From an uncultured Ruminococcus sp. (GTDB lineage: Bacteria; Bacillota; Clostridia; Oscillospirales; Acutalibacteraceae), in assembly GCA_902794395.1 (NCBI GenBank), contig CADBHB010000002.1:1-64000 (forward strand): a DNA stretch of 64,000 bases, read 5' to 3'. The notes beneath the pieces were generated by a model. The model was given only the letters and a program-made list of their open reading frames with translations. It did no database searches and was not told the origin of the DNA. The position numbers and the translations under genes are program-made. Positions 1 to 64,000 of the stretch are shown here, one piece after another. How positions within the stretch are numbered: position 1 is the first letter of the stretch; each line of letters opens with the position of its first letter.

Positions 1-319
1 TATGGTAATTATATCATTTATTCTAAAGAAATGCTATATCCCACCGAATCAGGTTTCATTCATCGTGGCGCCGTCTAGCGGCATGGGGATTTAGTATAAT
101 ATCAGTCGGTAATATGTCATTATTATAGCAATAACAAAAGCCTTTGTCTATAAAATCAGGCGGCTCAGACACATGTGTCCAAGTCGTCTGATAATCAACG
201 CTTTTTTGTCGATCCGTATTCTCCGATATAGTCCTTTCTGATCTGATCCACTGCTTGCAACTTGTATTCATCCGATCTGACCCAATTGATTCTAAATAAC
301 TGTAAAAGCCATTTTGTAA
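1..319. other. AT-rich stretch without a supported gene
   Basis: This stretch lies downstream of the minus-strand membrane protein gene and is AT-rich. A 71-codon open frame (271 to 56, minus strand) is present. It has no recognisable domain, no convincing ribosome binding site and an amino-acid make-up unlike a folded protein, so it is not called. I see no clear terminator or RNA gene here. It may be decayed sequence at the edge of an acquired segment that continues beyond the window. Confidence 0.4.
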
Positions 320-1786
320 CTATTTAAGATCCAGAATAAAAACAGAATACTCTTCTTTATATATCGTAGAATCAAATCGGCTTTGATACAGCATCTTGAC
401 ATAATCAAATAAATCTTCCGGAACATCAGTCAAAGCGGTTTCTCTGCTAAAAACACAGTATATACTCTTTTCATCCGGGAACATACGCCTGCAAGTGTCA
501 ACAAACTGAGTATAACTCATGCTATGCAAACAACGGGCATCACGATTTACAAACGAAAGCTCTCTTTCGGAAAACGGAGAATATATCGTTCTGCCATCCA
601 AATACGGGACTAACGCATTACATGATTCTTCTGAATTGCAAACGATGATACTGTCGCTGCTGATTTGTTCGTTGATAAACTCCGCTGCGTTCTTAGAATC
701 CGAATAAGCTGATTGAATATCCTTTATCGCTAAACTATATCCATGTGTAACTATCGTATATCCGACGATAAACAAAATCAGGTATATATTCAATGCCATA
801 GGGCAGGATAATCTTTTCAAAAAAGAAGCATCTTTGTTCGGTGTTTCTTTTTTTATATCCAGAATAATCCAAACAATAAAGACGATAGCATAAACAATCG
901 TTATCCAACGCGAAGTCATATGACGGTAAACGAAAAATACCGCAATCTGCCAAGCGACGGTCATCGCACCGATGATAGTCTCATTCAGATAAACAAAAGC
1001 AGAAGAGCGCTTATTCAACACTAACGCGGCAATAAGAGCTAAAAACAACGCGGCGATAATGCCAAAAACAGCAAGTAGGATCGGCTTCTCTGATACGATT
1101 GATTTTGATAATGCTACCGATGTAAAGATACCGCTGAATTCAGCAACCAATAACACAATACTGAGAAAAGGAAGAAGCAAACCGACAATACTCGATTTTG
1201 ACGATTCTCCGGATCCTTTATTTATCTTTCTGCTTTTCAAAAACGACAACAGCCAAACATACCAGAGAATGAAAGCCATGCCCACCATCAGCATATGCGT
1301 TTGGAACAACAAAGCGATCAAAAAGCCATATAATACCGAGTGACGTGATCTGTCATGATATACCGCAGCTATAAGTATCACCAACAAAGCACAAAGGCTG
1401 TAGCTTCTGGAAATAACGGAAACGAAATAAACAAACATCGGACTGACCGCAAGTACCGCTTTAGTTATCGAACGGAATGGAGCAAAAAGCAAGAGAAAAA
1501 ACAGTGCCGTATCAACCAATAAAGAACTGATTATATTTAGCGCGATATACGGTATTCCTAATCTTGCAAAAGGAAATAACACAGCATACCACAACAGCGG
1601 ATGTCCTTCCTGCGATAGAACCAAAAAAAGATCGGAAATCTTCACATCGCGTGCAATCAGCCACGCCTGAGCCTCATCGCGCCACGGTTCATGACACACC
1701 AGAAGATACACATTAACAAAAACCACCACCGCAAAAATAATATACAAATAGATAGGCAATGATTTGATCCTTGTCCGAATACCCAT
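320..1786 (-). CDS. GT-C-like multi-pass membrane protein
   Basis: Membrane protein of about 488 residues with roughly ten hydrophobic segments. The N-terminal loop after the first helix reads HEPWRDEAQAW, followed by an HPLLWY motif. This acidic loop with an early Glu/Asp resembles the first extracytoplasmic loop of GT-C glycosyltransferases (PMT/ArnT-like), which transfer sugars from lipid-linked donors. The soluble C-terminal 100 residues are of unknown function. The start at 1786 is preferred over the ATG at 1825 because AAAGGAG sits seven bases before it. A promoter lies just upstream. The gene is AT-richer than everything after 2 kb, which suggests acquisition. Substrate unknown; the GT-C assignment is by motif only. 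Confidence 0.6.
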   Translation of the reverse strand: MGIRTRIKSLPIYLYIIFAVVVFVNVYLLVCHEPWRDEAQAWLIARDVKISDLFLVLSQEGHPLLWYAVLFPFARLGIPYIALNIISSLLVDTALFFLLLFAPFRSITKAVLAVSPMFVYFVSVISRSYSLCALLVILIAAVYHDRSRHSVLYGFLIALLFQTHMLMVGMAFILWYVWLLSFLKSRKINKGSGESSKSSIVGLLLPFLSIVLLVAEFSGIFTSVALSKSIVSEKPILLAVFGIIAALFLALIAALVLNKRSSAFVYLNETIIGAMTVAWQIAVFFVYRHMTSRWITIVYAIVFIVWIILDIKKETPNKDASFLKRLSCPMALNIYLILFIVGYTIVTHGYSLAIKDIQSAYSDSKNAAEFINEQISSDSIIVCNSEESCNALVPYLDGRTIYSPFSERELSFVNRDARCLHSMSYTQFVDTCRRMFPDEKSIYCVFSRETALTDVPEDLFDYVKMLYQSRFDSTIYKEEYSVFILDLK

Positions 1787-1856
1787 AACAAAACTCCTTT
1801 TACAGTCAGAGTGTTCAAATTTCATACCATAATGACAACAGCAAAAATGATAGATA

Positions 1857-1885
1857 ATTATATTGTATCATAGGTATGTTTTCAA
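1857..1885 (-). promoter_or_regulatory. sigma-A promoter for the GT-C-like gene
   Basis: On the minus strand TTGAAA (1885-1880) and TATAAT (1862-1857) are separated by exactly 17 bases, about 70 bases upstream of the start codon at 1786. Confidence 0.7.
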
Positions 1886-1908
1886 TACAATAGATTGCTT
1901 GGTGAATG

Positions 1909-1957
1909 TGACATCATTTTTTGAACACTGCCTACGCCTGACATCTTTTTTCAACAC
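1909..1957. repeat. Two imperfect direct repeats of about 20 bp
   Basis: Copies at 1909-1928 and 1939-1957, 30 bp apart. On the minus strand both read GTGTT(C/G)AAAAAA(T)GATGTCA. They sit at the junction of the AT-rich segment with the GC-richer backbone. Short tandem terminal repeats are typical of some insertion-sequence ends (the IS21 family, for example), so this may be a relic IS end. No transposase is present. Confidence 0.4.
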
Positions 1958-2000
1958 AACCCTATTCCTGTTATAATAATCCTAACACAGCCTCATGTCA

Positions 2001-2028
2001 CACACTAATGTGTGGCAGTGTGTTTTTT
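2001..2028 (+). terminator. Hairpin plus T6, terminator-like
   Basis: CACACT (2001-2006) pairs with AGTGTG (2017-2022) and is followed by TTTTTT. An alternative stem CACACA/TGTGTG overlaps it. No plus-strand gene precedes it, so it may be a leftover of a lost gene. Confidence 0.35.
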
Positions 2029-2064
2029 GAGTAAGAACGAGATGCAGTCGAAGCTCTAAATTTC

Positions 2065-3435
2065 TTATTTATGCGGTTTTTCGCGAGATATCCGGCATAC
2101 ACTCTCCACATGCGCCGTCCGCGGGAACATATCCACGGGCGTGACTTCCTTTGTTTCGTAGCCGATCTCGGCAAAATATTTCAGATCCCTTGCCAGGGTA
2201 GCGGGGTCGCAGGAGACATAGACCACGCGGTCGGGTGCCATTTTGCCGATGGTGCGGACAAGCTCCTCGCCGCAGCCCTTGCGGGGCGGGTCGAGTATCA
2301 CGACGTCCGGACGCGCACCCTCGCGTTCAAGCTGCGCGGCTGCCTGCGGAGCGTCGGCACACAAAAAGCGGGCGTTGCATATACTGTTAACCGCGGCGTT
2401 ATGCTCCGCGTCTTTTACAGCGTCGGGGATGATCTCAACACCGATGAGCTGTTTGCAGTCGCGCGCCATGGTCAGTCCGATGGTGCCCGTGCCGCAGTAG
2501 AGGTCGAGCAGGGTTTCCTCTCCGGTGAGGGCGGCGTATTCCCGCGCCTTGGCATAGAGCCGCTCCGCCTGAGCGCGATTTACCTGCCAGAACGAAAAGG
2601 GCGAGATAGTGAAGGTCAGCCCGCAGAGCACGTCGGTGATGACGCCGCTGCCGTATATAACGCGGTTTTTGCCGCCGAGGATAACGTTTGTTTTTTCTCT
2701 GTTGGAATTAATAATGACGGTTTTGAGGTTCGGCAGCCCCTCCCTGAGCATACGCACAAGCACATCCTCCTGTTTGAGTCCGTTGCCGTTGACCACATAG
2801 CAGACCATCAGCTCATCGGTTACTTCGCCGAGGCGGATGTACAGGTGGCGCAGCCTGCCCTTGCCCGTCGCCTCGTCGTAGATACTGTTGTCGGTTTGTG
2901 CCAGAAAATCGCGGGTAAGACGCATTACGTCGGCAAACACCGCGGGCTGTAGCGCGCAGTCGGCACAGTCGATTATGCGGTGACTGTGAAAGGCGTAAAA
3001 GCCCATTTGCACCTCGCCGTCTTTGGAAAGCCCTAAGGGAAGCTGCGCCTTGTTGCGGTAACGCAGCACACGCTCGCTGCCGATGATGGGGCGGATATTC
3101 GTTTGAATACCGCCTATGCGTTCCACCGCGTCGGCGACCTTTTGCCGCTTGAGGTCACATTCTTCTTTATAAGAAATATGCCGCCACACGCAGCCCCCGC
3201 AGCGCGAAAAATTCTCGCAGTCGGGCGTAATTCGTTCGGGCGCCGGTGTTATTATCTCCTCTATTTTGCCGAAGGCGTAGGTCTTTTTGACCTTTAATAT
3301 ACGCACGCGCAGCAGATCGCCGACAGCGGACTGCGGCACAAACACCGCCATGCCGTCCTCGGTCTTTCCCACGCCGCTGCCCTCGGCGGTGGCTGAGGTG
3401 ACGGAAAGCTCGATTATATCGTTCTTTTTTATCAT
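2065..3435 (-). CDS. rlmD: 23S rRNA (uracil-5-)-methyltransferase, RlmD/RumA family
   Basis: SAM-dependent enzyme of 456 residues that makes 5-methyluridine in rRNA; the family includes RlmD, RlmCD and TrmA. An N-terminal TRAM domain (residues about 1-60) is followed by a cysteine cluster with CGGC that binds [4Fe-4S]. The Rossmann domain shows DLYCGTGTIGL (SAM binding) and ILDPPRKG, and the catalytic loop reads YVSCDPATLARDL with the nucleophilic Cys. The length is normal. AAGGA precedes the ATG. The gene stands alone, divergent from murC. Which uridine is methylated (the Firmicute enzyme RlmCD does two) cannot be told from sequence. Confidence 0.9.
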   Translation of the reverse strand: MIKKNDIIELSVTSATAEGSGVGKTEDGMAVFVPQSAVGDLLRVRILKVKKTYAFGKIEEIITPAPERITPDCENFSRCGGCVWRHISYKEECDLKRQKVADAVERIGGIQTNIRPIIGSERVLRYRNKAQLPLGLSKDGEVQMGFYAFHSHRIIDCADCALQPAVFADVMRLTRDFLAQTDNSIYDEATGKGRLRHLYIRLGEVTDELMVCYVVNGNGLKQEDVLVRMLREGLPNLKTVIINSNREKTNVILGGKNRVIYGSGVITDVLCGLTFTISPFSFWQVNRAQAERLYAKAREYAALTGEETLLDLYCGTGTIGLTMARDCKQLIGVEIIPDAVKDAEHNAAVNSICNARFLCADAPQAAAQLEREGARPDVVILDPPRKGCGEELVRTIGKMAPDRVVYVSCDPATLARDLKYFAEIGYETKEVTPVDMFPRTAHVESVCRISREKPHK

Positions 3436-3615
3436 ATTATTTTCCTTTTTAGAATTATATTTTGCCTTAATGTCGTAAACTGTCTATATTTTACCATTAT
3501 CCGTGCGGTTTGGCAACAAAAGCGGTGCAAAATTAGGTATTTATTTTTCCGCTGAATTGTCTTATAATACTATTAGTAATATATACTGGATTCTCAGGGA
3601 ATGGAGTGGCGTATT

Positions 3616-4998
3616 GTGGATTACGATAAGCTTTTAAACGAAATCAAACGGATTCATTTCATCGGCATCGGCGGCAGCGGCATGTGCCCTATCGCGGAGA
3701 TTCTGATGAGCGAGGGATATGAGATCTCAGGCTCGGATATGAACGAGGGCGAGACCCTTGAAAAAATGAAGGGGTACGGCATCCCCGTTTACATGGGACA
3801 CGCGGCGGAAAACATCAAGGGCGCTCAGCTTGTGGTGTATTCGGCGGCTGTCAAGGAGACCAATCCCGAACGAATGGCGGCAAAGGAGCAGGGCATACCC
3901 TGCATTGAGCGCAGCGTCATGCTGGGCGTAGTGACCAGACGCTACAAGAGGAGCATAGCGGTTTCGGGCACCCACGGCAAAACAACCACCACCGCCATGC
4001 TTTCTCAAATATTGATAGGCAGCGGCTTTGATCCCTCGGCGATAATCGGCGGCAAGCTGCCCTTTATCGGCGGCAACAGCTATGTGGGTCAAAGCGATAT
4101 TATCGTCTGCGAGGCGTGCGAGTATGTGGACACCTTTTTGGAGCTTGATCCATTTATCTCGATAATCCTAAACGTGGACGCCGACCACCTAGACTACTTC
4201 AAAAACCTCGACAACATCAAGCGCTCCTTCAATAAATTCGCCAAGCAGACTACCGGTCTGCTGGTGCTCAACGGCGACGACGAGAACACCCTTGACAGCG
4301 TTAAGGACGTAGAGCTTGATAAAATAACCTTCGGCTTCGGCGACAACTGCGACTACCGCGCCGAGCACGTGACCGCCGACAAGGGCGTTCACGAGCAGTA
4401 TGACCTGTATTATCACGGCGAAAAGCTCTGCAATATCAAGCTTATCGTACCCGGCAAGCACAATGTATACAACTCGCTCGCCGCGGCGGCGACCGCGCAT
4501 CATCTGGGCGCAAGTCCCGCGGAGATCAGCGAGAACCTGCACAAATTCGGCGGAGTGCACCGTCGCTTTGAGATACTCGGCACGCCCGGCGGCATAACCG
4601 TGGCGGACGACTTCGCGCACCACCCCACCGAGCTTACCGCTACCCTCAACGCGGCGATGGGCATGGGCTTCCGCAAGGTTTGGGCGGTGTTCCAGCCGCA
4701 CACCTTCTCGCGCACCGCGATGCTGCTCGACGACTTTGCCGAGGCGCTGAAGATCCCCGATGTGGCTATCATCTCCGAGATACTGCCCGTGCGCGAGACC
4801 AATACCTACAACATCTATTCCCGCGACCTGGGCGCCAAGGTGCCCGGCTCGGTGTGCCTTGACACCTTTGAGGAGATAACCGACTACGTCTGCGAGCACG
4901 CGCAGGAGGGCGACCTGATACTCACCATGGGCGGCGGCAACGTGTATATGTGCGCCAACAAGATACTCAAGCAGCTGGAATTCAAGGCGAACAACTGA
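3616..4998 (+). CDS. murC: UDP-N-acetylmuramate--L-alanine ligase MurC
   Basis: Cytoplasmic ATP-dependent ligase adding L-Ala to UDP-MurNAc, the first amino-acid step of peptidoglycan synthesis. Domain 1 has the nucleotide loop HFIGIGGSGM. The central ligase domain has the P-loop SGTHGKTTTTAM and conserved NVDADHLDYF. The C-terminal domain has DDFAHHPTE and FQPHTFSR. I place the start at the GTG at 3616, not the in-frame ATG at 3601. GGAG at 3603-3606 is nine bases before the GTG, whereas the ATG has only GGGA touching it. The GTG start also gives the usual family N-terminus DYDKLLNEIKRIHFIGIGG. About 460 residues. Single-gene transcript ending in a strong terminator. Confidence 0.95.
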   Translation: MDYDKLLNEIKRIHFIGIGGSGMCPIAEILMSEGYEISGSDMNEGETLEKMKGYGIPVYMGHAAENIKGAQLVVYSAAVKETNPERMAAKEQGIPCIERSVMLGVVTRRYKRSIAVSGTHGKTTTTAMLSQILIGSGFDPSAIIGGKLPFIGGNSYVGQSDIIVCEACEYVDTFLELDPFISIILNVDADHLDYFKNLDNIKRSFNKFAKQTTGLLVLNGDDENTLDSVKDVELDKITFGFGDNCDYRAEHVTADKGVHEQYDLYYHGEKLCNIKLIVPGKHNVYNSLAAAATAHHLGASPAEISENLHKFGGVHRRFEILGTPGGITVADDFAHHPTELTATLNAAMGMGFRKVWAVFQPHTFSRTAMLLDDFAEALKIPDVAIISEILPVRETNTYNIYSRDLGAKVPGSVCLDTFEEITDYVCEHAQEGDLILTMGGGNVYMCANKILKQLEFKANN

Positions 4999-5041
4999 CA
5001 GCGTCAAGGCGGCGTGTGACTGCCTACAATTGAAAAACGAT

Positions 5042-5086
5042 AAAACGTCCACCGGGTCGATTATACCCGATGGACGTTTTTCTTTT
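5042..5086 (+). terminator. Rho-independent terminator of murC
   Basis: The stem AAAACGTCCA-CCGGGT (5042-5056) pairs with ACCCG-ATGGACGTTTT (5064-5080) and is followed by TTCTTTT. Confidence 0.85.
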
Positions 5087-5162
5087 CAGAAAGATCTATT
5101 ATGAAGAAATGTGTTGGAATTCTAAACGCAACACCGCGCAGCGCTTTCTAAGCGTATGAGCT

Positions 5163-6881
5163 TTACCAGTTGAGGAGCTGCTGCCAGAAGTCGTCATTTG
5201 ACTGATAGTCGCGGAAGGAGTCGGAATCGTCGTTATTGGGCTTTACCGAGGGGACGTACTCAGCGAGGGTCATCTCTATCTCCTGTGAATTGTTGTTGCG
5301 GGTCACGGTGAACTTTACGGTGTCGCCCACCTTTTTGCCCTCAAGTGCGCTGGTGATTTCCGCCTCACTCGACACCTCGGTGTCGCCGACCTTGGTTATG
5401 AGGTCGCCGCGCTTGAAGCCTGCCTTCTCGGCATTGGAGCCGGACTCGACTGAAAGCACATATACGCCTGTTTGCTTAACGCCGTAGTAGAACGCGGAGA
5501 GGTCGGAATTGATGTCCACAAACTCCATGCCTGTGCTGATCTTGCCGGTGACATAGCCGTAGTCCTTGAGGTCTCTGATGATGTTTACAACGGTGTTGAT
5601 GGGGATGGCGAAGGCGATGCCCTCTACCTCGGTGGCGCTGTCCTTCGCGTTGACTATGCCGACCAGCTCGCCGTTAGCGTTAAAGAGTCCGCCGCCGGAG
5701 TTTCCGGGGCTGATTTGAGCGTTGGTCTGGAGCAGGGTGAGGTTTTTATCCTCGATGGTGACCTCACGCGCCAGGGCGCTGATGATGCCGTCGGTCACGG
5801 TGCCGCCGAGGGTGCCCAGCGGGTTGCCGATGGCTATAACGTAGTCGCCGACGACCAGATCGCTGCTGTTGCCGAAGGTCGCGGGCGAAAGACCCGTCGC
5901 GTCGATCTTGAGAAGGGCGATGTCGTTGTCCGCGTCGCTGCCTATGAGCTCCGCGTCGTAAGTGGTCTCGCCGTCACGCAGGGTGACTGTGATCTTATTG
6001 GCGTTGTCTATTACGTGATGATTGGTGACGATGTAGCCGTCCTCGGAAATTATAACGCCCGAGCCTGCGCCCTGAGTCACATACTGACGGGCGAAAGCGC
6101 CTGTCTGAACGCCCTCGGTAGCGATCTCTACTACGCTGTTAGCGGTCTTTTTTACTATCTCGGATGTGCTGGCGGCGGTGCTCTGAGAGGTTGAGATGCC
6201 GTCGGTGGTCTTGCCGCTTGAGGATACCTGAGTGATGTTCAGCGAGCTTTTTTTGCCGCCCTCGGTGGAGCCGCTTTTGTTGAATCTATTGTAGACCACG
6301 CCGCCCGCAAAGCCGAGCACGCCCGAAGCGAGGATAGCTATTGCTAGGGACGCGGCGACAAATCCGCGGGACGCCGCTTTGGGAGAACGCTTTGCCTTTT
6401 TATGCGTCTCAGATGCGGTGACGGCGGCTGTACCGGAGGCTCGGGGCGCGGTGTAGTTGCTGCTGTAGGGGTTATCGCTCTGAGAGGCGGTGTAGGCGCT
6501 CTGTGACTTGGGCTGAGCGTAGGCGCTGTCGTAACGGTTGGGGTTATACGCGGCGTCGCTGTTTCTGCCGTTCACAAAGGAGTAGTGGTACTCGCCTGTG
6601 CGTCCGGAGCTGTCGGAATTCCATTCATAGGAGCTTTCCTCCTCAGCCGGTGCCGAAGTCTGTTGAGGCGCCGGAGTCTGCTGAGGTGCCGGAGTCTGCT
6701 GAGGTGTCGCCGTTTGCTGAGGTGTCACCGTTTGCTGAGGTGCCGACTGAGCAGCGGGCGCGGCTTCAAATGCCGCCCGGTTATCTATTGATACCTCCGC
6801 TTTTTCGTTTTGAACTTGGGGTGCGGTGTCAAAATCGCGGGTGGTTTCCTTGCTGAAATCATCAAAATAGTTGTCTGTCAT
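5163..6881 (-). CDS. htrA: HtrA/DegP-type membrane-anchored serine protease with PDZ domain
   Basis: Cell-envelope quality-control protease of about 572 residues. A Pro/Gln/Thr-rich cytoplasmic N-terminus (about 170 residues) is followed by one membrane helix (AASLAIAILASGVLGFAGG), so the protease is outside the cell. The trypsin-like triad is visible: His in VTNHHVID, Asp in DADNDIALLKI, Ser in SPGNSGGGL. A C-terminal PDZ domain includes GSNAEKAGFKRGDLI. Start at 6881: AGGAGG lies eight bases upstream of ATG ACA GAC; the longer frame to 7025 has no such signal. An 18-bp tandem repeat encodes PQQTxx units near the N-terminus. It converges with murC and has no regulator next to it. Confidence 0.92.
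   Translation of the reverse strand: MTDNYFDDFSKETTRDFDTAPQVQNEKAEVSIDNRAAFEAAPAAQSAPQQTVTPQQTATPQQTPAPQQTPAPQQTSAPAEEESSYEWNSDSSGRTGEYHYSFVNGRNSDAAYNPNRYDSAYAQPKSQSAYTASQSDNPYSSNYTAPRASGTAAVTASETHKKAKRSPKAASRGFVAASLAIAILASGVLGFAGGVVYNRFNKSGSTEGGKKSSLNITQVSSSGKTTDGISTSQSTAASTSEIVKKTANSVVEIATEGVQTGAFARQYVTQGAGSGVIISEDGYIVTNHHVIDNANKITVTLRDGETTYDAELIGSDADNDIALLKIDATGLSPATFGNSSDLVVGDYVIAIGNPLGTLGGTVTDGIISALAREVTIEDKNLTLLQTNAQISPGNSGGGLFNANGELVGIVNAKDSATEVEGIAFAIPINTVVNIIRDLKDYGYVTGKISTGMEFVDINSDLSAFYYGVKQTGVYVLSVESGSNAEKAGFKRGDLITKVGDTEVSSEAEITSALEGKKVGDTVKFTVTRNNNSQEIEMTLAEYVPSVKPNNDDSDSFRDYQSNDDFWQQLLNW
6661..6750 (-). repeat. Five 18-bp tandem repeats inside htrA
   Basis: Five consecutive 18-bp units, each beginning TGCTGAGGTG (first copy TGTTGAGGCG) on the plus strand, encode PQQTxx hexapeptides in the cytoplasmic tail of HtrA. 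Near-identical units suggest slippage, so copy number may vary between strains. Confidence 0.85.
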
Positions 6882-7044
6882 AGTATTTGCCTCCTGTTCA
6901 TCAATACCGTCGGTATTGTATTTCCTGATGTTGTCAATATAATAATCCCCAAAAGTGAAAACTGTATGAAATAGATATGAAAAATAGATATTTTTTACGA
7001 AAACATTAATTGATATGCCGCCCAAAAGACCGAAAGCAGGAAAA

Positions 7045-7914
7045 CTACGTGTCTTCCTGCTTTTCTTCGGTTTTTTCTTTTTTTTCGATTATGCGCTTGT
7101 TGACCTTTACGCCGTCAAAGCGCTTTTTGAAGGAGACCCTGCCCGTAAACTTCCGTCCGCAGTTTTTGCAGATGAAGTCCGCGTCGAAGCTTTTGTTGTG
7201 CAGCCTCCATTTTTTCAGGCGGCGCGCCTGTCTGCCGCAGACGTCGCAGGAGAATTTCATTTGCTCTCTGTCAACGTCGGGGTCTTTTAGGTCGGTGATG
7301 AAATGGTTTTTGAAGAGCATGCGCTTGTAGAACTCCTCGCAGTCAGCCTTGAGGATGCACTGCTCCAGCGGATAGCCGCCCATCACCTTTTTCATGCATT
7401 TAAGGCTGAGGTAGGCGTCCGCCGCGGCGCGGTGCTGCTCCTCCTCGGAAAAGCTTACGCCGATGATCTCGGCAAACCTGCCCAAGCCTATCTGGTTTCC
7501 CTCGTCGAACCTGTCGATGGCGCGCTCGCAGTACTCCTGCAGGTCGCAGTAGGAGCTGAGAAAGGGTATTGTTTTGTCGCGGTTATAAAACCTAAAGTTT
7601 TCGATCAGCGCGTGAATGTCCGAGGTGCCCCAGGTCATCAGGACGCTGTCGCCGACAAAGTCCTCAAACGCCCTCGACACGGAAAGAAAGTCCTCGCCGC
7701 CCGCCAGATCCTCGTTGGTTAGGTGGGTGAGCTGCTTGACCCTGCCGCTGAGCTTCTTGCCGATGCGCGGGGTCACCAGCCGCTCAAAGGCGGCGGTCTC
7801 GTTGAATTCCGCGTCGGTTTTCACCGCGCCGAATTCTATGATCTCATTCACAAAGCTGTGGGTGGACTTGCTGAAAGCCGTGTTCCACTCCAAATCAAGA
7901 ATTACGTAGTTCAT
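7045..7914 (-). CDS. DEDDh 3'-5' exonuclease (KapD/DnaQ-like) with C-terminal zinc ribbon
   Basis: Exonuclease of 289 residues. ExoI carries Asp/Glu in ILDLEWN, ExoII has Asp in WGTSDIHAL, and ExoIII has the His and Asp in QHRAAADAYL, giving a complete DEDDh set. The C-terminal 70 residues hold a treble pair of cysteines (CDVCG ... CKNCG), a zinc ribbon followed by a very basic tail, which suggests nucleic-acid binding. Members act on DNA or RNA ends; the substrate cannot be told. It is 38 bp downstream of typA on the same strand and is probably cotranscribed with it. Confidence 0.82.
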   Translation of the reverse strand: MNYVILDLEWNTAFSKSTHSFVNEIIEFGAVKTDAEFNETAAFERLVTPRIGKKLSGRVKQLTHLTNEDLAGGEDFLSVSRAFEDFVGDSVLMTWGTSDIHALIENFRFYNRDKTIPFLSSYCDLQEYCERAIDRFDEGNQIGLGRFAEIIGVSFSEEEQHRAAADAYLSLKCMKKVMGGYPLEQCILKADCEEFYKRMLFKNHFITDLKDPDVDREQMKFSCDVCGRQARRLKKWRLHNKSFDADFICKNCGRKFTGRVSFKKRFDGVKVNKRIIEKKEKTEEKQEDT

Positions 7915-7951
7915 TATTAAAATCAGTGGTCAGTCGCAAAGCACAAACGGC

Positions 7952-9778
7952 TTATTGCTTCTTGTTTCTAAACTGCTGCTTCATGCGCTGTTCCTTGGAG
8001 AGGATGCGCTTGCGCATACGGATGCTTTCGGGGGTAACCTCTACCAGCTCGTCGTCGGCGATGAACTCAAGGCACTGCTCCAGCGACATTACCGTGGGCG
8101 GCGTGAGCTTGAGCGCGTCGTCGCTGCCCGAGGCGCGGGTGTTGGTTATGTGCTTCTTCTTGCATACGTTGACGGTGATGTCCTCCGCCTTGGGGCTGGC
8201 GCCGACTATCATGCCCTCGTACACGGGCGTGCCCGCGCCGATAAACAGCCTGCCGCGCTCCTGCGCCGCGTACAGCCCGTAGGTTACCGCGTCGCCCGTT
8301 TCAAAGGCGATAAGCGAACCCTGGTGGCGGGTGACGATCTCGCCCTTAAATGGCTCGTAGCCGTCGAATACATGGTTCATTATGCCGTTGCCGTTGGTGT
8401 CGGTGAGAAATTCGGGGCGGTAGCCCATGAGTCCTCTGGCGGGAATGCGGAACTCGATGTGGGTCACGCCGCCTTCGCGGGTGCCCATGTTAATCAGCTC
8501 GCCCTTGCGGGAGCCGAGCTTTTCCATAACGGCGCCCACATAGGCGTCGGGAACCTCGACTATGAGGTACTCCATCGGCTCGCAGAGCTTGCCGTCGATG
8601 GTTTTGGTGATGACCTCGGGGCGCGAAACCTGGAACTCGAAGTTCTGGCGGCGCATGGTCTCGATTAGGATGGAAAGGTGCAGCTCGCCTCTGCCCGACA
8701 CCTTGAAGGTGTCGGCGCTGTCGGTTTCCTCGACGCGCAGGGCGATGTTGGTCTCGGTTTCCTTAAAGAGCCTGTCGCGGATGTTGCGGGAGGTGACGTA
8801 CTTGCCCTCCTTGCCCGCGAAGGGAGAATTGTTGACGATGAAATTCATTGTGACGGTCGGCTCGTCGATCTTGACGAAGGGCAGCGGCTCTACACAGTCG
8901 GAAGCGCAGATGGTCTCGCCGATGTTGATGTCCTGGATGCCGCTGACGCAGACGATGTCGCCTACGGTAGCCTCGTCGCACTCGATGCGCTTTAAGCCCT
9001 CGAACTGATAGAGCTTGCCGATGCGCACGACCTTGGTGGTGCCGTCGGTGTGACAGAGGGTCACTGACTGACCGTTCTTGACGCTGCCGCGCTCCACCCT
9101 GCCTACGCCGATACGTCCCACGAAGTTGTCGGCGTCGATATTTGAGATAAGTATCTGCAAGCCGCCGTCAAACTCGCCAACGGGCGCCGGTATCTCATTG
9201 ACGATGGCTTCAAACAGAGGCTTCATATCCGTTCCGGTTTCGTGATAGTCCTCCGTGGCGTAGCCGTCGCGCGCGGAGGCGTAGATGACGGGGAATTCGA
9301 GCTGGTCCTCGTCCGCGCCCAGCTCGATAAAGAGGTCGAGCACCTCGTCTACCACTTCCTCGGGTCTTGCCCCGGGACGGTCGATCTTATTGAGCACCAC
9401 GAGCGGCTTTTTGCCGAGTCCCAGCGCCTTTTTCAGCACGAAGCGGGTCTGGGGCATGCAGCCCTCGAAAGCGTCTACCAGCAGCACAACGCCGTCTACC
9501 ATTTGCAGAATACGCTCTACCTCGCCGCCAAAATCGGCGTGTCCGGGGGTGTCCACTATGTTGATCTTGATGCCGTTGTACATGACGGCGGTGGGCTTTG
9601 AAAGGATGGTTATGCCGCGCTCGCGCTCCAGGTCGTTGGAGTCCATCACGCGCTCCTCCACCGCCTCGTTGTCGCGGAAAATGCCGCTTTGACGCAGCAT
9701 TTGGTCGACAAGCGTCGTCTTGCCGTGGTCAACGTGGGCGATGATAGCTATATTTCTCAGGTTTTCTCTAACATCCAT
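7952..9778 (-). CDS. typA: Ribosome-associated translational GTPase TypA/BipA
   Basis: Translational GTPase of 608 residues, a relative of EF-G that acts in 50S assembly and stress adaptation. Motifs: G1 [13 protein letters not shown]3 [11 protein letters not shown]4 NKIDR. EF-Tu-like domain 2, two EF-G-like domains and the TypA-specific C-terminal domain are all present, giving the family's usual length. GGAG precedes the ATG. First gene of a two-gene unit with the DEDDh exonuclease. Confidence 0.95.
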
Positions 9779-9953
9779 AATATTTCTCCGTTACTTGATA
9801 TAATGATACCTATTTATTATAGCACCATGCAAAGGGCTTTTCAACTTGTAAATTCCATCACGTTTTTTGACGGTCTGGTGGATTTTTAGTGATAAATGAT
9901 AAGTTTGCGAGCGCAGCTCCGCGAGGCGAGGATGAGGTATGGTATCATCCGCC

Positions 9954-9982
9954 TTGACTTTGCCCGCTTATTGTTATATAAT
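9954..9982 (+). promoter_or_regulatory. Promoter of the acn-icd-rex operon
   Basis: TTGACT (9954-9959), a 17-bp spacer, and TATAAT (9977-9982). GGAGG is six bases before the acn start codon at 10020. Confidence 0.8.
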
Positions 9983-9988
9983 TAACAT
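9971..9988. promoter_or_regulatory. Rex-box-like operator over the acn -10
   Basis: TTGTTATATAATTAACAT is an 18-bp near-palindrome matching the clostridial Rex site TTGTTAA-N4-TTAACAA at the outer positions TTGTTA and TTAACA. It covers the -10 hexamer, where a bound repressor would block RNA polymerase, and rex is the third gene of this operon. Binding is inferred. Confidence 0.65.
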
Positions 9989-10019
9989 TGTCATATTATA
10001 ACCAAATGGAGGAAACAAA

Positions 10020-11951
10020 ATGGGATACACAATTGCGCAGAAAATCATTAAAGAGCATCTTGTGTCGGGCGAAATGACCGTCGGAAGCGACATCGGTCTG
10101 AAAATAGACCAGACGCTGACCCAGGACGCCACCGGCACGATGGCTTACATTGAGTATGAGGCGATGGGTATACCCCGCGTCAAAACCGAAAAGAGCGTCG
10201 CTTATATCGACCACAACACCCTGCAAACGGGCTTTGAGAACGCCGACGACCACCGCTTTATCCAGTCGGTGTGCAAAAAGCACGGCATATTCTTCTCTCG
10301 CCCCGGCAACGGCATCTGCCATCAGGTGCATCTGGAGCGCTTCGGCAAGCCCGGCAAGACCCTCATCGGCTCCGACAGCCACACTCCCACCGGCGGCGGC
10401 ATAGGCATGCTCGCCATTGGCGCGGGCGGCTTGGACGTCGCGGTAGCCATGGGCGGCGGCGCCTACTACATCACCATGCCCAAAATGGTGCGCGTAAACC
10501 TCACCGGCAAGCTCTCGCCTTGGGTGAGCGCAAAGGACATCATCCTCGCGGTGCTGCGCGTTATGAGCGTAAAGGGCGGCGTAGGCAAGATAGTCGAGTA
10601 CGGCGGCGAGGGCGTAAAGACCCTGAGCGTGCCCGAAAGAGCCACCATCACCAACATGGGCGCCGAGCTGGGCGCCACTACCTCTATCTTCCCCTCAGAC
10701 GAGACCACCAGAGCCTTCCTCAAGGCGCAGGACAGAGAGGAAGATTACACAGAGCTGAGCGCCGACGCCGACGCGGTGTACGACGAGGTCATCGAGATCG
10801 ACCTCTCCGCGCTTGAGCCGCTGGCGGCGTGCCCCCACTCCCCCGACAATATCAAGACCATCAAAGAGCTGGAAGGTCAGACCGTAGATCAGGTCTGCAT
10901 CGGCTCCTGCACCAACTCCAGCTATCTCGATATGATGCGCGTAGCGCACATCCTCAAGGGCAAAAAGGTCGCTGACAACGTATCTCTCGCCATCGCTCCG
11001 GGCAGCAAGCAGGTGTTCAACATGCTGGCGCTAAACGGCGCGCTGGGCGATATGATCGCGGCGGGCGCGCGTATTTTGGAAAGCGCCTGCGGCCCCTGCA
11101 TAGGCATGGGTCAGTCCCCCAACAGCAAGGGCATTTCCCTGCGCACCTTCAACCGCAACTTTGAGGGCAGAAGCGGCACCAAGGACGGACAGATCTATCT
11201 GGTGTCCCCCGAGACCGCGGCGGTTTCCGCTTTGGCGGGCGTGTTCACCGACCCCAGATGTCTCGGCGACGCGGCTGAGATAGCCATGCCCGAAAAGTTC
11301 CTGATAAACGACAACATGGTCATCGCTCCCGCTCCGGTGGAGGAGATGGACAGCGTGGAGATCCTGCGCGGTCCCAACATCAAGGAGTATCCCGCCACCA
11401 GTCCGCTGACCGATTCCATCGAGGCGAGCTGCTCGCTGAAGGTCGGCGACAACATCACAACCGACCACATCATGCCCGCGGGCGCCAAGATCCTGCCCCT
11501 GCGCTCCAATATACCGAAAATCTCCGAGCACTGCTTCACCGTCTGCGACACCGAGTTCCCCGCAAGAGCAAAAATGCTGGGCAAGAGCATCATCGTCGGC
11601 GGCGAGAACTACGGACAGGGCTCGTCCCGTGAGCACGCGGCGCTTGCTCCGCTGTATCTCGGCGTGAAGGCGGTGCTGGTGAAGAGCTTCGCCCGCATCC
11701 ACAAGAGCAACCTCATCAACGCGGGCATCCTGCCCCTGACCTTTAAGGACACGGCGGATTACGACAAGATAAAGCTCGGCGATATGCTGGAGCTGCCCAA
11801 CGTGAAGGAGGAGATCGCTAACGCGCAGGACGTCACCGTCGTCAACAAAACCACAGGCGAAAGCTTTAAAGCCGAATGTGAGCTGTCCGACAGGACCAGA
11901 GCGATAATCATCGCGGGCGGACTGCTTGACTATACAAAGGAGAACAGCTAA
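10020..11951 (+). CDS. acn: Aconitate hydratase (single-chain, clostridial type)
   Basis: Interconverts citrate and isocitrate using a [4Fe-4S] cluster. 643 residues, shorter than the 890-residue AcnA; a fusion of the leuC-like and leuD-like halves as in many anaerobes. Cluster cysteines lie in IGSCTNSSY and [11 protein letters not shown]. The leading part has [10 protein letters not shown] and the C-terminal swivel domain has [16 protein letters not shown]. Its stop codon shares one base with the icd start (TAATG), so the two are translationally coupled. Together with icd it makes the oxidative branch from citrate to 2-oxoglutarate, which feeds the glutamate synthesis encoded later in the window. 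Confidence 0.92.
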
Positions 11952-13156
11952 TGGATAAGATTCAGATGAAAACGCCGCTCGTTGAGATGGACGGCGACGA
12001 AATGACCAGAGTTATCTGGCAACAGATCAAGGATATTTTGATAACCCCCTATGTTGACCTCAAAACCGAGTACTATGACCTCGGACTAAAGATGCGCAAC
12101 GACACCGACGACCAGGTGACCATAGACAGCGCCAACGCCACAAAGAAATACGGCGTTGCGGTTAAGTGCGCCACCATAACCCCTAACGCCGCGAGAATGA
12201 CCGAGTACAACCTTAAGAGCATGTGGAAGTCTCCCAACGGCACCATCCGCGCCATCCTCGACGGCACCGTGTTCCGCAGCCCCATCCTCGTAAAGGGCAT
12301 AGTGCCCTACATCCCCACCTGGAAAAAGCCCATCTGCATCGCGCGTCACGCCTACGGCGACGTTTACAAAAACACCGAAATGCGCGTGGAAGCCGGCAGC
12401 AAGGCTGAGCTTTGCGTAACCAAGCCCGACGGCACCGAGGAGCGCAGCACCATTTTCGACTTTACAGGCGACGGCGTTATTCAGGGCATGCACAACCTTG
12501 ACAAGAGCATCTCCTCCTTCGCGCGCAGCTGCTTCAACTACGCGCTCGACCAGAAGCTCGACGTGTGGTTCGCTACCAAGGACACCATCAGCAAGATCTA
12601 CGATCACCGCTTCAAGGACATCTTCAACGAGATTTTCGAGAACGAATACAAGGATAAGTTCAGCGACGCGGGCATCACCTTCTTCTACACCCTTATAGAC
12701 GACGCCGTGGCAAGAGTGATCCGCAGCGAAGGCGGCTATATGTGGGCGTGCAAGAACTACGACGGCGACGTTATGAGCGACATGATAGCCACTGCCTTCG
12801 GTTCGCTGGCGATGATGACCAGCGTGCTGGTGTCGCCCGACGGCATCTATGAGTACGAGGCGGCTCACGGCACCGTGCAGCGTCACTACTACAAGTACCT
12901 CAAGGGCGAGGAGACCTCCACCAACTCGGTGGCGACCATCTTCGCGTGGACAGGCGCGCTGAGAAAGCGCGGCGAGCTGGACAAGCTGCCTGAGCTGATG
13001 GAGTTTGCGGACAAGCTTGAAAAGGCGACCATACAAACCATTGAGGACGGCATAATGACCGGCGACCTCTACCTTATTTCCACCCTGCCCAACAAGCAGA
13101 AGGTAAACACGGAAGCGTTTTTGCAGGCTATCAATGATAGATTAGCCAACGCGTGA
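11951..13156 (+). CDS. icd: NADP-dependent isocitrate dehydrogenase, eukaryotic-type (IDH1-like)
   Basis: Converts isocitrate to 2-oxoglutarate and CO2 with NADP+. 401 residues. The N-terminus reads [13 protein letters not shown], the family signature of the dimeric eukaryote-like class. Substrate and metal residues are seen in [12 protein letters not shown] and [24 protein letters not shown], and the cofactor region includes [11 protein letters not shown]. The length is typical. It overlaps the acn stop by one base. It supplies both NADPH and the 2-oxoglutarate used by glutamate dehydrogenase (gdhA at 44.8 kb). Confidence 0.95.
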
Positions 13157-13199
13157 TTTTGATTCGCAATCGAATGGTAAACTCCAACGGAGGTTGGTT

Positions 13200-13838
13200 A
13201 TGTCCAAAAACGAAAGCATATCCATGTCGGTGATACGTCGGCTGCCGCGGTACTACCGCTTTTTATCTGAGCTTGACGAGCAGCATGTAGACCGCATCTC
13301 CTCCACTAAGCTGGCGGCGATAATGAACGTCACCGCCTCGCAGGTAAGGCAGGACCTCAACTGCTTCGGAGGCTTCGGTCAACAGGGCTACGGCTACAGC
13401 GTAAGCCAGCTGAGAACGGAGATCAGGAATATTTTGGGGCTCGGCAACCAATACAGGGCTATCTTGATAGGCGCCGGTAATTTCGGCACCGCCGTGGCAA
13501 GGCATCTGGACTTTCAAAAGCTGGGCTTTGAGCTGATAGGATGCTTTGAAACCGACAAAGACAAATTCGGCACACCGCTGGGCAGCCTGACTGTGACGGA
13601 CGAGGAGGAGCTGGAAAGCTTCTGCGCCTCTCACCGGGTAGACGCCGCCATCCTGTGCATCCCAAAACAGAACGTTGAGAGCATTTTGGAGCGGCTTTAC
13701 CGTCTGGGCATCCGCTGCTACTGGAACTTCAGCCACTACGACATCACCGCGAAATACAGCGACACCGTGGTGGAAAACGTCCACCTCAGCGACAACCTGA
13801 TGACCCTGTGCTACCGTATGAATAATCGAAACATATAA
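13200..13838 (+). CDS. rex: Redox-sensing transcriptional repressor Rex
   Basis: NADH/NAD+-responsive repressor of about 213 residues. The N-terminal winged helix (residues 1-80) contains ISSTKLAAIMNVTASQVRQDL. The Rossmann domain has AILIGAGNFGTAVARHL. A C-terminal swapped helix with YWNFSHYDI follows. The start at ATG 13200 is favoured over TTG 13194 because GGAGG (13189-13193) lies six bases before it. It lies 43 bp after icd. Rex homologues repress fermentation and NADH-recycling genes when NADH is low. Two Rex-box-like sites are seen in the window, one on its own operon promoter and one at 54.5 kb. Confidence 0.94.
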   Translation: MSKNESISMSVIRRLPRYYRFLSELDEQHVDRISSTKLAAIMNVTASQVRQDLNCFGGFGQQGYGYSVSQLRTEIRNILGLGNQYRAILIGAGNFGTAVARHLDFQKLGFELIGCFETDKDKFGTPLGSLTVTDEEELESFCASHRVDAAILCIPKQNVESILERLYRLGIRCYWNFSHYDITAKYSDTVVENVHLSDNLMTLCYRMNNRNI

Positions 13839-13841
13839 ACG

Positions 13842-13872
13842 AAAAGGTCGGCTCACTGAGCCGGCCTTTTTA
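13842..13872 (+). terminator. Terminator after rex
   Basis: AAAGG-T-CGGCTCA pairs with TGAGCCGGCCTTT around a one-base loop region and is followed by TTTTT. It ends the acn-icd-rex operon. Confidence 0.85.
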
Positions 13873-13938
13873 GTTTAGCCAAAAATTCACTTATAAAAAA
13901 TCTCTAAACTATAATCTCTAATCTCTATACTCTCATCT

Positions 13939-14640
13939 CTAAACTATGATTCCCTCAAATGCGGTGTACGCCGCCGAAATATCGGTGTTGCAGGTGAGCA
14001 CATAGAATTTGGCGCAGGACAGGAGCTTTTCAAAGTTGTCGAGCATCTGTCCGACGACCTCCGCGCTGACCATATGCGCGGTCTGGAAATAGAGCTTTTG
14101 GATGACCTCCTTGCTCTCGGGCACGCGAAGTGAGTTTTTCTCACCTCTCTCCAAAAAAATGACCGCCCTCAGCGGAAAGGACTCGTTGAGCGCTATGCCG
14201 CTGCCGCCGTCAAAGGGCGTGCCGCAGACCGTCGCGCCGCCCTCCCCCAAACGCACCACGGGCTTGTCGTCGTTGAGGATATGCACGCGGTCACCGAAGG
14301 CATCCAGCCACAGCCCGGTGTGGGTGGACTTTCCTACGCCCGAATCGGCTGAGAAAAGATAGGCTCCGCCGTCGCAGACCAGCGCCGAGGAATGGATGAG
14401 CATTATGCCGTAAGGTATCGCCTTGCGGTTAAATCCCGTGCAGAAGGCGAAGTTTTCCATCTCGCCGACGGTTACTCCCTCGGCGGCGCGCGCCATAAGG
14501 CTGTCAAGATGCTTTTCAGACACGGTCAGTGTTATATCCGTAGCTCTGTCGCCCTCGTAAATAAAGGGCGCGGCTAAGGCTTTTGTTTCGTCGTATTTGG
14601 GGTCAAGCTCAGTCACCAGACCCGCGATCAACAGTTTCAT
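13939..14640 (-). CDS. HPr-kinase-like P-loop protein, orphan
   Basis: Protein of about 233 residues with a PEP-carboxykinase/HprK-like nucleotide-binding fold. The Walker A loop is SADSGVGKSTHTGLW. It is followed by NDDKPVV (metal-binding acidic pair) and FDGGSGIALNE, an arrangement typical of HprK-like kinases linked to lasso-peptide and other modification systems. True HprK has an N-terminal DRTGG domain and a capsid motif; here about 90 unrelated residues take that place. The start at 14640 is favoured by GGTGAG just upstream. No HPr gene, peptide precursor or modification enzyme lies next to it, so the substrate is unknown. Confidence 0.65.
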   Translation of the reverse strand: MKLLIAGLVTELDPKYDETKALAAPFIYEGDRATDITLTVSEKHLDSLMARAAEGVTVGEMENFAFCTGFNRKAIPYGIMLIHSSALVCDGGAYLFSADSGVGKSTHTGLWLDAFGDRVHILNDDKPVVRLGEGGATVCGTPFDGGSGIALNESFPLRAVIFLERGEKNSLRVPESKEVIQKLYFQTAHMVSAEVVGQMLDNFEKLLSCAKFYVLTCNTDISAAYTAFEGIIV

Positions 14641-14746
14641 TTTTCTCACCATTTCTGATTATAACGGATTTGTCCGAAAAAAACAACCGCTGTCCGAAAA
14701 TAATGCGCAAAAAAAGCAAGATTTTTGACATTTTTCGCTAAAACTC

Positions 14747-14775
14747 TTGACTATTATCAGAAGTATTTATATAAT
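14747..14775 (+). promoter_or_regulatory. Promoter of the NhaC-fusion gene
   Basis: TTGACT (14747-14752) and TATAAT (14770-14775) with a 17-bp spacer. Confidence 0.8.
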
Positions 14776-14781
14776 TAGTTT

Positions 14782-14842
14782 ATCTGTGCGCCGAGGGGCG
14801 CACACGGTCGGTGATGTGTAGGCATCACCCGTATTCCCAATA
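14782..14842 (+). promoter_or_regulatory. Structured 5' leader of the NhaC-fusion gene (possible riboswitch)
   Basis: The leader of about 77 bases holds two stable hairpins: GTGCGCC-GAGG-GGCGCAC (14786-14803) and GGTGATG-loop TGTAGG-CATCACC (14810-14829), followed by GTATTCCC and the GGAGG site. No T-run follows, so any control would act on translation. I cannot match it to a known class by eye. Ion-sensing leaders are known on antiporter genes, which makes it worth testing. Confidence 0.4.
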
Positions 14843-14858
14843 AAACGGAGGATAGACA

Positions 14859-16814
14859 ATGACAAAAACGAAAAAGATCGTACTTGCGGTCGCCTCGCTT
14901 GTCATCATCGGGCTGCTGATAACCGTCGCCGTGTCCGGCGGCGCGTTGGGAAAGGTAGACTGCATGGACTGCAAGGACGACAACGGTCACCCAACGGGCA
15001 TTTCCGGCCACGTCGAATGTACCCATTGTGAAACTCACAAAAACGACGACGGCGACGACGAGGACGACCCCATGCCCTGCCCCGAATGTAAGGGCGCGAA
15101 AGAGGTCGACGGCGAAACCTGCGCAAGCTGCGGCGGCAACGGAACTGTCAACAAGCACTACACCGCCTGCCCCATCTGCCACGGCACCTCGGCTATCGAT
15201 GAAAAACCCTGCGCGCACTGCAACAACACGGGCGAAGTGCTCTGCTCCTACTGTGGCGGCAGCGGCACCATAGTCAACGCCCCCTGCCCTACCTGCGGCG
15301 GCACCAAGCAAACCCCCGGCTCACCCTGGGCACTGCTTCCGCCCATTATCGCCATCGGTCTGGCGCTGATTACCAAGGAGGTTTACTCTTCCCTGTTCAT
15401 CGGCATCGTGACGGGCGGCTTGATGTACAACAACTTCAACGTGCTGAAAACTATTGACACGATAACAAACGACGGCTTGATCTCCGCTGTTTCTCAAACC
15501 GCGGGCATCTTCATCTTCCTGATAGAGCTGGGCGTTATCGTCGCGCTGGTCAACAAGGCGGGCGGCTCGGCTGCCTTCGGCAAATGGGCGGCGCGCCACA
15601 TCAAGACCCGCACCGGCGCTATGCTTGCCACCTTTGTGCTGGGCGTGCTCATCTTTATTGACGACTACTTCAACTGCCTGACGGTCGGCTCAGTAATGCG
15701 CCCCGTAACCGACGGTCACAAGGTCTCGCGTGCGAAGTTCGCATACATCATCGACGCCACCGCGGCGCCGGTGTGCATGATCGCCCCGATCTCCTCGTGG
15801 GCGGCGGCGGTCTCCTCCTATGCAGAGGACGGTCAGGGAATCAACCTGTTCATCACCGCCATCCCCTTCAACTTCTACTCGCTGCTGACCTTCGTGTTCA
15901 TCATCGCACTGTGCGTCATGAACTTCGACTACGGCTCGATGGCGCTGCACGAGTACAACGCTCAGTATAAAAACGACCTCTATACCTCGGGCGACCGTGT
16001 GGAAGAGGCAGACGATATTCCCAACGAGCACGGCAAGGTCATCGACCTGATCCTGCCCGTCATCGTGCTGATCGGCATTTCCGTTTTCGCGCTGGTATAT
16101 AACGGCGGTATTCTCAAAGGCACGCCCTTTATTGACGCCTTCGCGGGCACCAACGCCACCGTCGGTCTGCCCTGGGGCGGTCTGCTGGCACTGATTTTCA
16201 CCATAGTATATCTCTCCCTCAGGCGCATCATCAACCTCAAGGAGGCGATGGACGCCATTCCCAAGGGCTTTATCGCCATGGTTCCTCCCATTTTGATCCT
16301 CACCTTCGCCACCGCGCTGAAGGAGATCACCGGACTGATGGGCGCCAAGTATTTTGTCGCGGACATCATGAGCAACAGCGCCGCGTCGCTGCAAAACTTT
16401 ATGCCCGCCATCATCTTTGTGGTTGCCTGTGTGCTGGCATTCGCGACCGGCACCTCATGGGGTACCTTCGGCATCCTTATTCCTATCGTAACCTATTTGT
16501 TCGCCACCACCCCCGACTCTCCGCTCAAGATCATCGGCATCTCCGCCTGTCTTGCGGGCGCTGTCTGCGGCGACCACTGCTCCCCCATCTCGGACACCAC
16601 TATCATGTCCTCGGCGGGCGCGCGGTGTAACCATATCAACCACGTGTCCACCCAGCTGCCCTACGCGCTGACCGTGGCGGGTATTTCCTTTGTGACCTAC
16701 ATCATCGCGGGCTTTGTGCAAAAGTGGTATATCGCGCTGCCAATCGGCGTTATTTTGACCATCGGAACGCTGGTCATCATCAAGTTCACCCGCAAAAACG
16801 AGCATTTGAACTGA
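14859..16814 (+). CDS. NhaC-family Na+/H+ antiporter with N-terminal DnaJ-type zinc-finger region
   Basis: 651 residues. Residues 7-29 form a membrane helix. Residues about 34-150 are Cys-rich, with repeated CxxCxG motifs (CPECKG, CASCGG, CPICHG, CAHCNN, CSYCGG, CPTCGG) like the zinc-binding centre of DnaJ. From about residue 155 to the end is a full NhaC/Na+:H+ antiporter domain with a dozen hydrophobic segments, including FIDDYFNCLTVGSVMRPVTD and GDHCSPISDTTIMSSAGA, the conserved region of the family. NhaC proteins are usually 450-500 residues without such a region. One promoter and one ribosome site (GGAGG) serve the whole frame, so it is a true fusion. The zinc-finger region may be a metal sensor, scaffold or partner-binding module; its function is unknown. 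Confidence 0.85.
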   Translation: MTKTKKIVLAVASLVIIGLLITVAVSGGALGKVDCMDCKDDNGHPTGISGHVECTHCETHKNDDGDDEDDPMPCPECKGAKEVDGETCASCGGNGTVNKHYTACPICHGTSAIDEKPCAHCNNTGEVLCSYCGGSGTIVNAPCPTCGGTKQTPGSPWALLPPIIAIGLALITKEVYSSLFIGIVTGGLMYNNFNVLKTIDTITNDGLISAVSQTAGIFIFLIELGVIVALVNKAGGSAAFGKWAARHIKTRTGAMLATFVLGVLIFIDDYFNCLTVGSVMRPVTDGHKVSRAKFAYIIDATAAPVCMIAPISSWAAAVSSYAEDGQGINLFITAIPFNFYSLLTFVFIIALCVMNFDYGSMALHEYNAQYKNDLYTSGDRVEEADDIPNEHGKVIDLILPVIVLIGISVFALVYNGGILKGTPFIDAFAGTNATVGLPWGGLLALIFTIVYLSLRRIINLKEAMDAIPKGFIAMVPPILILTFATALKEITGLMGAKYFVADIMSNSAASLQNFMPAIIFVVACVLAFATGTSWGTFGILIPIVTYLFATTPDSPLKIIGISACLAGAVCGDHCSPISDTTIMSSAGARCNHINHVSTQLPYALTVAGISFVTYIIAGFVQKWYIALPIGVILTIGTLVIIKFTRKNEHLN

Positions 16815-16836
16815 TTATTTGAACTGATGAAAAAAT

Positions 16837-16865
16837 GGCACTGCCGAAGCGCTTTCGGCAGTGCC
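16837..16865. terminator. Perfect 12-bp hairpin after the NhaC-fusion gene
   Basis: GGCACTGCCGAA (16837-16848) pairs with TTCGGCAGTGCC (16854-16865). No T-run follows on the plus strand; an A-run precedes it, so it is better as a minus-strand terminator or an mRNA-stabilising hairpin. Confidence 0.5.
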
Positions 16866-16891
16866 GCATTATGTGAATCGAGGTAATTATT

Positions 16892-17605
16892 ATGGAAAAA
16901 CAAAAGCTGTTGCCCGACAAAGCCCGGGTGCTCAGCGGCAGCGCGCTCAAGGTCATCGCTGTGCTGACAATGCTGATCGACCATGTCGGCAGCCATTTGA
17001 TCGACCGCAGTATAGTGCTGTGCAGCTTGGCGGGACATAAGATCTACTTGTTCCAGCTTATGAGGATGGTCGGACGCATGGCGTTCCCGCTGTTCTGCTT
17101 TTTGCTGGTAGAGGGCTTTATCTACACACACAGCCGCCTGAAATACGGCATCAACCTGTTCGCCTTCGCGCTTATCTCAGAGATCCCGTGGAATCTTGAG
17201 CACTGCGGCAGACTGCTTAACTACCGCACCCAAAACGTATTCTTCACCCTGCTGTTCGGCTTTTTGGCGATGTGCGCCGTTGAGTATCTGAAAAAAGTAC
17301 CGGTCGCGATGATCGCCGCGATTCTGGTGGCGGCGTTCGCCTCAAAACTGCTTAAATTCGACTTCGGTCTTGTAGGCGTAGTGTTCATCGTGCTGCTTTA
17401 CGCCCTGCGCGAACACGAGGTTCTGCGCATACCCGCGATCTTTGTGCTGCACCGCCCATGGACAAGCATGCTGGCGTTTATCCCCATTTCGCTGTATAAC
17501 GGCAAGCGCGGATTCATCAAGGGAAAGATATTGAAATACGCCTTCTACGCCTTTTATCCCGCGCACATCTTCGTGATCTACCTGATAAAGTATCACGTGA
17601 TCTGA
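16892..17605 (+). CDS. TraX-family membrane protein
   Basis: 237 residues with seven or eight hydrophobic segments. The N-terminus LSGSALKVIAVLTMLIDHVG is the hallmark of the TraX/acyltransferase-3-like family, named for the F-plasmid protein that acetylates pilin. Chromosomal copies are common in Clostridia and are not tied to conjugation; no transfer genes are near. Probably acylates a surface component; the substrate is unknown. GAGG lies before the ATG, 78 bp after the NhaC-fusion gene. Confidence 0.8.
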   Translation: MEKQKLLPDKARVLSGSALKVIAVLTMLIDHVGSHLIDRSIVLCSLAGHKIYLFQLMRMVGRMAFPLFCFLLVEGFIYTHSRLKYGINLFAFALISEIPWNLEHCGRLLNYRTQNVFFTLLFGFLAMCAVEYLKKVPVAMIAAILVAAFASKLLKFDFGLVGVVFIVLLYALREHEVLRIPAIFVLHRPWTSMLAFIPISLYNGKRGFIKGKILKYAFYAFYPAHIFVIYLIKYHVI

Positions 17606-17620
17606 TCTTTTTATAAAAAA

Positions 17621-17665
17621 CTCAAGGCAACGCCGCGCAAATTAAGCGCACGGTATCGCCTTGAG
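17621..17665. terminator. Inverted repeat between convergent genes
   Basis: CTCAAGGC (17621-17628) pairs with GCCTTGAG (17658-17665); an inner GCGC/GCGC stem extends it. It lies between the TraX gene and the convergent deoxyribosyltransferase gene and can serve both, although T-runs are weak. Confidence 0.5.
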
Positions 17666-17671
17666 GTCACA

Positions 17672-18115
17672 TCAAAACATTTTGCCCTTGTAGGGATTTG
17701 ACGGCATCTTTTCAAAGTCATAGTCGGCAAGCTCCTCAAGGGTAATATTCGTATGGGCGCTTTCGTGCACCATAAGATTAGAGCCATTGTCGCCGCCTTG
17801 ACCGACGTGCACCACCACGACGGGCTTGTGGGTGCCGCAGGCGTAACCCGCTTCCCACGCGGTACCGCTGTCGCTGTAGTTGCCGTGGTAGAGCATGACC
17901 ACCACATCTGCCCAGTCAATAAATCGGCGGTCGTTGAGGAAGGTCGCCATTGACCAGCTGCTCTGTTGAGAGCTTACCTCATCGCGCACCTCGTTGAGCC
18001 GCGGGCTGAAAACATTGAAGCCCCGCGCGAAAAGTATCTCCTCGGCGCGGCGGACACATTCAAGCTCATAGTCATTGAAAAACGGACTAGCGAGATAGAT
18101 TTTAAGATCGGACAT
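17672..18115 (-). CDS. Nucleoside 2-deoxyribosyltransferase-like protein
   Basis: 147 residues. The N-terminus KIYLASPFFN, the middle DWADVVVMLYHGNYSDSGTAWEAGYA and the following KPVVVV are the conserved core of the nucleoside 2-deoxyribosyltransferase family, which swaps bases between deoxynucleosides. The catalytic Glu is expected in GTAWEAGYA. The family also includes DNPH1-like hydrolases that cleave deoxynucleoside monophosphates, so the exact reaction is not settled. Single gene, convergent with the TraX gene. Confidence 0.82.
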   Translation of the reverse strand: MSDLKIYLASPFFNDYELECVRRAEEILFARGFNVFSPRLNEVRDEVSSQQSSWSMATFLNDRRFIDWADVVVMLYHGNYSDSGTAWEAGYACGTHKPVVVVHVGQGGDNGSNLMVHESAHTNITLEELADYDFEKMPSNPYKGKMF

Positions 18116-18157
18116 ATAAACACTTCTTTCAAGAAAGCTCCTGCGGGCGTTTTCCGT

Positions 18158-18190
18158 AAAAAATAAATGACCCCCGCAAACCTGCGGGGG
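18158..18190 (-). terminator. Terminator of tRNA-Cys
   Basis: CCCCCGCA (18171-18178) pairs with TGCGGGGG (18183-18190). Reading on the minus strand it is followed by TCATTTATTTTTT. Confidence 0.8.
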
Positions 18191-18195
18191 CGTTC

Positions 18196-18270
18196 TGGAG
18201 GCGACAGGCGGATTTGAACCGCCGCATCAGAGTTTTGCAGACTCGTGCCTTACCACTTGGCTATGTCGCC
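18196..18270 (-). tRNA. tRNA-Cys(GCA)
   Basis: The cloverleaf reads on the minus strand: acceptor GGCGACA/TGTCGCC, anticodon loop CTGCAAA with anticodon GCA, T-loop GTTCAAATC, discriminator U and encoded CCA. Confidence 0.95.
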
Positions 18271-18365
18271 ACAACAATAGATATTATACCATTTGCAACT
18301 TGAGTTGTCAAGTATTTCGGGAAAGATTTTCCTTTACAGATTATTATGCGAAAAAGAGGCTGCTT

Positions 18366-18878
18366 ATGCGCGATTTACAATACTACGCGCGGGAATGTCT
18401 GGCTGAGGTTGACCGCCTGAGGATCCCGCGCGCGAAAAATATCACCTTCACCGTAAACACCCGTGCCAAAACGCGGCTGGGACAGTGCCGAAAAACCGGC
18501 GACCGCTATGTTATTGAAGTAGCCGCCACTCTGCTGGATGAGCGCGCTCCGCTGAAGGAGGGACTTAAGGACACGCTGATACACGAGATACTGCACACCT
18601 GCTACGGCTGCATGAATCACACAGGCAGGTGGAAGCAGTACGCCGACAAGGTGAACGCCGCCTACGGGTATCAGGTGAAGGCCACCGCCAAGCGCGAGGA
18701 CGGCGTGATACCCGCCGAGCTGGACACGCCGCCAAAGTACAAGCTGATTTGTCCGCACTGCGGCGCAGAATACGCGCGCTATCGCCTTAGCGCGACGTTT
18801 GAGCATCCCGAGCGCTACCTCTGCGGCAAGTGCAAGGGCTCTTTAAAAGGTGCAAAGCGGCTTGTGCGAAAGGATTGA
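18366..18878 (+). CDS. SprT-like zinc metallopeptidase domain protein
   Basis: About 170 residues. The zinc-binding motif HEILH lies in DTLIHEILHTCYGCMNH, as in SprT/Spartan proteases. A C-terminal zinc ribbon (CPHCG ... CGKCKG) matches the SprT architecture. Eukaryotic Spartan removes DNA-protein crosslinks; the role of bacterial SprT is little known. The start at 18366 follows AGAGG by seven bases; the upstream ATG-less extension to 18300 runs into tRNA promoter sequence. Single gene. Confidence 0.8.
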   Translation: MRDLQYYARECLAEVDRLRIPRAKNITFTVNTRAKTRLGQCRKTGDRYVIEVAATLLDERAPLKEGLKDTLIHEILHTCYGCMNHTGRWKQYADKVNAAYGYQVKATAKREDGVIPAELDTPPKYKLICPHCGAEYARYRLSATFEHPERYLCGKCKGSLKGAKRLVRKD

Positions 18879-18917
18879 CAACAGCCAAAATACTTAATGA
18901 AGCGCTGCGCGGTGCTT

Positions 18918-18966
18918 ATAAAAAATGCGAGGTCGGTATCGTCTGAATACCGGCCTCGCCTTTATT
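18918..18966. terminator. Bidirectional terminator between sprT-like and M23 genes
   Basis: The stem GCGAGG-T-CGGTAT pairs with ATACCG-G-CCTCGC (18927-18959). It is followed by CTTTATT on the plus strand and by ATTTTTTAT on the minus strand, so it serves both convergent genes. Confidence 0.8.
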
Positions 18967-18999
18967 AACTGTGAATTAATGCAGCACTCTCGCTGCCGA

Positions 19000-20331
19000 T
19001 CAAAACTCAGTGTCGGGATTGTACTTAACGCCGTTATAGCGGCACTCGAAGTGCAGGTGCGGTCCTGTTGAATAGCCGGTGGAGCCGACATAACCTAAGG
19101 GATCGCCCTTGTTGACATACTGTCCGGGCTGTACCAGTACGCTTGTAAGGTGGGCGTAGATAGTCTCTTTGCCGTTTCCGTGGTTTATCCATACGTAGTT
19201 GCCGTAACCGCCGCCGCAGCCGCAGCTGCTGGACTTGCCCCAGTTATGTGTGCAGTAGCTGCAGGTGTAGGACACCGTGCCGCTGTCCGCCGCGATAACC
19301 AAAGCTCCGTAGGGCGCGCCGATGTCGATGGCGCCGTGGTTGTAGGAATATCTGTCCTCGTTCCACTCGGAGGTCTTTACATAGTAGTTGGGAGTAGGCC
19401 ACAAGTAACCGCCGCCCGAGGGAGTCACATATGACGAGCCGGAATCATCGTAATTGTCGTCACCGCTGTTATCGGATGATGTGTCGTCGTTGTTTCCGTT
19501 GTCGCCTGAGCCGGAATCGCTGTTGGAGGAACCGCCGTTAGTCGTCTGCTGCTGTTGCTGCTGACGCTGTTGCTGCTGCTGAGCCGCCTGCTGTGCCGCC
19601 GCCTGCTGCTGCTGGCGCATCCTTGCCTCCTGCTCAGCCTGCTGCGCCGCCTGCTGCTCCAGTCTGCCCTGCTCGGTGCTGGTGTCGCGCAGCAAAGCTC
19701 TGGCCTGCTCGCTTCTTGAGGTCAGCTCCTGAAGCACCGCCTGGTTTTCCTCAACTAGGCTGTTGAGCTTTTCAAGGTCGGTCTGCAGGGTTGTTTCCTC
19801 CTGCAGCAGCTCCGCCTTGCGCTGCTCGATGGTGGTTAGCTGTCCGTTGATGTCGTTTATAAGCTGACGGTCATAAGCGGCGAGGTTTTTTACCAGCGCC
19901 ATCTTATCGATGAAGTCGTCAAAGTCCTTGGCGCCGAGCAAGATCTCAAGATTGCTGGCGCTGCCCGCCATGTATATGATCCTGAGGCGCTCGCAGAGCG
20001 CGTTGATCTGTCCCTCAACGTCGGCGTTAGCCTGCTGTATAGCGGCATTGGTCTCAGTGATGGACTGACGGTTGACGATGATTTTTTCGTTGATGGTTTG
20101 TATCTGACCGACCAACGCCTCGCCGTAGGCTTCCTTTTCGCTGATGTCGGTCTCGGTTTCGTCCAATATCTTCTGATACTCGGCACTTTTTGACTCAAGC
20201 TCCTGCATACGCTCCTGCAGGGTGGGTTCGGAATCCTCCGCGCCCGCGTTTATCATCACATTGGAGCACAATGGGACAGACGCGAGACATAGCGTGAGTA
20301 TCACGCTGAGGATCAATTTTATCTTTTTCAT
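19000..20331 (-). CDS. Coiled-coil M23 peptidoglycan hydrolase (EnvC/PcsB-like)
   Basis: 443 residues: signal peptide (1-30), long coiled coil (about 35-240) rich in Gln and Glu, a QQ-rich and Ser/Asp/Asn-rich linker (to about 315), and a C-terminal LytM/M23 endopeptidase. Zinc ligands appear in HGAIDIGA and in GPHLHFE. A Cys-rich insert (CSYC ... CGCGGGYG) splits the domain after strand 2. It is the last gene after ftsE and ftsX, 15 bp downstream. FtsEX-type transporters switch such hydrolases on at the division site by pulling on the coiled coil (EnvC in E. coli, PcsB in pneumococcus), so this is the likely partner. Confidence 0.88.
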   Translation of the reverse strand: MKKIKLILSVILTLCLASVPLCSNVMINAGAEDSEPTLQERMQELESKSAEYQKILDETETDISEKEAYGEALVGQIQTINEKIIVNRQSITETNAAIQQANADVEGQINALCERLRIIYMAGSASNLEILLGAKDFDDFIDKMALVKNLAAYDRQLINDINGQLTTIEQRKAELLQEETTLQTDLEKLNSLVEENQAVLQELTSRSEQARALLRDTSTEQGRLEQQAAQQAEQEARMRQQQQAAAQQAAQQQQQRQQQQQQTTNGGSSNSDSGSGDNGNNDDTSSDNSGDDNYDDSGSSYVTPSGGGYLWPTPNYYVKTSEWNEDRYSYNHGAIDIGAPYGALVIAADSGTVSYTCSYCTHNWGKSSSCGCGGGYGNYVWINHGNGKETIYAHLTSVLVQPGQYVNKGDPLGYVGSTGYSTGPHLHFECRYNGVKYNPDTEF

Positions 20332-20346
20332 ATCTCTGCTCCTTCC

Positions 20347-21249
20347 TTACCAGCCGAGAATTTCGTTGCCTTCCTTTTTCAAATACTTTCTGATCGAGAT
20401 GAAGCCTCCGAAGAAGCCTACCAGCACGCCGACGGCGATGAAAATAAGCGCCAGCGGAACTACGATGCTGTTGAAGGGGATTACCTCGATCCAGGTGCCC
20501 GCCACCTCGCTGATGATGCGGCGGATGCCGTTGTAGAGAAGTCCTACTGCCACCGTTGACAGCGCGGCTGAAATGAAGCCGATGACCATGCCCTCCACTA
20601 AAAACGGCATGCGAACGAACATGTTGGTGGCACCGACGGATTTCATAATGCTGATTTCAAATCTGCGCGAGTACATAGTAGCGCGGATGGTGTTGGCGAT
20701 GATGAACAGTGAAATGATTATCAGCGCACCTACGACGGCGAACGAGATCATGTTTATCAGGCGGCTGACAATGGACAGCTTGCGCGCGAATTCGCGGCGG
20801 TCGTTGACGCTTTCCACGCCGTCGATAGCCTTTATCTGTCTGACTGTGTCGTCGTATTTGTTCAAGTCCTTGATAACGACGCGGTAGGCGTCGTTGAGGG
20901 GGTCGTTGCCCTTTACGCGGTCAAAAAGCTGATCGCCCAGGGTACTTCTGAACTGCTCCATCGCCTCCTGCCTGGAAACGAAGGTAGCAGATTCTACGTT
21001 TTCAATGTTTGAGATGAGGTTGCCGATTTGACGGGCTTCGATCTCGGAGCGTTCGCGAAGAATGTAAACGGTGGTTTCGTTGGTCTTTTCCACCTCGTTC
21101 ACTATCTTCTGCACGTTAACCGAGAACAGCGCCGCCACGCCTGTCATAACCAAACAGCTCACGAGCACGCAGATGGACGCGATGCTCATTATGCGGTTGG
21201 CGTAGACGTTTTTTAAGCCCTCTTTTACAAGATAGCCAAAGCCTTTCAT
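20347..21249 (-). CDS. ftsX: Cell-division ABC permease FtsX
   Basis: 300 residues. Four membrane helices: one near the N-terminus (ASICVLVSCLVMTGVAALF) and three in the C-terminal half. The large extracytoplasmic loop (residues about 45-155) would bind the coiled-coil hydrolase. Gene order ftsE-ftsX-hydrolase with gaps of 19 and 15 bp shows an operon. AAGGA precedes the ATG. Confidence 0.93.
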   Translation of the reverse strand: MKGFGYLVKEGLKNVYANRIMSIASICVLVSCLVMTGVAALFSVNVQKIVNEVEKTNETTVYILRERSEIEARQIGNLISNIENVESATFVSRQEAMEQFRSTLGDQLFDRVKGNDPLNDAYRVVIKDLNKYDDTVRQIKAIDGVESVNDRREFARKLSIVSRLINMISFAVVGALIIISLFIIANTIRATMYSRRFEISIMKSVGATNMFVRMPFLVEGMVIGFISAALSTVAVGLLYNGIRRIISEVAGTWIEVIPFNSIVVPLALIFIAVGVLVGFFGGFISIRKYLKKEGNEILGW

Positions 21250-21268
21250 ATCAAATTCCTTTCGGGGT

Positions 21269-22153
21269 TTACTGGTCGGGTGTGATCACCACATTGTCGG
21301 GATACTGCGGAAGCGGCGCTTCGTATTCGTCCTCTTCCTCGTCGGCGTAATGCGCGGCAGAGTAGGAGCTGATGTCGATGTCCTCGTCCTCCTCCGCCTC
21401 CTCGGGAGAGTCGGAGTAGCTGTCGCGGTAGTCCTCGGCGTAGTCGTCGTACGCCTCGTCATAATCCTCGTCGCCGCCATATGTCTTTTCGTCGGCGGTG
21501 TCGCTGACTATCCTGCCCTTGTCTATGGTTATCACTCGCTGATTGAACTCGCGCACCAGCTCGTGCTCATGCGTGACCACCAGCACCGTTGTGCCCATGG
21601 AATTGATGCGGGTCAAAAGCTCGATGATCTCGTGGGAAAGCTCGGGGTCGATGTTGCCGGTAGGCTCGTCCGCGACGATGATCTCGGGGTTGTTTACCAG
21701 CGCGCGCGCCAAACTGACACGCTGCTGCTCGCCGCCCGAAAGCTCGCTGGGTCTGTCCTTGAGCTTATCCTTCAGCCCGACCAGGTCGAGCACATAGGGA
21801 ACGCGCTTTTTGATGACGGCACTGCTCTCACCCACCGCCCTCATGGCAAACGCCACGTTGTCAAACACGTTCATTTTTTCTATCAGGCGGAAATCCTGGA
21901 ACACGAAGCCCATGTGGCGGCGAAGATACGGCACATGGCGCTTTTTTAACTTGGAAAGCTTGTTGCCGTTTATGGTTATCTCGCCGGAAGTAGGGGTCTC
22001 CTCGCGCATTATCAGCTTTAGAAACGTACTTTTTCCCGCGCCCGACGCGCCCACAATAAAGACGAACTCGCCCTTGTCGATGTGCAGGGTGATGTCGTGC
22101 AGCGCGTGGGTACCGTTGGGATACGTCTTGGATACATTGTCAAAATTTATCAT
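21269..22153 (-). CDS. ftsE: Cell-division ATPase FtsE with acidic C-terminal tail
   Basis: ATP-binding partner of FtsX, 294 residues. Walker A GASGAGKSTFLKL, Q-loop FQDFRL, signature LSGGEQQRVSLARAL, Walker B IIVADEPTGNID, and a switch His in VVTHEHEL. The ATPase ends near residue 225. The remaining 70 residues are Asp/Glu/Tyr-rich and look disordered; ordinary FtsE is about 228 residues long. First gene of the three-gene division operon. Confidence 0.93.
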   Translation of the reverse strand: MINFDNVSKTYPNGTHALHDITLHIDKGEFVFIVGASGAGKSTFLKLIMREETPTSGEITINGNKLSKLKKRHVPYLRRHMGFVFQDFRLIEKMNVFDNVAFAMRAVGESSAVIKKRVPYVLDLVGLKDKLKDRPSELSGGEQQRVSLARALVNNPEIIVADEPTGNIDPELSHEIIELLTRINSMGTTVLVVTHEHELVREFNQRVITIDKGRIVSDTADEKTYGGDEDYDEAYDDYAEDYRDSYSDSPEEAEEDEDIDISSYSAAHYADEEEDEYEAPLPQYPDNVVITPDQ

Positions 22154-22261
22154 AATATCTCCGGTGGTCTGTTATTTGGGTCTTGCGCTCAGCTGCGCGG
22201 GCAGGTCAAACGCCGCCCTTTTGTGCCCGGCGGCGCTGATTTGACAGCGCGCAACTGATTT

Positions 22262-22306
22262 CTAAAAATGCCAACGTCCTGAGAGCGGTTTTACCCGCGC
22301 TCAGGA
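22262..22306 (-). terminator. Terminator of the PucR-type regulator gene
   Basis: CCTGAGAGCGG (22278-22288) pairs with CCGCGCTCAGG (22295-22305); on the minus strand GACGTTGGCATTTTTA follows. A moderate candidate. Confidence 0.55.
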
Positions 22307-22324
22307 ACGAAAAACACTGTATTA

Positions 22325-23410
22325 TCAATACTTTGTGGGGCTGGCGTTGAGGTATTTCTTTACCATCAGCGCTACCTTGAAGACGATGGCGTCCTCAAAC
22401 TCACGGAGGTCAAGACCTGTGAGCTTTTTGATCTTTTCAAGTCTGTAGACCAGAGTGTTGCGGTGTACGAACAGCTTTCTTGAGGTCTCGGAAACGTTGA
22501 GGTTGTTCTCGAAGAAACGCTGGATGGTGAACAGGGTCTCCTGGTCGAGGCTCTCAATAGATCCGCGCTTGAACACTTCCTTGAGGAACATCTTGCACAG
22601 GGTGGTGGGCAGCTGATAGATCAGACGCGCGATTCCGAGGTTGTCGTAGCTTACGATGGTGCGCTCGGTGTCAAACACCTTGGCGACCTCCAGCGCGGAC
22701 TGGGCTTCCTTGAAGGAACGAGCCAGATCCTTGATGCCGGTGACGGTGGTACCTATGCCGACCACGCAGTGAGTGTAGAACTCGCTGGAGAGGGTGTCGG
22801 AGATGGAGCTGGCGAGCTTTTCAAGGTCGCGGCCGTCGATGTCGGGCTTGACCTCCTTGACCAGCGCGATCTCCTCCTCATTGATGTTGATGACGAAGTC
22901 CTTGGACTTGTCCGGGAAGAGATTCTGCACGATGTCATAGGCGGACACATCCGTGCGGGAAACGATTTTTATCAGCAGGCACACACGGGCGACCTCGGAA
23001 TTGAAGTGCAGCTCACGCGCTTTAAGATAAATATCGCCGGGGAGGATGTTGTCGAGAATGACATTTTTGATGAAGTTTGAACGGTCGTACTTTTCATCGT
23101 AGTACTGCTTGATGCTGGCAAAGGAAACAGAGAGAAGCTGAGCGTATTTCTGGGCATATTCATCGGTGCCCTGCACAAATACCGCGTAGTCATACTTCGC
23201 GCTGCTGCCGAAAGACTTAAAGGTAAAACCGTTTATTACAAAAGGAGCTGTAGAACTGAGGGTCTCGGAATTGATGCTCTCGTTTACCTCGCCGATTTTG
23301 CCGAGCTCGGAGCAGGCGATAACAACGGATGTTTCGTCGATAACGCCGATGGTTCTGTCAATGGCATCCTTCATCTGATGCACAATACCCTGAAATAATC
23401 TGTTAGACAT
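22325..23410 (-). CDS. CdaR/PucR-type transcriptional regulator
   Basis: 361 residues. The C-terminal 65 residues form the PucR-type helix-turn-helix (FFENNLNVSETSRKLFVHRNTLVYRLEK in part), preceded by a GGDEF-like fold region typical of the CdaR/PucR family. Such regulators control sugar diacid or purine catabolism; no such catabolic operon is adjacent. A start at 23410 is favoured because AGAGG is eight bases upstream; the frame extending to 23506 has no signal. Single gene; effector unknown. Confidence 0.8.
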   Translation of the reverse strand: MSNRLFQGIVHQMKDAIDRTIGVIDETSVVIACSELGKIGEVNESINSETLSSTAPFVINGFTFKSFGSSAKYDYAVFVQGTDEYAQKYAQLLSVSFASIKQYYDEKYDRSNFIKNVILDNILPGDIYLKARELHFNSEVARVCLLIKIVSRTDVSAYDIVQNLFPDKSKDFVININEEEIALVKEVKPDIDGRDLEKLASSISDTLSSEFYTHCVVGIGTTVTGIKDLARSFKEAQSALEVAKVFDTERTIVSYDNLGIARLIYQLPTTLCKMFLKEVFKRGSIESLDQETLFTIQRFFENNLNVSETSRKLFVHRNTLVYRLEKIKKLTGLDLREFEDAIVFKVALMVKKYLNASPTKY

Positions 23411-23625
23411 AGTACTTACCTCTTTTTCCTGCAAATTTTGTATTATCAATGTATAGGATACATTTCTTCTCATATACATATTACACAAAAATGAAGAAAA
23501 AATCAAGCTCTATCTACAAATTTTTTAGATTTTTTTTAGATATTTTCACAAGTGGTTTTCGTTTTTCTAATTATAACCCACAAATGTGATAGAAATGTGA
23601 CAGTTTTGTAACAATTAGGATATTT

Positions 23626-23667
23626 AGAAAAAACGGACGCTTCGCCGCAGTTGGTGAAGCGTCCGCA
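23626..23667 (-). terminator. Terminator of the hnd hydrogenase operon
   Basis: CGGACGCTTC (23634-23643) pairs with GAAGCGTCCG (23656-23665), followed by TTTTTT on the minus strand. Confidence 0.85.
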
Positions 23668-23688
23668 TAAAGTTGAACAATCTTGTTA

Positions 23689-25431
23689 TCAGATGCCTTT
23701 TTCTCTCTTGACATAAGAGGTGTGCAGCAGCTCGTGCGCCTTGTGGGAGCCGGGCTCGCCGAGGTATTCCTCATAGATAGCCTTGATTTCGGGGTTGTCG
23801 TGAGATTTTCTGTAGGGCAGGTTTACATCGTCCTCATAGAGAGCCTTTGCTCTGAGCGCCTTGAGGTCAACGAAGTTTCTGACGTGACCGGGCTGGATGG
23901 GCTGACCGCCGCCGTTGACGCAGCCGCCCGGGCAGCACATGATCTCGACGAACTGATAGTCGGCTTCGCCCGCGCGGATCTTGTCGAGTACGACAGCCGC
24001 GTTCTTAAGACCGGAAACTACCGCTACCTTTACGGTCATGCCGGCAACCTCATAGGTGGCTTCCTTGATGCCTTCGGTGCCGCGCACTTCGTTGTATTCG
24101 ATCTGTTTGAGATCCTCGCCGGTAAGCTTGTCGGCAACGGTTCTCAGCGCCGCTTCCATTACGCCGCCGGTGGCGCCGAAGATAGTGCCCGCGCCGGAGC
24201 CGATAGCCATGATGGGATCGAAGTCAGCGTCCTCGAGAGAGGTGAACTGGATACCCGCGCGCTTTATCATCTTGGCGAGCTCTCTGGTGGTGATGGAGAT
24301 GTCGTTGTCCTGCATGCCGTCGCGGCCCTGGTGGTCGCGCTTGATCTCAAACTTCTTGGCTACACAGGGCATTACCGATACGACAACGATGTCCTTGGGG
24401 TCGATGCCCGCCTTTTCGGCGTAGTAGGACTTTATCATAGCGCCCTGCATCTGCTGGGGTGACTTGCAGGTGGAGAGGTGCGGGATGAAGTCGGGATAGT
24501 AATGCTCGCAGAACTTGATCCAGCCGGGTGAGCAGGAGGTTATCATCGGCAGCACGCCGCCGTCCTGTACGCGGTGGATAAACTCGGTGCCCTCTTCCAT
24601 GATGGTGAGGTCGGCGCCGAAGTTGGTGTCGAACACCTTGTCAAAGCCGAGCATCTTGAGCGCCGCTACCATCTTGCCGGTTACGTTGGTGCCGATGGGC
24701 ATATCGAAGCACTCGCCGAGGGTGGCGCGGATGGAGGGAGCGGTGTGAACTACCACATGCTTGGTGGGATCCGCGATAGACTCGAACACCTTGTCGGTGT
24801 CGTCGCGCTCGACCAGAGCGCCGGTGGGACAAACCACGGTGCACTGACCGCAGCTTACGCAGGAAACATTACCGAGATCCTGATCGAACGCGCAGGAGAT
24901 CATGGTGTCGAAGCCGCGGTTGTTGGCGCCGATGACTGAAACGAACTGGTTCTTACAGGCGGCTACACAGCGGCGGCAGAGGATGCACTTGTTGTTGTTT
25001 CTTACAAGATGCAGAGTGGTGTGATCCTCTTCGTAATGGGTCTCCTCGCCCTCAAACTTCTTTTCGTCCACGCCGTATTCCAGGCAGAGCTGCTGCAGTT
25101 CGCAGTTGTTGCTTCTGGGGCAGGACAGGCACTTCTTGTCGTGGTTGGACAGAAGCAGCTCGAGGTTCATTTTTCTGTATTTCTGGATCTGGGGAGTATT
25201 TGTAAAGATTTCGGTGCCCTCTCTGTCGATGGGATATACGCAGGCAGCAACCAAGCTGCGGGCGCCCTTTACCTCGCAAAGGCACATACGGCACGCGCCG
25301 ATCTCGTTGATTTCTTTCAGAAAGCATAAGGTCGGGATTTTAATGCCGAATTTGTGGCAGGCTTCCAGGATGGTGGTGTTTTTCTCAACCTGATAATCCT
25401 TGCCGTTGATTTTGATATTCAACATTTCCAT
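23689..25431 (-). CDS. hndD: [FeFe]-hydrogenase catalytic subunit (HndD/HydA type)
   Basis: 580 residues, normal for HndD. Order: N-terminal [2Fe-2S] domain (CHKFGIKIPTLC ... CRMC), His-ligated cluster region (HDKKCLSCPRSNNC), two [4Fe-4S] motifs (CILCRRCVAAC, CVSCGQCTVVC), then the H-cluster domain. H-cluster loops: L1 TSCSPGW, L2 MPCVAKKFE, L3 EIMCCPGGCVNGGGQP. L1 has Ser where simple alignment places the second Cys of TSCCP. Together with HndA, B and C it forms a cytoplasmic, probably electron-bifurcating complex linking NAD(P)H and ferredoxin to H2. Maturases HydEFG are not in the window. AGGAG precedes the ATG. Confidence 0.93.
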   Translation of the reverse strand: MEMLNIKINGKDYQVEKNTTILEACHKFGIKIPTLCFLKEINEIGACRMCLCEVKGARSLVAACVYPIDREGTEIFTNTPQIQKYRKMNLELLLSNHDKKCLSCPRSNNCELQQLCLEYGVDEKKFEGEETHYEEDHTTLHLVRNNNKCILCRRCVAACKNQFVSVIGANNRGFDTMISCAFDQDLGNVSCVSCGQCTVVCPTGALVERDDTDKVFESIADPTKHVVVHTAPSIRATLGECFDMPIGTNVTGKMVAALKMLGFDKVFDTNFGADLTIMEEGTEFIHRVQDGGVLPMITSCSPGWIKFCEHYYPDFIPHLSTCKSPQQMQGAMIKSYYAEKAGIDPKDIVVVSVMPCVAKKFEIKRDHQGRDGMQDNDISITTRELAKMIKRAGIQFTSLEDADFDPIMAIGSGAGTIFGATGGVMEAALRTVADKLTGEDLKQIEYNEVRGTEGIKEATYEVAGMTVKVAVVSGLKNAAVVLDKIRAGEADYQFVEIMCCPGGCVNGGGQPIQPGHVRNFVDLKALRAKALYEDDVNLPYRKSHDNPEIKAIYEEYLGEPGSHKAHELLHTSYVKREKGI

Positions 25432-25448
25432 GTTTTGTTCTCCTTTCC

Positions 25449-27257
25449 TTAAGCCTTATAGATAGCTTTAAACTTACAGGTAGCCATACAAGCGCCGCAC
25501 TTGATACACTTCTTGGGATCGATCTCGAGAGCGGGACGTCTCTTGCCGGGAGCGGTGTAGTCGGTGACGGAGATCGCCTGTGTCGGGCACTTTCTGGAGC
25601 AGAGTCCGCAGCCCGCGCACTTCTCTCTGTCGATGGTGTATTCGAGCAGGTCTTTGCAGACGCCCGCGGGACATTTCTTGTCGCGGATGTGGGCGATGTA
25701 CTCGTCCTTGAAGTAACGGAGAGTGGAGAGAACGGGGTTGGGAGCGGTCTGTCCGAGGCCGCACAGGGAGTTCGCCTTGATGAATTCGCACAGCTCCTCC
25801 ATCTCGTCGAGCATTTCCATGGTGCCCTGACCCTTGGTGATCTTCTCCAGCATTTCAAGCAGTCTCTTGGTGCCGATACGGCAGGGAGTACACTTGCCGC
25901 AGCTCTCGTCAACGGTGAACTCGAGGAAGAACTTGGCTACGTCTACCATACAGTTGTCCTCGTCCATAACGATCAAGCCGCCTGAGCCCATCATTGAGCC
26001 GATGGCGAGCAGGTTGTCGTAGTCGATGGGTACATCGAGGTGCTCAACGGGGATACAGCCGCCGGAGGGACCGCCTGTCTGGGCAGCCTTGAACTTTTTG
26101 CCGTTGGGGATGCCGCCGCCGATCTCAAATACGATCTCGCGCAGGGTGGTGCCCATGGGGATCTCTACCAGACCGGTGTGGTTGATCTTGCCGCCGAGCG
26201 CGAACACCTTGGTGCCCTTGCTCTTCTCGGTGCCCATTGAGGCAAACCAGTCGGCGCCCTTGAGGATGATCTGCGCGATGTTCGCGTAGGTTTCAACATT
26301 GTTGAGGATGGTGGGTTTCTGATACAGACCCTTTACCGCCGGGAACGGAGGACGGGGTCTGGGCTCGCCGCGCTTGCCCTCGATGGAGGTCATAAGAGCG
26401 GTCTCCTCGCCGCAGACGAAGGCGCCAGCGCCGAGACGGAGCTCCATGTCGAAATTGAAGCCTGTGCCGAAGATGTCCTCGCCCAGCAGACCGTATTCGC
26501 GCGCCTGGTCGATGGCGATCTGCAGACGCTTAACGGCGATGGGATATTCCGCGCGGACATATACGCGGCCCTGAGAAGCGCCGATCGCGTAGCCCGCGAT
26601 AGCCATAGCCTCGATCAGGGAGTGGGGGTCGCCCTCGAGAACGGAACGGTCCATAAAGGCGCCGGGGTCGCCCTCGTCGGCGTTACAGCATACATACTTT
26701 TGGTCGGCGTCGTTCGCCGCGGCAAACTTCCACTTCAAGCCTGTGGGGAAGCCCGCGCCGCCTCTGCCGCGCAGTCCGGAATCGAGGATAGTCTGGATGA
26801 CCTCCTCGGGAGTCATTTCGGTGAGAACCTTGCCCAGAGCGGCGTAACCGTCACGGGCGATGTAGTCGTCGATCTTTTCGGGGTCGATGACACCGCAGTT
26901 GCGCAGCGCCACACGCTTTTGCTTGGCGTAGAACGCGGTTTTGTTGAGGGACTTGATGGTGTCCTCCTCAACAGTCTCCTGGTAGAGCAGACGGGTTACG
27001 ATCCTGCCCTTTAAGAGGTGCTCCTCGACGATCTCGGGGATGTCCTCGATTTTAACCATGGAATAGAAGCTGCCCTCGGGATATACCACCATGATGGGAC
27101 CGAGCGCGCACAGACCGAAGCAGCCTGTGGTTATAACGTTTACTTCTTTTTCAAGACCTTGCTTTTTGATTTCTTCTTTCAGCTTTTCAGCGATCTGCAA
27201 GCTGTTTGAGGAAGTACATCCGGTACCGCCGCAAACAAGCACATTAGAACGATACAT
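25449..27257 (-). CDS. hndC: NuoF-like flavoprotein subunit of hydrogenase (HndC/HydB)
   Basis: 602 residues. N-terminal thioredoxin-like [2Fe-2S] domain (CGGTGCTSS ... TTGCFGLCALGP), NuoF core with FMN/NADH glycine loop (GRGGAGFPTG) and NADEGDPGAFMDR, and a [4Fe-4S] motif SCGKCTPCRIGTKR. The C-terminal extension has two [4Fe-4S] clusters (CAGCGLCSRKC, CIKCGACMATC). This matches the subunit that holds the bifurcating flavin in trimeric and tetrameric hydrogenases. 17 bp upstream of hndD; AAAGGAGG ribosome site. Confidence 0.93.
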   Translation of the reverse strand: MYRSNVLVCGGTGCTSSNSLQIAEKLKEEIKKQGLEKEVNVITTGCFGLCALGPIMVVYPEGSFYSMVKIEDIPEIVEEHLLKGRIVTRLLYQETVEEDTIKSLNKTAFYAKQKRVALRNCGVIDPEKIDDYIARDGYAALGKVLTEMTPEEVIQTILDSGLRGRGGAGFPTGLKWKFAAANDADQKYVCCNADEGDPGAFMDRSVLEGDPHSLIEAMAIAGYAIGASQGRVYVRAEYPIAVKRLQIAIDQAREYGLLGEDIFGTGFNFDMELRLGAGAFVCGEETALMTSIEGKRGEPRPRPPFPAVKGLYQKPTILNNVETYANIAQIILKGADWFASMGTEKSKGTKVFALGGKINHTGLVEIPMGTTLREIVFEIGGGIPNGKKFKAAQTGGPSGGCIPVEHLDVPIDYDNLLAIGSMMGSGGLIVMDEDNCMVDVAKFFLEFTVDESCGKCTPCRIGTKRLLEMLEKITKGQGTMEMLDEMEELCEFIKANSLCGLGQTAPNPVLSTLRYFKDEYIAHIRDKKCPAGVCKDLLEYTIDREKCAGCGLCSRKCPTQAISVTDYTAPGKRRPALEIDPKKCIKCGACMATCKFKAIYKA

Positions 27258-27270
27258 TCAGTGACCTCCT

Positions 27271-27645
27271 TTAGTTATCCATCGCGCCGATGGTGAATTC
27301 AGTTACCACGTTTTTGTTTACAAGGTGGTCGTTGACGATCCTGACGACCTTTTCGGGCGTCATCTTTACATAGGTCACCTTTTCCTGACCGGGGATCTCC
27401 ACCTCGACAACCGGCTCATACTGGCAGATGCCGATGCAGCCTGTCTGGGTAACTACGATGTCATCCTGCAAGCCGCGCTTGGCGATCTCCTCGGTGAAGG
27501 CGTTGAGCACGGGTCTGGCGCCCGCCGCGATGCCGCAGGTAGCCATGCCCACCAATACGCGCGCCGCGTTGGGGTTTTCTTTTCTTAAGGCGACATTTGC
27601 TTTCGCTCTGTCGCGGATAGCCTGTAACTCGGCTAAAGATTTCAT
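27271..27645 (-). CDS. hndB: Thioredoxin-like [2Fe-2S] subunit HndB
   Basis: About 124 residues, a small thioredoxin-like ferredoxin with Cys in VGMATCGIAAGARP and TQTGCIGICQYEP. The same fold is found at the N-terminus of HndC. In Desulfovibrio the matching subunit is HndB of the NADP-reducing hydrogenase; trimeric Thermotoga-type enzymes lack it, so this is a tetrameric Hnd-type complex. GGAGG lies nine bases before ATG 27645. The start overlaps the upstream ATPase stop by four bases (ATGA). Confidence 0.88.
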   Translation of the reverse strand: MKSLAELQAIRDRAKANVALRKENPNAARVLVGMATCGIAAGARPVLNAFTEEIAKRGLQDDIVVTQTGCIGICQYEPVVEVEIPGQEKVTYVKMTPEKVVRIVNDHLVNKNVVTEFTIGAMDN

Positions 27646-28196
27646 AATTCTGCACCTCCGCAAATATTTTCAGTTTGTTCTTTCAAAAATTGTTCTATCC
27701 ATTCCACCACGTCGGGGGTGTCAAGGCTGACGCCCTCCAGAACCTCCCGCAGCTCGCGGGTGTCGAGCGTGAAGGAGCCGCTGTCTGTAGTGCGGGTGTA
27801 GACAAAATCGATGTCGGGATTGCAGCGGATGAGAATGGATACCGTGGAGTTGATGTCCCCCAAAGGGGTCATGTCCACGTGACTTTTGACATAGCTCGCC
27901 TGTGTGCGCGTGCCCTGTCCGAGCGTGGAACGGATGTTGAAGCTGCCGCCGGTCTGTTCGGCGGACATTTTGAAAAGCGGCACGCCCAGCCCCACCTTGC
28001 GGGTGGTGCGGGTGGTGAAAAACGGGTCGATGACCTGATTCACCTGCTCCTCTGTCATTCCGCAGCCGTTGTCGCTGATGGTGATGGTAAGAAAGTCGTC
28101 CTTGTCGCTTTCCTCCACCGTTATCTCGACCAAAGTCGCCTCAGCGCGCACCGAATTCTGCGCAACATCCATCACGTTGAGCGATAACTCACGCAT
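27642..28196 (-). CDS. Stand-alone GHKL ATPase in the hnd operon
   Basis: 184 residues with a histidine-kinase-type ATP-binding domain only. N-box NVMDVAQNSV, G1 DNGCGM, and G2 VGLGVPLFK are visible; there is no His-phosphorylation (HisKA) domain, no sensor and no membrane segment. The C-terminal 60 residues are unrelated to known domains I recognise. The start (28196) overlaps the hndA stop by eight bases and its stop overlaps hndB, so it is translated in step with hydrogenase subunits. It may be a protein kinase or switch for the complex, like SpoIIAB-type kinases. The role is unknown. Confidence 0.75.
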   Translation of the reverse strand: MRELSLNVMDVAQNSVRAEATLVEITVEESDKDDFLTITISDNGCGMTEEQVNQVIDPFFTTRTTRKVGLGVPLFKMSAEQTGGSFNIRSTLGQGTRTQASYVKSHVDMTPLGDINSTVSILIRCNPDIDFVYTRTTDSGSFTLDTRELREVLEGVSLDTPDVVEWIEQFLKEQTENICGGAEL

Positions 28197-28689
28197 CCTT
28201 GTACTTTTCGAGGATGCCGGGTACGTCGGCAACGGTCAGTCTGCCGTAAACCTCATCGTTGACGGTGAGTACGGGCGCAAGACCGCAGGCGCCGATGCAG
28301 CGGCACGCTGTGAGCGAGAACTTGCCGTCGGGGGTACATTCCTCCGCCTCAATGCCGAGCAGCTCGGAAAGCTTGTTGAGAATGTCGCCCGAGCCCTTTA
28401 CATAGCAGGCGGTGCCGAGGCAAACGGAAATGTTGTATTTGCCCTTGGGGGACAGCGCGAACTGCGAATAGAAGGTGGATACACCGTAAACCTCCTCAAG
28501 CGGAACGCCTAAGCCCTCTGCCACCATTGTCTGGACCTCGATGGGCAGATATCCGTAGATTTCCTGCGCCTCCTGAAGCACGGGCATAACCGCGCCGGGG
28601 TCATCCTGATATTTCGCGATGACTTCCTTCAGCTTTGCCTCCTGCTCAGGTGTGCCCGAAAACGGGATACTGCTGATTTTTTTCTGCAT
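28189..28689 (-). CDS. hndA: NuoE-like [2Fe-2S] subunit of hydrogenase (HndA/HydC)
   Basis: 166 residues. Helical N-terminus, then a thioredoxin-like fold with the four [2Fe-2S] cysteines in VCLGTACYVKG and CRCIGACGLAP. First gene of the operon hndA-ATPase-hndB-hndC-hndD. It carries electrons to and from the NuoF-like subunit. GGGAGG is upstream of the ATG. Confidence 0.92.
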   Translation of the reverse strand: MQKKISSIPFSGTPEQEAKLKEVIAKYQDDPGAVMPVLQEAQEIYGYLPIEVQTMVAEGLGVPLEEVYGVSTFYSQFALSPKGKYNISVCLGTACYVKGSGDILNKLSELLGIEAEECTPDGKFSLTACRCIGACGLAPVLTVNDEVYGRLTVADVPGILEKYKDA

Positions 28690-28745
28690 AGTTTTTCCTC
28701 CCTGAATAGAATTGTCGTTACTGATTAATAAATATACCGTTACAT

Positions 28746-28768
28746 CGGTGATATTAAATTATTCACCG
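28746..28768. promoter_or_regulatory. Dyad at the start of hnd transcription
   Basis: CGGTGA-N11-TCACCG is a perfect 6-bp inverted repeat starting a few bases after the hnd -10 hexamer. It could be an operator or a 5' hairpin. It is unlike the Rex box (spacing too large) and the CRP/FNR type (centre too long). Confidence 0.45.
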
Positions 28769-28771
28769 AAC

Positions 28772-28800
28772 ATTATAACACAAATGAATGAAAATGTCTA
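28772..28800 (-). promoter_or_regulatory. Promoter of the hnd operon
   Basis: On the minus strand TAGACA (28800-28795), a 17-bp spacer and TATAAT (28777-28772), about 80 bases upstream of hndA. Confidence 0.75.
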
Positions 28801-28867
28801 CTAAAGATTTTGCCTGTTTTGTCGAAATGTGCTATTTTTTTATGGCAAATGACAAAAAGTGCCGCTG

Positions 28868-29575
28868 TCAGTCCAGCGCCGCCAATACGTTTTCGGCGCT
28901 AAGCGACCCAAGCTCCAAAAAGTTTTCCGCTTCACGCATATTTTCAAGGTAGTGGGCGTCGGAACTTGTGACGATGTGAAGCGTGTCCAGTATAGGGTGC
29001 TGCGCCCGCAGAGCGTCAAGCCGAGATATATCCGCGAGCTCGGCGGTCCTGAAGCCGCAGGCAGGGTCGATCTCTCCCAGCACCGAGAGAATAGACAGGC
29101 TGTCGCGGTCGATATGGGCGGGGTAACAGATGCCTCCGAAATCCTTTACCTTGCGGTAGGCGGAGCCGATGCCGATGTCGGTGGCGGGCAAAAGCAGGTG
29201 CTCTATCTCCCCCGTTTCCTCATCGTGCTCGTTCATAATGACCTGTCTGCCGTAGATGTCGGGACGGTTGCGTATCTTGATGCGGTGGTCGTCGACGTAG
29301 TCGTTCCACAGCAGCGCCTGCTCCAGCGTGGGAAACAGACACACCGCGTGGATGTCCTCAGAGGTGGTAAGCTCCATCCCCGGGATAACCAGCAGCCCTA
29401 TTTCCCTGCCGACAGCCATAGCCGCTGCGCAGTTGCGCGAGGAATTGTGGTCGGTCAGGGCGATAACATCCAGCCCCAGCAGCTTCGCCATATTGACGAG
29501 GTTGTTTGGGGTCATGTCCATGTCGCCGCAGGGCGACAGGCAGGAGTGCAGGTGCAGGTCGTAGAACGCTTTCAT
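28868..29575 (-). CDS. PHP-domain phosphoesterase-like protein
   Basis: 235 residues, single PHP domain. Metal-binding motifs: DLHLHSCLSPCGD at the N-terminus, ALTDHNS, and SSDAHYLENM near the end; the middle shows CYPAHIDR. The family includes histidinol-phosphate phosphatase and RNase AM/TrpH-type nucleotide phosphatases; the real substrate is unknown. Last gene of a five-gene cassette with DRTGG and HydS-like genes, overlapping the previous gene by four bases (ATGA). The constant link with hydrogenase genes suggests a signalling role. Confidence 0.8.
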   Translation of the reverse strand: MKAFYDLHLHSCLSPCGDMDMTPNNLVNMAKLLGLDVIALTDHNSSRNCAAAMAVGREIGLLVIPGMELTTSEDIHAVCLFPTLEQALLWNDYVDDHRIKIRNRPDIYGRQVIMNEHDEETGEIEHLLLPATDIGIGSAYRKVKDFGGICYPAHIDRDSLSILSVLGEIDPACGFRTAELADISRLDALRAQHPILDTLHIVTSSDAHYLENMREAENFLELGSLSAENVLAALD

Positions 29576-29901
29576 CGGAGCAAGCCGCTGATCTTCACCG
29601 CCAGCGCGTAGCTGTTTTCCTCGGTCTGAAGGATGGTGACGCCGTGGATATTCGCCTTGTTGCGCGCGTCGGTATCAAGGGCGGCGTTTTCCACCAGCAC
29701 TATGCAGCTGACATCAGCCAGCGTTGCCACGGCTATGGAATTAATGTTGCCCATTACGGTCAGCCACACGCTGTCCTCGGGCGCTCTGCCCATTACCCAG
29801 CTGAGCAGGTCGCCTATGTAGCAGTCTGTCACCTCGCGGTCGAGGTCGCCCTCTACCAGGATAGTCAATTTTAATTCTTCTATCAAATCTTTTACAGTCA
29901 T
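29572..29901 (-). CDS. DRTGG-domain protein (second copy)
   Basis: 109 residues, one domain resembling the DRTGG domain, which is found next to HPr kinase and phosphotransacetylase catalytic domains. It has the pattern LVEGDLDREVTDCYIGDLLSWVM and then CIVLVENAALD. It is a paralogue of the protein at 31.7-32.1 kb: both have EGDLD followed by a D(L/M)(L/M)S(W/D)V core. Here the domain stands alone, with no kinase. Probably a small-molecule or protein adaptor in the cassette. Confidence 0.72.
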   Translation of the reverse strand: MTVKDLIEELKLTILVEGDLDREVTDCYIGDLLSWVMGRAPEDSVWLTVMGNINSIAVATLADVSCIVLVENAALDTDARNKANIHGVTILQTEENSYALAVKISGLLR

Positions 29902-29968
29902 AGTTTTAAGCAGTCACTTGTCAAATTTTGATTGTTTGTTTCGGTCATGGGCGGTCAGGGCTTTCCGC

Positions 29969-31243
29969 TTAAATAGTTCCTTTAAGCTGGTCGTACACGT
30001 TCTGTATCTTCTCGCGCAGCTTAAAGATGCAGTCGGTCTCCTTCGCCTTGCCGCGAACTATGTCCTCGGCAAGCGCGCGGCAGGTAGGCGCGCCGCAGGA
30101 GCCGCAGTCGAGGTGAGGCAGCCCTTCGAGTATCTCCTCCATCTCCGACATCATGTTCATCGCCTTGGCGATGTCCTTGTCCAGACGGAAAATATCGGCG
30201 TCGTAGTTCAGCTCGTTTTCCCAGAGCATCCGCTCAAGGTCGCCGTCCTCCATATGGTTGAGCGACACGGGCAGGAACTTGCGCAGGGTCTGGATGCGCG
30301 CCTGAGCAACATATGCGTTCTCGACGTTGAGCACTCCGCCCACGCAGCCGCCCGAACAGGCGTTCAGCTCGATGAAGTCCACGCCGCGGATATGCTCGTC
30401 CTCCAGCTCCTCAAGGACGCGGATCACGTTTTCGATGCCGTCGGCGGCAAGGTATTTATCGCCCAGCATCGCCGCGGCTTCACCTCCCGAGGTCGCCCAG
30501 CCTATGCCCATCAGACCGGACTGTCCCAGCGGCTCCACCTCCCTCAGGTGATCCATAACCTGGGTGAGCTCGGGGTAGATCTTTGAAATGGCTATCGCCG
30601 CGTCGACCTCGGACTTCTCGGTGGAGTTTGGCGCGTGAATCTCCGTGACCTTGGCGGGACAGGGCGAGATGAAGAATATGCCGATCTGTTCGCGCGAAAG
30701 TCCGGTTTTTTCCATAGCCCTGCGCCGCGCAACGCGCGCCGCCACCTCGATGGGCGCCAGCAGGGGCATAACATTGTCACACAGCTCGGGGAAGCGTATC
30801 TTGATAAGCCTTACCACGGCGGGACAGGCTGAGCTGATGATAGGCTTTTTCAGCTTGTTTTCCTTTATCAGCTTGCGCGTTGCCTCGGAAACCAGCTCGG
30901 CGGCGCGGCTTACCTCGAACACATCGTCAAACCCCAGCTGCTTGAGCCCCGTGAGCACGAAGTCGATGCTCTCGAGGTTATTGAACTGCCCGAACAGCGC
31001 GGGCGCGGGGATCGCCACTGTGTATTTATATTGTATGATTTCCTCCAGCTTATTGCTGTTAGCCTTCTTTGCGTGGTGCGGACAAATGCGGATGCACTCG
31101 CCGCAGTCTATGCAGCGCTCAGAAAGGATCTTCGCCTTGCCGTCGTGCACGCGGATAGCCTCGGTGGGACAGCGCTTGAGACAGTTGGTGCAGCCGCAGC
31201 AGCGGTCGGCGTCAAGCTGGACGGAGTGATAGTATTTGTTCAT
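29969..31243 (-). CDS. HydS-like iron-sulfur protein with [FeFe]-hydrogenase-like domain
   Basis: 424 residues. The N-terminus has two [4Fe-4S] motifs (CCGCTNCLKRC, CIDCGECIRIC). The centre is an H-cluster domain with altered loops: SSACPAVV in place of TSCCPxW, SPCPAKV, and NACSGGCVGG without the usual GGGQP. The C-terminus has another Fe-S motif (LDCGSCGAPTC ... C). The cysteine that passes protons in active enzymes is Ala, while the cluster-ligand cysteines remain. This pattern is known from sensory HydS-type (group C/D) proteins, which bind an H-cluster but turn over slowly. It has no PAS domain or kinase of its own; it sits between GHKL ATPase and DRTGG genes. Proposed as the hydrogen or redox sensor of the locus. 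Confidence 0.82.
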   Translation of the reverse strand: MNKYYHSVQLDADRCCGCTNCLKRCPTEAIRVHDGKAKILSERCIDCGECIRICPHHAKKANSNKLEEIIQYKYTVAIPAPALFGQFNNLESIDFVLTGLKQLGFDDVFEVSRAAELVSEATRKLIKENKLKKPIISSACPAVVRLIKIRFPELCDNVMPLLAPIEVAARVARRRAMEKTGLSREQIGIFFISPCPAKVTEIHAPNSTEKSEVDAAIAISKIYPELTQVMDHLREVEPLGQSGLMGIGWATSGGEAAAMLGDKYLAADGIENVIRVLEELEDEHIRGVDFIELNACSGGCVGGVLNVENAYVAQARIQTLRKFLPVSLNHMEDGDLERMLWENELNYDADIFRLDKDIAKAMNMMSEMEEILEGLPHLDCGSCGAPTCRALAEDIVRGKAKETDCIFKLREKIQNVYDQLKGTI

Positions 31244-31295
31244 AAAAACCTCAATGAAAACTGGTTGGGACGGCGCAAGTCAAGCAAGGCGGCGC

Positions 31296-31724
31296 TTATT
31301 GGTTGACTCTTACGGTCAAGTACAGCTTGGTTCCCACGCCTATGGTGGTGTCGATGCGCATTTCGTCGCTGTATTTCTTGATGTTCGGCAAGCCCATGCC
31401 TGCTCCGAAGCCCAGGCTGCGCACGTTGGCTGGCGCGGTGGAATAGCCCTCCTGCATAGCCTTTTCCACATCGGGGATGCCGGGGCCGCGGTCGGAAAGC
31501 AGGACCTCTACCCTGTCGGGATAGATGTCCACGTCGCAGAAACCGCCCTCGGCGTGGATGACCATGTTGATCTCCGCCTCGTACATAGCTATCGCTACGC
31601 GGCGGATGGCGTCGGGGCTGTAGCCGAGAGATTTAAGACGCTTTTTGACAGCGCCGCTCGCCTCGCCCGCGCGGGTAAAGTCCTCGCCCGAGACCTCGTA
31701 GTGAAGATGTATCGCGTTGCTCAT
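31296..31724 (-). CDS. SpoIIAB/RsbW-like GHKL ATPase
   Basis: 142 residues, an ATP-binding domain of the anti-sigma-factor kinase class. N-box AMYEAEINMVIHA, G1 DRGPGIPD, and G2 LGFGAGMGLPNIKKYSDEM. No sigma factor or anti-anti-sigma (STAS) partner is nearby. The start overlaps the upstream DRTGG gene by four bases (ATGA). With the DRTGG proteins as possible partners or substrates, it is likely the signalling kinase or switch of the cassette. Confidence 0.78.
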   Translation of the reverse strand: MSNAIHLHYEVSGEDFTRAGEASGAVKKRLKSLGYSPDAIRRVAIAMYEAEINMVIHAEGGFCDVDIYPDRVEVLLSDRGPGIPDVEKAMQEGYSTAPANVRSLGFGAGMGLPNIKKYSDEMRIDTTIGVGTKLYLTVRVNQ

Positions 31725-32068
31725 ACCTTGGTACCTCCCGACAGTCCGTTAGTGTAAAGCCGTCCGCAGGCGGTGAACATTCTGAAACGGGTTTTGATAA
31801 GGGTGATGCCGCGCTGCTCCGCAAGGCTGATGATGGATTCGTCGGGCATTTTGCCGCGCACAAAGACGATGCACGCCATGTCCATCATTTCGGCGGTGCG
31901 CACCACCTGAGGGTTCACAAGCCCAGTCAGCAGCACCGACTGATCCTTTACAAACGCCAGCACGTCGCTCATCATGTCGGAGCCGCAGGCGGTTTTGATC
32001 TCCTGATCGAGGTCGCCCTCGCAGATGATCTCACCCTCCAGAATGTCGATGATATCCTTTACGATCAT
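31721..32068 (-). CDS. DRTGG-domain protein (first copy)
   Basis: About 115 residues, a stand-alone DRTGG-like domain with CEGDLDQEIKTACGSDMMSDVLAF and ACIVFVRGK, paralogous to the second copy at 29.6-29.9 kb. The start is placed at 32068: AAAGGA is about nine bases upstream, inside the longer frame. First gene of the cassette DRTGG - GHKL - HydS-like - DRTGG - PHP, all on the minus strand with two four-base overlaps. Confidence 0.72.
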   Translation of the reverse strand: MIVKDIIDILEGEIICEGDLDQEIKTACGSDMMSDVLAFVKDQSVLLTGLVNPQVVRTAEMMDMACIVFVRGKMPDESIISLAEQRGITLIKTRFRMFTACGRLYTNGLSGGTKV

Positions 32069-32106
32069 AGTGATACATCCTTTCAATTCATTAAATATAC
32101 ATTGTC

Positions 32107-32135
32107 ATTATAGCATAGTTATTTGTCAATGACAA
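32107..32135 (-). promoter_or_regulatory. Promoter with palindromic -35 for the sensory cassette
   Basis: On the minus strand TTGTCA (32135-32130) and TATAAT (32112-32107), 17-bp spacer. The -35 lies in the 13-bp palindrome TTGTCAATGACAA (32123-32135), a possible operator. Confidence 0.65.
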
Positions 32136-32228
32136 CCGATTATCTGTACAATATTTCCGATATATTTTTGTTGAAGTAGTCGGTCGCCAATAAGCTGCGG
32201 CGTAGCAACAGCCGCAGGCGCAGCTACC

Positions 32229-32257
32229 GAAAAAGACTCCCCTTGAAAAAGGGGAGC
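32229..32257 (-). terminator. Terminator of the DUF1846-to-lipoprotein operon
   Basis: CTCCCCTT (32237-32244) pairs with AAGGGGAG (32249-32256); TCTTTTT follows on the minus strand. Confidence 0.8.
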
Positions 32258-32274
32258 CCGTCATTGAACTCATA

Positions 32275-32742
32275 CTAAAATTCTTTCATCACCGCTTCCA
32301 CGTCGTCGCACATCACAAAGGCTACGCGCCTGCCCTTTACGCTGACCCGCGCCTTTTCGGCGCGCGGCACCTGATCGGGCGCGTAAAAGCGGTACTGCTC
32401 AATACGGCGGCTTTTGTGGGTCTCCAGACTTTCGGCAACCGCAGAGCAGTCATTCTTATCTTTTAATTCTATTACGGAAATTTCATATCCCGCGCCGTCG
32501 GCGGCGTAGTCGATGAAGAAGTCCATTACCTTGTCGTAATCCACGTCGGTTATGGTGGAAAGCTTGCGCTGCGCGTCGTCGCTTTGGGCATTGACGCTGC
32601 GCATCTCGGGCAGCTCAGCGGCGGCGAGCATCCTTTCGCGCGTTTGGCTAAGGCTGCGTTCAGCCTGCCTATCGGCAGCGCAGCCGCTCAAAAGGCAGAG
32701 CAGCGCCGCAAGGCAGAGCATAAGTGAAAAAGGCTTTTTCAA
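32275..32742 (-). CDS. DUF4358-like lipoprotein
   Basis: 155 residues. The signal peptide with lipobox LLSGC (Cys about residue 21) marks a membrane-anchored lipoprotein. The body has the conserved pattern of DUF4358, with the YEISVIELKDKNDC region and RRIEQYRFYAPDQV. Function unknown; members often neighbour surface-protein genes in Clostridia. It overlaps the transglutaminase-like gene by four bases and ends the operon. Confidence 0.72.
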   Translation of the reverse strand: MKKPFSLMLCLAALLCLLSGCAADRQAERSLSQTRERMLAAAELPEMRSVNAQSDDAQRKLSTITDVDYDKVMDFFIDYAADGAGYEISVIELKDKNDCSAVAESLETHKSRRIEQYRFYAPDQVPRAEKARVSVKGRRVAFVMCDDVEAVMKEF

Positions 32743-33980
32743 TACACATCACCTGCCATAGGGGCTTGACCGTCCGCGTAATATCCGCCCTCGGTGTACG
32801 GCTGAGTCTGCATAACATATCCGGTGGCAGGCTCAGACCACACCTCGGTCGGCGCTTCGGTCTCGGCTTCGGTCGGCGGCTCGGTGGAGATCTCCTCCTC
32901 GCCGAACACATTGACAACGGCGTTGTTTATGCGCTCCTCGTCGAGGTTACCTGTGCTTTGACCTCCGCCGTCAGAGTCGTCATAATAGATGATGTTGACA
33001 CAGACAAACAGCTTGCCGTCCACCTCGGCGGCGTTGAAGGTACACAGTGATACGCTGCCGCTGTAGTCGTCGGAGTACATCAGGCGCTCGCTGACGCGCG
33101 CCAGCAGAGCTTCGGCGGTATTCTTATCGTCCTGTGAGGTGACGGGAAACAGCAGACTGAGGAGGTTGGTGTGCGTGTCTGCCTGCCGCTTAATCTGCGC
33201 GGGCAGGGTGTAGATGTCCTCGCTTTCCGCGGCATTTTTGTACAGCCAGCAAAACTCATAGCTCGCAGCGGCGGGAAACGCGGCGCGCTCCCACTCCTGA
33301 GCCATCATTTCGTCGGGGATGTTGAGGTAGTAGTGACCGTCGCGCTCCTGCTCGGCGCTGTAGACGTCCACGTGATACCAATTCTCGCCCAGCTGCACCA
33401 GGTTCCAGGTGTGTCCGAGCGCCGAGGACGGCACCACATGACAGGGGATGTCGAGCATCTGCATCATCAGGCGGAAGGTGGTGGCATAGCCCACGCAAAC
33501 CGCCTTCTTGTTTTTGAGCACACCGTTGGGCGCCGACACCGCGTCGGGGTCGTCCTGAATGAGGGTGAGTCCCCCGTCGTCTATCTCGATATTGCCCAGC
33601 ATCCAGTCAAAGACCGCGCACTCCTTGTCATAGGGGGTCATGTTGTCCTTGACTATGCCCTTAAGCACCTCGGAGGCAAGCGAAAGCGTCTCCTTTTCCT
33701 CCTCGCTGAGCGCGGAGCTGTCGCCCGTGAGGTAAGCGTCGGAAACAGCCTTTGTAGAGCGGACGGTGTAGCTCTCGGCTATCACCGCCCCGTCCTCGCG
33801 GGGGGATTCCGAGGGAGCGGCCGGCTCACCGGCAGGCTCTGAGGCTACGACTTTTGGGGCTTTTCCGTTCATGGCTTCGACCCTGCGCAGCGTGAGTACG
33901 CTAAGCGCCAGTGTCGCCGACACCGCCAGCACCGTAAACACCGCGGCGCAGGCAAGCAGTGGTTTCATCAGTTTTTTCAT
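32739..33980 (-). CDS. Secreted or anchored transglutaminase-like protein
   Basis: 413 residues. An N-terminal hydrophobic helix (residues 8-28) serves as signal or anchor. The transglutaminase-like core has Cys in KKAVCVGYATTFR, His in LGHTWNLVQLG and Asp in WYHVDVYS, the complete Cys-His-Asp triad. A second region (about 250-340) is of unknown fold, and the C-terminus is Thr/Glu/Pro-rich and low-complexity. Members may act as peptidases or crosslinkers of wall material; the substrate is not known. Confidence 0.78.
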   Translation of the reverse strand: MKKLMKPLLACAAVFTVLAVSATLALSVLTLRRVEAMNGKAPKVVASEPAGEPAAPSESPREDGAVIAESYTVRSTKAVSDAYLTGDSSALSEEEKETLSLASEVLKGIVKDNMTPYDKECAVFDWMLGNIEIDDGGLTLIQDDPDAVSAPNGVLKNKKAVCVGYATTFRLMMQMLDIPCHVVPSSALGHTWNLVQLGENWYHVDVYSAEQERDGHYYLNIPDEMMAQEWERAAFPAAASYEFCWLYKNAAESEDIYTLPAQIKRQADTHTNLLSLLFPVTSQDDKNTAEALLARVSERLMYSDDYSGSVSLCTFNAAEVDGKLFVCVNIIYYDDSDGGGQSTGNLDEERINNAVVNVFGEEEISTEPPTEAETEAPTEVWSEPATGYVMQTQPYTEGGYYADGQAPMAGDVY

Positions 33981-33993
33981 ATCTCTTCTCCGG

Positions 33994-34974
33994 TCAGCGC
34001 ACGATGGCGAAGGCTATGGTCGAAAGGTAGAGCGCAACCATAACGGCGCCTTCGGCGCGGCTGAGTTTTTTAGTGAGAGTGAACACCAGCGTCAGGCAGG
34101 ACACCAAAATCAGGATGCCCAGGTCTATGACGGAGGCGAAGTTGACGGCGATGGGATGGATAGTGCCCGAAACGCCGAGGATGAGCAGAAGGTTGAAGAG
34201 GTTGGAGCCTACTACGTTGCCCACCGCCATGCCGTTTTCTCCCTTGCGGGAGGCGACTATCGAAGTGACCAGCTCGGGCAGCGAGGTGCCGAAGGCTACC
34301 ACAGTCAAGCCTATAAGCGTCTCGCTCATTCCGCAGGCGGCGGCGATGCTCTTGGCGTTCTCCACCACCAGATTGCCGCCCAAAACGATGCAGGCAAGTC
34401 CCACCGCTATAAGCAGCAGGCTTTTCCACACGGGCAGGGGCTTTTTTTCTTCATCCTCACTTGTAGGGTGCCTGCGCGCCATTACGATGAGGAAGGTGAT
34501 ATAGGCGACGAACACGCCCAGAAAAGCTATGGAAAGCGGTCTTGAGATCACGCCGACATTTTGGAGCATGGGTGTGCCGAAGCCGTAATATCCCGTGAGG
34601 ACATTGATGCCCACAGACAGGAACAGGGCAACGGAGATGATAATAGACAGCGGGAAGTCGCGCTTTACTATGCCCTTGTCAACGGGGATGGGACGGATGA
34701 GAGCACAGACGCCCAGCACCATGAGCAGGTTGAACAGGTTGGAGCCCACCACGTTGCTCATGGCTATCTCATTTGATCCGGCGACAGCCGCCGAGGTGCT
34801 TACCGCCAGCTCGGGGGCGCTGGTGCCCATGGCGACGACGGTGAGTCCGATGATGACTCCCGGCACCTTGAAGGTGCGCGCCAGCGAGGAGCTGCCGTCC
34901 ACAAAGAAGTCGGCGCCCTTGATGAGGGCGGCAAAGCCTAAGATAAGCAGCAGGATGTTGAGTACGATTGTCAT
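33994..34974 (-). CDS. Calcium/sodium (cation/cation) exchanger, YrbG/CaxA family
   Basis: 326 residues, about ten membrane helices in two inverted halves. Each half carries the alpha-repeat signature: GTSAPELAVSTSAAVAGSNEIAMSN in part near residue 50 and GTSLPELVTSIVASRKGENG in the second half, both followed by NVVGSNLFN. Probably exports Ca2+ or takes up cations in exchange for Na+ or K+. 25 bp after the SNF2 helicase gene, same strand. Confidence 0.88.
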   Translation of the reverse strand: MTIVLNILLLILGFAALIKGADFFVDGSSSLARTFKVPGVIIGLTVVAMGTSAPELAVSTSAAVAGSNEIAMSNVVGSNLFNLLMVLGVCALIRPIPVDKGIVKRDFPLSIIISVALFLSVGINVLTGYYGFGTPMLQNVGVISRPLSIAFLGVFVAYITFLIVMARRHPTSEDEEKKPLPVWKSLLLIAVGLACIVLGGNLVVENAKSIAAACGMSETLIGLTVVAFGTSLPELVTSIVASRKGENGMAVGNVVGSNLFNLLLILGVSGTIHPIAVNFASVIDLGILILVSCLTLVFTLTKKLSRAEGAVMVALYLSTIAFAIVR

Positions 34975-34999
34975 ATATTTACCTCCGATATGGTCGATA

Positions 35000-37705
35000 T
35001 TACGGATTGTTTTTTTCTTCTATCCTCTTGATCTCTTCGTCGATTATGGTGCTCATGCTGCTGCGGTCAAGCTCCAGAGTCTCCTCGCCTATGGCGGATT
35101 TATCGGCAAAGGCGTCAAAAACCGCCTGCTTTTCCTTTAGCATGTCCATTATCTTCTCGTCCACGGTGTCGTCGCACAGCAGGCGGTAGACCAGCACGTT
35201 GCGTGACTGTCCCATGCGGTAAGCGCGGGAGATAGCCTGATTTTCGATAGAGGGCTTGAGCTGCGGCTCGCAGAGGATGATGACGCTGGCGCACTGGATG
35301 TTGAGCCCCGTGCCGCCCGACTGTATCTGAGCGGTGAGCACCGCGCCTCCGGGCGCTTTTTCAAAGTCGTCTATCAGCTCCTGACGCCGCTGAGGGCTGA
35401 CAGAGCCGTTTATGGGACCCACGCAGCGCTCACCCAGCATGGCGCTGATTTTTTGGATGGTATCGAGGAAGAAGGAAAAAACGATGACCTTTCTGTCCTC
35501 TGCCCTAGCCTCCTCAAGCAGCTCGTTCAGGCGCTTTGCCTTGCAGCTTTTATCGAGCGAATCCACCGACCACGACACCCTGCGAGCGTCGGCGTAGCGG
35601 CGGTCGAGCACCGCCTGCTCGTATATCTTCTCCTCTTCGCCCTGCAGGTTACACCACTCGGGGCTGTCGGTAAGCTCCGGAAGCTCGGTGAGCACTTCCT
35701 CGCGGCGGCGGCGGTAATATACGGGCGACACCGCCTCGCGGAACTGCGGAGCGGATGCCATGAATGCCATGCTCTTGACACGGGCGGCTATCTCGGGCTG
35801 CAACACCGTCATTAGGGCTATCATCTCGTCCACGCGGTTCTCGATGGCAGTGCCCGTCATAAACAGCAGCCGCTCCGACTTTTCGCAGAGCTTTTTGACG
35901 TTTATGCTGCGGCGCGCCTCGGCGTTCTTTATGTAGTGTGCCTCGTCAACCACCATCATATCCAAACGGCAGTCCTCGGGCAGGTCGAAATGAGCGGTGG
36001 TCTCATAGGTGGTCACGGCTACCCCGCCCTCGTCAAGCCACTGCCGCAACGCCCGTTCGCGGGAGCTGCCGTGCACCGAAATGACGGAGAGGTCGCTGTG
36101 CTTGGCGATCTCGCGGCACCAGTTTGTGAGCACGCTGGCGGGACACACCACCGCAAAACGACCGACGCCGCCGTTGCGCAGGGACACCAGCGCGGCTATA
36201 GCCTGCACGGTCTTGCCCAGACCCATCTCGTCGCCGAGCAGCACTCGCTTTTGGTGCAAGATGTATTTTACGCCCCACTCCTGATAGCGGCGAAGCTCGC
36301 AGCGCAGACCCTCGGTGTCGATTGGCTCCGCCTGGATGGCGTGCGCCAGGTCCTCGGGCAGGCCGTAAACGGCATTGTCGTTGCCCAGCAGTCCCGGAGT
36401 GACCTCCTCTATAACATTGTAAAAGCGAACGGTGTTCTGCGCAAAGCTGTCCCACGCTTGCGCGGGCGTGCTTCGCGCCTGCGGCTGTACACCTGCGGAA
36501 AGCTGCCGCAGCCGCGCGGCATAATCGCCCTCCGCCATATCTTTCAGGCGGCGGTACGCTTCGCAGGCTTCCTGCCGCGTCTGCGGCGTCTCAAACTTCC
36601 ATAGCACTCCGTTGCCTACGGCGGAAAGGGCGCTCTTGTCACGGGCGATGCCGTCGCCGTATTCCTTTTGCAGGCTTCGATAGGCAGCCAGGCTGTCAAA
36701 CACGCGCAGATAGATGTCGACCGCCTGCACCAGCGCGGTGGCTTCGTTTGTTTTATTGTCGGTGCTCAGCTTTATCTTAACCGAGCGAGCGGACTGCTCC
36801 GCAAAGCCCGCGGCGACGCGCTTGAGCTCCGCGGCTCCCTCGTCGCTCACTCCCTTTACGGCGGCAAGCCGCGCGGGCGTGGCAGCGTAAATGTCCGCCA
36901 TATTCTCAAAGCCGCTGTCGCGCAGGGTCTTGACGCGGAATCCACCCTTGCCGCGGTTGACCTCCTCTACGGGCACGCCCCGCAGAATGTCCATGGTATT
37001 CCCCGCCGCCATGCGCTGCGCGGCTGTTTTTATCTCTTTTTTACGCTCCTCAAGCGCCGCCTCCGCTTTGAGGAAGGGCTGCTCAAGCGCTTCGAGGCTC
37101 TGCAAAAGCGCGGTTATCTCAGCCACGCTGCCGCCGCTGTCGACTACCTCCCCGAGCGCTTCCGCCGCAGCTTCCCGATATTGCCCGCGGGTATTCATAA
37201 AGCCCCTGCGCGCTTTTTGCTCGTCGGCTGCCGCTATGCGCGCGGCATCGGCGGTCATCTGCTCGATTTTTTCGGGATAAGAGGTGTTGAGTAAAGCGGT
37301 AAGCGACGCAAACGCTGCCTCTGCCTCCTGCTTTTTCTGCGAAGAAGCGAACAGTCGGCGCAAACCGCCTCCGCCCTCCTGCAGACTGCGGCACTGTGAC
37401 TCCACATCCTTTTGATGGAAGTCCGCCATCTGCTTGGCATAGCGCGCTATGGACGCCGCCTCCTGATAACCCGCAACGCCCGCCAGCAGCTCCTCAAAGC
37501 CCGGCATTACCCGCACGCCTCCGCCCTCAAGCTCACCGCGCACAAAGTTTGCGAAAACTCTGCCGCTGTGCATCATGCGAGCTGTCTGCACAGCCGAGCG
37601 CCTGTACCGCTCCGGCAGGGACTGCAGGTCACCAAGCTGCCTAAGCAGGGCGCGGTGACGTTCGAGCAGCTGTTTTGATTCTTTATTAGAAAATTCCCGT
37701 GTCAT
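35000..37705 (-). CDS. SNF2-family DEAH helicase/ATPase
   Basis: About 901 residues. An N-terminal half without clear domain, mostly helical, includes a short helix-hairpin-helix-like stretch (LRDSGFENMADIYAATPARL). The C-terminal SNF2 ATPase shows Walker A GDEMGLGKTVQA, DEAH in VVDEAHYIKN, motif V SGGTGLNIQ and motif VI ISRAYRMGQ. The start at 37705 has AGGAG upstream, unlike 37747. SNF2 proteins translocate on dsDNA or displace polymerases. No defence or methylase genes adjoin, so a general role (RapA-like or DNA repair) is more likely than immunity. Confidence 0.87.
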   Translation of the reverse strand: MTREFSNKESKQLLERHRALLRQLGDLQSLPERYRRSAVQTARMMHSGRVFANFVRGELEGGGVRVMPGFEELLAGVAGYQEAASIARYAKQMADFHQKDVESQCRSLQEGGGGLRRLFASSQKKQEAEAAFASLTALLNTSYPEKIEQMTADAARIAAADEQKARRGFMNTRGQYREAAAEALGEVVDSGGSVAEITALLQSLEALEQPFLKAEAALEERKKEIKTAAQRMAAGNTMDILRGVPVEEVNRGKGGFRVKTLRDSGFENMADIYAATPARLAAVKGVSDEGAAELKRVAAGFAEQSARSVKIKLSTDNKTNEATALVQAVDIYLRVFDSLAAYRSLQKEYGDGIARDKSALSAVGNGVLWKFETPQTRQEACEAYRRLKDMAEGDYAARLRQLSAGVQPQARSTPAQAWDSFAQNTVRFYNVIEEVTPGLLGNDNAVYGLPEDLAHAIQAEPIDTEGLRCELRRYQEWGVKYILHQKRVLLGDEMGLGKTVQAIAALVSLRNGGVGRFAVVCPASVLTNWCREIAKHSDLSVISVHGSSRERALRQWLDEGGVAVTTYETTAHFDLPEDCRLDMMVVDEAHYIKNAEARRSINVKKLCEKSERLLFMTGTAIENRVDEMIALMTVLQPEIAARVKSMAFMASAPQFREAVSPVYYRRRREEVLTELPELTDSPEWCNLQGEEEKIYEQAVLDRRYADARRVSWSVDSLDKSCKAKRLNELLEEARAEDRKVIVFSFFLDTIQKISAMLGERCVGPINGSVSPQRRQELIDDFEKAPGGAVLTAQIQSGGTGLNIQCASVIILCEPQLKPSIENQAISRAYRMGQSRNVLVYRLLCDDTVDEKIMDMLKEKQAVFDAFADKSAIGEETLELDRSSMSTIIDEEIKRIEEKNNP

Positions 37706-37768
37706 ACGGTTCTCCTCTGTCCTAAACGAACAGACAGATACTTTCACATATCTGCCTGTTGCCCCTGA

Positions 37769-39250
37769 TTATTTTCTGTATAGTCTCTCGGTTTCGTACA
37801 CCGGCTCGGTGGTCAGGCGGATGCCCAGCTTTTTGAGTATACGCATATCGGTCTCGGAGAGGATGACCGTGGCGTGCGCGTCGGTGTCGCGCAGCTTGGG
37901 AAGCTGCTCCATCGCAAACTTAGCGGTGGGATTGGTGACCGCCGACATCGAGAGCGCGATAAGTATTTCGTCGGTATGCAGGCGCGGGTTTACTGAGCCG
38001 AAGGTGTCGACCTTCAGCTTCTGGATAGGCTCGATCACCGCCGCGTCGAGGATATCTACCTCTTTGGGGATACGCGCCAGCGACTTGAGCGCGTTTAGCA
38101 GCATAGCCGAGCACGCGCCGAGCAAATTTGTGGTTTTGCCGGTGATGATGCTGCCGTCCGCAAGCTCTATAGCGGCGGCAGGCGCGCCTGTTAGCTCCGC
38201 CTTTTTCAGCGCGGGCGCGATGACCGCGCGGTCGGAGGTGGAAAGCTTGCTCTGCTTCATCAAAAGTCCTATCTTATACGCCTCGTCCGCGGCGCCTGCG
38301 CCCTTGGTCTTGCTGCACAGCGCGTCGTAGTAACGGCGGATTATTTCCTGATTGGCGGCACTGCGCACCACCTCGTCGTCAACTATGCAGTTGCCTGCCA
38401 TGTTAACGCCCATATCGGTGGGCGATTTGTAGGGCGACTCGCCCAGTATCTGCTCAAACATAGTGTTGAGCACGGGGAATATCTCAATATCTCTGTTGTA
38501 GTTTACCGTGGTCACGCCGTACGCCTCAAGGTGGAAGGGGTCGATCATGTTGACGTCGTTGAGGTCGGCGGTCGCCGCCTCGTAAGCCACGTTAACGGGG
38601 TGCTTAAGCGGGATGTTCCAGATCGGGAAGGTCTCGAACTTAGCGTAGCCCGCCTTGACGCCGCGCTTGTGCTCGTGGTAGAGCTGCGACAGGCAGACCG
38701 CCATCTTGCCCGAGCCGGGACCCGGAGCGGTGATAACCACCAAACGGCGGGTAGTTTCGACGTAGTCGTTCCTGCCGTAGCCGTTGTCGCTGACTATGAG
38801 GTCGATGTCGGTGGGATAGTTGCGGATGGAAAAGTGATGGTAGACATTGACGCCGTTTTCGGTGAGGTGCTTCTCAAACTTCACCGCTGTGGGCTGGTCG
38901 GCAAAGCGGGTAAGCACCACGGAATTGACCAGCAGCCCGCGGCTGCGGAAAACGTCGATAAGGCGCAGCGCGTCGAGGTCGTAGGTGATGCCCAGATCGC
39001 CGCGCACCTTATTTTTCTCAATGTCGTCGGCATTGATTACGATAACTATCTCCGCCTCATCCTTGAGCTGCATGAGCATTTGCAGCTTTGAATCGGGCTT
39101 GAAGCCGGGCAAAACTCGGGAGGCGTGGTAGTCGTCAAACAGCTTTCCGCCGAATTCCAAATAGAGCTTGTCGCCGAATTTCGCGATCCTGTCGCGGATA
39201 TGCTGTGACTGCATCTCCAGATATTTTTCGTTGTCAAAACCTATTTTCAT
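37769..39250 (-). CDS. DUF1846-family protein
   Basis: 493 residues. The N-terminus KIGFDNEKYLEMQS and the segments FGGKLFDDYHASRVLPGF, ITAPGPGSGKMAVCLSQLYHEH are diagnostic for DUF1846, a conserved Firmicute family with solved structures but no settled function. The P-loop-like GPGSGKMAV suggests nucleotide binding. First gene of the operon reading on to the SNF2 helicase, exchanger, transglutaminase-like and lipoprotein genes. AGGGAGG precedes the start. Confidence 0.88.
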   Translation of the reverse strand: MKIGFDNEKYLEMQSQHIRDRIAKFGDKLYLEFGGKLFDDYHASRVLPGFKPDSKLQMLMQLKDEAEIVIVINADDIEKNKVRGDLGITYDLDALRLIDVFRSRGLLVNSVVLTRFADQPTAVKFEKHLTENGVNVYHHFSIRNYPTDIDLIVSDNGYGRNDYVETTRRLVVITAPGPGSGKMAVCLSQLYHEHKRGVKAGYAKFETFPIWNIPLKHPVNVAYEAATADLNDVNMIDPFHLEAYGVTTVNYNRDIEIFPVLNTMFEQILGESPYKSPTDMGVNMAGNCIVDDEVVRSAANQEIIRRYYDALCSKTKGAGAADEAYKIGLLMKQSKLSTSDRAVIAPALKKAELTGAPAAAIELADGSIITGKTTNLLGACSAMLLNALKSLARIPKEVDILDAAVIEPIQKLKVDTFGSVNPRLHTDEILIALSMSAVTNPTAKFAMEQLPKLRDTDAHATVILSETDMRILKKLGIRLTTEPVYETERLYRK

Positions 39251-39388
39251 ATGTATACCTCCCTGACGCCGTAAAAATACATATTAGTTATAGCACAAAA
39301 CACCGCCGCTATAAATTCGATAAAGAAAATTTACAAAATTTTAACCCGACAATGCTCGGCGCTGCGGGCGGCGCGCCTGAGGCTTTGC

Positions 39389-39436
39389 CGAAAAAAATAA
39401 AGACCCTATCGACAAAAGTCGACAGGACCTTTATTT
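39389..39436 (-). terminator. Terminator of the tRNA-Ser pair
   Basis: On the minus strand AATAAAG-GTCCTGTCGAC pairs through TTTT with GTCGATAGGG-TCTTTATT, followed by a T-run. It begins directly after the encoded CCA of tRNA-Ser(GCU). Confidence 0.8.
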
Positions 39437-39529
39437 TGGCGGAGGACAAGGGATTTGAACCCTCGCGCCGTTTATTAGACGACCTACTCCCTTAGCAGGG
39501 GAGCCTCTTCACCACTTGAGTAATCCTCC
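39437..39529 (-). tRNA. tRNA-Ser(GCU)
   Basis: Class II tRNA with long variable arm on the minus strand. Acceptor GGAGGAT/GTCCTCC, anticodon loop CTGCTAA with GCT, T-loop GTTCAAATC, encoded CCA. Confidence 0.95.
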
Positions 39530-39560
39530 GTATAGTAAAGTCGTGACTTATATATCCAAT

Positions 39561-39649
39561 TGGCGGAGAGAAAGGGATTCGAACCCTTGGTCCCTTGCGG
39601 GATCACTAGTTTTCAAGACTAGCTCCTTAAACCACTCGGACATCTCTCC
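39561..39649 (-). tRNA. tRNA-Ser(UGA)
   Basis: Class II tRNA, acceptor GGAGAGA/TCTCTCC, anticodon loop CTTGAAA with TGA, variable arm GATCCCGCAAGGGACC, T-loop GTTCGAATC, CCA encoded. It is 31 bp before tRNA-Ser(GCU), same transcript. Confidence 0.95.
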
Positions 39650-39664
39650 GTATCAGCAAGATTT

Positions 39665-39693
39665 ATTTTAGCATAGGAAGGCTTTTTTGTCAA
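39665..39693 (-). promoter_or_regulatory. Promoter of the tRNA-Ser pair
   Basis: Minus strand TTGACA (39693-39688), 17-bp spacer, TAAAAT (39670-39665), close to the 5' end of tRNA-Ser(UGA). Confidence 0.75.
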
Positions 39694-39724
39694 TAGTTAT
39701 TTTTCAAATCCGTTGCTCTGCGGC

Positions 39725-39753
39725 TTGACAAAGCCGTTGATTTACGATAGAAT
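39725..39753 (+). promoter_or_regulatory. Promoter upstream of tRNA-Arg
   Basis: TTGACA (39725-39730), 17-bp spacer, TAGAAT (39748-39753). It would give a leader of about 100 bases before the mature tRNA; no gene lies in that leader. Confidence 0.6.
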
Positions 39754-39857
39754 ATAAAGGCAAGAGCGCCGCCGCCCGAAAAACGAGCATGCAGGCAGCG
39801 CACATCCTGCCCCAATGTGTTTGGTAATGTGGTAGAATAACCTGAAATTTAATACAC

Positions 39858-39934
39858 GTCTTCGTAGCTCAGCCGGATAGAGCGTCCGCCTCCTAAGCGG
39901 AAGGCCGTGGGTTCGAATCCCGCCGAGGACGCCA
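39858..39934 (+). tRNA. tRNA-Arg(CCU)
   Basis: Acceptor GTCTTCG/CGAGGAC, anticodon loop CTCCTAA with CCT, T-loop GTTCGAATC, discriminator G, encoded CCA at 39932-39934. Confidence 0.95.
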
Positions 39935-39988
39935 AATACTATAGGGGATACCCAAAAGGGTATCCCCTATAGTATTTGGCATATTTTT
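39932..39988 (+). terminator. 22-bp perfect palindrome starting in the tRNA-Arg CCA
   Basis: The left arm 39932-39953 and right arm 39958-39979 are perfect inverted repeats around AAAA. The left arm begins with the second base of the encoded GCCA end. A run of six T follows at 39983-39988. This is an unusually long intrinsic terminator that includes part of the mature tRNA. Confidence 0.85.
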
Positions 39989-39990
39989 TA

Positions 39991-40058
39991 GAGGCGGGAT
40001 TCAAAGGCGACCGTGCCGAGCGCAAGCGAGGTAAAAACGTCACAGTGTGACGTTTTTA
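39991..40058 (+). repeat. tRNA-linked repeat, copy 1
   Basis: The order is an inverted T-arm fragment GGCGGGATTCAAA (compare CCCGCC and TTCGAATC of tRNA-Arg), the shared core GGCGACCGTGCCGAGC with GAGGTAAAAAC downstream, then a hairpin whose stem is AAAAACGTCA/TGACGTTTTT. The same three-part order is seen twice behind tRNA-Ala near 62.2 kb. Confidence 0.75.
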
Positions 40059-40082
40059 GACTAACTATTAAATGTAAGAGAA

Positions 40083-40122
40083 AAAACGATGACGATACCC
40101 AAAAGGTACCGTCATCGTTTTT
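40083..40122. terminator. Bidirectional terminator
   Basis: AAAACGATGACG-ATACC pairs with GGTA-CCGTCATCGTTTT; T-runs lie on both strands. It most likely ends the Stn-like operon (minus strand). Confidence 0.8.
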
Positions 40123-40215
40123 GCTTCGGTCCACCGCAAGAACCGAAGTTTCATATAAGGCAGTTGATACCGCCCCTTGTCAAAACAGCTCCTTCCCCCC
40201 TGTGAAAATGAGCCG

Positions 40216-42417
40216 TTAATCAAGCATTTCAAGCAGCTCTTCACGGCTGAGCTGCATACTGCGCGATAGCTCGTCGTCGGGGATGACCCTGAGCACTTTG
40301 CCGTTATATCTGGACACCAGCACGCTCGCCTTTTCGCCGTTTATCTCGATTTGCTGCCGAACAAATTCCTCGCAAAGCGGCACCTGCTTGACCAGGTTCG
40401 CTTTTTCGGTCAGCGCGCCTGTCGGACAGAGCTGCACGCAGAGTCCGCAGTTGTTGCACTTGGTTTGGTCGAGCGGCAGCGCGAACGCGGGCGATATGTC
40501 GGTTTTGAAGCCGCGTCCCATCAAGCCGATGGCGTGGATGTCCATGACCTCGCGGCATGAACGCACGCACAGTCCGCAGAGGATGCACTTCGCGGTGTTG
40601 CGCTCGATAAAGGCGTTCTCGTCGCGGGTGTATTTCTGCGGCATTTCACCCTTGAAGCGGTCGGGGTCTATGTCGTATCTTTGAGCGACCTTCAAAAGCT
40701 TGCACTTGTAGTACTCTCGGCAGCCACACTCAAGACAGCGGCTCGCTTCGGCTTTGGCTTCTTCCTCGGTAAAGCCCAGGCTAACCTCGTCAAAGCTCTT
40801 GTTTCTGACCTCAGCGGGAAGCACCTTCGGGTTTATTCTGTCGCATTTTTCTCTGTCGGAATAATCAATGGTCTTTTCGTCGCGCTTGCTGATGTAGGGC
40901 ACTCTTGTGTCGAGCGGTTGATCGTTGAGATATGCATCTACCGCCTTGGCGCAGCGGTCTGCTTCACCGATAGCCTCGATCGCTATCGACGCGCCTCGGT
41001 TGGTCGCGTCGCCGATGGCGAACACGCCGTCGATGTCGGTGGTGAAAAAGTCGGTATCGGCTTCTATGTTGCCGCGCTCGTTGAGCTTAAGCTCCGAAAC
41101 ATCACCCTGCACAAGCTTTTGACCTATGGCGAGGATGACGCTGTCGACCTCCAGCTCCTCGGTCTTGCCCTCAACGGGTACGGGTCTGCGCCGACCGGAA
41201 GCGTCTGGCTCACCCAGCTCCATGATCTGCAGCGTGATGGATCTCACCCTGCCGTCCTCGCCGTTGAAAGAGATGGGATTTGTGAGGAATTTATAGATGA
41301 CGCCCTCTTCCTCAGCCTCGTCTATTTCGAGCTTGTCGGCGGGCATTTCGTTGCGCGTGCGTCTGTAGACGACGTAGACCTCCTTAGCGCCTAATCTGAC
41401 CGCCGTGCGGCATGCGTCCATAGCGGTGTTGCCGCCGCCGCAGATGACCACCTTTTCGCCGATGTCGGGCGCGTTGCCCTGAATGACGGCTCTGAGGAAG
41501 TCGATGCCGCCGTAAACGCCGTTTAGCTCCTCGCCCGGAGTGCGCATAGAGCTTGACTGCCACGCGCCTACCGCGACTATTACAGCATCGTTTTCTTCTT
41601 TTAAAGAATTAATCGTGAAGTCCCTGCCGAGCTTTACGTTATTGACAAGCTTGACGCCGGATTTTTCTATAATAGAAATTTCCTTGTCCAGCACCTCTTT
41701 AGGAAGTCTGTACTGCGGGATGCCGTAGCGCAGCATACCGCCCATTTTGTCCATCATATCGTAGACGGTGACGGAGTGACCCATGATGTTAAGGTAATAC
41801 GCGGCTGTAAGACCGGCGGGACCTCCGCCTATGACCGCGACCTTCTTGCCGCTGCGCACCATGAGGTCGGGAAGATAGCTTTCATTGTTCAAATCAATAT
41901 CCGCCGCAAACGCCTTTAGCTGCGCGATATTGATCGGCTCCTCAACATTCTTTCTGCGGCAGGCTTTTTCGCAGGGGTGCGGACATACCCTGCCGATAGA
42001 CGCGGGCAGCGGTATCTTGTTTTTGATGAGCTTTATCGCCGCGTCGTATTCGCCGTTGGCTATAAGTCCCACATACCCCTGGCAGTCGGTCCTCGCGGGG
42101 CAGTTGAGCTGACAGGGAGCCACGCAGTCGCCGTCGTGCGCCGACATCAAAAGCTCCATGGCGATCTTTCGGGACTGTACCACTCTTTCGGACTCGGTGT
42201 GGACTGCCATGCCCTCCATGACCTTCGCCGAGCAGGAGCGCAGAAGCTTGGGTATGCCCTCGGCTTCCACCACGCACAGACCGCAGGCGCCGTATATCTC
42301 AACCGCCTTATCGTAGCAAAGGGTGGGGATGTCGATGCCGTTTGCCCTTGCGGCTTCAAGGATGGTGCTGCCCTCGGGGGCTGTTATTTTTTTGCCGTTG
42401 ATTGTAAGATTTATCAT
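40216..42417 (-). CDS. GltD/NfnB-like flavin oxidoreductase with extra Fe-S domains (StnC-like)
   Basis: 733 residues. An N-terminal [2Fe-2S] plant-type domain (CGLC region, residues 1-80) is followed by a NuoG-like Cys-rich stretch. The GltD/DPD-type part has FAD loop IGGGPAGLTAAYY and NAD(P) loop CGGGNTAMDACRTAVRLGA. A C-terminal region then has CLECGCREYYKC and two [4Fe-4S] motifs (CILCGLCVRSC, CNNCGLCVQLC). With the NuoE- and NuoF-like neighbours this matches the three-subunit Stn transhydrogenase of Sporomusa, which links NADH, NADPH and ferredoxin by flavin bifurcation. There is no formate dehydrogenase or glutamate synthase large subunit beside it. Other NADPH:ferredoxin functions remain possible. 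Confidence 0.78.
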   Translation of the reverse strand: MINLTINGKKITAPEGSTILEAARANGIDIPTLCYDKAVEIYGACGLCVVEAEGIPKLLRSCSAKVMEGMAVHTESERVVQSRKIAMELLMSAHDGDCVAPCQLNCPARTDCQGYVGLIANGEYDAAIKLIKNKIPLPASIGRVCPHPCEKACRRKNVEEPINIAQLKAFAADIDLNNESYLPDLMVRSGKKVAVIGGGPAGLTAAYYLNIMGHSVTVYDMMDKMGGMLRYGIPQYRLPKEVLDKEISIIEKSGVKLVNNVKLGRDFTINSLKEENDAVIVAVGAWQSSSMRTPGEELNGVYGGIDFLRAVIQGNAPDIGEKVVICGGGNTAMDACRTAVRLGAKEVYVVYRRTRNEMPADKLEIDEAEEEGVIYKFLTNPISFNGEDGRVRSITLQIMELGEPDASGRRRPVPVEGKTEELEVDSVILAIGQKLVQGDVSELKLNERGNIEADTDFFTTDIDGVFAIGDATNRGASIAIEAIGEADRCAKAVDAYLNDQPLDTRVPYISKRDEKTIDYSDREKCDRINPKVLPAEVRNKSFDEVSLGFTEEEAKAEASRCLECGCREYYKCKLLKVAQRYDIDPDRFKGEMPQKYTRDENAFIERNTAKCILCGLCVRSCREVMDIHAIGLMGRGFKTDISPAFALPLDQTKCNNCGLCVQLCPTGALTEKANLVKQVPLCEEFVRQQIEINGEKASVLVSRYNGKVLRVIPDDELSRSMQLSREELLEMLD

Positions 42418-42429
42418 GTTCCGCTCTCC

Positions 42430-44169
42430 TTATTCCTTCACGACCGCGCCGAATTTGCAGACGGTGTAGCACTTGCCGCACTTTATACACTTGGTCGTAT
42501 CGATGACGTGCGGCTGCTTGACCGTGCCGCCGATCGCGCCTACAGGACAGTTGCGTGCGCAGAGCGTACAACCCCTGCACTTGTCCGCGGCGATCTTGTA
42601 TTCGATAAGGTCGGAGCACTCGCCCGCGGGACATTTTTTGTCCTTGATATGGGCTTCGTACTCGTTTCTGAAATATTTGATAGTCGTCAATACGGGGTTA
42701 GGCGCTGTTTGACCCAGACCGCAGAGCGCGCCGTCCTTGATGGAATAGCACAGCTCCTCAAGCAGCTCTATGTCTCCTTCCCTGCCCTCGCCCTTGGTTA
42801 TGCGCTCGAGCATCTCAAGCATCCTCTTGGTGCCGATACGGCAGTGGATGCACTTGCCGCAGCTCTCCTTGGCGGTGAAGTCGAGGAAAAACTTCGCCAT
42901 GCCTACCATGCAGGTGCTCTCGTCCATGACCACCATGCCGCCCGAGCCCATTATGGCGCCCGTCGCGCCTAGGGCTTTGTAGTCGATGACGGTGTCTATC
43001 AGGCTTGCGGGGATGCAGCCGCCCGAGGGACCGCCCATTTGAACAGCCTTGAAGGGCTTGTCGGTTTTCATGCCGCCGCCTATGTCAAAGATAACATCGC
43101 GCAGGGTCTTGCCCATGGGTATCTCAACCAGTCCCGAGCGCTTGACCTTGCCGGTGACGGCGAACACCTTGGTGCCCTTGCTGCCCTCGGTGCCCATAGC
43201 CGCGAACGCCTCGCCGCCGTTGTTGATTATCCACGCCACATTGGCGAAGGTCTCGACGTTGTTGATGTTAGAGGGCTTTCTCCAGAAGCCCGACTGCGCC
43301 GGGAACGGTGGCTTGAGTCTGGGCATGCCGCGGTGACCCTCAAGGGATTCGATCAGCGCGGTCTCCTCGCCGCAGACGAACGCGCCCGCGCCCGCTTTTA
43401 TGGTAAAGTCGCAGGAGAAACCGCTGCCGAAGATGTCCTCTCCGATCACGCCGTTTTCGGTCGCCTGCCTGATAGCGTTTTTCAGTCTTTTGATGGCGAG
43501 CGGATACTCCGCGCGGACATACACCACCGCGTGCTTAGCGCCTATGGCGTAAGCGCCTATGAGCATGCCCTCGATGAGGTTGTGCGGGTCGGACTCTATG
43601 ACCGCCCTGTCCATGAACGCGCCGGGGTCACCCTCGTCGGCGTTGCAGATAAGGTACTTTTCCTCGCCCGCGCTCTGCCGCGCGGCGTTCCACTTGAACC
43701 AGGTAGGAAAGCCCGCGCCGCCGCGTCCGGCAAGCCCCGAGGTCTTGATGATCTCGATGACCTCCTCGGGAGTCATGCCGAGAGCCTTTTTTAGCGCGGT
43801 GTAGCCGCCCTTTTCTGTGTATTCCTCTATTAGCTCGGGGTTGATGATGCCGCAGTTGCGCAGCGCAATACGAGTCTGTTTTGAAAGGAACTGACTGTCC
43901 TCGTCGGTGACGATAAGCTTTTCCACTTTGCTTTTGTCGCCTGTTTCAACGTATTCCGCGACCGCCTGCGCGTCGTTTTCGCTTACCCTTACAAGCCTTG
44001 TAAGCGCGTTGTCGTCGTCGTATATATCTACGATAGGCTCCAGCCAGCACATGCCTATACAGCCTGTGATCGAAATGTCGCAGCCTATGCTTTGTTCTGT
44101 CAACGCTTTTCTGATTTTTTCAGCCCCTGCCGCTATACCGCAGGAGCCCTGTCCGATAACTATCCTCAC
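42430..44169 (-). CDS. NuoF-like flavoprotein subunit (StnB-like)
   Basis: About 579 residues. N-terminal thioredoxin-like [2Fe-2S] domain (CGIAAGA ... TGCIGMC), NuoF core (GRGGAGFPTWFKW, NADEGDPGAFMDR, SCGKCIHCRIGTKR) and two C-terminal [4Fe-4S] clusters (CRGCTLCARNC, CIKCGKCYTVC). The start is the GTG at 44169, which overlaps the stop of the previous gene as GTGA, with GGGAGG upstream; the longer frame lies within the NuoE-like gene. Clearly paralogous to hndC at 25-27 kb, so the window holds two NuoEF pairs in different complexes. Confidence 0.88.
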   Translation of the reverse strand: MRIVIGQGSCGIAAGAEKIRKALTEQSIGCDISITGCIGMCWLEPIVDIYDDDNALTRLVRVSENDAQAVAEYVETGDKSKVEKLIVTDEDSQFLSKQTRIALRNCGIINPELIEEYTEKGGYTALKKALGMTPEEVIEIIKTSGLAGRGGAGFPTWFKWNAARQSAGEEKYLICNADEGDPGAFMDRAVIESDPHNLIEGMLIGAYAIGAKHAVVYVRAEYPLAIKRLKNAIRQATENGVIGEDIFGSGFSCDFTIKAGAGAFVCGEETALIESLEGHRGMPRLKPPFPAQSGFWRKPSNINNVETFANVAWIINNGGEAFAAMGTEGSKGTKVFAVTGKVKRSGLVEIPMGKTLRDVIFDIGGGMKTDKPFKAVQMGGPSGGCIPASLIDTVIDYKALGATGAIMGSGGMVVMDESTCMVGMAKFFLDFTAKESCGKCIHCRIGTKRMLEMLERITKGEGREGDIELLEELCYSIKDGALCGLGQTAPNPVLTTIKYFRNEYEAHIKDKKCPAGECSDLIEYKIAADKCRGCTLCARNCPVGAIGGTVKQPHVIDTTKCIKCGKCYTVCKFGAVVKE

Positions 44170-44642
44170 TGTGCCGCCTCCCTTAACTCCTTCAATATCC
44201 TCTTTGTCTTGTCGGGCGTAAGACTGCCGTAGGTGTCCTCGTTTATCATCATCACCGGTGAAAGCGAGCAGCAGCCCAGACAGGCTACGCATTTAAGCGA
44301 GAACAAGCCGTCCTCGGTGGTCTGCCCGTCGTCGATGCCCAGCTCATCCTTTATCGTCTGCAGAATAAGCTCCGATGAGTTGACGTGGCAGGCGGTGCCC
44401 TGACAGAGCATGATGAGATACTTTCCTACGGGCTCAAAGCGGAACTGCGTATAAAAGGTGCCCACGCCCATGATCTCCGAGGCGGCGATACCCGTCTTTT
44501 CCGATATAAGCTCGATCGCCTCCTTGGGCAGATAGCCGTATATCTCCTGCGTGTGCTGCAAAATAGTGATAAGGCTTCCCCTGACGGGAGCGTACTCCTC
44601 CAACACGCCGTCCAAAAGGGACAAATCGATTTCTTTTTCCAT
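44166..44642 (-). CDS. NuoE-like [2Fe-2S] subunit (StnA-like)
   Basis: 158 residues with the [2Fe-2S] cysteines in LCQGTACHVNS and CVACLGCCSLSP. First gene of the three-gene complex operon; it overlaps the NuoF-like start by four bases. GGAGG lies upstream of the ATG. Paralogue of hndA. Confidence 0.88.
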   Translation of the reverse strand: MEKEIDLSLLDGVLEEYAPVRGSLITILQHTQEIYGYLPKEAIELISEKTGIAASEIMGVGTFYTQFRFEPVGKYLIMLCQGTACHVNSSELILQTIKDELGIDDGQTTEDGLFSLKCVACLGCCSLSPVMMINEDTYGSLTPDKTKRILKELREAAQ

Positions 44643-44692
44643 GAATATCCTCCGTTTTTTTAATTTCTTTCTTCGTTTCCTATATGCGGCGA

Positions 44693-44732
44693 AAGCGCAC
44701 TCCCGCTTCTGATGAAAAAGGAGAGTGCGCTT
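44693..44732. terminator. Hairpin after gdhA
   Basis: AAGCGCACTC (44693-44702) pairs with GAGTGCGCTT (44723-44732). It lacks a T-run on the minus strand, so it is only a fair terminator for gdhA. Confidence 0.5.
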
Positions 44733-44750
44733 GATATATTATTGCTGTTA

Positions 44751-46130
<1,380 letters not shown>

Positions 46131-46138
46131 TCAAAACG

Positions 46139-46186
46139 CAAAAAAAGACAAGGGTGCCTCAGACTTTTCTGTCTGAGACACCCTTG
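46139..46186 (-). terminator. Attenuator-like hairpin in the gdhA leader
   Basis: On the minus strand CAAGGGTG-T-CTCAGAC pairs with GTCTGAG-G-CACCCTTG around the loop AGAAAA, followed by TCTTTTTTT. It begins about ten bases after the expected transcription start and ends about 40 bases before the start codon, so it would stop gdhA transcription unless read through. Confidence 0.8.
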
Positions 46187-46200
46187 CCTCAATATCCCGC

Positions 46201-46229
46201 ATTATACGCCCTTATGCTCCGTTTGTCAA
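46201..46229 (-). promoter_or_regulatory. Consensus promoter of gdhA
   Basis: On the minus strand TTGACA (46229-46224), 17-bp spacer, TATAAT (46206-46201): both hexamers are perfect. Confidence 0.9.
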
Positions 46230-46361
46230 GACAATAATCAAAATTTGGCAAAAACTGTTATGATTTGTCATTCAGCCGCCCGGGTTTTTGCAGGATATGC
46301 CGCCTTTTTACGGCGCAACCGTATTATCCGAAATGCCCCTCGCCCGCAGCCCCATTTGTGC

Positions 46362-46390
46362 TTGACACGCGCGGGCAAAGGTACTATAAT
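46362..46390 (+). promoter_or_regulatory. Consensus promoter of a candidate small RNA
   Basis: TTGACA (46362-46367), 17-bp spacer, TATAAT (46385-46390), perfect hexamers, with no start codon and ribosome site downstream. Confidence 0.8.
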
Positions 46391-46396
46391 GAAAAC

Positions 46397-46556
46397 AGAA
46401 GGCGGTTTTGCAGGACATAAGCCACTTATCAGTGTCACCTGACGAAAAACTTTAGGTTCTGTTCAAATCTTCGATTTGGGAAGAAGGACCCACGCAGAGC
46501 TGATTCGCGATCCGCATAACCATATCGCGCGTTATTGGCTAAAAACTGCAAAAAAA
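46397..46556 (+). ncRNA. Candidate structured RNA, possibly 6S-like
   Basis: About 160 bases between a perfect promoter and the glnA promoter, with no coding frame. The ends can pair (TTTTGCAG 46406-46413 with CTGCAAAA 46546-46553; AGCCA with TGGCT further in). An apical hairpin is closed by GGTTCT/AGGACC (46455-46460 and 46485-46490). On the 3' side a small hairpin CGCGAT ... ATCGCG sits in the open middle. A rod with closed ends, central bubble and a 3'-side bubble hairpin is the plan of 6S RNA, which binds RNA polymerase. Sequence identity with known 6S RNA is not established. No T-run marks its 3' end. Confidence 0.45.
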
Positions 46557-46559
46557 GGA

Positions 46560-46588
46560 TTGACAAAAAACATTTTGTGTGGTAGAGT
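46560..46588 (+). promoter_or_regulatory. Promoter of glnA
   Basis: TTGACA (46560-46565), 17-bp spacer, TAGAGT (46583-46588). The expected start is near 46595, about 240 bases upstream of the glnA start codon. Confidence 0.8.
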
Positions 46589-46598
46589 ATTAACAGAG

Positions 46599-46649
46599 CA
46601 AAGGTGTTCACTTAAGACATAGTCCTAAGTGTCACCTTTTTTGTTTTTT
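46599..46649 (+). terminator. Attenuator-like hairpin 1 in the glnA leader
   Basis: AAAGGTG-TT-CACTTA-A-GAC pairs with GTC-C-TAAGTG-T-CACCTTT, followed by TTTGTTTTTT. It starts within ten bases of the expected transcription start, as in gdhA, and shares its lower stem design (GGTG/CACC with a small internal loop). Confidence 0.8.
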
Positions 46650-46711
46650 ACCCAAGCCATCGGCTTGCCCGAAACGCAAAGGCTGCATTTAAGACAGATT
46701 ATTATGATGAA

Positions 46712-46760
46712 CAAAGGCGTTCATTTAGGATTTGATCCTGAATGTCGCCTTTTATTTTTT
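46712..46760 (+). terminator. Attenuator-like hairpin 2 in the glnA leader
   Basis: AAAGGCG-TT-CATTTAGGAT pairs with ATCCTGAATG-T-CGCCTTT, followed by TATTTTTT. It is similar in sequence to hairpin 1 about 113 bases upstream, giving a tandem arrangement before glnA. Confidence 0.78.
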
Positions 46761-46832
46761 CGGCAGCAACAGGTCGCAGGGCAAAAACGACGCTTTTGTA
46801 TTTCTCTGCCGAACAGGAAACGGGGTAGAAAA

Positions 46833-48068
46833 ATGAAACAATCGGAAAGGGAACTGATGACATACATCGAGGAAGAAGATGTAAGATTCATTCGATTGAC
46901 ATTCTGCGATATTTACGGTGTGCTGAAAAACATTTCCGTTCAGCGCAGCGAATTACCCAGGGCGTTTGAAAAAGGGATAGGGATAGACGCTTCCTATATC
47001 TCGGGCTTTGGCGGAGATTACGGCAAGGACATTTGGCTTCACCCGGAAACCGACACGATCTCGGTGCTTCCGTGGAGACCCGAGCACGGCAAGGTAGTGC
47101 GGATGTTCTGCACGCTGACCTACGCCGACGGAAAACCCGTTGACACCGACACGCGCGCTCTGCTGCGCCAGGCGGTAAGGTACGCGGAAACCAAGGGATA
47201 CCGTTTCAATTTCAAATCCGAAATGCAGTTTTATCTGTTCAAAACAGATGACAAGGGCGTAAGCACAGGTATACCTTACGACCGCGCGGGCTATATGGAT
47301 ATTGCTCCTCTTGACAAGGGCGAGAACGTCCGCCGCGAGATATGCCTGACGCTTGAGCAGATGGGGATAAAGCCCGAAAGCTCTCACCACGAGGCGGGTC
47401 CCGGACAGAACGAAATAGATTTTCAATACTCCGATCCCATCACCGCTGCCGATAACACCGTCACCTTTCTCAGCGTTGTAAGGACTTTGGCAGCGCGCAA
47501 CGGTCTTTACGCGGACTTTTCACCTAAGCCGCTCAAGGATAAGGCAGGCTCGGCGCTGCACATTTCGGTGTCCGTAAAATCAAAATCCGGCGAGGATGTC
47601 ACCGACAATGCCGTTGCAGGAATTTTGCGACATATAGCCGGCATGACCGTGTTTCTCAATCCTACGGAAGAATCCTTTGACCGCTTCGGTCACCACAAAG
47701 CTCCCAAATACATCACATGGTCCGAAAACAACCGCGCTCAACTGGTTTCCGTCAGGCGGACCGAAACCGGAAAACGCTGCGCTCAGCTGCGTTCTCCCGA
47801 TCCCGGGGCAAACCCGTATTTGGCGTTCACGCTGATGATATACGCGATGCTGGACGGGATAGAAGATAAAACCGCCCTTCCGCGACCCGTTGACGAGGAT
47901 GTACTGCAAATGCAGGACGAAGCCAAGGAAGAACCCCTGAGACTTCCCGACAGCCTTGAAAAAGCGCGCATAGAAGCGAAAAGATCTTCTCTTGTCAAAC
48001 AATTCATACCGGCGGCTGTGACCGAGGTCTACTGCGCCGATCAAAAATCATTTGCGAAAGCGAGATGA
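46833..48068 (+). CDS. glnA: Glutamine synthetase type I (short form)
   Basis: 411 residues. It makes glutamine from glutamate and ammonia. The N-terminal beta-grasp has FIRLTFCDIYGVLKNI. Catalytic residues lie in SHHEAGPGQNEIDF; KPLKDKAGSALHISVS replaces the usual KPLxxxNGSGMHxHxS; the C-terminal part has YITWSENNRAQLVSVR and RSPDPGANPYLAF. It is 30 residues shorter than typical GSI-alpha and more divergent around the ammonium and ATP loops. The ATG at 46833 is chosen because upstream frame codons run through the leader hairpins. The ribosome site is weak (GGGG). Followed by the ANTAR gene, as in the clostridial glnA-nitR arrangement. Confidence 0.88.
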   Translation: MKQSERELMTYIEEEDVRFIRLTFCDIYGVLKNISVQRSELPRAFEKGIGIDASYISGFGGDYGKDIWLHPETDTISVLPWRPEHGKVVRMFCTLTYADGKPVDTDTRALLRQAVRYAETKGYRFNFKSEMQFYLFKTDDKGVSTGIPYDRAGYMDIAPLDKGENVRREICLTLEQMGIKPESSHHEAGPGQNEIDFQYSDPITAADNTVTFLSVVRTLAARNGLYADFSPKPLKDKAGSALHISVSVKSKSGEDVTDNAVAGILRHIAGMTVFLNPTEESFDRFGHHKAPKYITWSENNRAQLVSVRRTETGKRCAQLRSPDPGANPYLAFTLMIYAMLDGIEDKTALPRPVDEDVLQMQDEAKEEPLRLPDSLEKARIEAKRSSLVKQFIPAAVTEVYCADQKSFAKAR

Positions 48069-48139
48069 CTGCCGGCACCGTTAAGCGTACAATCCAGTAG
48101 TGTTTTAAGCTGCATATTTCATAGAGAGGAGTGCGGATT

Positions 48140-48724
48140 TTGAGTTATGCGGAACGACATTACAGAATGCTATTGGTTTCAACCGGAGAGAGATTCATTC
48201 AAGAGATCAACAATCTTTTGCAGGGCGATCAATTTCAAAAAGACAACTCCCGCAACGCGTCGGACGCACGCTGCAAGCTGCTCGAAAATCCGTATGATAT
48301 AGTAATCGTAAACGCGCCCCTGACGGATGAATTCGGTTCACGCCTATGTATGGACGCCAGCCGCAACAACGGAACTATCGCTGTTATCTTTGCCGCTAAC
48401 GATACCTTTGAAGAAATATACGCAAAAGAATCGGTCCAGGGCGTGTTTGTCGTGCGCAAGCCGACCTCCAGAAGCCTTATTTCTCAAGCGCTTTCCCTTA
48501 CCGTGTGCGCGCGCGAGCGTCTGCGCATCTTGGAAAACAAAGCGGTAAAAGCAGAAAGCAAGCTGGATGATTTTCGTATAGTTAACAAAGCCAAATGGCT
48601 GTTGATAGAGCATGAGGACATGAGCGAGGCCGACGCTCACAGATATGTTGAAAAATCGGCTATGGACGCAGGCATAACCAAAAGGCTTGCCGCTCAGATA
48701 ATTATTGATACATACCTTAAGTAA
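48140..48724 (+). CDS. nitR: ANTAR-domain antiterminator (NitR-like) with degenerate receiver
   Basis: About 194 residues. Residues 1-115 have a response-regulator-like fold; the site of the phosphorylated Asp reads DIVIVNAPLTDEFG, with Asn in place of Asp, so control by phosphorylation is unlikely. The C-terminal ANTAR domain (about 125-194) has KAKWLLIEHEDMSEADAHRYVEKSAMDAG, a three-helix RNA-binding unit that prevents transcription termination. The start is placed at TTG 48140, eight bases after AGAGGAG; the GTG at 48131 overlaps that site. The glnA-ANTAR gene order is known in Clostridium, where the protein antiterminates glnA. Confidence 0.88.
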   Translation: MSYAERHYRMLLVSTGERFIQEINNLLQGDQFQKDNSRNASDARCKLLENPYDIVIVNAPLTDEFGSRLCMDASRNNGTIAVIFAANDTFEEIYAKESVQGVFVVRKPTSRSLISQALSLTVCARERLRILENKAVKAESKLDDFRIVNKAKWLLIEHEDMSEADAHRYVEKSAMDAGITKRLAAQIIIDTYLK

Positions 48725-48816
48725 AGATATTACTCTCTTTTCCATGCAGGGTTTGATCTGCCAAAAAACTTCCCTGCTCCCCAAATTTGCTATCCAACCG
48801 GATAGGTTAACGTATG

Positions 48817-48867
48817 ACAACGCAATGGCGTACTCTCCTTCGGGTGAGTGCGTCATTGTGTTTTTTG
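48817..48867 (+). terminator. Terminator of the glnA-nitR operon
   Basis: ACAACGCAATG-G-CG-T-ACTC pairs around a TTCG loop with GAGT-G-CG-T-CATTGTG, followed by TTTTTT. The pattern of small internal loops resembles the leader hairpins. Confidence 0.8.
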
Positions 48868-48982
48868 CGCTTTTTTTGACAAACAAAACTCCGCCGAACC
48901 GCAAAGTCTTTATCAGAGGCTGTTCCCGTTGTCGGCAAATCCCGCGTTTACGTCTTTCGGCTTTTGGCGGCGCACCGTTTTA

Positions 48983-49011
48983 TTGACAATAAACAAAAAA
49001 TATGATAATAT
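48983..49011 (+). promoter_or_regulatory. Promoter of the YwaF-like gene
   Basis: TTGACA (48983-48988), 17-bp spacer, TAATAT (49006-49011). Confidence 0.75.
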
Positions 49012-49063
49012 TTTTGTAATATAATGTCATATGACAAATACGATGAAGCAAAGGAAGTGTACT

Positions 49064-49882
49064 ATGAATCCGCTTGAACATGTTCTCTATTTCTTGTCCG
49101 CTCAGATGGAACGCCCCTACGGCTACGGCACCTTTCACCTGATATGCTTGGTCACGGTGGCGGCTGTCACGGCAGCCCTGTGCCTGATTTTTCGCAAGGC
49201 GTCCGCAAAAACGGAAAGGGTGCTGCTGATGTCTGTCTGGGGTCTGCTGATAACGCTGGAGATATACAAGCAGCTTGTGTTTGCAGTCCACTTTGAGGAC
49301 ACCGTTTACTGGAAGTACCGCTGGGACTCATTTCCGTTCCAGTTCTGCTCGTCTCCGCATTATCTGCTGCCGCTGGCGGCGCTGCCGAAAAACGAGCGCT
49401 TCCGCGACGTAGTGCGCGTATTCTTCGCCTCGTTTTCCCTGTTTGCGGGACTTGCGGTGATGTTTTATCCCGACGACGTGTTCTCTACCTACATCGGCAT
49501 CAGCTTCCAGACCATGATACATCACGGAGCTATGGTGGCGATAGGCGTATTTCTCGGCGGAAGACTGCTCAATGAGGGCAAAATGACCCTGCCGCGCTTT
49601 CTCAAGGCGGCAGCGATGTTCGCGTCGCTGGTGTTGATAGCGCTGGTGTTCAACCTCTGTGCCCCGGCCGTGACCGACATGACCTTCAATATGTTCTTCA
49701 TCGGTCCGCATTTCCCCTGTCAGCTGGTCATCCTCGACATGATCTATGTCAACGTCCCCTATCCCCTGTTTTTGATGATATACACCCTCGGGTTCATCGG
49801 CGTATCGTTCCTGGTGTTTTGTTTGCAGCTGGTTTTGCGTCCCGCCTGGTACAAATCTCTCAGGTCGCGCAGGAACGCCTAG
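49064..49882 (+). CDS. YwaF/TIGR02206-like membrane protein
   Basis: 272 residues, seven hydrophobic segments. The motif YWKYRWDSFPFQFCSSPHYLLPL and later PFFIGPHFPCQ-like and NVPYPLF regions match the YwaF (TIGR02206, TMEM164-like) family. No proven function; the human relative TMEM164 is linked to lipid acyl transfer. The start at 49064 has GGAAG upstream, unlike the ATG at 49031. Single gene. Confidence 0.75.
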   Translation: MNPLEHVLYFLSAQMERPYGYGTFHLICLVTVAAVTAALCLIFRKASAKTERVLLMSVWGLLITLEIYKQLVFAVHFEDTVYWKYRWDSFPFQFCSSPHYLLPLAALPKNERFRDVVRVFFASFSLFAGLAVMFYPDDVFSTYIGISFQTMIHHGAMVAIGVFLGGRLLNEGKMTLPRFLKAAAMFASLVLIALVFNLCAPAVTDMTFNMFFIGPHFPCQLVILDMIYVNVPYPLFLMIYTLGFIGVSFLVFCLQLVLRPAWYKSLRSRRNA

Positions 49883-49898
49883 CATTTTGTACGGTTTT

Positions 49899-49927
49899 TA
49901 TTGACATTTTGCGAGAATTATGATACT
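49899..49927 (+). promoter_or_regulatory. Promoter of yegP with palindrome at the -10
   Basis: TTGACA (49899-49904), 17-bp spacer, TACTAT (49922-49927). ATACTA-TTGCGG-TAGTAT (49921-49938) is an inverted repeat over the -10 and may be an operator. Confidence 0.65.
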
Positions 49928-49989
49928 ATTGCGGTAGTATAGTATTGCTGTACCATAATATTTATCTATGTTCCAAAGGAGGATGTTCA

Positions 49990-50364
49990 ATGGGCAAATT
50001 TGTTATGAAGAGCACCGCCAACGGCGGCTTCAAGTTCGACCTCAAGGCGGGCAACGGCGAGATAATCGCTTCGTCGCAGATTTACAAATCCGAGGCTTCC
50101 TGCAAAGCGGGCATCGAGAGCGTAAGGACCAACTGCGCCGCCGCTGTGGAAGATCAGACGGTCGAGGGCTTTGAGACTCTCAAACACCCCAAATATGAGG
50201 TTTACACCGACAAGGCGGGCGAGTTCCGCTTCCGCTTAAAGGCGAAAAACGGCGAGATAATCGCCACCTCCGAGGGCTACAAGGCAAAGGCGAGCGCTAT
50301 GAACGGCATCCAGAGCATCGGCAAAAACGCCCCCGACGCAAAGGTAGAGGTCCAGGAGGCGTAA
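49990..50364 (+). CDS. YegP-family (DUF1508) tandem-repeat protein
   Basis: 124 residues made of two similar halves, each with FKFDLKAGNGEIIASSQIYKS or FRFRLKAKNGEIIATSEGYKA and a GI(E/Q)S(V/I) helix. This is the DUF1508/YegP fold, two small alpha-beta units. Function unknown. AGGAGG lies five bases before ATG 49990. It stands alone between a strong promoter and a strong terminator, so it is probably abundant. Confidence 0.88.
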   Translation: MGKFVMKSTANGGFKFDLKAGNGEIIASSQIYKSEASCKAGIESVRTNCAAAVEDQTVEGFETLKHPKYEVYTDKAGEFRFRLKAKNGEIIATSEGYKAKASAMNGIQSIGKNAPDAKVEVQEA

Positions 50365-50381
50365 TACTCTTCGCAGTAATC

Positions 50382-50412
50382 AGCGGCGCACGAAAACGTG
50401 CGCCGCTTTCTT
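50382..50412 (+). terminator. Terminator of yegP
   Basis: GCGGCGCAC (50383-50391) pairs with GTGCGCCGC (50398-50406), then TTTCTTC. Confidence 0.8.
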
Positions 50413-50441
50413 CATCAAAGCGCCGGTGGGCGCTCCGATTC

Positions 50442-50472
50442 AAAAAGCCGACGGCGAACCGTCGGCTTTTGT
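50442..50472. terminator. Bidirectional terminator
   Basis: AAAAGCCGACGG-CGAA-CCGTCGGCTTTT, with T-runs on both strands. It ends the purine permease gene on the minus strand and backs up the yegP terminator. Confidence 0.85.
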
Positions 50473-50489
50473 TATTATGTATTATAGGA

Positions 50490-51890
50490 TCAAACGACAC
50501 CCAGAGCCTGCAGACCTGTGATTACAAACATCAGTATAAACAGACAGCAGATGACATACATAAGGGGATGCACTTCCTTGAACTTGGCTCTTGCAACCTT
50601 AACGAGCACATAGGAGATGAAGCCGAAGGCGATACCGTCGGTGATGGAATAGAAGAACGGCATGCCTACCACGGTGAAGAAGCAGGGGAACGCGATCTCC
50701 AGGTCTGCCCAGTCGATGTCCTTCAAGGCGGAACACATCATAATGCCGACGATGATAAGCACGGGCGCTGTAGCCGAGGTGGGCACAAAGCCGAGCAAGG
50801 GAGAAAGCACCAGAGCGAACGCGAAGCAAAGACCCGTGACGGTGGAGGTCAAGCCGGTCCTGCCGCCTGCCGCGATGCCTGAGGTGGATTCAACATAGGT
50901 GGTAACTGTGGAGGTGCCGAACACCGCGCCCGCGGAGGTCGCGAGGGCGTCTGCCAGCATGGCTCTTTCAATGCCGGGCAGGTTGCCGTTTTCGTCCAGC
51001 AGACCCGCCTTGTCAGCCGCGCCGATAAGGGTGCCGATGGTGTCGAACATATCTACCATAAGCAGGGTGATGAGCACCGCGAGGATAGACGCGATAGGTG
51101 CGGTAAACAGCTCGCCGAAGCCGACGAAGCACTGACCGAACATGGAAAGGTCCACGTGAGGAGTCCAGTTAGTGGGATAGGTAACGCCCATATTGATGCC
51201 CCAGCCGAGCATATCGGAAAACACCTGCAGCACATTGGCGATTATAGCCGTGAGCACCATGCCGATGAAGATGGCGCCGGGGACCTTTTGGATGACCAAA
51301 ACCGTCATCAAAACCAGTCCCACCAAAGACAGGATAATGGTAGGCTGTGTGAAGCTAGCCAGATCGACAGCCGTTGCCGCGCCGTCGCCCTGACCGATAA
51401 CTATACCGGCGTTGCCAAAGCCGATAAGGGCTATGAACAATCCGATACCGGCGGAGATAGCCTTTTTGAGGCTCATGGGTATAGCCTCAACGATAGCCTT
51501 TCTGGCGCCCGTGACTGTCAGCAGAATGAAGAACACGCCGCCGATGAAAACGGCAGCCAATGCCGCAGCCGGAGAAAGCCCGAAGCCGATGCAAAGGGTA
51601 TAAGCGAATACGGCGTTGAGTCCCAGACCCGGAGCCTGAGCCATCGGGTAGTTGGACAGCCAGCCGACAAGCCAGGTGCCGAGCGCCGCGCCTATGCAGG
51701 TAGCGGTGAACACAGCGCTGTCCGCCATCGCTCCCTCATAACCCACCTTGGCAAAGGCAGGGTTGCTTTGACCGATGATGGTAGGGTTCAGAAAGATGAT
51801 ATACGCCATGGTAAAAAAGGTCGTTAAACCGGCGATTATCTCTGTTCTGACGTTTGTTCCATGCTCTTTGAGATGAAATAGTTTTTCCAA
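50490..51890 (-). CDS. NCS2-family purine permease (AzgA/PbuG-like)
   Basis: 466 residues with about 12-14 membrane helices. The N-terminal LKEHGTNVRTEIIAGLTTFFTMAYIIFLNP and the later FIALIGFGNAGIVIGQGDG and TTYVESTSGIAAGGRTGL are typical of the AzgA/PbuG branch, which imports adenine, guanine or hypoxanthine with protons. The start is TTG at 51890, seven bases after AGGAGGG; the longer frame to 51956 has no such site. I see no purine riboswitch in the leader. Confidence 0.88.
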   Translation of the reverse strand: MEKLFHLKEHGTNVRTEIIAGLTTFFTMAYIIFLNPTIIGQSNPAFAKVGYEGAMADSAVFTATCIGAALGTWLVGWLSNYPMAQAPGLGLNAVFAYTLCIGFGLSPAAALAAVFIGGVFFILLTVTGARKAIVEAIPMSLKKAISAGIGLFIALIGFGNAGIVIGQGDGAATAVDLASFTQPTIILSLVGLVLMTVLVIQKVPGAIFIGMVLTAIIANVLQVFSDMLGWGINMGVTYPTNWTPHVDLSMFGQCFVGFGELFTAPIASILAVLITLLMVDMFDTIGTLIGAADKAGLLDENGNLPGIERAMLADALATSAGAVFGTSTVTTYVESTSGIAAGGRTGLTSTVTGLCFAFALVLSPLLGFVPTSATAPVLIIVGIMMCSALKDIDWADLEIAFPCFFTVVGMPFFYSITDGIAFGFISYVLVKVARAKFKEVHPLMYVICCLFILMFVITGLQALGVV

Positions 51891-52025
51891 AGAAATTCCC
51901 TCCTGAAAAGATTTGCGGAAAACAGTCGAAATTTTCCACTCATACATTATATACAAATATCATAGGCTTTTCAATCACTTTTTAGAATTATAGCACATTG
52001 TTACAAAACTGTAAGGTTTACAAAA

Positions 52026-52058
52026 TAATAACAGCCCTCTCCGTCGGAGAAGGCTGTG
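52026..52058 (-). terminator. Terminator of the gpx-ohrR-trxAB operon
   Basis: CAGCC-CTCTCC-GTC-GGAGA-AGGCTG; GTTATTATTTTG follows on the minus strand. Confidence 0.65.
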
Positions 52059-52063
52059 AAAGA

Positions 52064-52966
52064 TTACGCATTAAGATATTTTACCGCCTCGGTGGCGGCT
52101 ACGGCGCCGTCTGCGGTGGCTGTCACAAGCTGGTGCACTTCCTTTCGGCGGTTGTCGCCCGCGACGAACACGCCTGCGGTCCCGGTAAGGCAGTCCTCGG
52201 CGGCTACGGCATAACCCGCGCTGTCAAGCTCGATAAGCGAGGCGAAGTTTTGGTTTTCGGGCACCCTGCCCACCGCTACAAACAGTCCGCTGACTTCCAG
52301 CACGCGAACATTACCCTGCCTGTCGGTCACCTCAACGCTTTGCAGCCGCCTGTCGGCGTTCAGCTTGGTGACGACGCTGTTGAGCACAAACTCCACGTTA
52401 TCGCGCTCGCGCAGCTTTGCCACGCCGGCTTCCTCGCCGCGGAAGGCGTCGCGGCGGTGAACGAGATACACCTTGTCGGCTACATCAGCCAGATAGAGCG
52501 CGTCCTCGATGGCGGTGTTGCCGCCGCCGACCACCGCCACATCCTTTTTGCGGAAGAAGGCACCGTCGCAGGTGGCGCAGTAGGATATGCCCCTGCCGAC
52601 CAGCTTGTCCTCGCCTTCGACCCCCAGCTTGCGGTTTTCGCTGCCGGTGGCGATGATCACCGCCTTTGCCTCGTATTCGTTTTTGGCGGTGATAACGGTT
52701 TTGGTGTCGCCGTTGTCGCGCAGCCCTACCGCCTTTTCAAACTTGAATACCGCGCCCAGCGCCTTTGCCTGCTCATACACCTTGGTGGCGAAATCAAACC
52801 CCGAGATATGCGCCGCGACGGGATAATTTTCGATGTCGGGAGTGTTGATGATCTGTCCGCCGTAGCTTTTCGCCTCAAGCACAAGCACGCTTTTGGCGGC
52901 GCGGCGGGCGTAGATGGCAGCGGTGAGTCCCGCAGGCCCCGCGCCTATGATAATAATATCGGTCAT
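52064..52966 (-). CDS. trxB: Thioredoxin reductase
   Basis: 300 residues. FAD loop IIGAGPAGLTAAIYA, redox pair in ISYCATCDGAFF, NADPH loop VVGGGNTAIEDALYL, C-terminal FAD site GVFVAGDNRRKE. It reduces thioredoxin with NADPH. The substitution GVFVAGDNRRKE for the usual GDVRxKxxRQ is slight. Five bp after trxA on the same strand, so the pair is coexpressed with a peroxidase and an OhrR-like regulator. Confidence 0.93.
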   Translation of the reverse strand: MTDIIIIGAGPAGLTAAIYARRAAKSVLVLEAKSYGGQIINTPDIENYPVAAHISGFDFATKVYEQAKALGAVFKFEKAVGLRDNGDTKTVITAKNEYEAKAVIIATGSENRKLGVEGEDKLVGRGISYCATCDGAFFRKKDVAVVGGGNTAIEDALYLADVADKVYLVHRRDAFRGEEAGVAKLRERDNVEFVLNSVVTKLNADRRLQSVEVTDRQGNVRVLEVSGLFVAVGRVPENQNFASLIELDSAGYAVAAEDCLTGTAGVFVAGDNRRKEVHQLVTATADGAVAATEAVKYLNA

Positions 52967-52971
52967 AACGT

Positions 52972-53280
52972 TTACCCCAGCATATCCTCAAGCGCTTCAC
53001 GCGGTACCAGACCGATGCTTCTGTCCGCCTCGGCTCCGTTTTTGAAGAGGATGACGCAGGGAATGGAGCTGATGTCGAACTCGTCGGCGAGGTCGGGATT
53101 CTCGTCGATATTGACCGCCGCGACCTTTACGTCGCTTCTGTCGGCGGCGATAGCCTCAAGAGTGGGTCTGAGCATACGGCAGGGGCCGCACCAATCGGCA
53201 TAGAAATCCGCCAGGACCGGAAGGTCGGCGTTGATTATCTCTCTTTCAAAATTGTTTTCGTTTACGGGGATCACTGACAT
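52972..53280 (-). CDS. trxA: Thioredoxin
   Basis: 102 residues. The active site is WCGPC within DFYADWCGPCRML; cis-Pro in SSIPCVILF. The start is at 53280, after AGGAAG; the longer frame (to 53367) enters the regulator gene. It passes electrons from TrxB, probably also to the peroxidase upstream. Confidence 0.94.
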   Translation of the reverse strand: MSVIPVNENNFEREIINADLPVLADFYADWCGPCRMLRPTLEAIAADRSDVKVAAVNIDENPDLADEFDISSIPCVILFKNGAEADRSIGLVPREALEDMLG

Positions 53281-53363
53281 AATAAACTTCCTTTCATTAC
53301 AGTTGTTATCGGCGCTGCGGTTTTGCCGTCGGGCGCCGCTCAAAGCGGCAGAGGCAAACCTCA

Positions 53364-53807
53364 TCACGCATTATTTTCTACATTTTGCAGTATCTTATAC
53401 AATATCCTGTACAGTGTCGCCGCCTCGTCCTCGGTCAAATCCATGCAGCGGCACATTTCGGCGGGCACATCAAGCGCCTTGTCGCGCAGGGCTTTTCCGC
53501 TGTCGGTCAGCTCAAGCAGCAGGTTGCGCTCGTCTTCCTTGGAGCGGGTGCGGGTGAGATATCCCTTTGCCTCCAGCTTTTTCAACAGGGGCGTCAGGGT
53601 GCTTGGGTCCAGCAGCAGCGTCTTTCCCACGGACTTAACATTGGAGCTGCCGTGCTCCCAAAAATACATCATCACCACATACTGGGTGTAGGTGAGATCG
53701 AGCGCCTTAAGCAGCGGGGTGTAGCGGCGCTGTACTTCCTTGGCGCAGAGATACATGGGAAAGCACAGTTGATTTTTCAGCCGCAACGCCTGATACTTGT
53801 CCTCCAT
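53364..53807 (-). CDS. MarR-family OhrR-like peroxide sensor
   Basis: 147 residues, winged helix with DLTYTQYVVMMYFWEHGSSNVKSVGKTLLLDPSTLTPLLKKLEAKG. A single Cys near residue 15 in NQLCFPMY matches the reactive cysteine of OhrR, which senses organic peroxides. The ATG overlaps the stop of the peroxidase gene by one base (TGATG), with no separate ribosome site. It likely represses this operon through the operator on its promoter. Confidence 0.86.
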   Translation of the reverse strand: MEDKYQALRLKNQLCFPMYLCAKEVQRRYTPLLKALDLTYTQYVVMMYFWEHGSSNVKSVGKTLLLDPSTLTPLLKKLEAKGYLTRTRSKEDERNLLLELTDSGKALRDKALDVPAEMCRCMDLTEDEAATLYRILYKILQNVENNA

Positions 53808-54346
53808 CACAGCAGCGCGGCGATTTCGCCCTCGAGCTTCTTGGGCTCAACGGTGGGGTTGTATCTGCCTGCTACCCTGCCCTCGCGGTCAATTAGAAAC
53901 TTTGTGAAGTTCCATTTGATGTCGCTTTCCGACTTGGCGGTGTCGCTTAGCTTGGCTATCGCCTTTAGCGTCGCCTTCGCCTTCAGTCCCTTGACCTCCT
54001 CGGTGGGCTGCTGAGCCTTGAGGAAGGTAAAAAGCGGCTCCTCGTTTTCGCCGTTGACCTCCACTTTCTTCATGCGCGGGAACTGGGTTTTATAGCGCAG
54101 GGTGCAAAACTGCTGTATCTCAGCGTCGCTCTCGGGCGCCTGGTTGCGGAACTGGTTGCAGGGGAAGTCGAGTATCTCGAAGCCCCGGTCGCGGTACTGC
54201 TCATAAAGCGCCTCCAGCCCCTTGTACTGGGGCGTGAAGCCGCAGCCCGTGGCGGTGTTGACTACAAGCACCACCTTGCCCCTGAGGGCGGAAAGGTCAA
54301 AGTCCTCCCCCTTGTTAGTCTTTACCGTATGATCGTAAAATGTCAT
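53807..54346 (-). CDS. Glutathione peroxidase-family thiol peroxidase
   Basis: 179 residues. Active Cys in VNTATGCGFTPQYKGL (Cys, not selenocysteine), Gln/Asn in DFPCNQF, Trp in WNFTKF; these form the family's catalytic tetrad. Bacterial members use thioredoxin, which fits the trxAB genes in the same operon. The start is at ATG 54346, eight bases after AGGAGG; the GTG at 54352 lies too close. Confidence 0.9.
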   Translation of the reverse strand: MTFYDHTVKTNKGEDFDLSALRGKVVLVVNTATGCGFTPQYKGLEALYEQYRDRGFEILDFPCNQFRNQAPESDAEIQQFCTLRYKTQFPRMKKVEVNGENEEPLFTFLKAQQPTEEVKGLKAKATLKAIAKLSDTAKSESDIKWNFTKFLIDREGRVAGRYNPTVEPKKLEGEIAALL

Positions 54347-54376
54347 CTGCACAGCCTCCTTTTAAATTATTTTGTT

Positions 54377-54391
54377 TACAAATTAATTGTA
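54377..54391. promoter_or_regulatory. OhrR-box-like operator
   Basis: TACAAATTAATTGTA is a near-perfect 15-bp palindrome matching the half-operator of Bacillus OhrR (TACAATTAAATTGTA type). It overlaps the -10 of the peroxidase operon. Confidence 0.65.
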
Positions 54392-54414
54392 TCACAACTA
54401 ATTTAACTTGTCAA
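54386..54414 (-). promoter_or_regulatory. Promoter of the gpx-ohrR-trxAB operon
   Basis: Minus strand TTGACA (54414-54409), 17-bp spacer, TACAAT (54391-54386), about 40 bases before the peroxidase start. Confidence 0.85.
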
Positions 54415-54477
54415 TACTTTGGATAAAATTATTTTGTGCACAAAGCAATTACTTCCTCACGAATTGTATAAATCTTC

Positions 54478-54506
54478 TTGTAAAATCCTTAAAACTATGT
54501 TACAAT
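54478..54506 (+). promoter_or_regulatory. Promoter of the flavodiiron gene
   Basis: TTGTAA (54478-54483), 17-bp spacer, TACAAT (54501-54506). Confidence 0.75.
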
Positions 54507-54514
54507 TGTAACAA
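54497..54514. promoter_or_regulatory. Rex-box-like operator over the flavodiiron -10
   Basis: ATGTTACAATTGTAACAA contains a perfect 16-bp palindrome and matches the Rex pattern TTGTTA-N6-TAACAA except at one end. It covers the -10 hexamer, in the same position as the site on the acn-icd-rex promoter. Confidence 0.6.
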
Positions 54515-54551
54515 GCAAACCCCAAAATATACATTTAACGGAGGTAAAACC

Positions 54552-56345
54552 ATGAACGTAACACAAGACATCAAATATGTCGGCGTAAACGACCACAAAA
54601 TCGACCTGTTTGAAGGTCAGTACGACGTACCCAACGGCATGGCGTACAATTCATATGTTATCCTTGACCAAAAGATAGCGGTCATGGACACTGTTGACCG
54701 CAACTTCAAGTTTGAGTGGCTGCAAAACCTTGACGAGGCGCTGGGCGGCAGAAAGCCCGATTTCCTCATTGTGCAGCACATGGAGCCGGACCACTCCGCA
54801 AACATCAAGAACTTTATGGAGAGCTATCCCGAGGCGACCATCGTGTCGAGCGCCAAGGCGTTCACTATGATGAAAAACTTCTTCGGCACCGAGTTTGAGG
54901 ACAGGCGCATCGTCGTAAAGGAAGGCGACACCCTCGAGCTTGGCGCGCACACCCTCGCCTTTGTCGCGGCGCCCATGGTCCACTGGCCCGAGGTCATAAT
55001 GACCTACGACACCAAGGACAAGGTGCTGTTCTCCGCCGACGGCTTCGGCAAATTTGGCGCGCTGGATGTTGACGAGGACTGGGCTTGCGAGGCAAGGCGC
55101 TACTACATAGGCATAGTCGGCAAGTATGGCGCCCAGGTTCAGAACGTGCTTAAAAAGGCGGCAAAGCTGGACATTCAAACCATCTGCCCGCTGCACGGTC
55201 CCATCCTTTCCGAAAACCTCGGCTACTATCTTGACCTCTACAACACCTGGTCGAGCTACGGCGTTGAGACCGAGGGCATTATGATCGCCTACACCTCTGT
55301 TTACGGTCACACCAAACAGGCTGTGGAGCTGCTTGCCGAAAAGCTCAAGGCAAAGGGCTGCCCCAAGGTGGTCGTTAACGACCTCGCCCGCGAGGACATG
55401 GCAGAGTGCGTGGAGGACGCCTTCCGCTACGGCAGGATAGTGCTTGCCACCACCACCTACAACGCGGACATCTTCCCCTTCATGCGCGAATTCATCAACC
55501 ATTTGACCGAGCGCAACTTCCAGAACAAGACCATCGCCTTCATCGAAAACGGCTCCTGGGCGCCGCTGGCGGCAAAGACCATGAAGAAAATGCTGGAAGG
55601 CTGCAAGAAGCTGGAATACGTTGAGCCGACCGTAAAGATCATGTCTGCTCTCAACGACGACAGCAAGGCGCAGATAGAGGACCTCGCCGAGGCGCTCTGC
55701 CACGACTACATCGAGCAGGACGGCGAAAAGGCTAACAAAAACGACCTCAACGCGCTGTTCAACATCGGCTACGGTCTGTATGTGGTCACCTCAAACGACG
55801 GCAAGAAGGACAACGGCTTGATAGTCAACACCGTGACCCAGGTAACCAACCAGCCCAACCGCGTGGCGGTATGCATCAACAAGCAGAACTACTCCCACCA
55901 CACCATAAAGAACACCGGCGTTATGAACGTCAACTGCCTGTCTGTAGCGGCGCCGTTCAGCGTATTTGAAAACTTCGGCTTCCAGAGCGGAAGAAACGTC
56001 GATAAGTTTGCTAACTGCGAGCCGCTGCGCTCCGACAACGGTCTGGTGTTCCTGCCCAAGTACATCAACTCCTTTATGTCGCTGAAGGTCGAGGACTACG
56101 TTGACCTCGACACCCACGGCATGTTCATCTGCTCCGTCACCGAGGCGCGTGTTATCGACGACAGAGAAACCATGACCTACACCTACTACCAGAACAACGT
56201 CAAGCCCAAGCCCGAAACAGAAGGCAAAAAGGGCTGGGTATGCAAGATCTGCGGCTATATCTACGAGGGCGAGGAGCTGCCCGAGGACTTCATCTGCCCG
56301 CTGTGCAAGCACGGCGTAGCGGACTTTGAGCCGATAGAAGGCTAA
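54552..56345 (+). CDS. Flavodiiron protein with flavin-reductase and rubredoxin domains
   Basis: About 598 residues. Residues 1-250: metallo-beta-lactamase-like diiron domain with ligands in QHMEPDHSANI, VHWPE, FSADGFG and CPLHGP. Residues 250-400: flavodoxin domain (SVYGHTKQAVE). Residues 415-540: flavin-reductase-like domain. C-terminal 55 residues: rubredoxin with CKICGY and CPLCKHG. Such enzymes reduce O2 to water or NO to N2O. Joining core, flavin reductase and rubredoxin in one chain would let it take electrons from NAD(P)H or a partner with few helpers. GGAGG lies seven bases before ATG 54552; the longer frame covers the promoter. Confidence 0.92.
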   Translation: MNVTQDIKYVGVNDHKIDLFEGQYDVPNGMAYNSYVILDQKIAVMDTVDRNFKFEWLQNLDEALGGRKPDFLIVQHMEPDHSANIKNFMESYPEATIVSSAKAFTMMKNFFGTEFEDRRIVVKEGDTLELGAHTLAFVAAPMVHWPEVIMTYDTKDKVLFSADGFGKFGALDVDEDWACEARRYYIGIVGKYGAQVQNVLKKAAKLDIQTICPLHGPILSENLGYYLDLYNTWSSYGVETEGIMIAYTSVYGHTKQAVELLAEKLKAKGCPKVVVNDLAREDMAECVEDAFRYGRIVLATTTYNADIFPFMREFINHLTERNFQNKTIAFIENGSWAPLAAKTMKKMLEGCKKLEYVEPTVKIMSALNDDSKAQIEDLAEALCHDYIEQDGEKANKNDLNALFNIGYGLYVVTSNDGKKDNGLIVNTVTQVTNQPNRVAVCINKQNYSHHTIKNTGVMNVNCLSVAAPFSVFENFGFQSGRNVDKFANCEPLRSDNGLVFLPKYINSFMSLKVEDYVDLDTHGMFICSVTEARVIDDRETMTYTYYQNNVKPKPETEGKKGWVCKICGYIYEGEELPEDFICPLCKHGVADFEPIEG

Positions 56346-56362
56346 CGCGGAATAAAACCATA

Positions 56363-56395
56363 GGAAAGGCTTCTTGAAAAAGGAGCCTTTCCGTT
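56363..56395 (+). terminator. Terminator between flavodiiron gene and glpK
   Basis: GGAAAGGCT-T-CTT pairs with AAG-G-AGCCTTTCC, then GTTT. The T-run is short. Confidence 0.6.
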
Positions 56396-56419
56396 TCAAT
56401 GACTACTGACTACAGAAAT

Positions 56420-57889
56420 ATGAAGCAATACATTCTCGCCCTTGACGAGGGCACTACCAGCGCGAGGAGCATACTGTTTGACCGCGACTGCCGTGTGGTG
56501 AGCGTGGCGCAGCATGAGTTCCCGCAGATATACCCGCAGCCCGGCTGGGTGGAGCACGACCCGATGGACATCTACGCCAACCAATACGCTTCGCTGACCG
56601 AGTGCGTAGCCAAAAGCGGCATATTGCCCGAGGAGATTGCGGGCGTAGGCGTGACCAACCAGCGCGAGACCGCCATAGTCTGGGACAAAACCACGGGCAA
56701 GCCCGTGTACAACGCCATAGTGTGGCAGTGCCGACGCACCGCCCCTATCTGCGAGAGTCTGAATGACTACTCGGGGATGATCGCCGAAAAGACAGGTCTT
56801 AAGCTCGACGCGTACTTCAGCGCCACCAAGATAAAATGGATCCTGGACAATGTAGACGGGGCGCGTGAAAAAGCAGAACGAGGCGAGCTGCTGTTCGGCA
56901 CCGTGGACACCTGGCTTATCTGGAAGCTCAGCGGCGGCGCCATTCACGTCACCGACCGCACAAACGCCTCGCGCACCATGCTGTATAATATCCATACGCA
57001 TAAATGGGACAAGGCGCTTTGCGACCTATTCGGAATACCTGTGACCATGCTGCCTCAAGTTAAAAGCAGCAGCGAAGTTTACGGCACCGTAAACCTCATG
57101 GGCGCCGAGGTGCCCGTCTGCGGCATCGCGGGCGACCAGCAGGCGGCGCTGTTCGGACAGGGCTGCGTAGCGCCGGGCGATTTGAAGATCACCTACGGCA
57201 CGGGCTGCTTTTTGCTTGCGAACACCGGCGAGCAGCCGGTCGGCAGCCGGCACGGTCTGTTGACCACCGTTGCCGCCACCGCCGCCGATGAGCCGATACA
57301 GTACGCGCTTGAGGGCAGCGTATTCGTGGGCGGCGCGGTAATACAATGGCTCCGCGACGAGCTGCGCTTCATCAAGGACGCCGCCGACAGCGAATACTTT
57401 GCCCGCAAGGTGCCCGACAGCGGCGGCGTATATGTGGTGCCCGCCTTTGCGGGGCTGGGCGCGCCCTACTGGGATATGCGCGCCCGCGGCACAATAACGG
57501 GACTTACCCGCGGCTCGGGCGCCGATCACATCATACGCGCGGCGCTGGAGAGCATAGCCTACCAGAGCGACGACGTGATACGCGCCATGCAAAGCGACTT
57601 CGGCGGAGCTGTCACCGCCCTGAAGGTTGACGGCGGCGCGTCGGCAAACAACCTGCTGATGCAGTTCCAGGCGGACATCTCGGATTTGGAGGTGCACCGT
57701 CCCGCGCAGAAGGAAGCTACCGCAGCGGGCGCGGCGATGCTTGCGGGACTGGCGATAGGCTTGTACCGCCGCGACGACCTTTTCGGTGACACGGCGCTGA
57801 GTACCGTGTTCCGCCCCCAAATGGACGAAGCCGAGCGCAGCCGCAAACGCGAGGGATGGCAAAAGGCTGTAAAAGCAAGCCTTGCTTAA
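56420..57889 (+). CDS. glpK: Glycerol kinase
   Basis: 489 residues from ATG 56420 ([16 protein letters not shown], the usual family N-terminus); ATG 56399 is also in frame. Neither has a good ribosome site, because the only GGAG nearby is inside the terminator stem. FGGY kinase: ATP/glycerol residues in [28 protein letters not shown] and [14 protein letters not shown]-terminal [15 protein letters not shown]. It phosphorylates glycerol to glycerol 3-phosphate. GlpF and GlpD are not near. The next gene may supply glycerol from monoglycerides. Confidence 0.93.
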
Positions 57890-57959
57890 CGTCCTGCCCG
57901 TTTTATGCGGCAAATCAAAACGCCCGCAAAAAAACCATTATTTGTAAAGGAAGTTTTAT

Positions 57960-58874
57960 ATGGAGATCCGTGAAACAACTATCCCCTCCGCAGACGGCGA
58001 GCATCAGCTTTTCTGCCGCGTGTTTGTGCCGGAGGGCGAAATAAAGGGACTTCTTCAGGTCGTGCACGGCATGACCGACCACATCTGCCGCTACGAACGC
58101 TTTATGCGCGAGATGGCTGAGCAGGGGCTGGTCTGCTTCGGCATAGATAACCTGGGGCACGGCCGCACCGCCGAAGCGGACAACAGCTTCGGCTACATAG
58201 GCAAATGGGAATGGATGGTAGACGACGTGCGCAGCACCGTCAAGATGATGAAGGAGCAGTACGGAGCCTCTCTCCCCTGTGTGCTGCTCGGTCACAGCAT
58301 GGGCTCGTTCATAGCCCGCTGTGCCACCACTCCAAAGCTTTGGGACAAGGCAATATACATGGGCACCGGCGGTCCTAATCCCGCGTCGCGCGCGGGTCTG
58401 GCTTATATTAGAGCCCTGATAAAAAAGGACGGCGAACACGGCTACTCATCCTCGGTGGAAAAGTTGATGTTCGGCAGCTACGCAAGTCATTTCGAGGGCG
58501 AAAATGATTTTATGGCGATGCTGAGCACCATTGACGAGGTAAAGCAAGCCTACCGCGAGGACAGATACTGCACCTTCCGCTTCACCCTCAACGGTTTTTA
58601 TGTGCTGGTAAAGCTGCAAATGCTCTGCAACCGCAGCACCTGGTATAAAAACGTGAGCGCGAATGTCCCGATCTTTCTTATCTCGGGCAGCGAAGACCCC
58701 GTCGGCAACTACGGCAAGGGCGTTCAGGCGGTGTACAGGCTGCTGCGCAAAAACAACAAGAACGCCGAAATGAAGCTGTATCAAAACTGCCGCCACGAGA
58801 TCCTAAACGACACCTGCAGCGAAGAGGTAGTCAAGGATATACTGACTTTCATTTTTCAAGGCACTTCCGCATGA
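57960..58874 (+). CDS. Alpha/beta hydrolase, monoglyceride-lipase-like
   Basis: 304 residues. Nucleophile elbow LLGHSMGSF (Ser about residue 113), oxyanion region VVHGMTDH, Asp in SGSEDPVGNYG, His in CRHEIL near the C-terminus. The cap between residues 150 and 230 is typical of Serine aminopeptidase S33/monoglyceride lipase relatives. No signal peptide, so it works inside the cell. 70 bp after glpK, AGGAAG before the ATG. Cleaving monoglycerides or lysolipids would yield glycerol for GlpK; the substrate is inferred from context. Confidence 0.82.
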   Translation: MEIRETTIPSADGEHQLFCRVFVPEGEIKGLLQVVHGMTDHICRYERFMREMAEQGLVCFGIDNLGHGRTAEADNSFGYIGKWEWMVDDVRSTVKMMKEQYGASLPCVLLGHSMGSFIARCATTPKLWDKAIYMGTGGPNPASRAGLAYIRALIKKDGEHGYSSSVEKLMFGSYASHFEGENDFMAMLSTIDEVKQAYREDRYCTFRFTLNGFYVLVKLQMLCNRSTWYKNVSANVPIFLISGSEDPVGNYGKGVQAVYRLLRKNNKNAEMKLYQNCRHEILNDTCSEEVVKDILTFIFQGTSA

Positions 58875-58918
58875 TCCTCACGCCGCGGATTGCGCGGCGT
58901 CGCCTCAACTGTAAATAA

Positions 58919-58968
58919 AAAAGCTTCTGTCAAGCGGATACCCTCCGCAGACAGAAGCTTTGTTTTTT
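58919..58968. terminator. Bidirectional terminator after the hydrolase gene
   Basis: AAGCTTCTGTC (58921-58931) pairs with GACAGAAGCTT (58950-58960), with an inner CGGA/TCCG stem, then TGTTTTTTT; A-rich on the other side, so it also ends the wzt-like gene. Confidence 0.85.
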
Positions 58969-59028
58969 TGATTGGAAAATGCGTATACCCCGTTTGACCT
59001 GTCGTCACTTTCGGGACAGCCGTTCGTG

Positions 59029-60309
59029 TTATTCTTCGTTCACCAATTCCAGATCGCCGAGCTTTACGGTACCCCAGGTGCGCTGCCAGGGCTGCTTTAG
59101 CGTATCGCTGACCTGGCGGCGGAACGCAAGACCCATTACATCCTCGATGTCCTCATAGGCAGAGCTATCGCTCTTTTTGTTGAAGAACACATATCGCGTA
59201 ACAAATCTGCCCCTGCGGAACTGAGAGACGTTGATGCGGAATTTCTGCTTGTGCGTTTCGCCCTTTTTGCCGCTGTAAAAATCCTCCAGCACAAAGGAGG
59301 TTATCGGCTGGCGCTGCGGCGTCTGCACCTCGATGCGCATTGAAAGCGAGGGTATATCCTCAAGGTTTTCCCACTCCAGCTCCAGATTCATCGGCTCTCC
59401 GTCGTAGAAAAGATTGGTTGTCCTGCCGTTGAATTTCACGCTCTTCATATTGAGGTCGTGACGCTTTACGGGGAACTTCAGACGATCGTCTTCGTAATTG
59501 AAGTGGAAGAACTCGTCGTTGGCGCCGCCCATATAGAGCTTGATAGCCTCGTCCACGTCTCCGTCATAAACCTTTTTGCCCTTGTCAAGCACTATGCAGC
59601 GGCTGCAAAGGTCCTGTATAGTGCCCATGTTGTGCGACACATAGAGCACCGTGCGGTTTTCGTCGATAGCCAGCTCGCGCATTTTGCTGATGCACTTTTT
59701 CTGGAACTTCATATCGCCGACCGCCAGCACCTCGTCCATTATCATGATCTCCGCGTCGAGGTGCGCCGCGACCGAAAACGCGAGCTTTACGAACATTCCC
59801 GAGGAATAGCGCTTAACGGGGGTGTCGATGAATTTCTCGCACTCGGAGAACTCGATTATCTGATCTATCTTTTTGTCTACCTCAGCCTTGGTCATGCCCA
59901 GTATCGCGCCGTTGAGATACACGTTTTCTCTGCCCGTCAGCTCCGGGTGGAAGCCCGTGCCGACCTCAAGCATACTGGCTATCCTGCCGCGGTAGGCTAT
60001 CTCGCCATCGGTGGGCGAGGTTATGCGCGAAAGCAGCTTTAGCAGGGTGCTTTTGCCCGCGCCGTTCGCGCCGATTATGCCGACGCGCTCGCCGCGCTCC
60101 ACCTCAAGCGCCACGTCGTCCAGCGCCAGAAAGGTGTCGCCCTTTTCGTAATCCCTGGCACCTATGCGGCGGTTTGGGTCCTCCTTGCCGCGCTTTTTGG
60201 CAAACCAGCTCTGCAAATCATGGCGCAGGGTGCCTGTGCCTATAACGCCCAGGCGATACTCCTTTTGCAGATGTTCTGTTTTGATTACATAATTATTTTC
60301 AAGTTTCAT
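59029..60309 (-). CDS. ABC transporter ATP-binding protein for surface polysaccharide (Wzt/TagH type)
   Basis: About 426 residues. ATPase: Walker A GANGAGKSTLLKLL, signature YSSGMFVKLAFSVAAHL, Walker B IMIMDEVLAVGD, switch His in YVSHNMG. The N-terminal extension before the ATPase and the C-terminal 150-residue beta-domain (after IKLYMGG) are those of Wzt/TagH, which bind the polymer to be exported. Downstream of the permease gene, overlapping near the GTGATTATG junction (start GTG 60315 or ATG 60309). No glycan-synthesis genes adjoin here. Confidence 0.86.
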   Translation of the reverse strand: MKLENNYVIKTEHLQKEYRLGVIGTGTLRHDLQSWFAKKRGKEDPNRRIGARDYEKGDTFLALDDVALEVERGERVGIIGANGAGKSTLLKLLSRITSPTDGEIAYRGRIASMLEVGTGFHPELTGRENVYLNGAILGMTKAEVDKKIDQIIEFSECEKFIDTPVKRYSSGMFVKLAFSVAAHLDAEIMIMDEVLAVGDMKFQKKCISKMRELAIDENRTVLYVSHNMGTIQDLCSRCIVLDKGKKVYDGDVDEAIKLYMGGANDEFFHFNYEDDRLKFPVKRHDLNMKSVKFNGRTTNLFYDGEPMNLELEWENLEDIPSLSMRIEVQTPQRQPITSFVLEDFYSGKKGETHKQKFRINVSQFRRGRFVTRYVFFNKKSDSSAYEDIEDVMGLAFRRQVSDTLKQPWQRTWGTVKLGDLELVNEE

Positions 60310-60311
60310 AA

Positions 60312-61166
60312 TCACACCGTATCAATAAAGTTCTTTTCCACCTTGTTAAACACCAGCAAACCGAACAATACAACCAAAGCGGTGACGGCAAGGCTGATAA
60401 GCCAGTACATCATCTCAAAGCTGCCGCAGCCCAAAAAGGCGTAGCGATAGCCTTCGACGATAGGCGCCACGGGGTTTGCCATGAACAGCGGATACAGCCA
60501 TGAAACGCCGGAATCGGCGATTTTGGAAGCGGGAAATACCACGGGGGTGACATACATCCACAGCGATACGCTGAAGCTGACAAGGATGTTTAGGTCGCGG
60601 TATTTCGTGGTGATGGAGGAGATTATCAGACCTACGCCCATGCCGAGCACTGCGGTCTGGACGACCATTATCGGCACAAGACAAAGGTAGATATTGGGCT
60701 GCACGTTAGGATTGGTAAAGGCGTAATAGACAACCAAACCGATAAAAACCACCATCTGTATCAGATAGTTGATGAAGCTGAAAATAATATCCGAGATAGG
60801 CGAACACATACGCGGGAAATACACCTTGCCGAATACCCTGGAATTGCTTATAAAGGTCGCGGAGCCCTTGCTGAGGCAGCCCGAGAAGAAGCCCCAGAGC
60901 AGGTTTCCCGACATATAGAACAGGAACTGAGGGATGCCGCCCGGTGAGGTCTTGGCTATGACGCCGAAAATAACGGTGAACACCACCGTTGAGATAAGCG
61001 GATTGATGATTATCCACAGCGGTCCCAGCACCGTCTGCTTGTATGACGTGGTGATGTTGCGCTTGACAAAAAGCATGATGAGGTCGCGGTAACGCCAGAT
61101 CTCCTTAAAGTCGATCTTGTACCATTTGCTTTTTGCGGAAATATAGGTGATCTTTTCGTTTTGCAT
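60312..61166 (-). CDS. ABC-2 permease for surface polysaccharide (Wzm/TagG type)
   Basis: 284 residues with six membrane helices; ABC-2 motif YRDLIMLFVKRNITTSYKQTVLGPLWIIINPL near the N-terminus, as in Wzm/TagG/RfbA permeases. Partner of the adjacent ATPase. Exports teichoic acid or another undecaprenyl-linked glycan; which one cannot be told. Confidence 0.88.
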   Translation of the reverse strand: MQNEKITYISAKSKWYKIDFKEIWRYRDLIMLFVKRNITTSYKQTVLGPLWIIINPLISTVVFTVIFGVIAKTSPGGIPQFLFYMSGNLLWGFFSGCLSKGSATFISNSRVFGKVYFPRMCSPISDIIFSFINYLIQMVVFIGLVVYYAFTNPNVQPNIYLCLVPIMVVQTAVLGMGVGLIISSITTKYRDLNILVSFSVSLWMYVTPVVFPASKIADSGVSWLYPLFMANPVAPIVEGYRYAFLGCGSFEMMYWLISLAVTALVVLFGLLVFNKVEKNFIDTV

Positions 61167-61254
61167 ACATTCACTTCCGATTATAAAAATCCAAATGATA
61201 TTTTATCACATCATCAATGCGGTGTCAATGCTTGGGACTCGGTAAAGTTACGCT

Positions 61255-61282
61255 TGATTTCCTTGCGGTAACGTGTTACAAT
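61255..61282 (+). promoter_or_regulatory. Promoter of the cyclophilin gene
   Basis: TTGATT (61255-61260), 16-bp spacer, TACAAT (61277-61282), 36 bases before the start codon. Confidence 0.65.
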
Positions 61283-61317
61283 AGGAACGATATACTTTTT
61301 GGAAAGGACAAAAAACC

Positions 61318-62001
61318 ATGATAAGAAAAACGACAAAAATCATTTGCCTGATCCTTGCGCTCGCACTCATCCTCTCCTGCCTCGCGCTGGCGGGCTGCGG
61401 CACCCCGAAAGAAGTAAAGGGCATAAAGGGAGCCAAAACCTCCGAGGTTTCGATCGCTACCGGCGACGGCGCTTCTCCCTCGGGACAGGATAACATCGAC
61501 ATAAGCGACGCTTCCTACGTGGCGATAGACGTCAAGGACTACGGCACCATCACCGTTGCTGTCTATCCGCATGTAGCGCCTATCACGGTTGAAAACTTCC
61601 TCTCGCTGGTAAAAAGCGGATTCTATGACGGACTGACCTTCCACCGCATAATGGAGGGCTTTATGATCCAGGGAGGCGACCCCAAAGGAAACGGCTCCGG
61701 CGGCAGCGACAAGGAGATAAAGGGCGAGTTTTCCTCCAACGGCGTGCAAAACGACCTAAGTCACAAGCGCGGCGTTATCTCTATGGCGCGCTCCAACGCT
61801 CCCGACAGCGCCAGCTCACAGTTCTTCATCTGCCATAAGGACAGCATCTTCCTCGACGGCAATTACGCGGCGTTCGGCGAGGTCACGGGCGGCATGGAAG
61901 TGGTAGATAAAATCGCCACCGACGCCAAACCCACCGACAACAACGGCACCATACCCAAGTCGAAGCAGCCTGTGATAAATTCCATCAAAATCGTAGAATG
62001 A
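61318..62001 (+). CDS. Lipoprotein peptidyl-prolyl isomerase (cyclophilin type)
   Basis: 227 residues. Signal peptide with lipobox LALAGC (Cys about residue 23), then a linker, then cyclophilin: [53 protein letters not shown]. The active Arg is in FHRI. It would help fold exported proteins at the outer face of the membrane. Single gene with its own promoter and terminator-like hairpin. Confidence 0.92.
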
Positions 62002-62011
62002 AAAAAAACAC

Positions 62012-62041
62012 GACCCGCAGCCGAACCTTCAGCTGCGGGTC
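62012..62041 (+). terminator. Hairpin after the cyclophilin gene
   Basis: GACCCGCAGC (62012-62021) pairs with GCTGCGGGTC (62032-62041); no clear T-run follows. Confidence 0.55.
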
Positions 62042-62130
62042 TGCTTATGCGCGCCGTATCTGACACCAAACCGAATCCCCGGCACGCAGGGCATTATGTA
62101 CCTGCCGTACTATCGCGAATAACAACCTGC

Positions 62131-62190
62131 GGAGGGTCTTTACCTCGCTTCGCTCGGCACGGTCGCCTTCGATTTCCCTTATCTTTTTTT
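62131..62190 (-). repeat. tRNA-linked repeat, copy 3
   Basis: Minus strand: an inverted T-arm remnant of tRNA-Ala (GATAAGGGAAATCGAA), then the core GGCGACCGTGCCGAGC and GAAGCGAGGTAAA. The terminal hairpin present in copies 1 and 2 is decayed here. Confidence 0.7.
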
Positions 62191-62270
62191 GCCGAAGATA
62201 ACACTTCCATATAACACCTGCCACGCTTGTTGCGGCGTGTGCAGAGCTATAAGCATCTGCAACACTCTCC

Positions 62271-62345
62271 CTAAAAACAGTCCACAGGACTGTTTTTACC
62301 TCGCTGTGCTCGGCACGGTCGCCTTCGATCCCCCTTATCTCTTTA
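62271..62345 (-). repeat. tRNA-linked repeat, copy 2
   Basis: Minus strand: AGATAAGGGGGATCGAA, which is the inverted tRNA-Ala T-arm and acceptor with one change, then the core GGCGACCGTGCCGAGC, GAGGTAAAAAC and the hairpin AAAAACAGTCC/GGACTGTTTTT. It directly follows the terminator palindrome of tRNA-Ala. Confidence 0.78.
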
Positions 62346-62348
62346 TCA

Positions 62349-62388
62349 CCAAATAAAAACGGGTACCGAAGTACCCGTTTTTATTTGG
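62349..62388 (-). terminator. 18-bp palindrome starting in the tRNA-Ala CCA
   Basis: Arms 62371-62388 and 62349-62366 are perfect inverted repeats around a four-base loop; the first arm begins with CCA of the tRNA. The 3' arm contains TTTTT. Same design as the tRNA-Arg terminator. Confidence 0.8.
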
Positions 62389-62461
62389 TGGAGATAAGGG
62401 GAATCGAACCCCTGACCTCTTGAATGCGAACCAAGCGCTCTACCATCTGAGCTATACCCCC
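62386..62461 (-). tRNA. tRNA-Ala(CGC)
   Basis: Minus strand: acceptor GGGGGTA/TATCTCC with two G-U pairs, D-arm GCTCAGATGGTAGAGC, anticodon loop TTCGCAT with CGC, T-loop GTTCGATTC, encoded CCA. Confidence 0.93.
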
Positions 62462-62544
62462 ACGTAGGTATGAAATTACCGTAGAATATAATATACCATA
62501 ACGGGAGGTTTATAATTCCTAAAACGAAATTTAGGAAAAATATT

Positions 62545-62898
62545 TTAGTTGAGTCCCAGCGAGATGGAGATGGCGTTATTGATCGCGGTCATTGATCGTT
62601 CGTCTACCGTGCCCATTTTTTCGCGCAGGCGGCGCTTGTCGATGGTGCGCATCTGTTCAAGCAGCACCACGCTGTCCTTTGACAGTCCGGCGGTGTGCGC
62701 GTAAAGAGGGATGTGAGTGGGCAGCTTGGCTTTGGACTGCTGGCTGGTTATGGCGGCGGCTATGACCGTGGGGCTGAATCGGTTGCCGACGTTATTTTGC
62801 ACGATAAGTACAGGCCGCACGCCTCCCTGCTCCGAACCCACCACGGGGCTCAAGTCCGCATAATAAATGTCTCCGCGTTTTATATTCAAGGCTTTCAC
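62545..62898 (-). CDS. ndoA: MazF/NdoA-type endoribonuclease toxin
   Basis: 117 residues. [29 protein letters not shown] and the later [12 protein letters not shown] are conserved in the EndoA/MazF family, which cuts mRNA at short sequences. No antitoxin gene (ndoAI/mazE type) is next to it: upstream is a small lipoprotein gene. In Bacillus the order is acpS - ydcC - alr - ndoAI - ndoA; here alr and ndoAI appear to be missing from this point. It may be unbalanced by a remote antitoxin or be weak. Confidence 0.9.
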
Positions 62899-62985
62899 GC
62901 TCCAAAAATGTTCTGTCTGTATTCTTGCCCGCTTTCGGGCTTTTATTCTATACTACATATTATTTTTGAAACGCGCGGAGGTGAA

Positions 62986-63498
62986 CTATTCGCCGAGCGG
63001 CGCGGCATGGCAAAACGTGAGCGTACAGCCGAGGTCGGGTGCTAAGAGCGTTTTCGGATAACCCGCGCTGTCGCAGGTGAGTACGCAGTCGATGCCGCCG
63101 ACGCGCAGGAGCAGCTCGTTTTTGCCGCTGCCCTGACGGTAATCGCCCGCGGCGACGGCTCTGAAAACGCCTCGCAGCAAAGCGGGCAGGCTGTCGGGCG
63201 GCAGACACGCCTCGTCGGCGGAGGCGGAAAAGCCCTTGCAGCCGAATGTGAGCGAGCTGTCCCTGTAGGAAAACCTCGCGTCGCACAGCGACGGCGGGCG
63301 GCTGAATGTGACAGAGCATAGCCCCCGGCGGCTGCCCGAAAGCTCCCCTTCGAGCTCAAGTCCGCGGTATTCCCCTTGAAAGGACGCGGTGAAGTCGGTA
63401 ACGGGCGCCGCTTTCGCACCATGTCTGCCGCAGCCGCAGCACAGCACAGTGACCACGGAAAAAAAGACACATAACAGCTTCAAAACCTTGGCGACCAT
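62986..63498 (-). CDS. Small lipoprotein of unknown function
   Basis: 170 residues. A signal peptide ends in a cysteine cluster (VLCCGCG), so it is probably lipid-anchored. The body has alternating beta-strand patterns, which would fit a LolA/YdcC-like lipoprotein, and it lies between nnrD and the MazF gene where Bacillus has ydcC. The function is unknown and sequence match to YdcC was not testable here. Confidence 0.6.
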   Translation of the reverse strand: MVAKVLKLLCVFFSVVTVLCCGCGRHGAKAAPVTDFTASFQGEYRGLELEGELSGSRRGLCSVTFSRPPSLCDARFSYRDSSLTFGCKGFSASADEACLPPDSLPALLRGVFRAVAAGDYRQGSGKNELLLRVGGIDCVLTCDSAGYPKTLLAPDLGCTLTFCHAAPLGE

Positions 63499-63591
63499 AG
63501 AGCACCTCCTTGTTTTGTTCTATTATATGTCTGAAAGCACTGAAAAATCACCCGCGACGCATATGACGTTTTCCTCTATAGCTGCATTTTC

Positions 63592-63625
63592 CAAAGGCGG
63601 GCCGATGCAACGTTCCGTTGCCCGC
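63592..63625. other. Hairpin upstream of the lipoprotein gene
   Basis: GGCGGGC ... GCAACG-TTC-CGTTGC-CCGCC forms a stable stem. There is no T-run. It may be a processing or translation structure; no function is assigned. Confidence 0.35.
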
Positions 63626-63710
63626 CGTTGATGGAGCTTTATGTAAACGCTAAGTCATCCAAAGGCGGAGAAAGCGCCCACCGGCGCTCGTTCATGACAT
63701 GCTAAAGCAA

Positions 63711-63742
63711 TTCCCGCCCGACTCCTAAAAGTCAGGCGGGAA
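63711..63742 (-). terminator. Hairpin after nnrD
   Basis: TTCCCGCC (63711-63718) pairs with GGCGGGAA (63735-63742), with an inner GACT/AGTC pair. The T-run on the minus strand is weak. Confidence 0.5.
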
Positions 63743-63749
63743 ATCATTT

Positions 63750-64000
63750 TTATACACATTCCCGAAACGCGTTCGGTAATTCATCGATGATGTCGCTCGG
63801 CAGCATGGAGATTTTCCCCAGCCGTTTGGCGGCGAGGTCGCCTGCCAGTCCGTGGAGATACACCGCGGCGGCGGCGCAGTTGAAGGGAGCCTTGCCCTGT
63901 GCGAGGAGGGCGGCGCAAATGCCGGCGAGCACGTCGCCGCTGCCGCCTGTTGCCATGCCGCTGTTGCCCGTGGTGTTGAGCAGGGCGCGTCCGCTTGGAG
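63750..64000 (-). CDS. nnrD: ADP-dependent NAD(P)H-hydrate dehydratase, C-terminal part
   Basis: Partial: the frame runs off the window end. The visible 83 residues include NTTGNSGMATGGSGDVLAG, the ATP/ADP-binding signature of the YjeF C-terminal (NnrD) domain that repairs hydrated NAD(P)H. The coding continues beyond the internal Met at 63956. In many Firmicutes this gene stands near alr and ndoA, which fits the MazF-type gene here. Confidence 0.88.
   Translation of the reverse strand, partial: PSGRALLNTTGNSGMATGGSGDVLAGICAALLAQGKAPFNCAAAAVYLHGLAGDLAAKRLGKISMLPSDIIDELPNAFRECV

Follow-up and report, generated by a model that had tools for sequence, protein, structure and literature searches.

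Two types of sensor-type [FeFe] hydrogenase (HydS) encoded beside bifurcating hydrogenases are among the closest described relatives of the locus reported here; the accounts of both are drawn from excerpts of the papers cited. Group C (M2f) proteins carry a PAS domain and stand with a PP2C/SpoIIE-type phosphatase (PMC3561251, PMC3848806, PMC6776011): for the R. albus protein a Ser/Thr phosphatase subunit has been proposed (PMC6776011), and Cthe_0427, annotated as SpoIIE, follows Cthe_0425-0426 (PMC3848806). One genome of our survey (G055) also has a PAS-bearing HydS adjoining a SpoIIE-domain protein, with neighbouring frames that by eye resemble NuoE, NuoF and HydA. A member of group D (M2e), TamHydS of Thermoanaerobacter mathranii, is reactive towards H2, and its gene lies upstream of those for a bifurcating hydrogenase (PMC8163306). 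Its C-terminal cluster is unresponsive to H2, proteins of its group are termed 'putative sensory', and the same 2026 study calls identification of the interaction partner of group D sensory hydrogenases critical (PMC13104023).

The locus described below shares with group C a sensor-type hydrogenase, a bifurcating hydrogenase and an adjoining Spo-like regulator, whereas group D lacks the PAS domain and has a GHKL ATPase, DRTGG proteins and a PHP protein in place of the phosphatase. A first-pass annotation had put the five genes forward as its main candidate for an undescribed signalling system. For HydS this does not hold, since that part is already described and fits the features of group D/M2e (PMC8163306). 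For the five-gene set, excerpts of the open-licence PMC literature gave no description (HydS with a nearby kinase is described), nothing related on DRTGG together with a hydrogenase, and no expression or interaction data for the five proteins.

Five genes upstream of an hnd operon

Open reading frames and Pfam matches place DRTGG-A, a GHKL ATPase, HydS, DRTGG-B and a PHP protein in one tight row on the minus strand of the window (the whole stretch of 64,000 nucleotides analysed), upstream of hnd, and all five proteins score above the curated Pfam cut-offs. DRTGG-A (31721-32068, 115 aa from an ATG start; an alternative TTG at 32086 is possible) overlaps by 4 bases the gene for a SpoIIAB-like GHKL ATPase (31296-31724, 142 aa), as does DRTGG-B (29572-29901, 109 aa) that for a PHP-family phosphoesterase (28868-29575, 235 aa); HydS (29969-31243, 424 aa) lies between the pairs, with gaps of 52 and 67 bases. 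The row and its position are thus as first annotated, but the overlapping starts claimed for it occur at just two of the four junctions. A promoter-like site (32107-32135, TTGTCA-17-TATAAT with TG before the -10; 11/12 matches) lies 5' of the five genes, a terminator-like hairpin (28863-28878) at the end of PHP, and a further promoter-like site (28772-28800, 11/12 matches) 5' of hnd; all three are on the minus strand and are consensus matches only. The hnd operon, also on the minus strand, begins 178 bases 3' of PHP and encodes an HndA/NuoE-like subunit (28189-28689), a stand-alone HATPase, K (27642-28196), a thioredoxin-like 2Fe-2S protein (27271-27663), an HndC/NuoF-like flavoprotein (25449-27257) and HydA (23689-25431), an NADH-dependent [FeFe] hydrogenase of group A6 (NF040763, 883.5 bits against a cut-off of 765).

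HydS matches Fe_hyd_lg_C (121.4 bits, cut-off 22.1) and the FeS domain PF04060 (51.4 bits, cut-off 23). The cysteines of its two N-terminal [4Fe-4S] sites (15, 18, 21, 25, 44, 47, 50 and 54) are each present in at least 139 of 141 aligned rows, and those of the H-cluster (C140, C195, C296 and C300) in all 141. Position 139, which corresponds to the proton-transfer cysteine (C299 of CpI), is alanine in the window and in 115 of the 141 rows, and cysteine in none. A C-terminal Cx2Cx4Cx16C motif is equally well kept (Cys 380, 383 and 388 in 141/141, C405 in 140/141), and no PAS domain appears among Pfam matches to E 0.01. TamHydS has the same domain layout, a Ser/Thr replacing M353, the same C-terminal motif and position upstream of a bifurcating hydrogenase, and likewise lacks the proton-transfer cysteine and a PAS domain (PMC8163306, in part); among the features compared, no difference from group D was found. 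By its sequence, then, the window protein is of group D (M2e) type, its H-cluster and H2 binding being putative. The missing proton-transfer cysteine and the additional C-terminal Fe-S motif bear out the original call of a sensory-type HydS without PAS. No relatives of HydS were found in viral contigs.

The DRTGG proteins score 35.2 (DRTGG-A) and 28.3 bits (DRTGG-B) against a gathering score of 25.2 for PF07085. D31, S34 and T48 are near-invariant in DRTGG-A (S34 in 129/129) and invariant in DRTGG-B (S34 in 133/133). The AlphaFold model of DRTGG-A (pLDDT 88.8) has 2ioj as its best PDB fold match (TM 0.83) and matches 3l2b/3l31 at TM 0.71-0.76; a STAS-like fold, also considered, was absent among the best 50 fold matches listed. 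The regulatory region of CBS-DRTGG pyrophosphatases and AF1212 have the DRTGG fold in common with this model, but the window has a stand-alone pair with its own Asp-x-x-Ser motif, which has no equivalent in AF1212 alignments.

The GHKL ATPase (HATPase_c_2, 38.6 bits, cut-off 27.4) keeps the ATP-binding residues E49, N53, D78, G80, G82, G105, G107, G109 and G111 in 132/132 sequences. SpoIIAB anti-sigma kinases, to which it aligns at E 6e-12, are the only relatives of known structure that passed the threshold applied, and its score against the NCBIfam SpoIIAB model (50.3 bits) falls under the 135-bit cut-off. It shares with SpoIIAB/RsbW kinases the DxGxG motif and, in the N-box, the Glu and Asn; unlike in SpoIIAB/RsbW partner switching, Pfam detects neither a STAS partner nor a sigma factor in the row of five, nor a STAS domain in the five genes of hnd. 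Pfam likewise finds no DNA-binding or response-regulator domain in the five proteins, so that the output step of the regulatory module favoured below has no visible component among them.

The PHP protein (PF02811, 32.5 bits, cut-off 26.4) retains H8, H10, D42, H43, E68, H76, H154, D206 and H208 in 129/129 sequences, residues that, judging from the family, are presumably metal ligands. All 11 NCBIfam matches fall under their cut-offs and none supplies a named equivalog. A tyrosine phosphatase of YwqE/CpsB type is a weak candidate (YwqE E 0.02, Cps4B E 0.2); the fold is closest to nucleic-acid/nucleotide enzymes (EndoQ, RNase AM) and nearer to these than to protein-tyrosine phosphatases, an observation that counts against the reading favoured below. 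The ATPase, the DRTGG pair and the PHP protein are plausible output parts, as was first suggested.

Conservation and neighbours of the row

Profile searches of 293 genomes of the same class matched HydS in 142, DRTGG-A in 142, GHKL in 142 and PHP in 140; all four occur together in 136 genomes and any one in 146. HydS and DRTGG-A are both present in 139, each alone in 3, and both absent from 148, with identical counts for GHKL; HydS and PHP occur together in 139, HydS alone in 3, PHP alone in 1 and neither in 150. Fisher tests give p = 4e-76 for HydS with DRTGG-A or GHKL and 1e-79 for HydS with PHP, values uncorrected for shared ancestry, which therefore overstate significance. The association also holds within genera: among genus-labelled genomes HydS is present in and absent from 1 and 6 (g25), 3 and 3 (g34), 3 and 1 (g23) and 1 and 3 (g88), respectively, and DRTGG-A, GHKL and PHP follow it. 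Exceptions are few: G170, with DRTGG-A and a GHKL of divergent sequence, gives no HydS or PHP match, G193 has GHKL and PHP with no HydS match, and G031 (a single contig) and G093 are without PHP.

HydS neighbourhoods were taken from 140 of the 142 HydS-positive genomes (G017 and G113 were left out). Of 141 same-class loci, 123 show all five genes on one strand in an unchanged order, and presence and absence agree over the 293 genomes. This is not due to chance, and the row is a unit in both respects; the order is also kept in 76 of 80 named loci. Median gaps in same-class loci are -1, 23, 10 and -1 bases. HydS occurs in 151 of 378 genomes sampled across the phylum, and elsewhere in the phylum five of six loci keep the order; in the sixth (L283), where no DRTGG-A was found, GHKL is fused behind a CBS domain. 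Fusions among module proteins were absent from 233 loci, over-long frames of DRTGG-A, DRTGG-B and GHKL being by eye out-of-frame extensions. The first-pass annotation would have been refuted had the genes failed to co-occur in other genomes; they do co-occur, and as a unit, which supports that annotation in part.

The row is not confined to the vicinity of hnd. Among 91 well-flanked loci, 69 have at least two hnd subunits within 4 kb, 2 adjoin rnf, 9 precede pyrK (these belong to a single family, f10), and the remaining 11 have none of these nearby. Three further genomes (G276, G181 and G231) have HydS elsewhere and the other four genes together before rnf, and at locus L178 RnfC, RnfD and RnfA score above cut-off. 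Neighbours were clustered without bias in the 76 loci that had neither a recognised hnd nor a recognised rnf, and the clusters were judged by eye, so that a further partner may have been overlooked. HATPase K accompanies the unit in some loci that have no hnd, so that the set as first listed, though complete in its five members, omitted a sixth protein. Two neighbouring candidates were discarded: a frame that in 10 loci lies 4.5 kb upstream looked PP2C-like by eye, but the one member scanned has a LysM domain and no other; and Pfam did not support the PyrE-like identity of a frame that follows PyrK and PyrD.

HydE, HydF and HydG matches lie side by side on contig C20 of the window's own genome. 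In 26 of the 142 HydS-bearing genomes no such match was found above the thresholds used, which sits awkwardly with H2 sensing in those genomes. The lack of maturases was not taken to show that HydS has no H-cluster, since 23 of the 26 carry another strong hydrogenase domain and the gap thus concerns hydrogenases in general; HydA motifs are intact in the 7 of the 26 that have HydA beside the module.

A probable regulatory module and its alternatives

That the five genes form a regulatory module of some kind is probable. On balance the best explanation is a single module in which HydS and its own set of transduction proteins signal the hydrogen or redox state to those enzymes of anaerobes that are linked to NADH and ferredoxin. 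A narrower account, in which HydS senses H2 and the other four proteins regulate the expression or activity of hnd alone, agrees with the majority of loci beside hnd, with the reactivity and gene position of TamHydS (PMC8163306) and with the way locus tags are spaced in C. thermocellum and Caldicellulosiruptor (PMC3561251). It is rather unlikely, given the 22 of 91 loci that fall short of two hnd subunits within 4 kb, the four genes standing before rnf with HydS elsewhere, and three draft assemblies (G073, G124 and G189) with no H-domain besides HydS. Mere conservation of order without joint function would draw on the ancestry that the genomes share; the survey already speaks against it, through joint presence and absence within single genera, joint retention when HydS lies elsewhere and an intact pentad in several different placements with respect to hnd, and we consider it very improbable.

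Hnd, Rnf and PyrK are NAD-linked flavin/Fe-S proteins, and their recurrence as neighbours, like the lack of any DNA-binding domain in the five proteins by Pfam, would suit a module for assembly, repair or activity state of large flavin/Fe-S NADH oxidoreductases, with GHKL and DRTGG as ATP-driven factors akin to chaperones, HydS as electron donor and PHP as nucleotide hydrolase. We know of no assembly factor in any of the five families, however, and 82 of 194 genomes with a HydG match have no HydS (112 have it), so that H-cluster enzymes are made without the module; this account seems improbable. Unlikely, if less so, is an energy-charge module in which DRTGG (CBS in L283) binds an adenine nucleotide (for example AMP, ATP or Ap4A) and gates GHKL, with HydS as redox input and PHP degrading the nucleotide. 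The fold match of DRTGG-A to a pyrophosphatase's CBS and DRTGG regulatory region, the CBS-GHKL fusion and the nucleotide-related relatives of PHP all point this way; yet the nucleotides of CBS-pyrophosphatases bind CBS and not DRTGG, and the one fusion found lies in a frame whose 5' end adjoins a transposase-like frame.

If the favoured module reporting hydrogen or redox state is correct, HydS would change shape once H2 or reduced carriers reach its H-cluster and N-terminal clusters; whether H2 or general redox state is the main signal we judge evenly balanced. The state of HydS would control the SpoIIAB-like ATPase, acting as a serine kinase or partner-switching protein on the DRTGG proteins, whose Ser34 would be the probable site of modification or ligand binding (adenine nucleotide sensing is possible too), and PHP, as a phosphatase, would restore the starting state. 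DRTGG or the ATPase, in free or modified form, would then act on the target (as a rule Hnd, the bifurcating hydrogenase, and at times Rnf), either directly or via a sigma or transcription factor coded elsewhere. The cycle of kinase, DRTGG and PHP as drawn is tentative. With slightly less confidence still, we propose a new signalling architecture: a hydrogenase-derived sensor gating a SpoIIAB-type kinase, with stand-alone DRTGG substrates and reset by a PHP phosphatase, re-wirable between bifurcating hydrogenase, Rnf and perhaps other NADH-linked enzymes. If true, this would do for redox sensing what partner switching does for sigma factors.

Candidate partners of HydS

The survey names four candidate partner genes for HydS, inherited as a package with the sensor-type hydrogenase in many anaerobic bacteria. 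They stand with HydS in rumen and gut Clostridia and, judging by locus-tag spacing, probably in C. thermocellum, Caldicellulosiruptor and Thermoanaerobacter; from gene order and Tmath locus tags (PMC3608648, in part), the gene next to TamHydS that is reported as an AraC regulator would be DRTGG-B. The loci beside rnf point to redox control of Rnf, a target beyond a hydrogenase-only reading. Through these candidates anaerobes may sense hydrogen or their redox state and tune the enzymes of their energy metabolism accordingly.

Joint inheritance of the five genes

In the window the five genes lie on the minus strand from 32068 to 28868, in the order DRTGG-A, small GHKL ATPase, HydS-like protein, DRTGG-B and PHP. 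The hnd operon, whose HydA is of group A6 (score over the curated cut-off), is located downstream of PHP, as the first-pass annotation had placed it; its account of tight packing with overlapping starts holds for the row of five and for two junctions, which overlap by 4 bases, while the remaining two are gaps of 52 and 67 bases. That these genes keep company in other genomes is borne out by a survey of neighbourhoods: the pentad is complete, in order and on one strand in 123 of 141 same-class loci (140 fetched neighbourhoods and the window, scored with profiles that were built up from the window proteins using those same 141 loci).

In half of the 18 exceptions, no more than 1.1 kb of sequence remains on the side of HydS where genes are missing (L051, L052, L090, L097, L102, L108, L132, L155 and L162). 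The other nine are separations of module genes: PHP stands apart from DRTGG-B in L083, L117, L138 and L141, DRTGG-B and PHP are absent from L053 and L065, and HydS occurs by itself in L171, L172 and L176. Among the named loci, many of whose titles name rumen or gut samples, the pentad is in order in 76 of 80; these were the top 80 among 570 matches, hence close relatives. Six loci were read from genomes outside the class, and five have the pentad in order. At the sixth, L283:1-1555, a CBS domain precedes the module GHKL in one fused frame, and the stretch gave no DRTGG-A; by eye, the 5' end of the fusion frame adjoins a transposase-like frame.

Co-occurrence was measured in 293 genomes of the class, with a threshold for HydS of E < 1e-80. 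HydS, DRTGG-A and GHKL each have a match in 142 genomes and PHP in 140; all four are present in 136, and any of the four in 146 (Fisher p of 4e-76 to 1e-79, uncorrected for ancestry). Left out of the count were three genomes whose HydS matches reached only ~1e-43 to 1e-45, as were three whose DRTGG-A matches lay at 1e-11 to 1e-19. Within genera the proteins are lost or gained jointly: in genus g34, for example, three genomes have all and three have none. Ten genomes hold some but not all of the four, several of them explained by contig ends; the partial sets in G170, G193 and G031 look like real exceptions. In a phylum-wide draw, HydS has a match at E 1e-90 in 151 of 378 genomes.

Two further arrangements were noted. 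At G193:C44:72171-73748 the module GHKL and PHP occur with no HydS match, and the PHP frame has one stop codon. Genome G048 carries a second DRTGG-A at L189:8124-8923; the two short frames behind it match fragments of HydA, and the whole looks like a remnant cluster.

Neighbours of the pentad

Neighbours were counted at 91 same-class loci whose pentad is complete and has 4 kb or more of sequence on each side. At least two hnd subunits lie within 4 kb of the pentad in 69 of these: hnd is downstream in 50, flanks the pentad with NuoE upstream in 13, is divergent in 4 and upstream in 2. Of the remaining loci, 2 have rnf as the neighbour, 9 have pyrK and 11 have none of the three. K, the hnd HATPase, is near the pentad at all but one of the 69 hnd loci and at 4 of the 22 others. 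In three genomes of families f63 and f70 (G276, G181 and G231), DRTGG-A, GHKL, DRTGG-B, PHP and K precede rnf and HydS is elsewhere in the genome. Because the pentad also occurs near rnf, pyrK or neither, and the four genes other than HydS before rnf, the unit is not part of hnd, even if it is most often found next to it. The nine pyrK loci belong to a single family, f10, and so may represent a single event; Pfam confirmed PyrK and PyrD at one locus each.

Other observations concern the same neighbours. In L178, L179 and L180 rnf genes immediately follow the four partners and the HATPase, and HydS is located elsewhere (RnfC, RnfD and RnfA of L178 score over the NCBIfam cut-offs); the lone HydS of L171 and L176 is near another Rnf/Nqr-like operon. 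L113 and 14 other loci of related genomes have the module followed by PyrK and PyrD, probably one lineage-specific event.

Consensus scans placed two promoter-like sites on the minus strand, one ahead of the pentad (32135-32107) and one ahead of hnd (28800-28772), and a terminator-like hairpin where PHP ends, so that the pentad may be transcribed apart from hnd. Such matches are no evidence of function: the region examined yielded 11 promoter-like sites where shuffles gave 4.6, and 13 terminator-like sites where they gave 9.9.

PMC3561251 assigns M2e genes to the sensory class and records them for C. thermocellum, Caldicellulosiruptor, C. phytofermentans and Thermoanaerobacter; they usually precede a bifurcating hydrogenase, and a kinase often intervenes. 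Published locus tags place M2e gene Cthe_0335 of C. thermocellum before hydrogenase genes 0338-0342 (PMC3990059) and Tmath_0862 of T. mathranii before 0865-0869 (PMC3608648); to judge from numbering, each gap is exactly two genes, as expected for DRTGG-B and PHP. The tags for C. saccharolyticus (Csac_1857; hydrogenase genes 1862-1864) would leave four, as expected for DRTGG-B, PHP, NuoE and K. Searches of open-licence papers gave no description of the five-gene set.

HydS and the maturases

The window HydS is an [FeFe] hydrogenase-like protein of 424 residues with two N-terminal [4Fe-4S] motifs, an H-cluster domain and, at the C-terminus, an Fe-S motif with the spacing Cx2Cx4Cx16C. No PAS domain was found among its Pfam domains, in agreement with the first-pass annotation. 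Across 141 aligned rows all four H-cluster cysteines are invariant, the proton-transfer position is never Cys, and Ser or Thr precedes the second H-cluster Pro-Cys in 140. PMC8163306 describes these same features for TamHydS, a group D (M2e) protein, so that the likeness is one of features.

Contig C20 of the window genome has matches to HydE, HydF and HydG next to one another. No HydG (E 1e-60), HydF or HydE (above cut-off) was found in 26 of the 142 HydS genomes, the search covering HydG in 293 genomes, HydF in 80 and HydE in 33, with the 26 in each. Another strong [FeFe] hydrogenase domain is present in 23 of the 26, and the HydA adjoining the module has intact motifs in nine loci of HydG-less genomes (7 of the 26). 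The 26 comprise G055 (a single contig), G217, G118 and 23 others; in G276, also a single contig, neither HydE nor HydF was found, and HydG gives only a weak match.

A candidate regulatory module

All 132 GHKL rows retain the ATP-binding motifs, and all 129 PHP rows retain the presumed metal ligands; Ser34 is present in 129/129 DRTGG-A and 133/133 DRTGG-B, and Asp31 and Thr48 each in 128/129 and 133/133. Alignments with AF1212 found no counterpart of Asp-x-x-Ser, a feature that sets the module DRTGG proteins apart from it. The predicted structure of DRTGG-A is a DRTGG fold; the PHP model (pLDDT 97.6) has its closest matches in EndoQ, RNase AM and enzymes akin to them, a likeness in fold only. 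At a threshold of E 1e-6, the relatives of GHKL with solved structures are four sequences of SpoIIAB, the best of them at E 6e-12.

From this likeness, and from the invariant Ser common to both DRTGG proteins, we infer that GHKL may act as a kinase; PHP would, by analogy, reset the state. The CBS-GHKL fusion suggests a nucleotide input. Among the Pfam domains of the five no output component was identified. That H2 might be the signal derives from the published TamHydS work, not from the present analysis.

G055 has, at L275:3592-9059, a PAS-bearing HydS beside a SpoIIE-domain protein, a layout like that of group C HydS, and the genome carries the group D module as well; by eye, hydrogenase-like frames adjoin the HydS and the SpoIIE-domain protein. 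This parallel supports a Spo-like logic for the module. PMC13104023 terms finding interaction partners critical for sensory HydS. The shared inheritance of the five genes, their preserved motifs and the sensory type of the HydS argue that they probably constitute a regulatory module.
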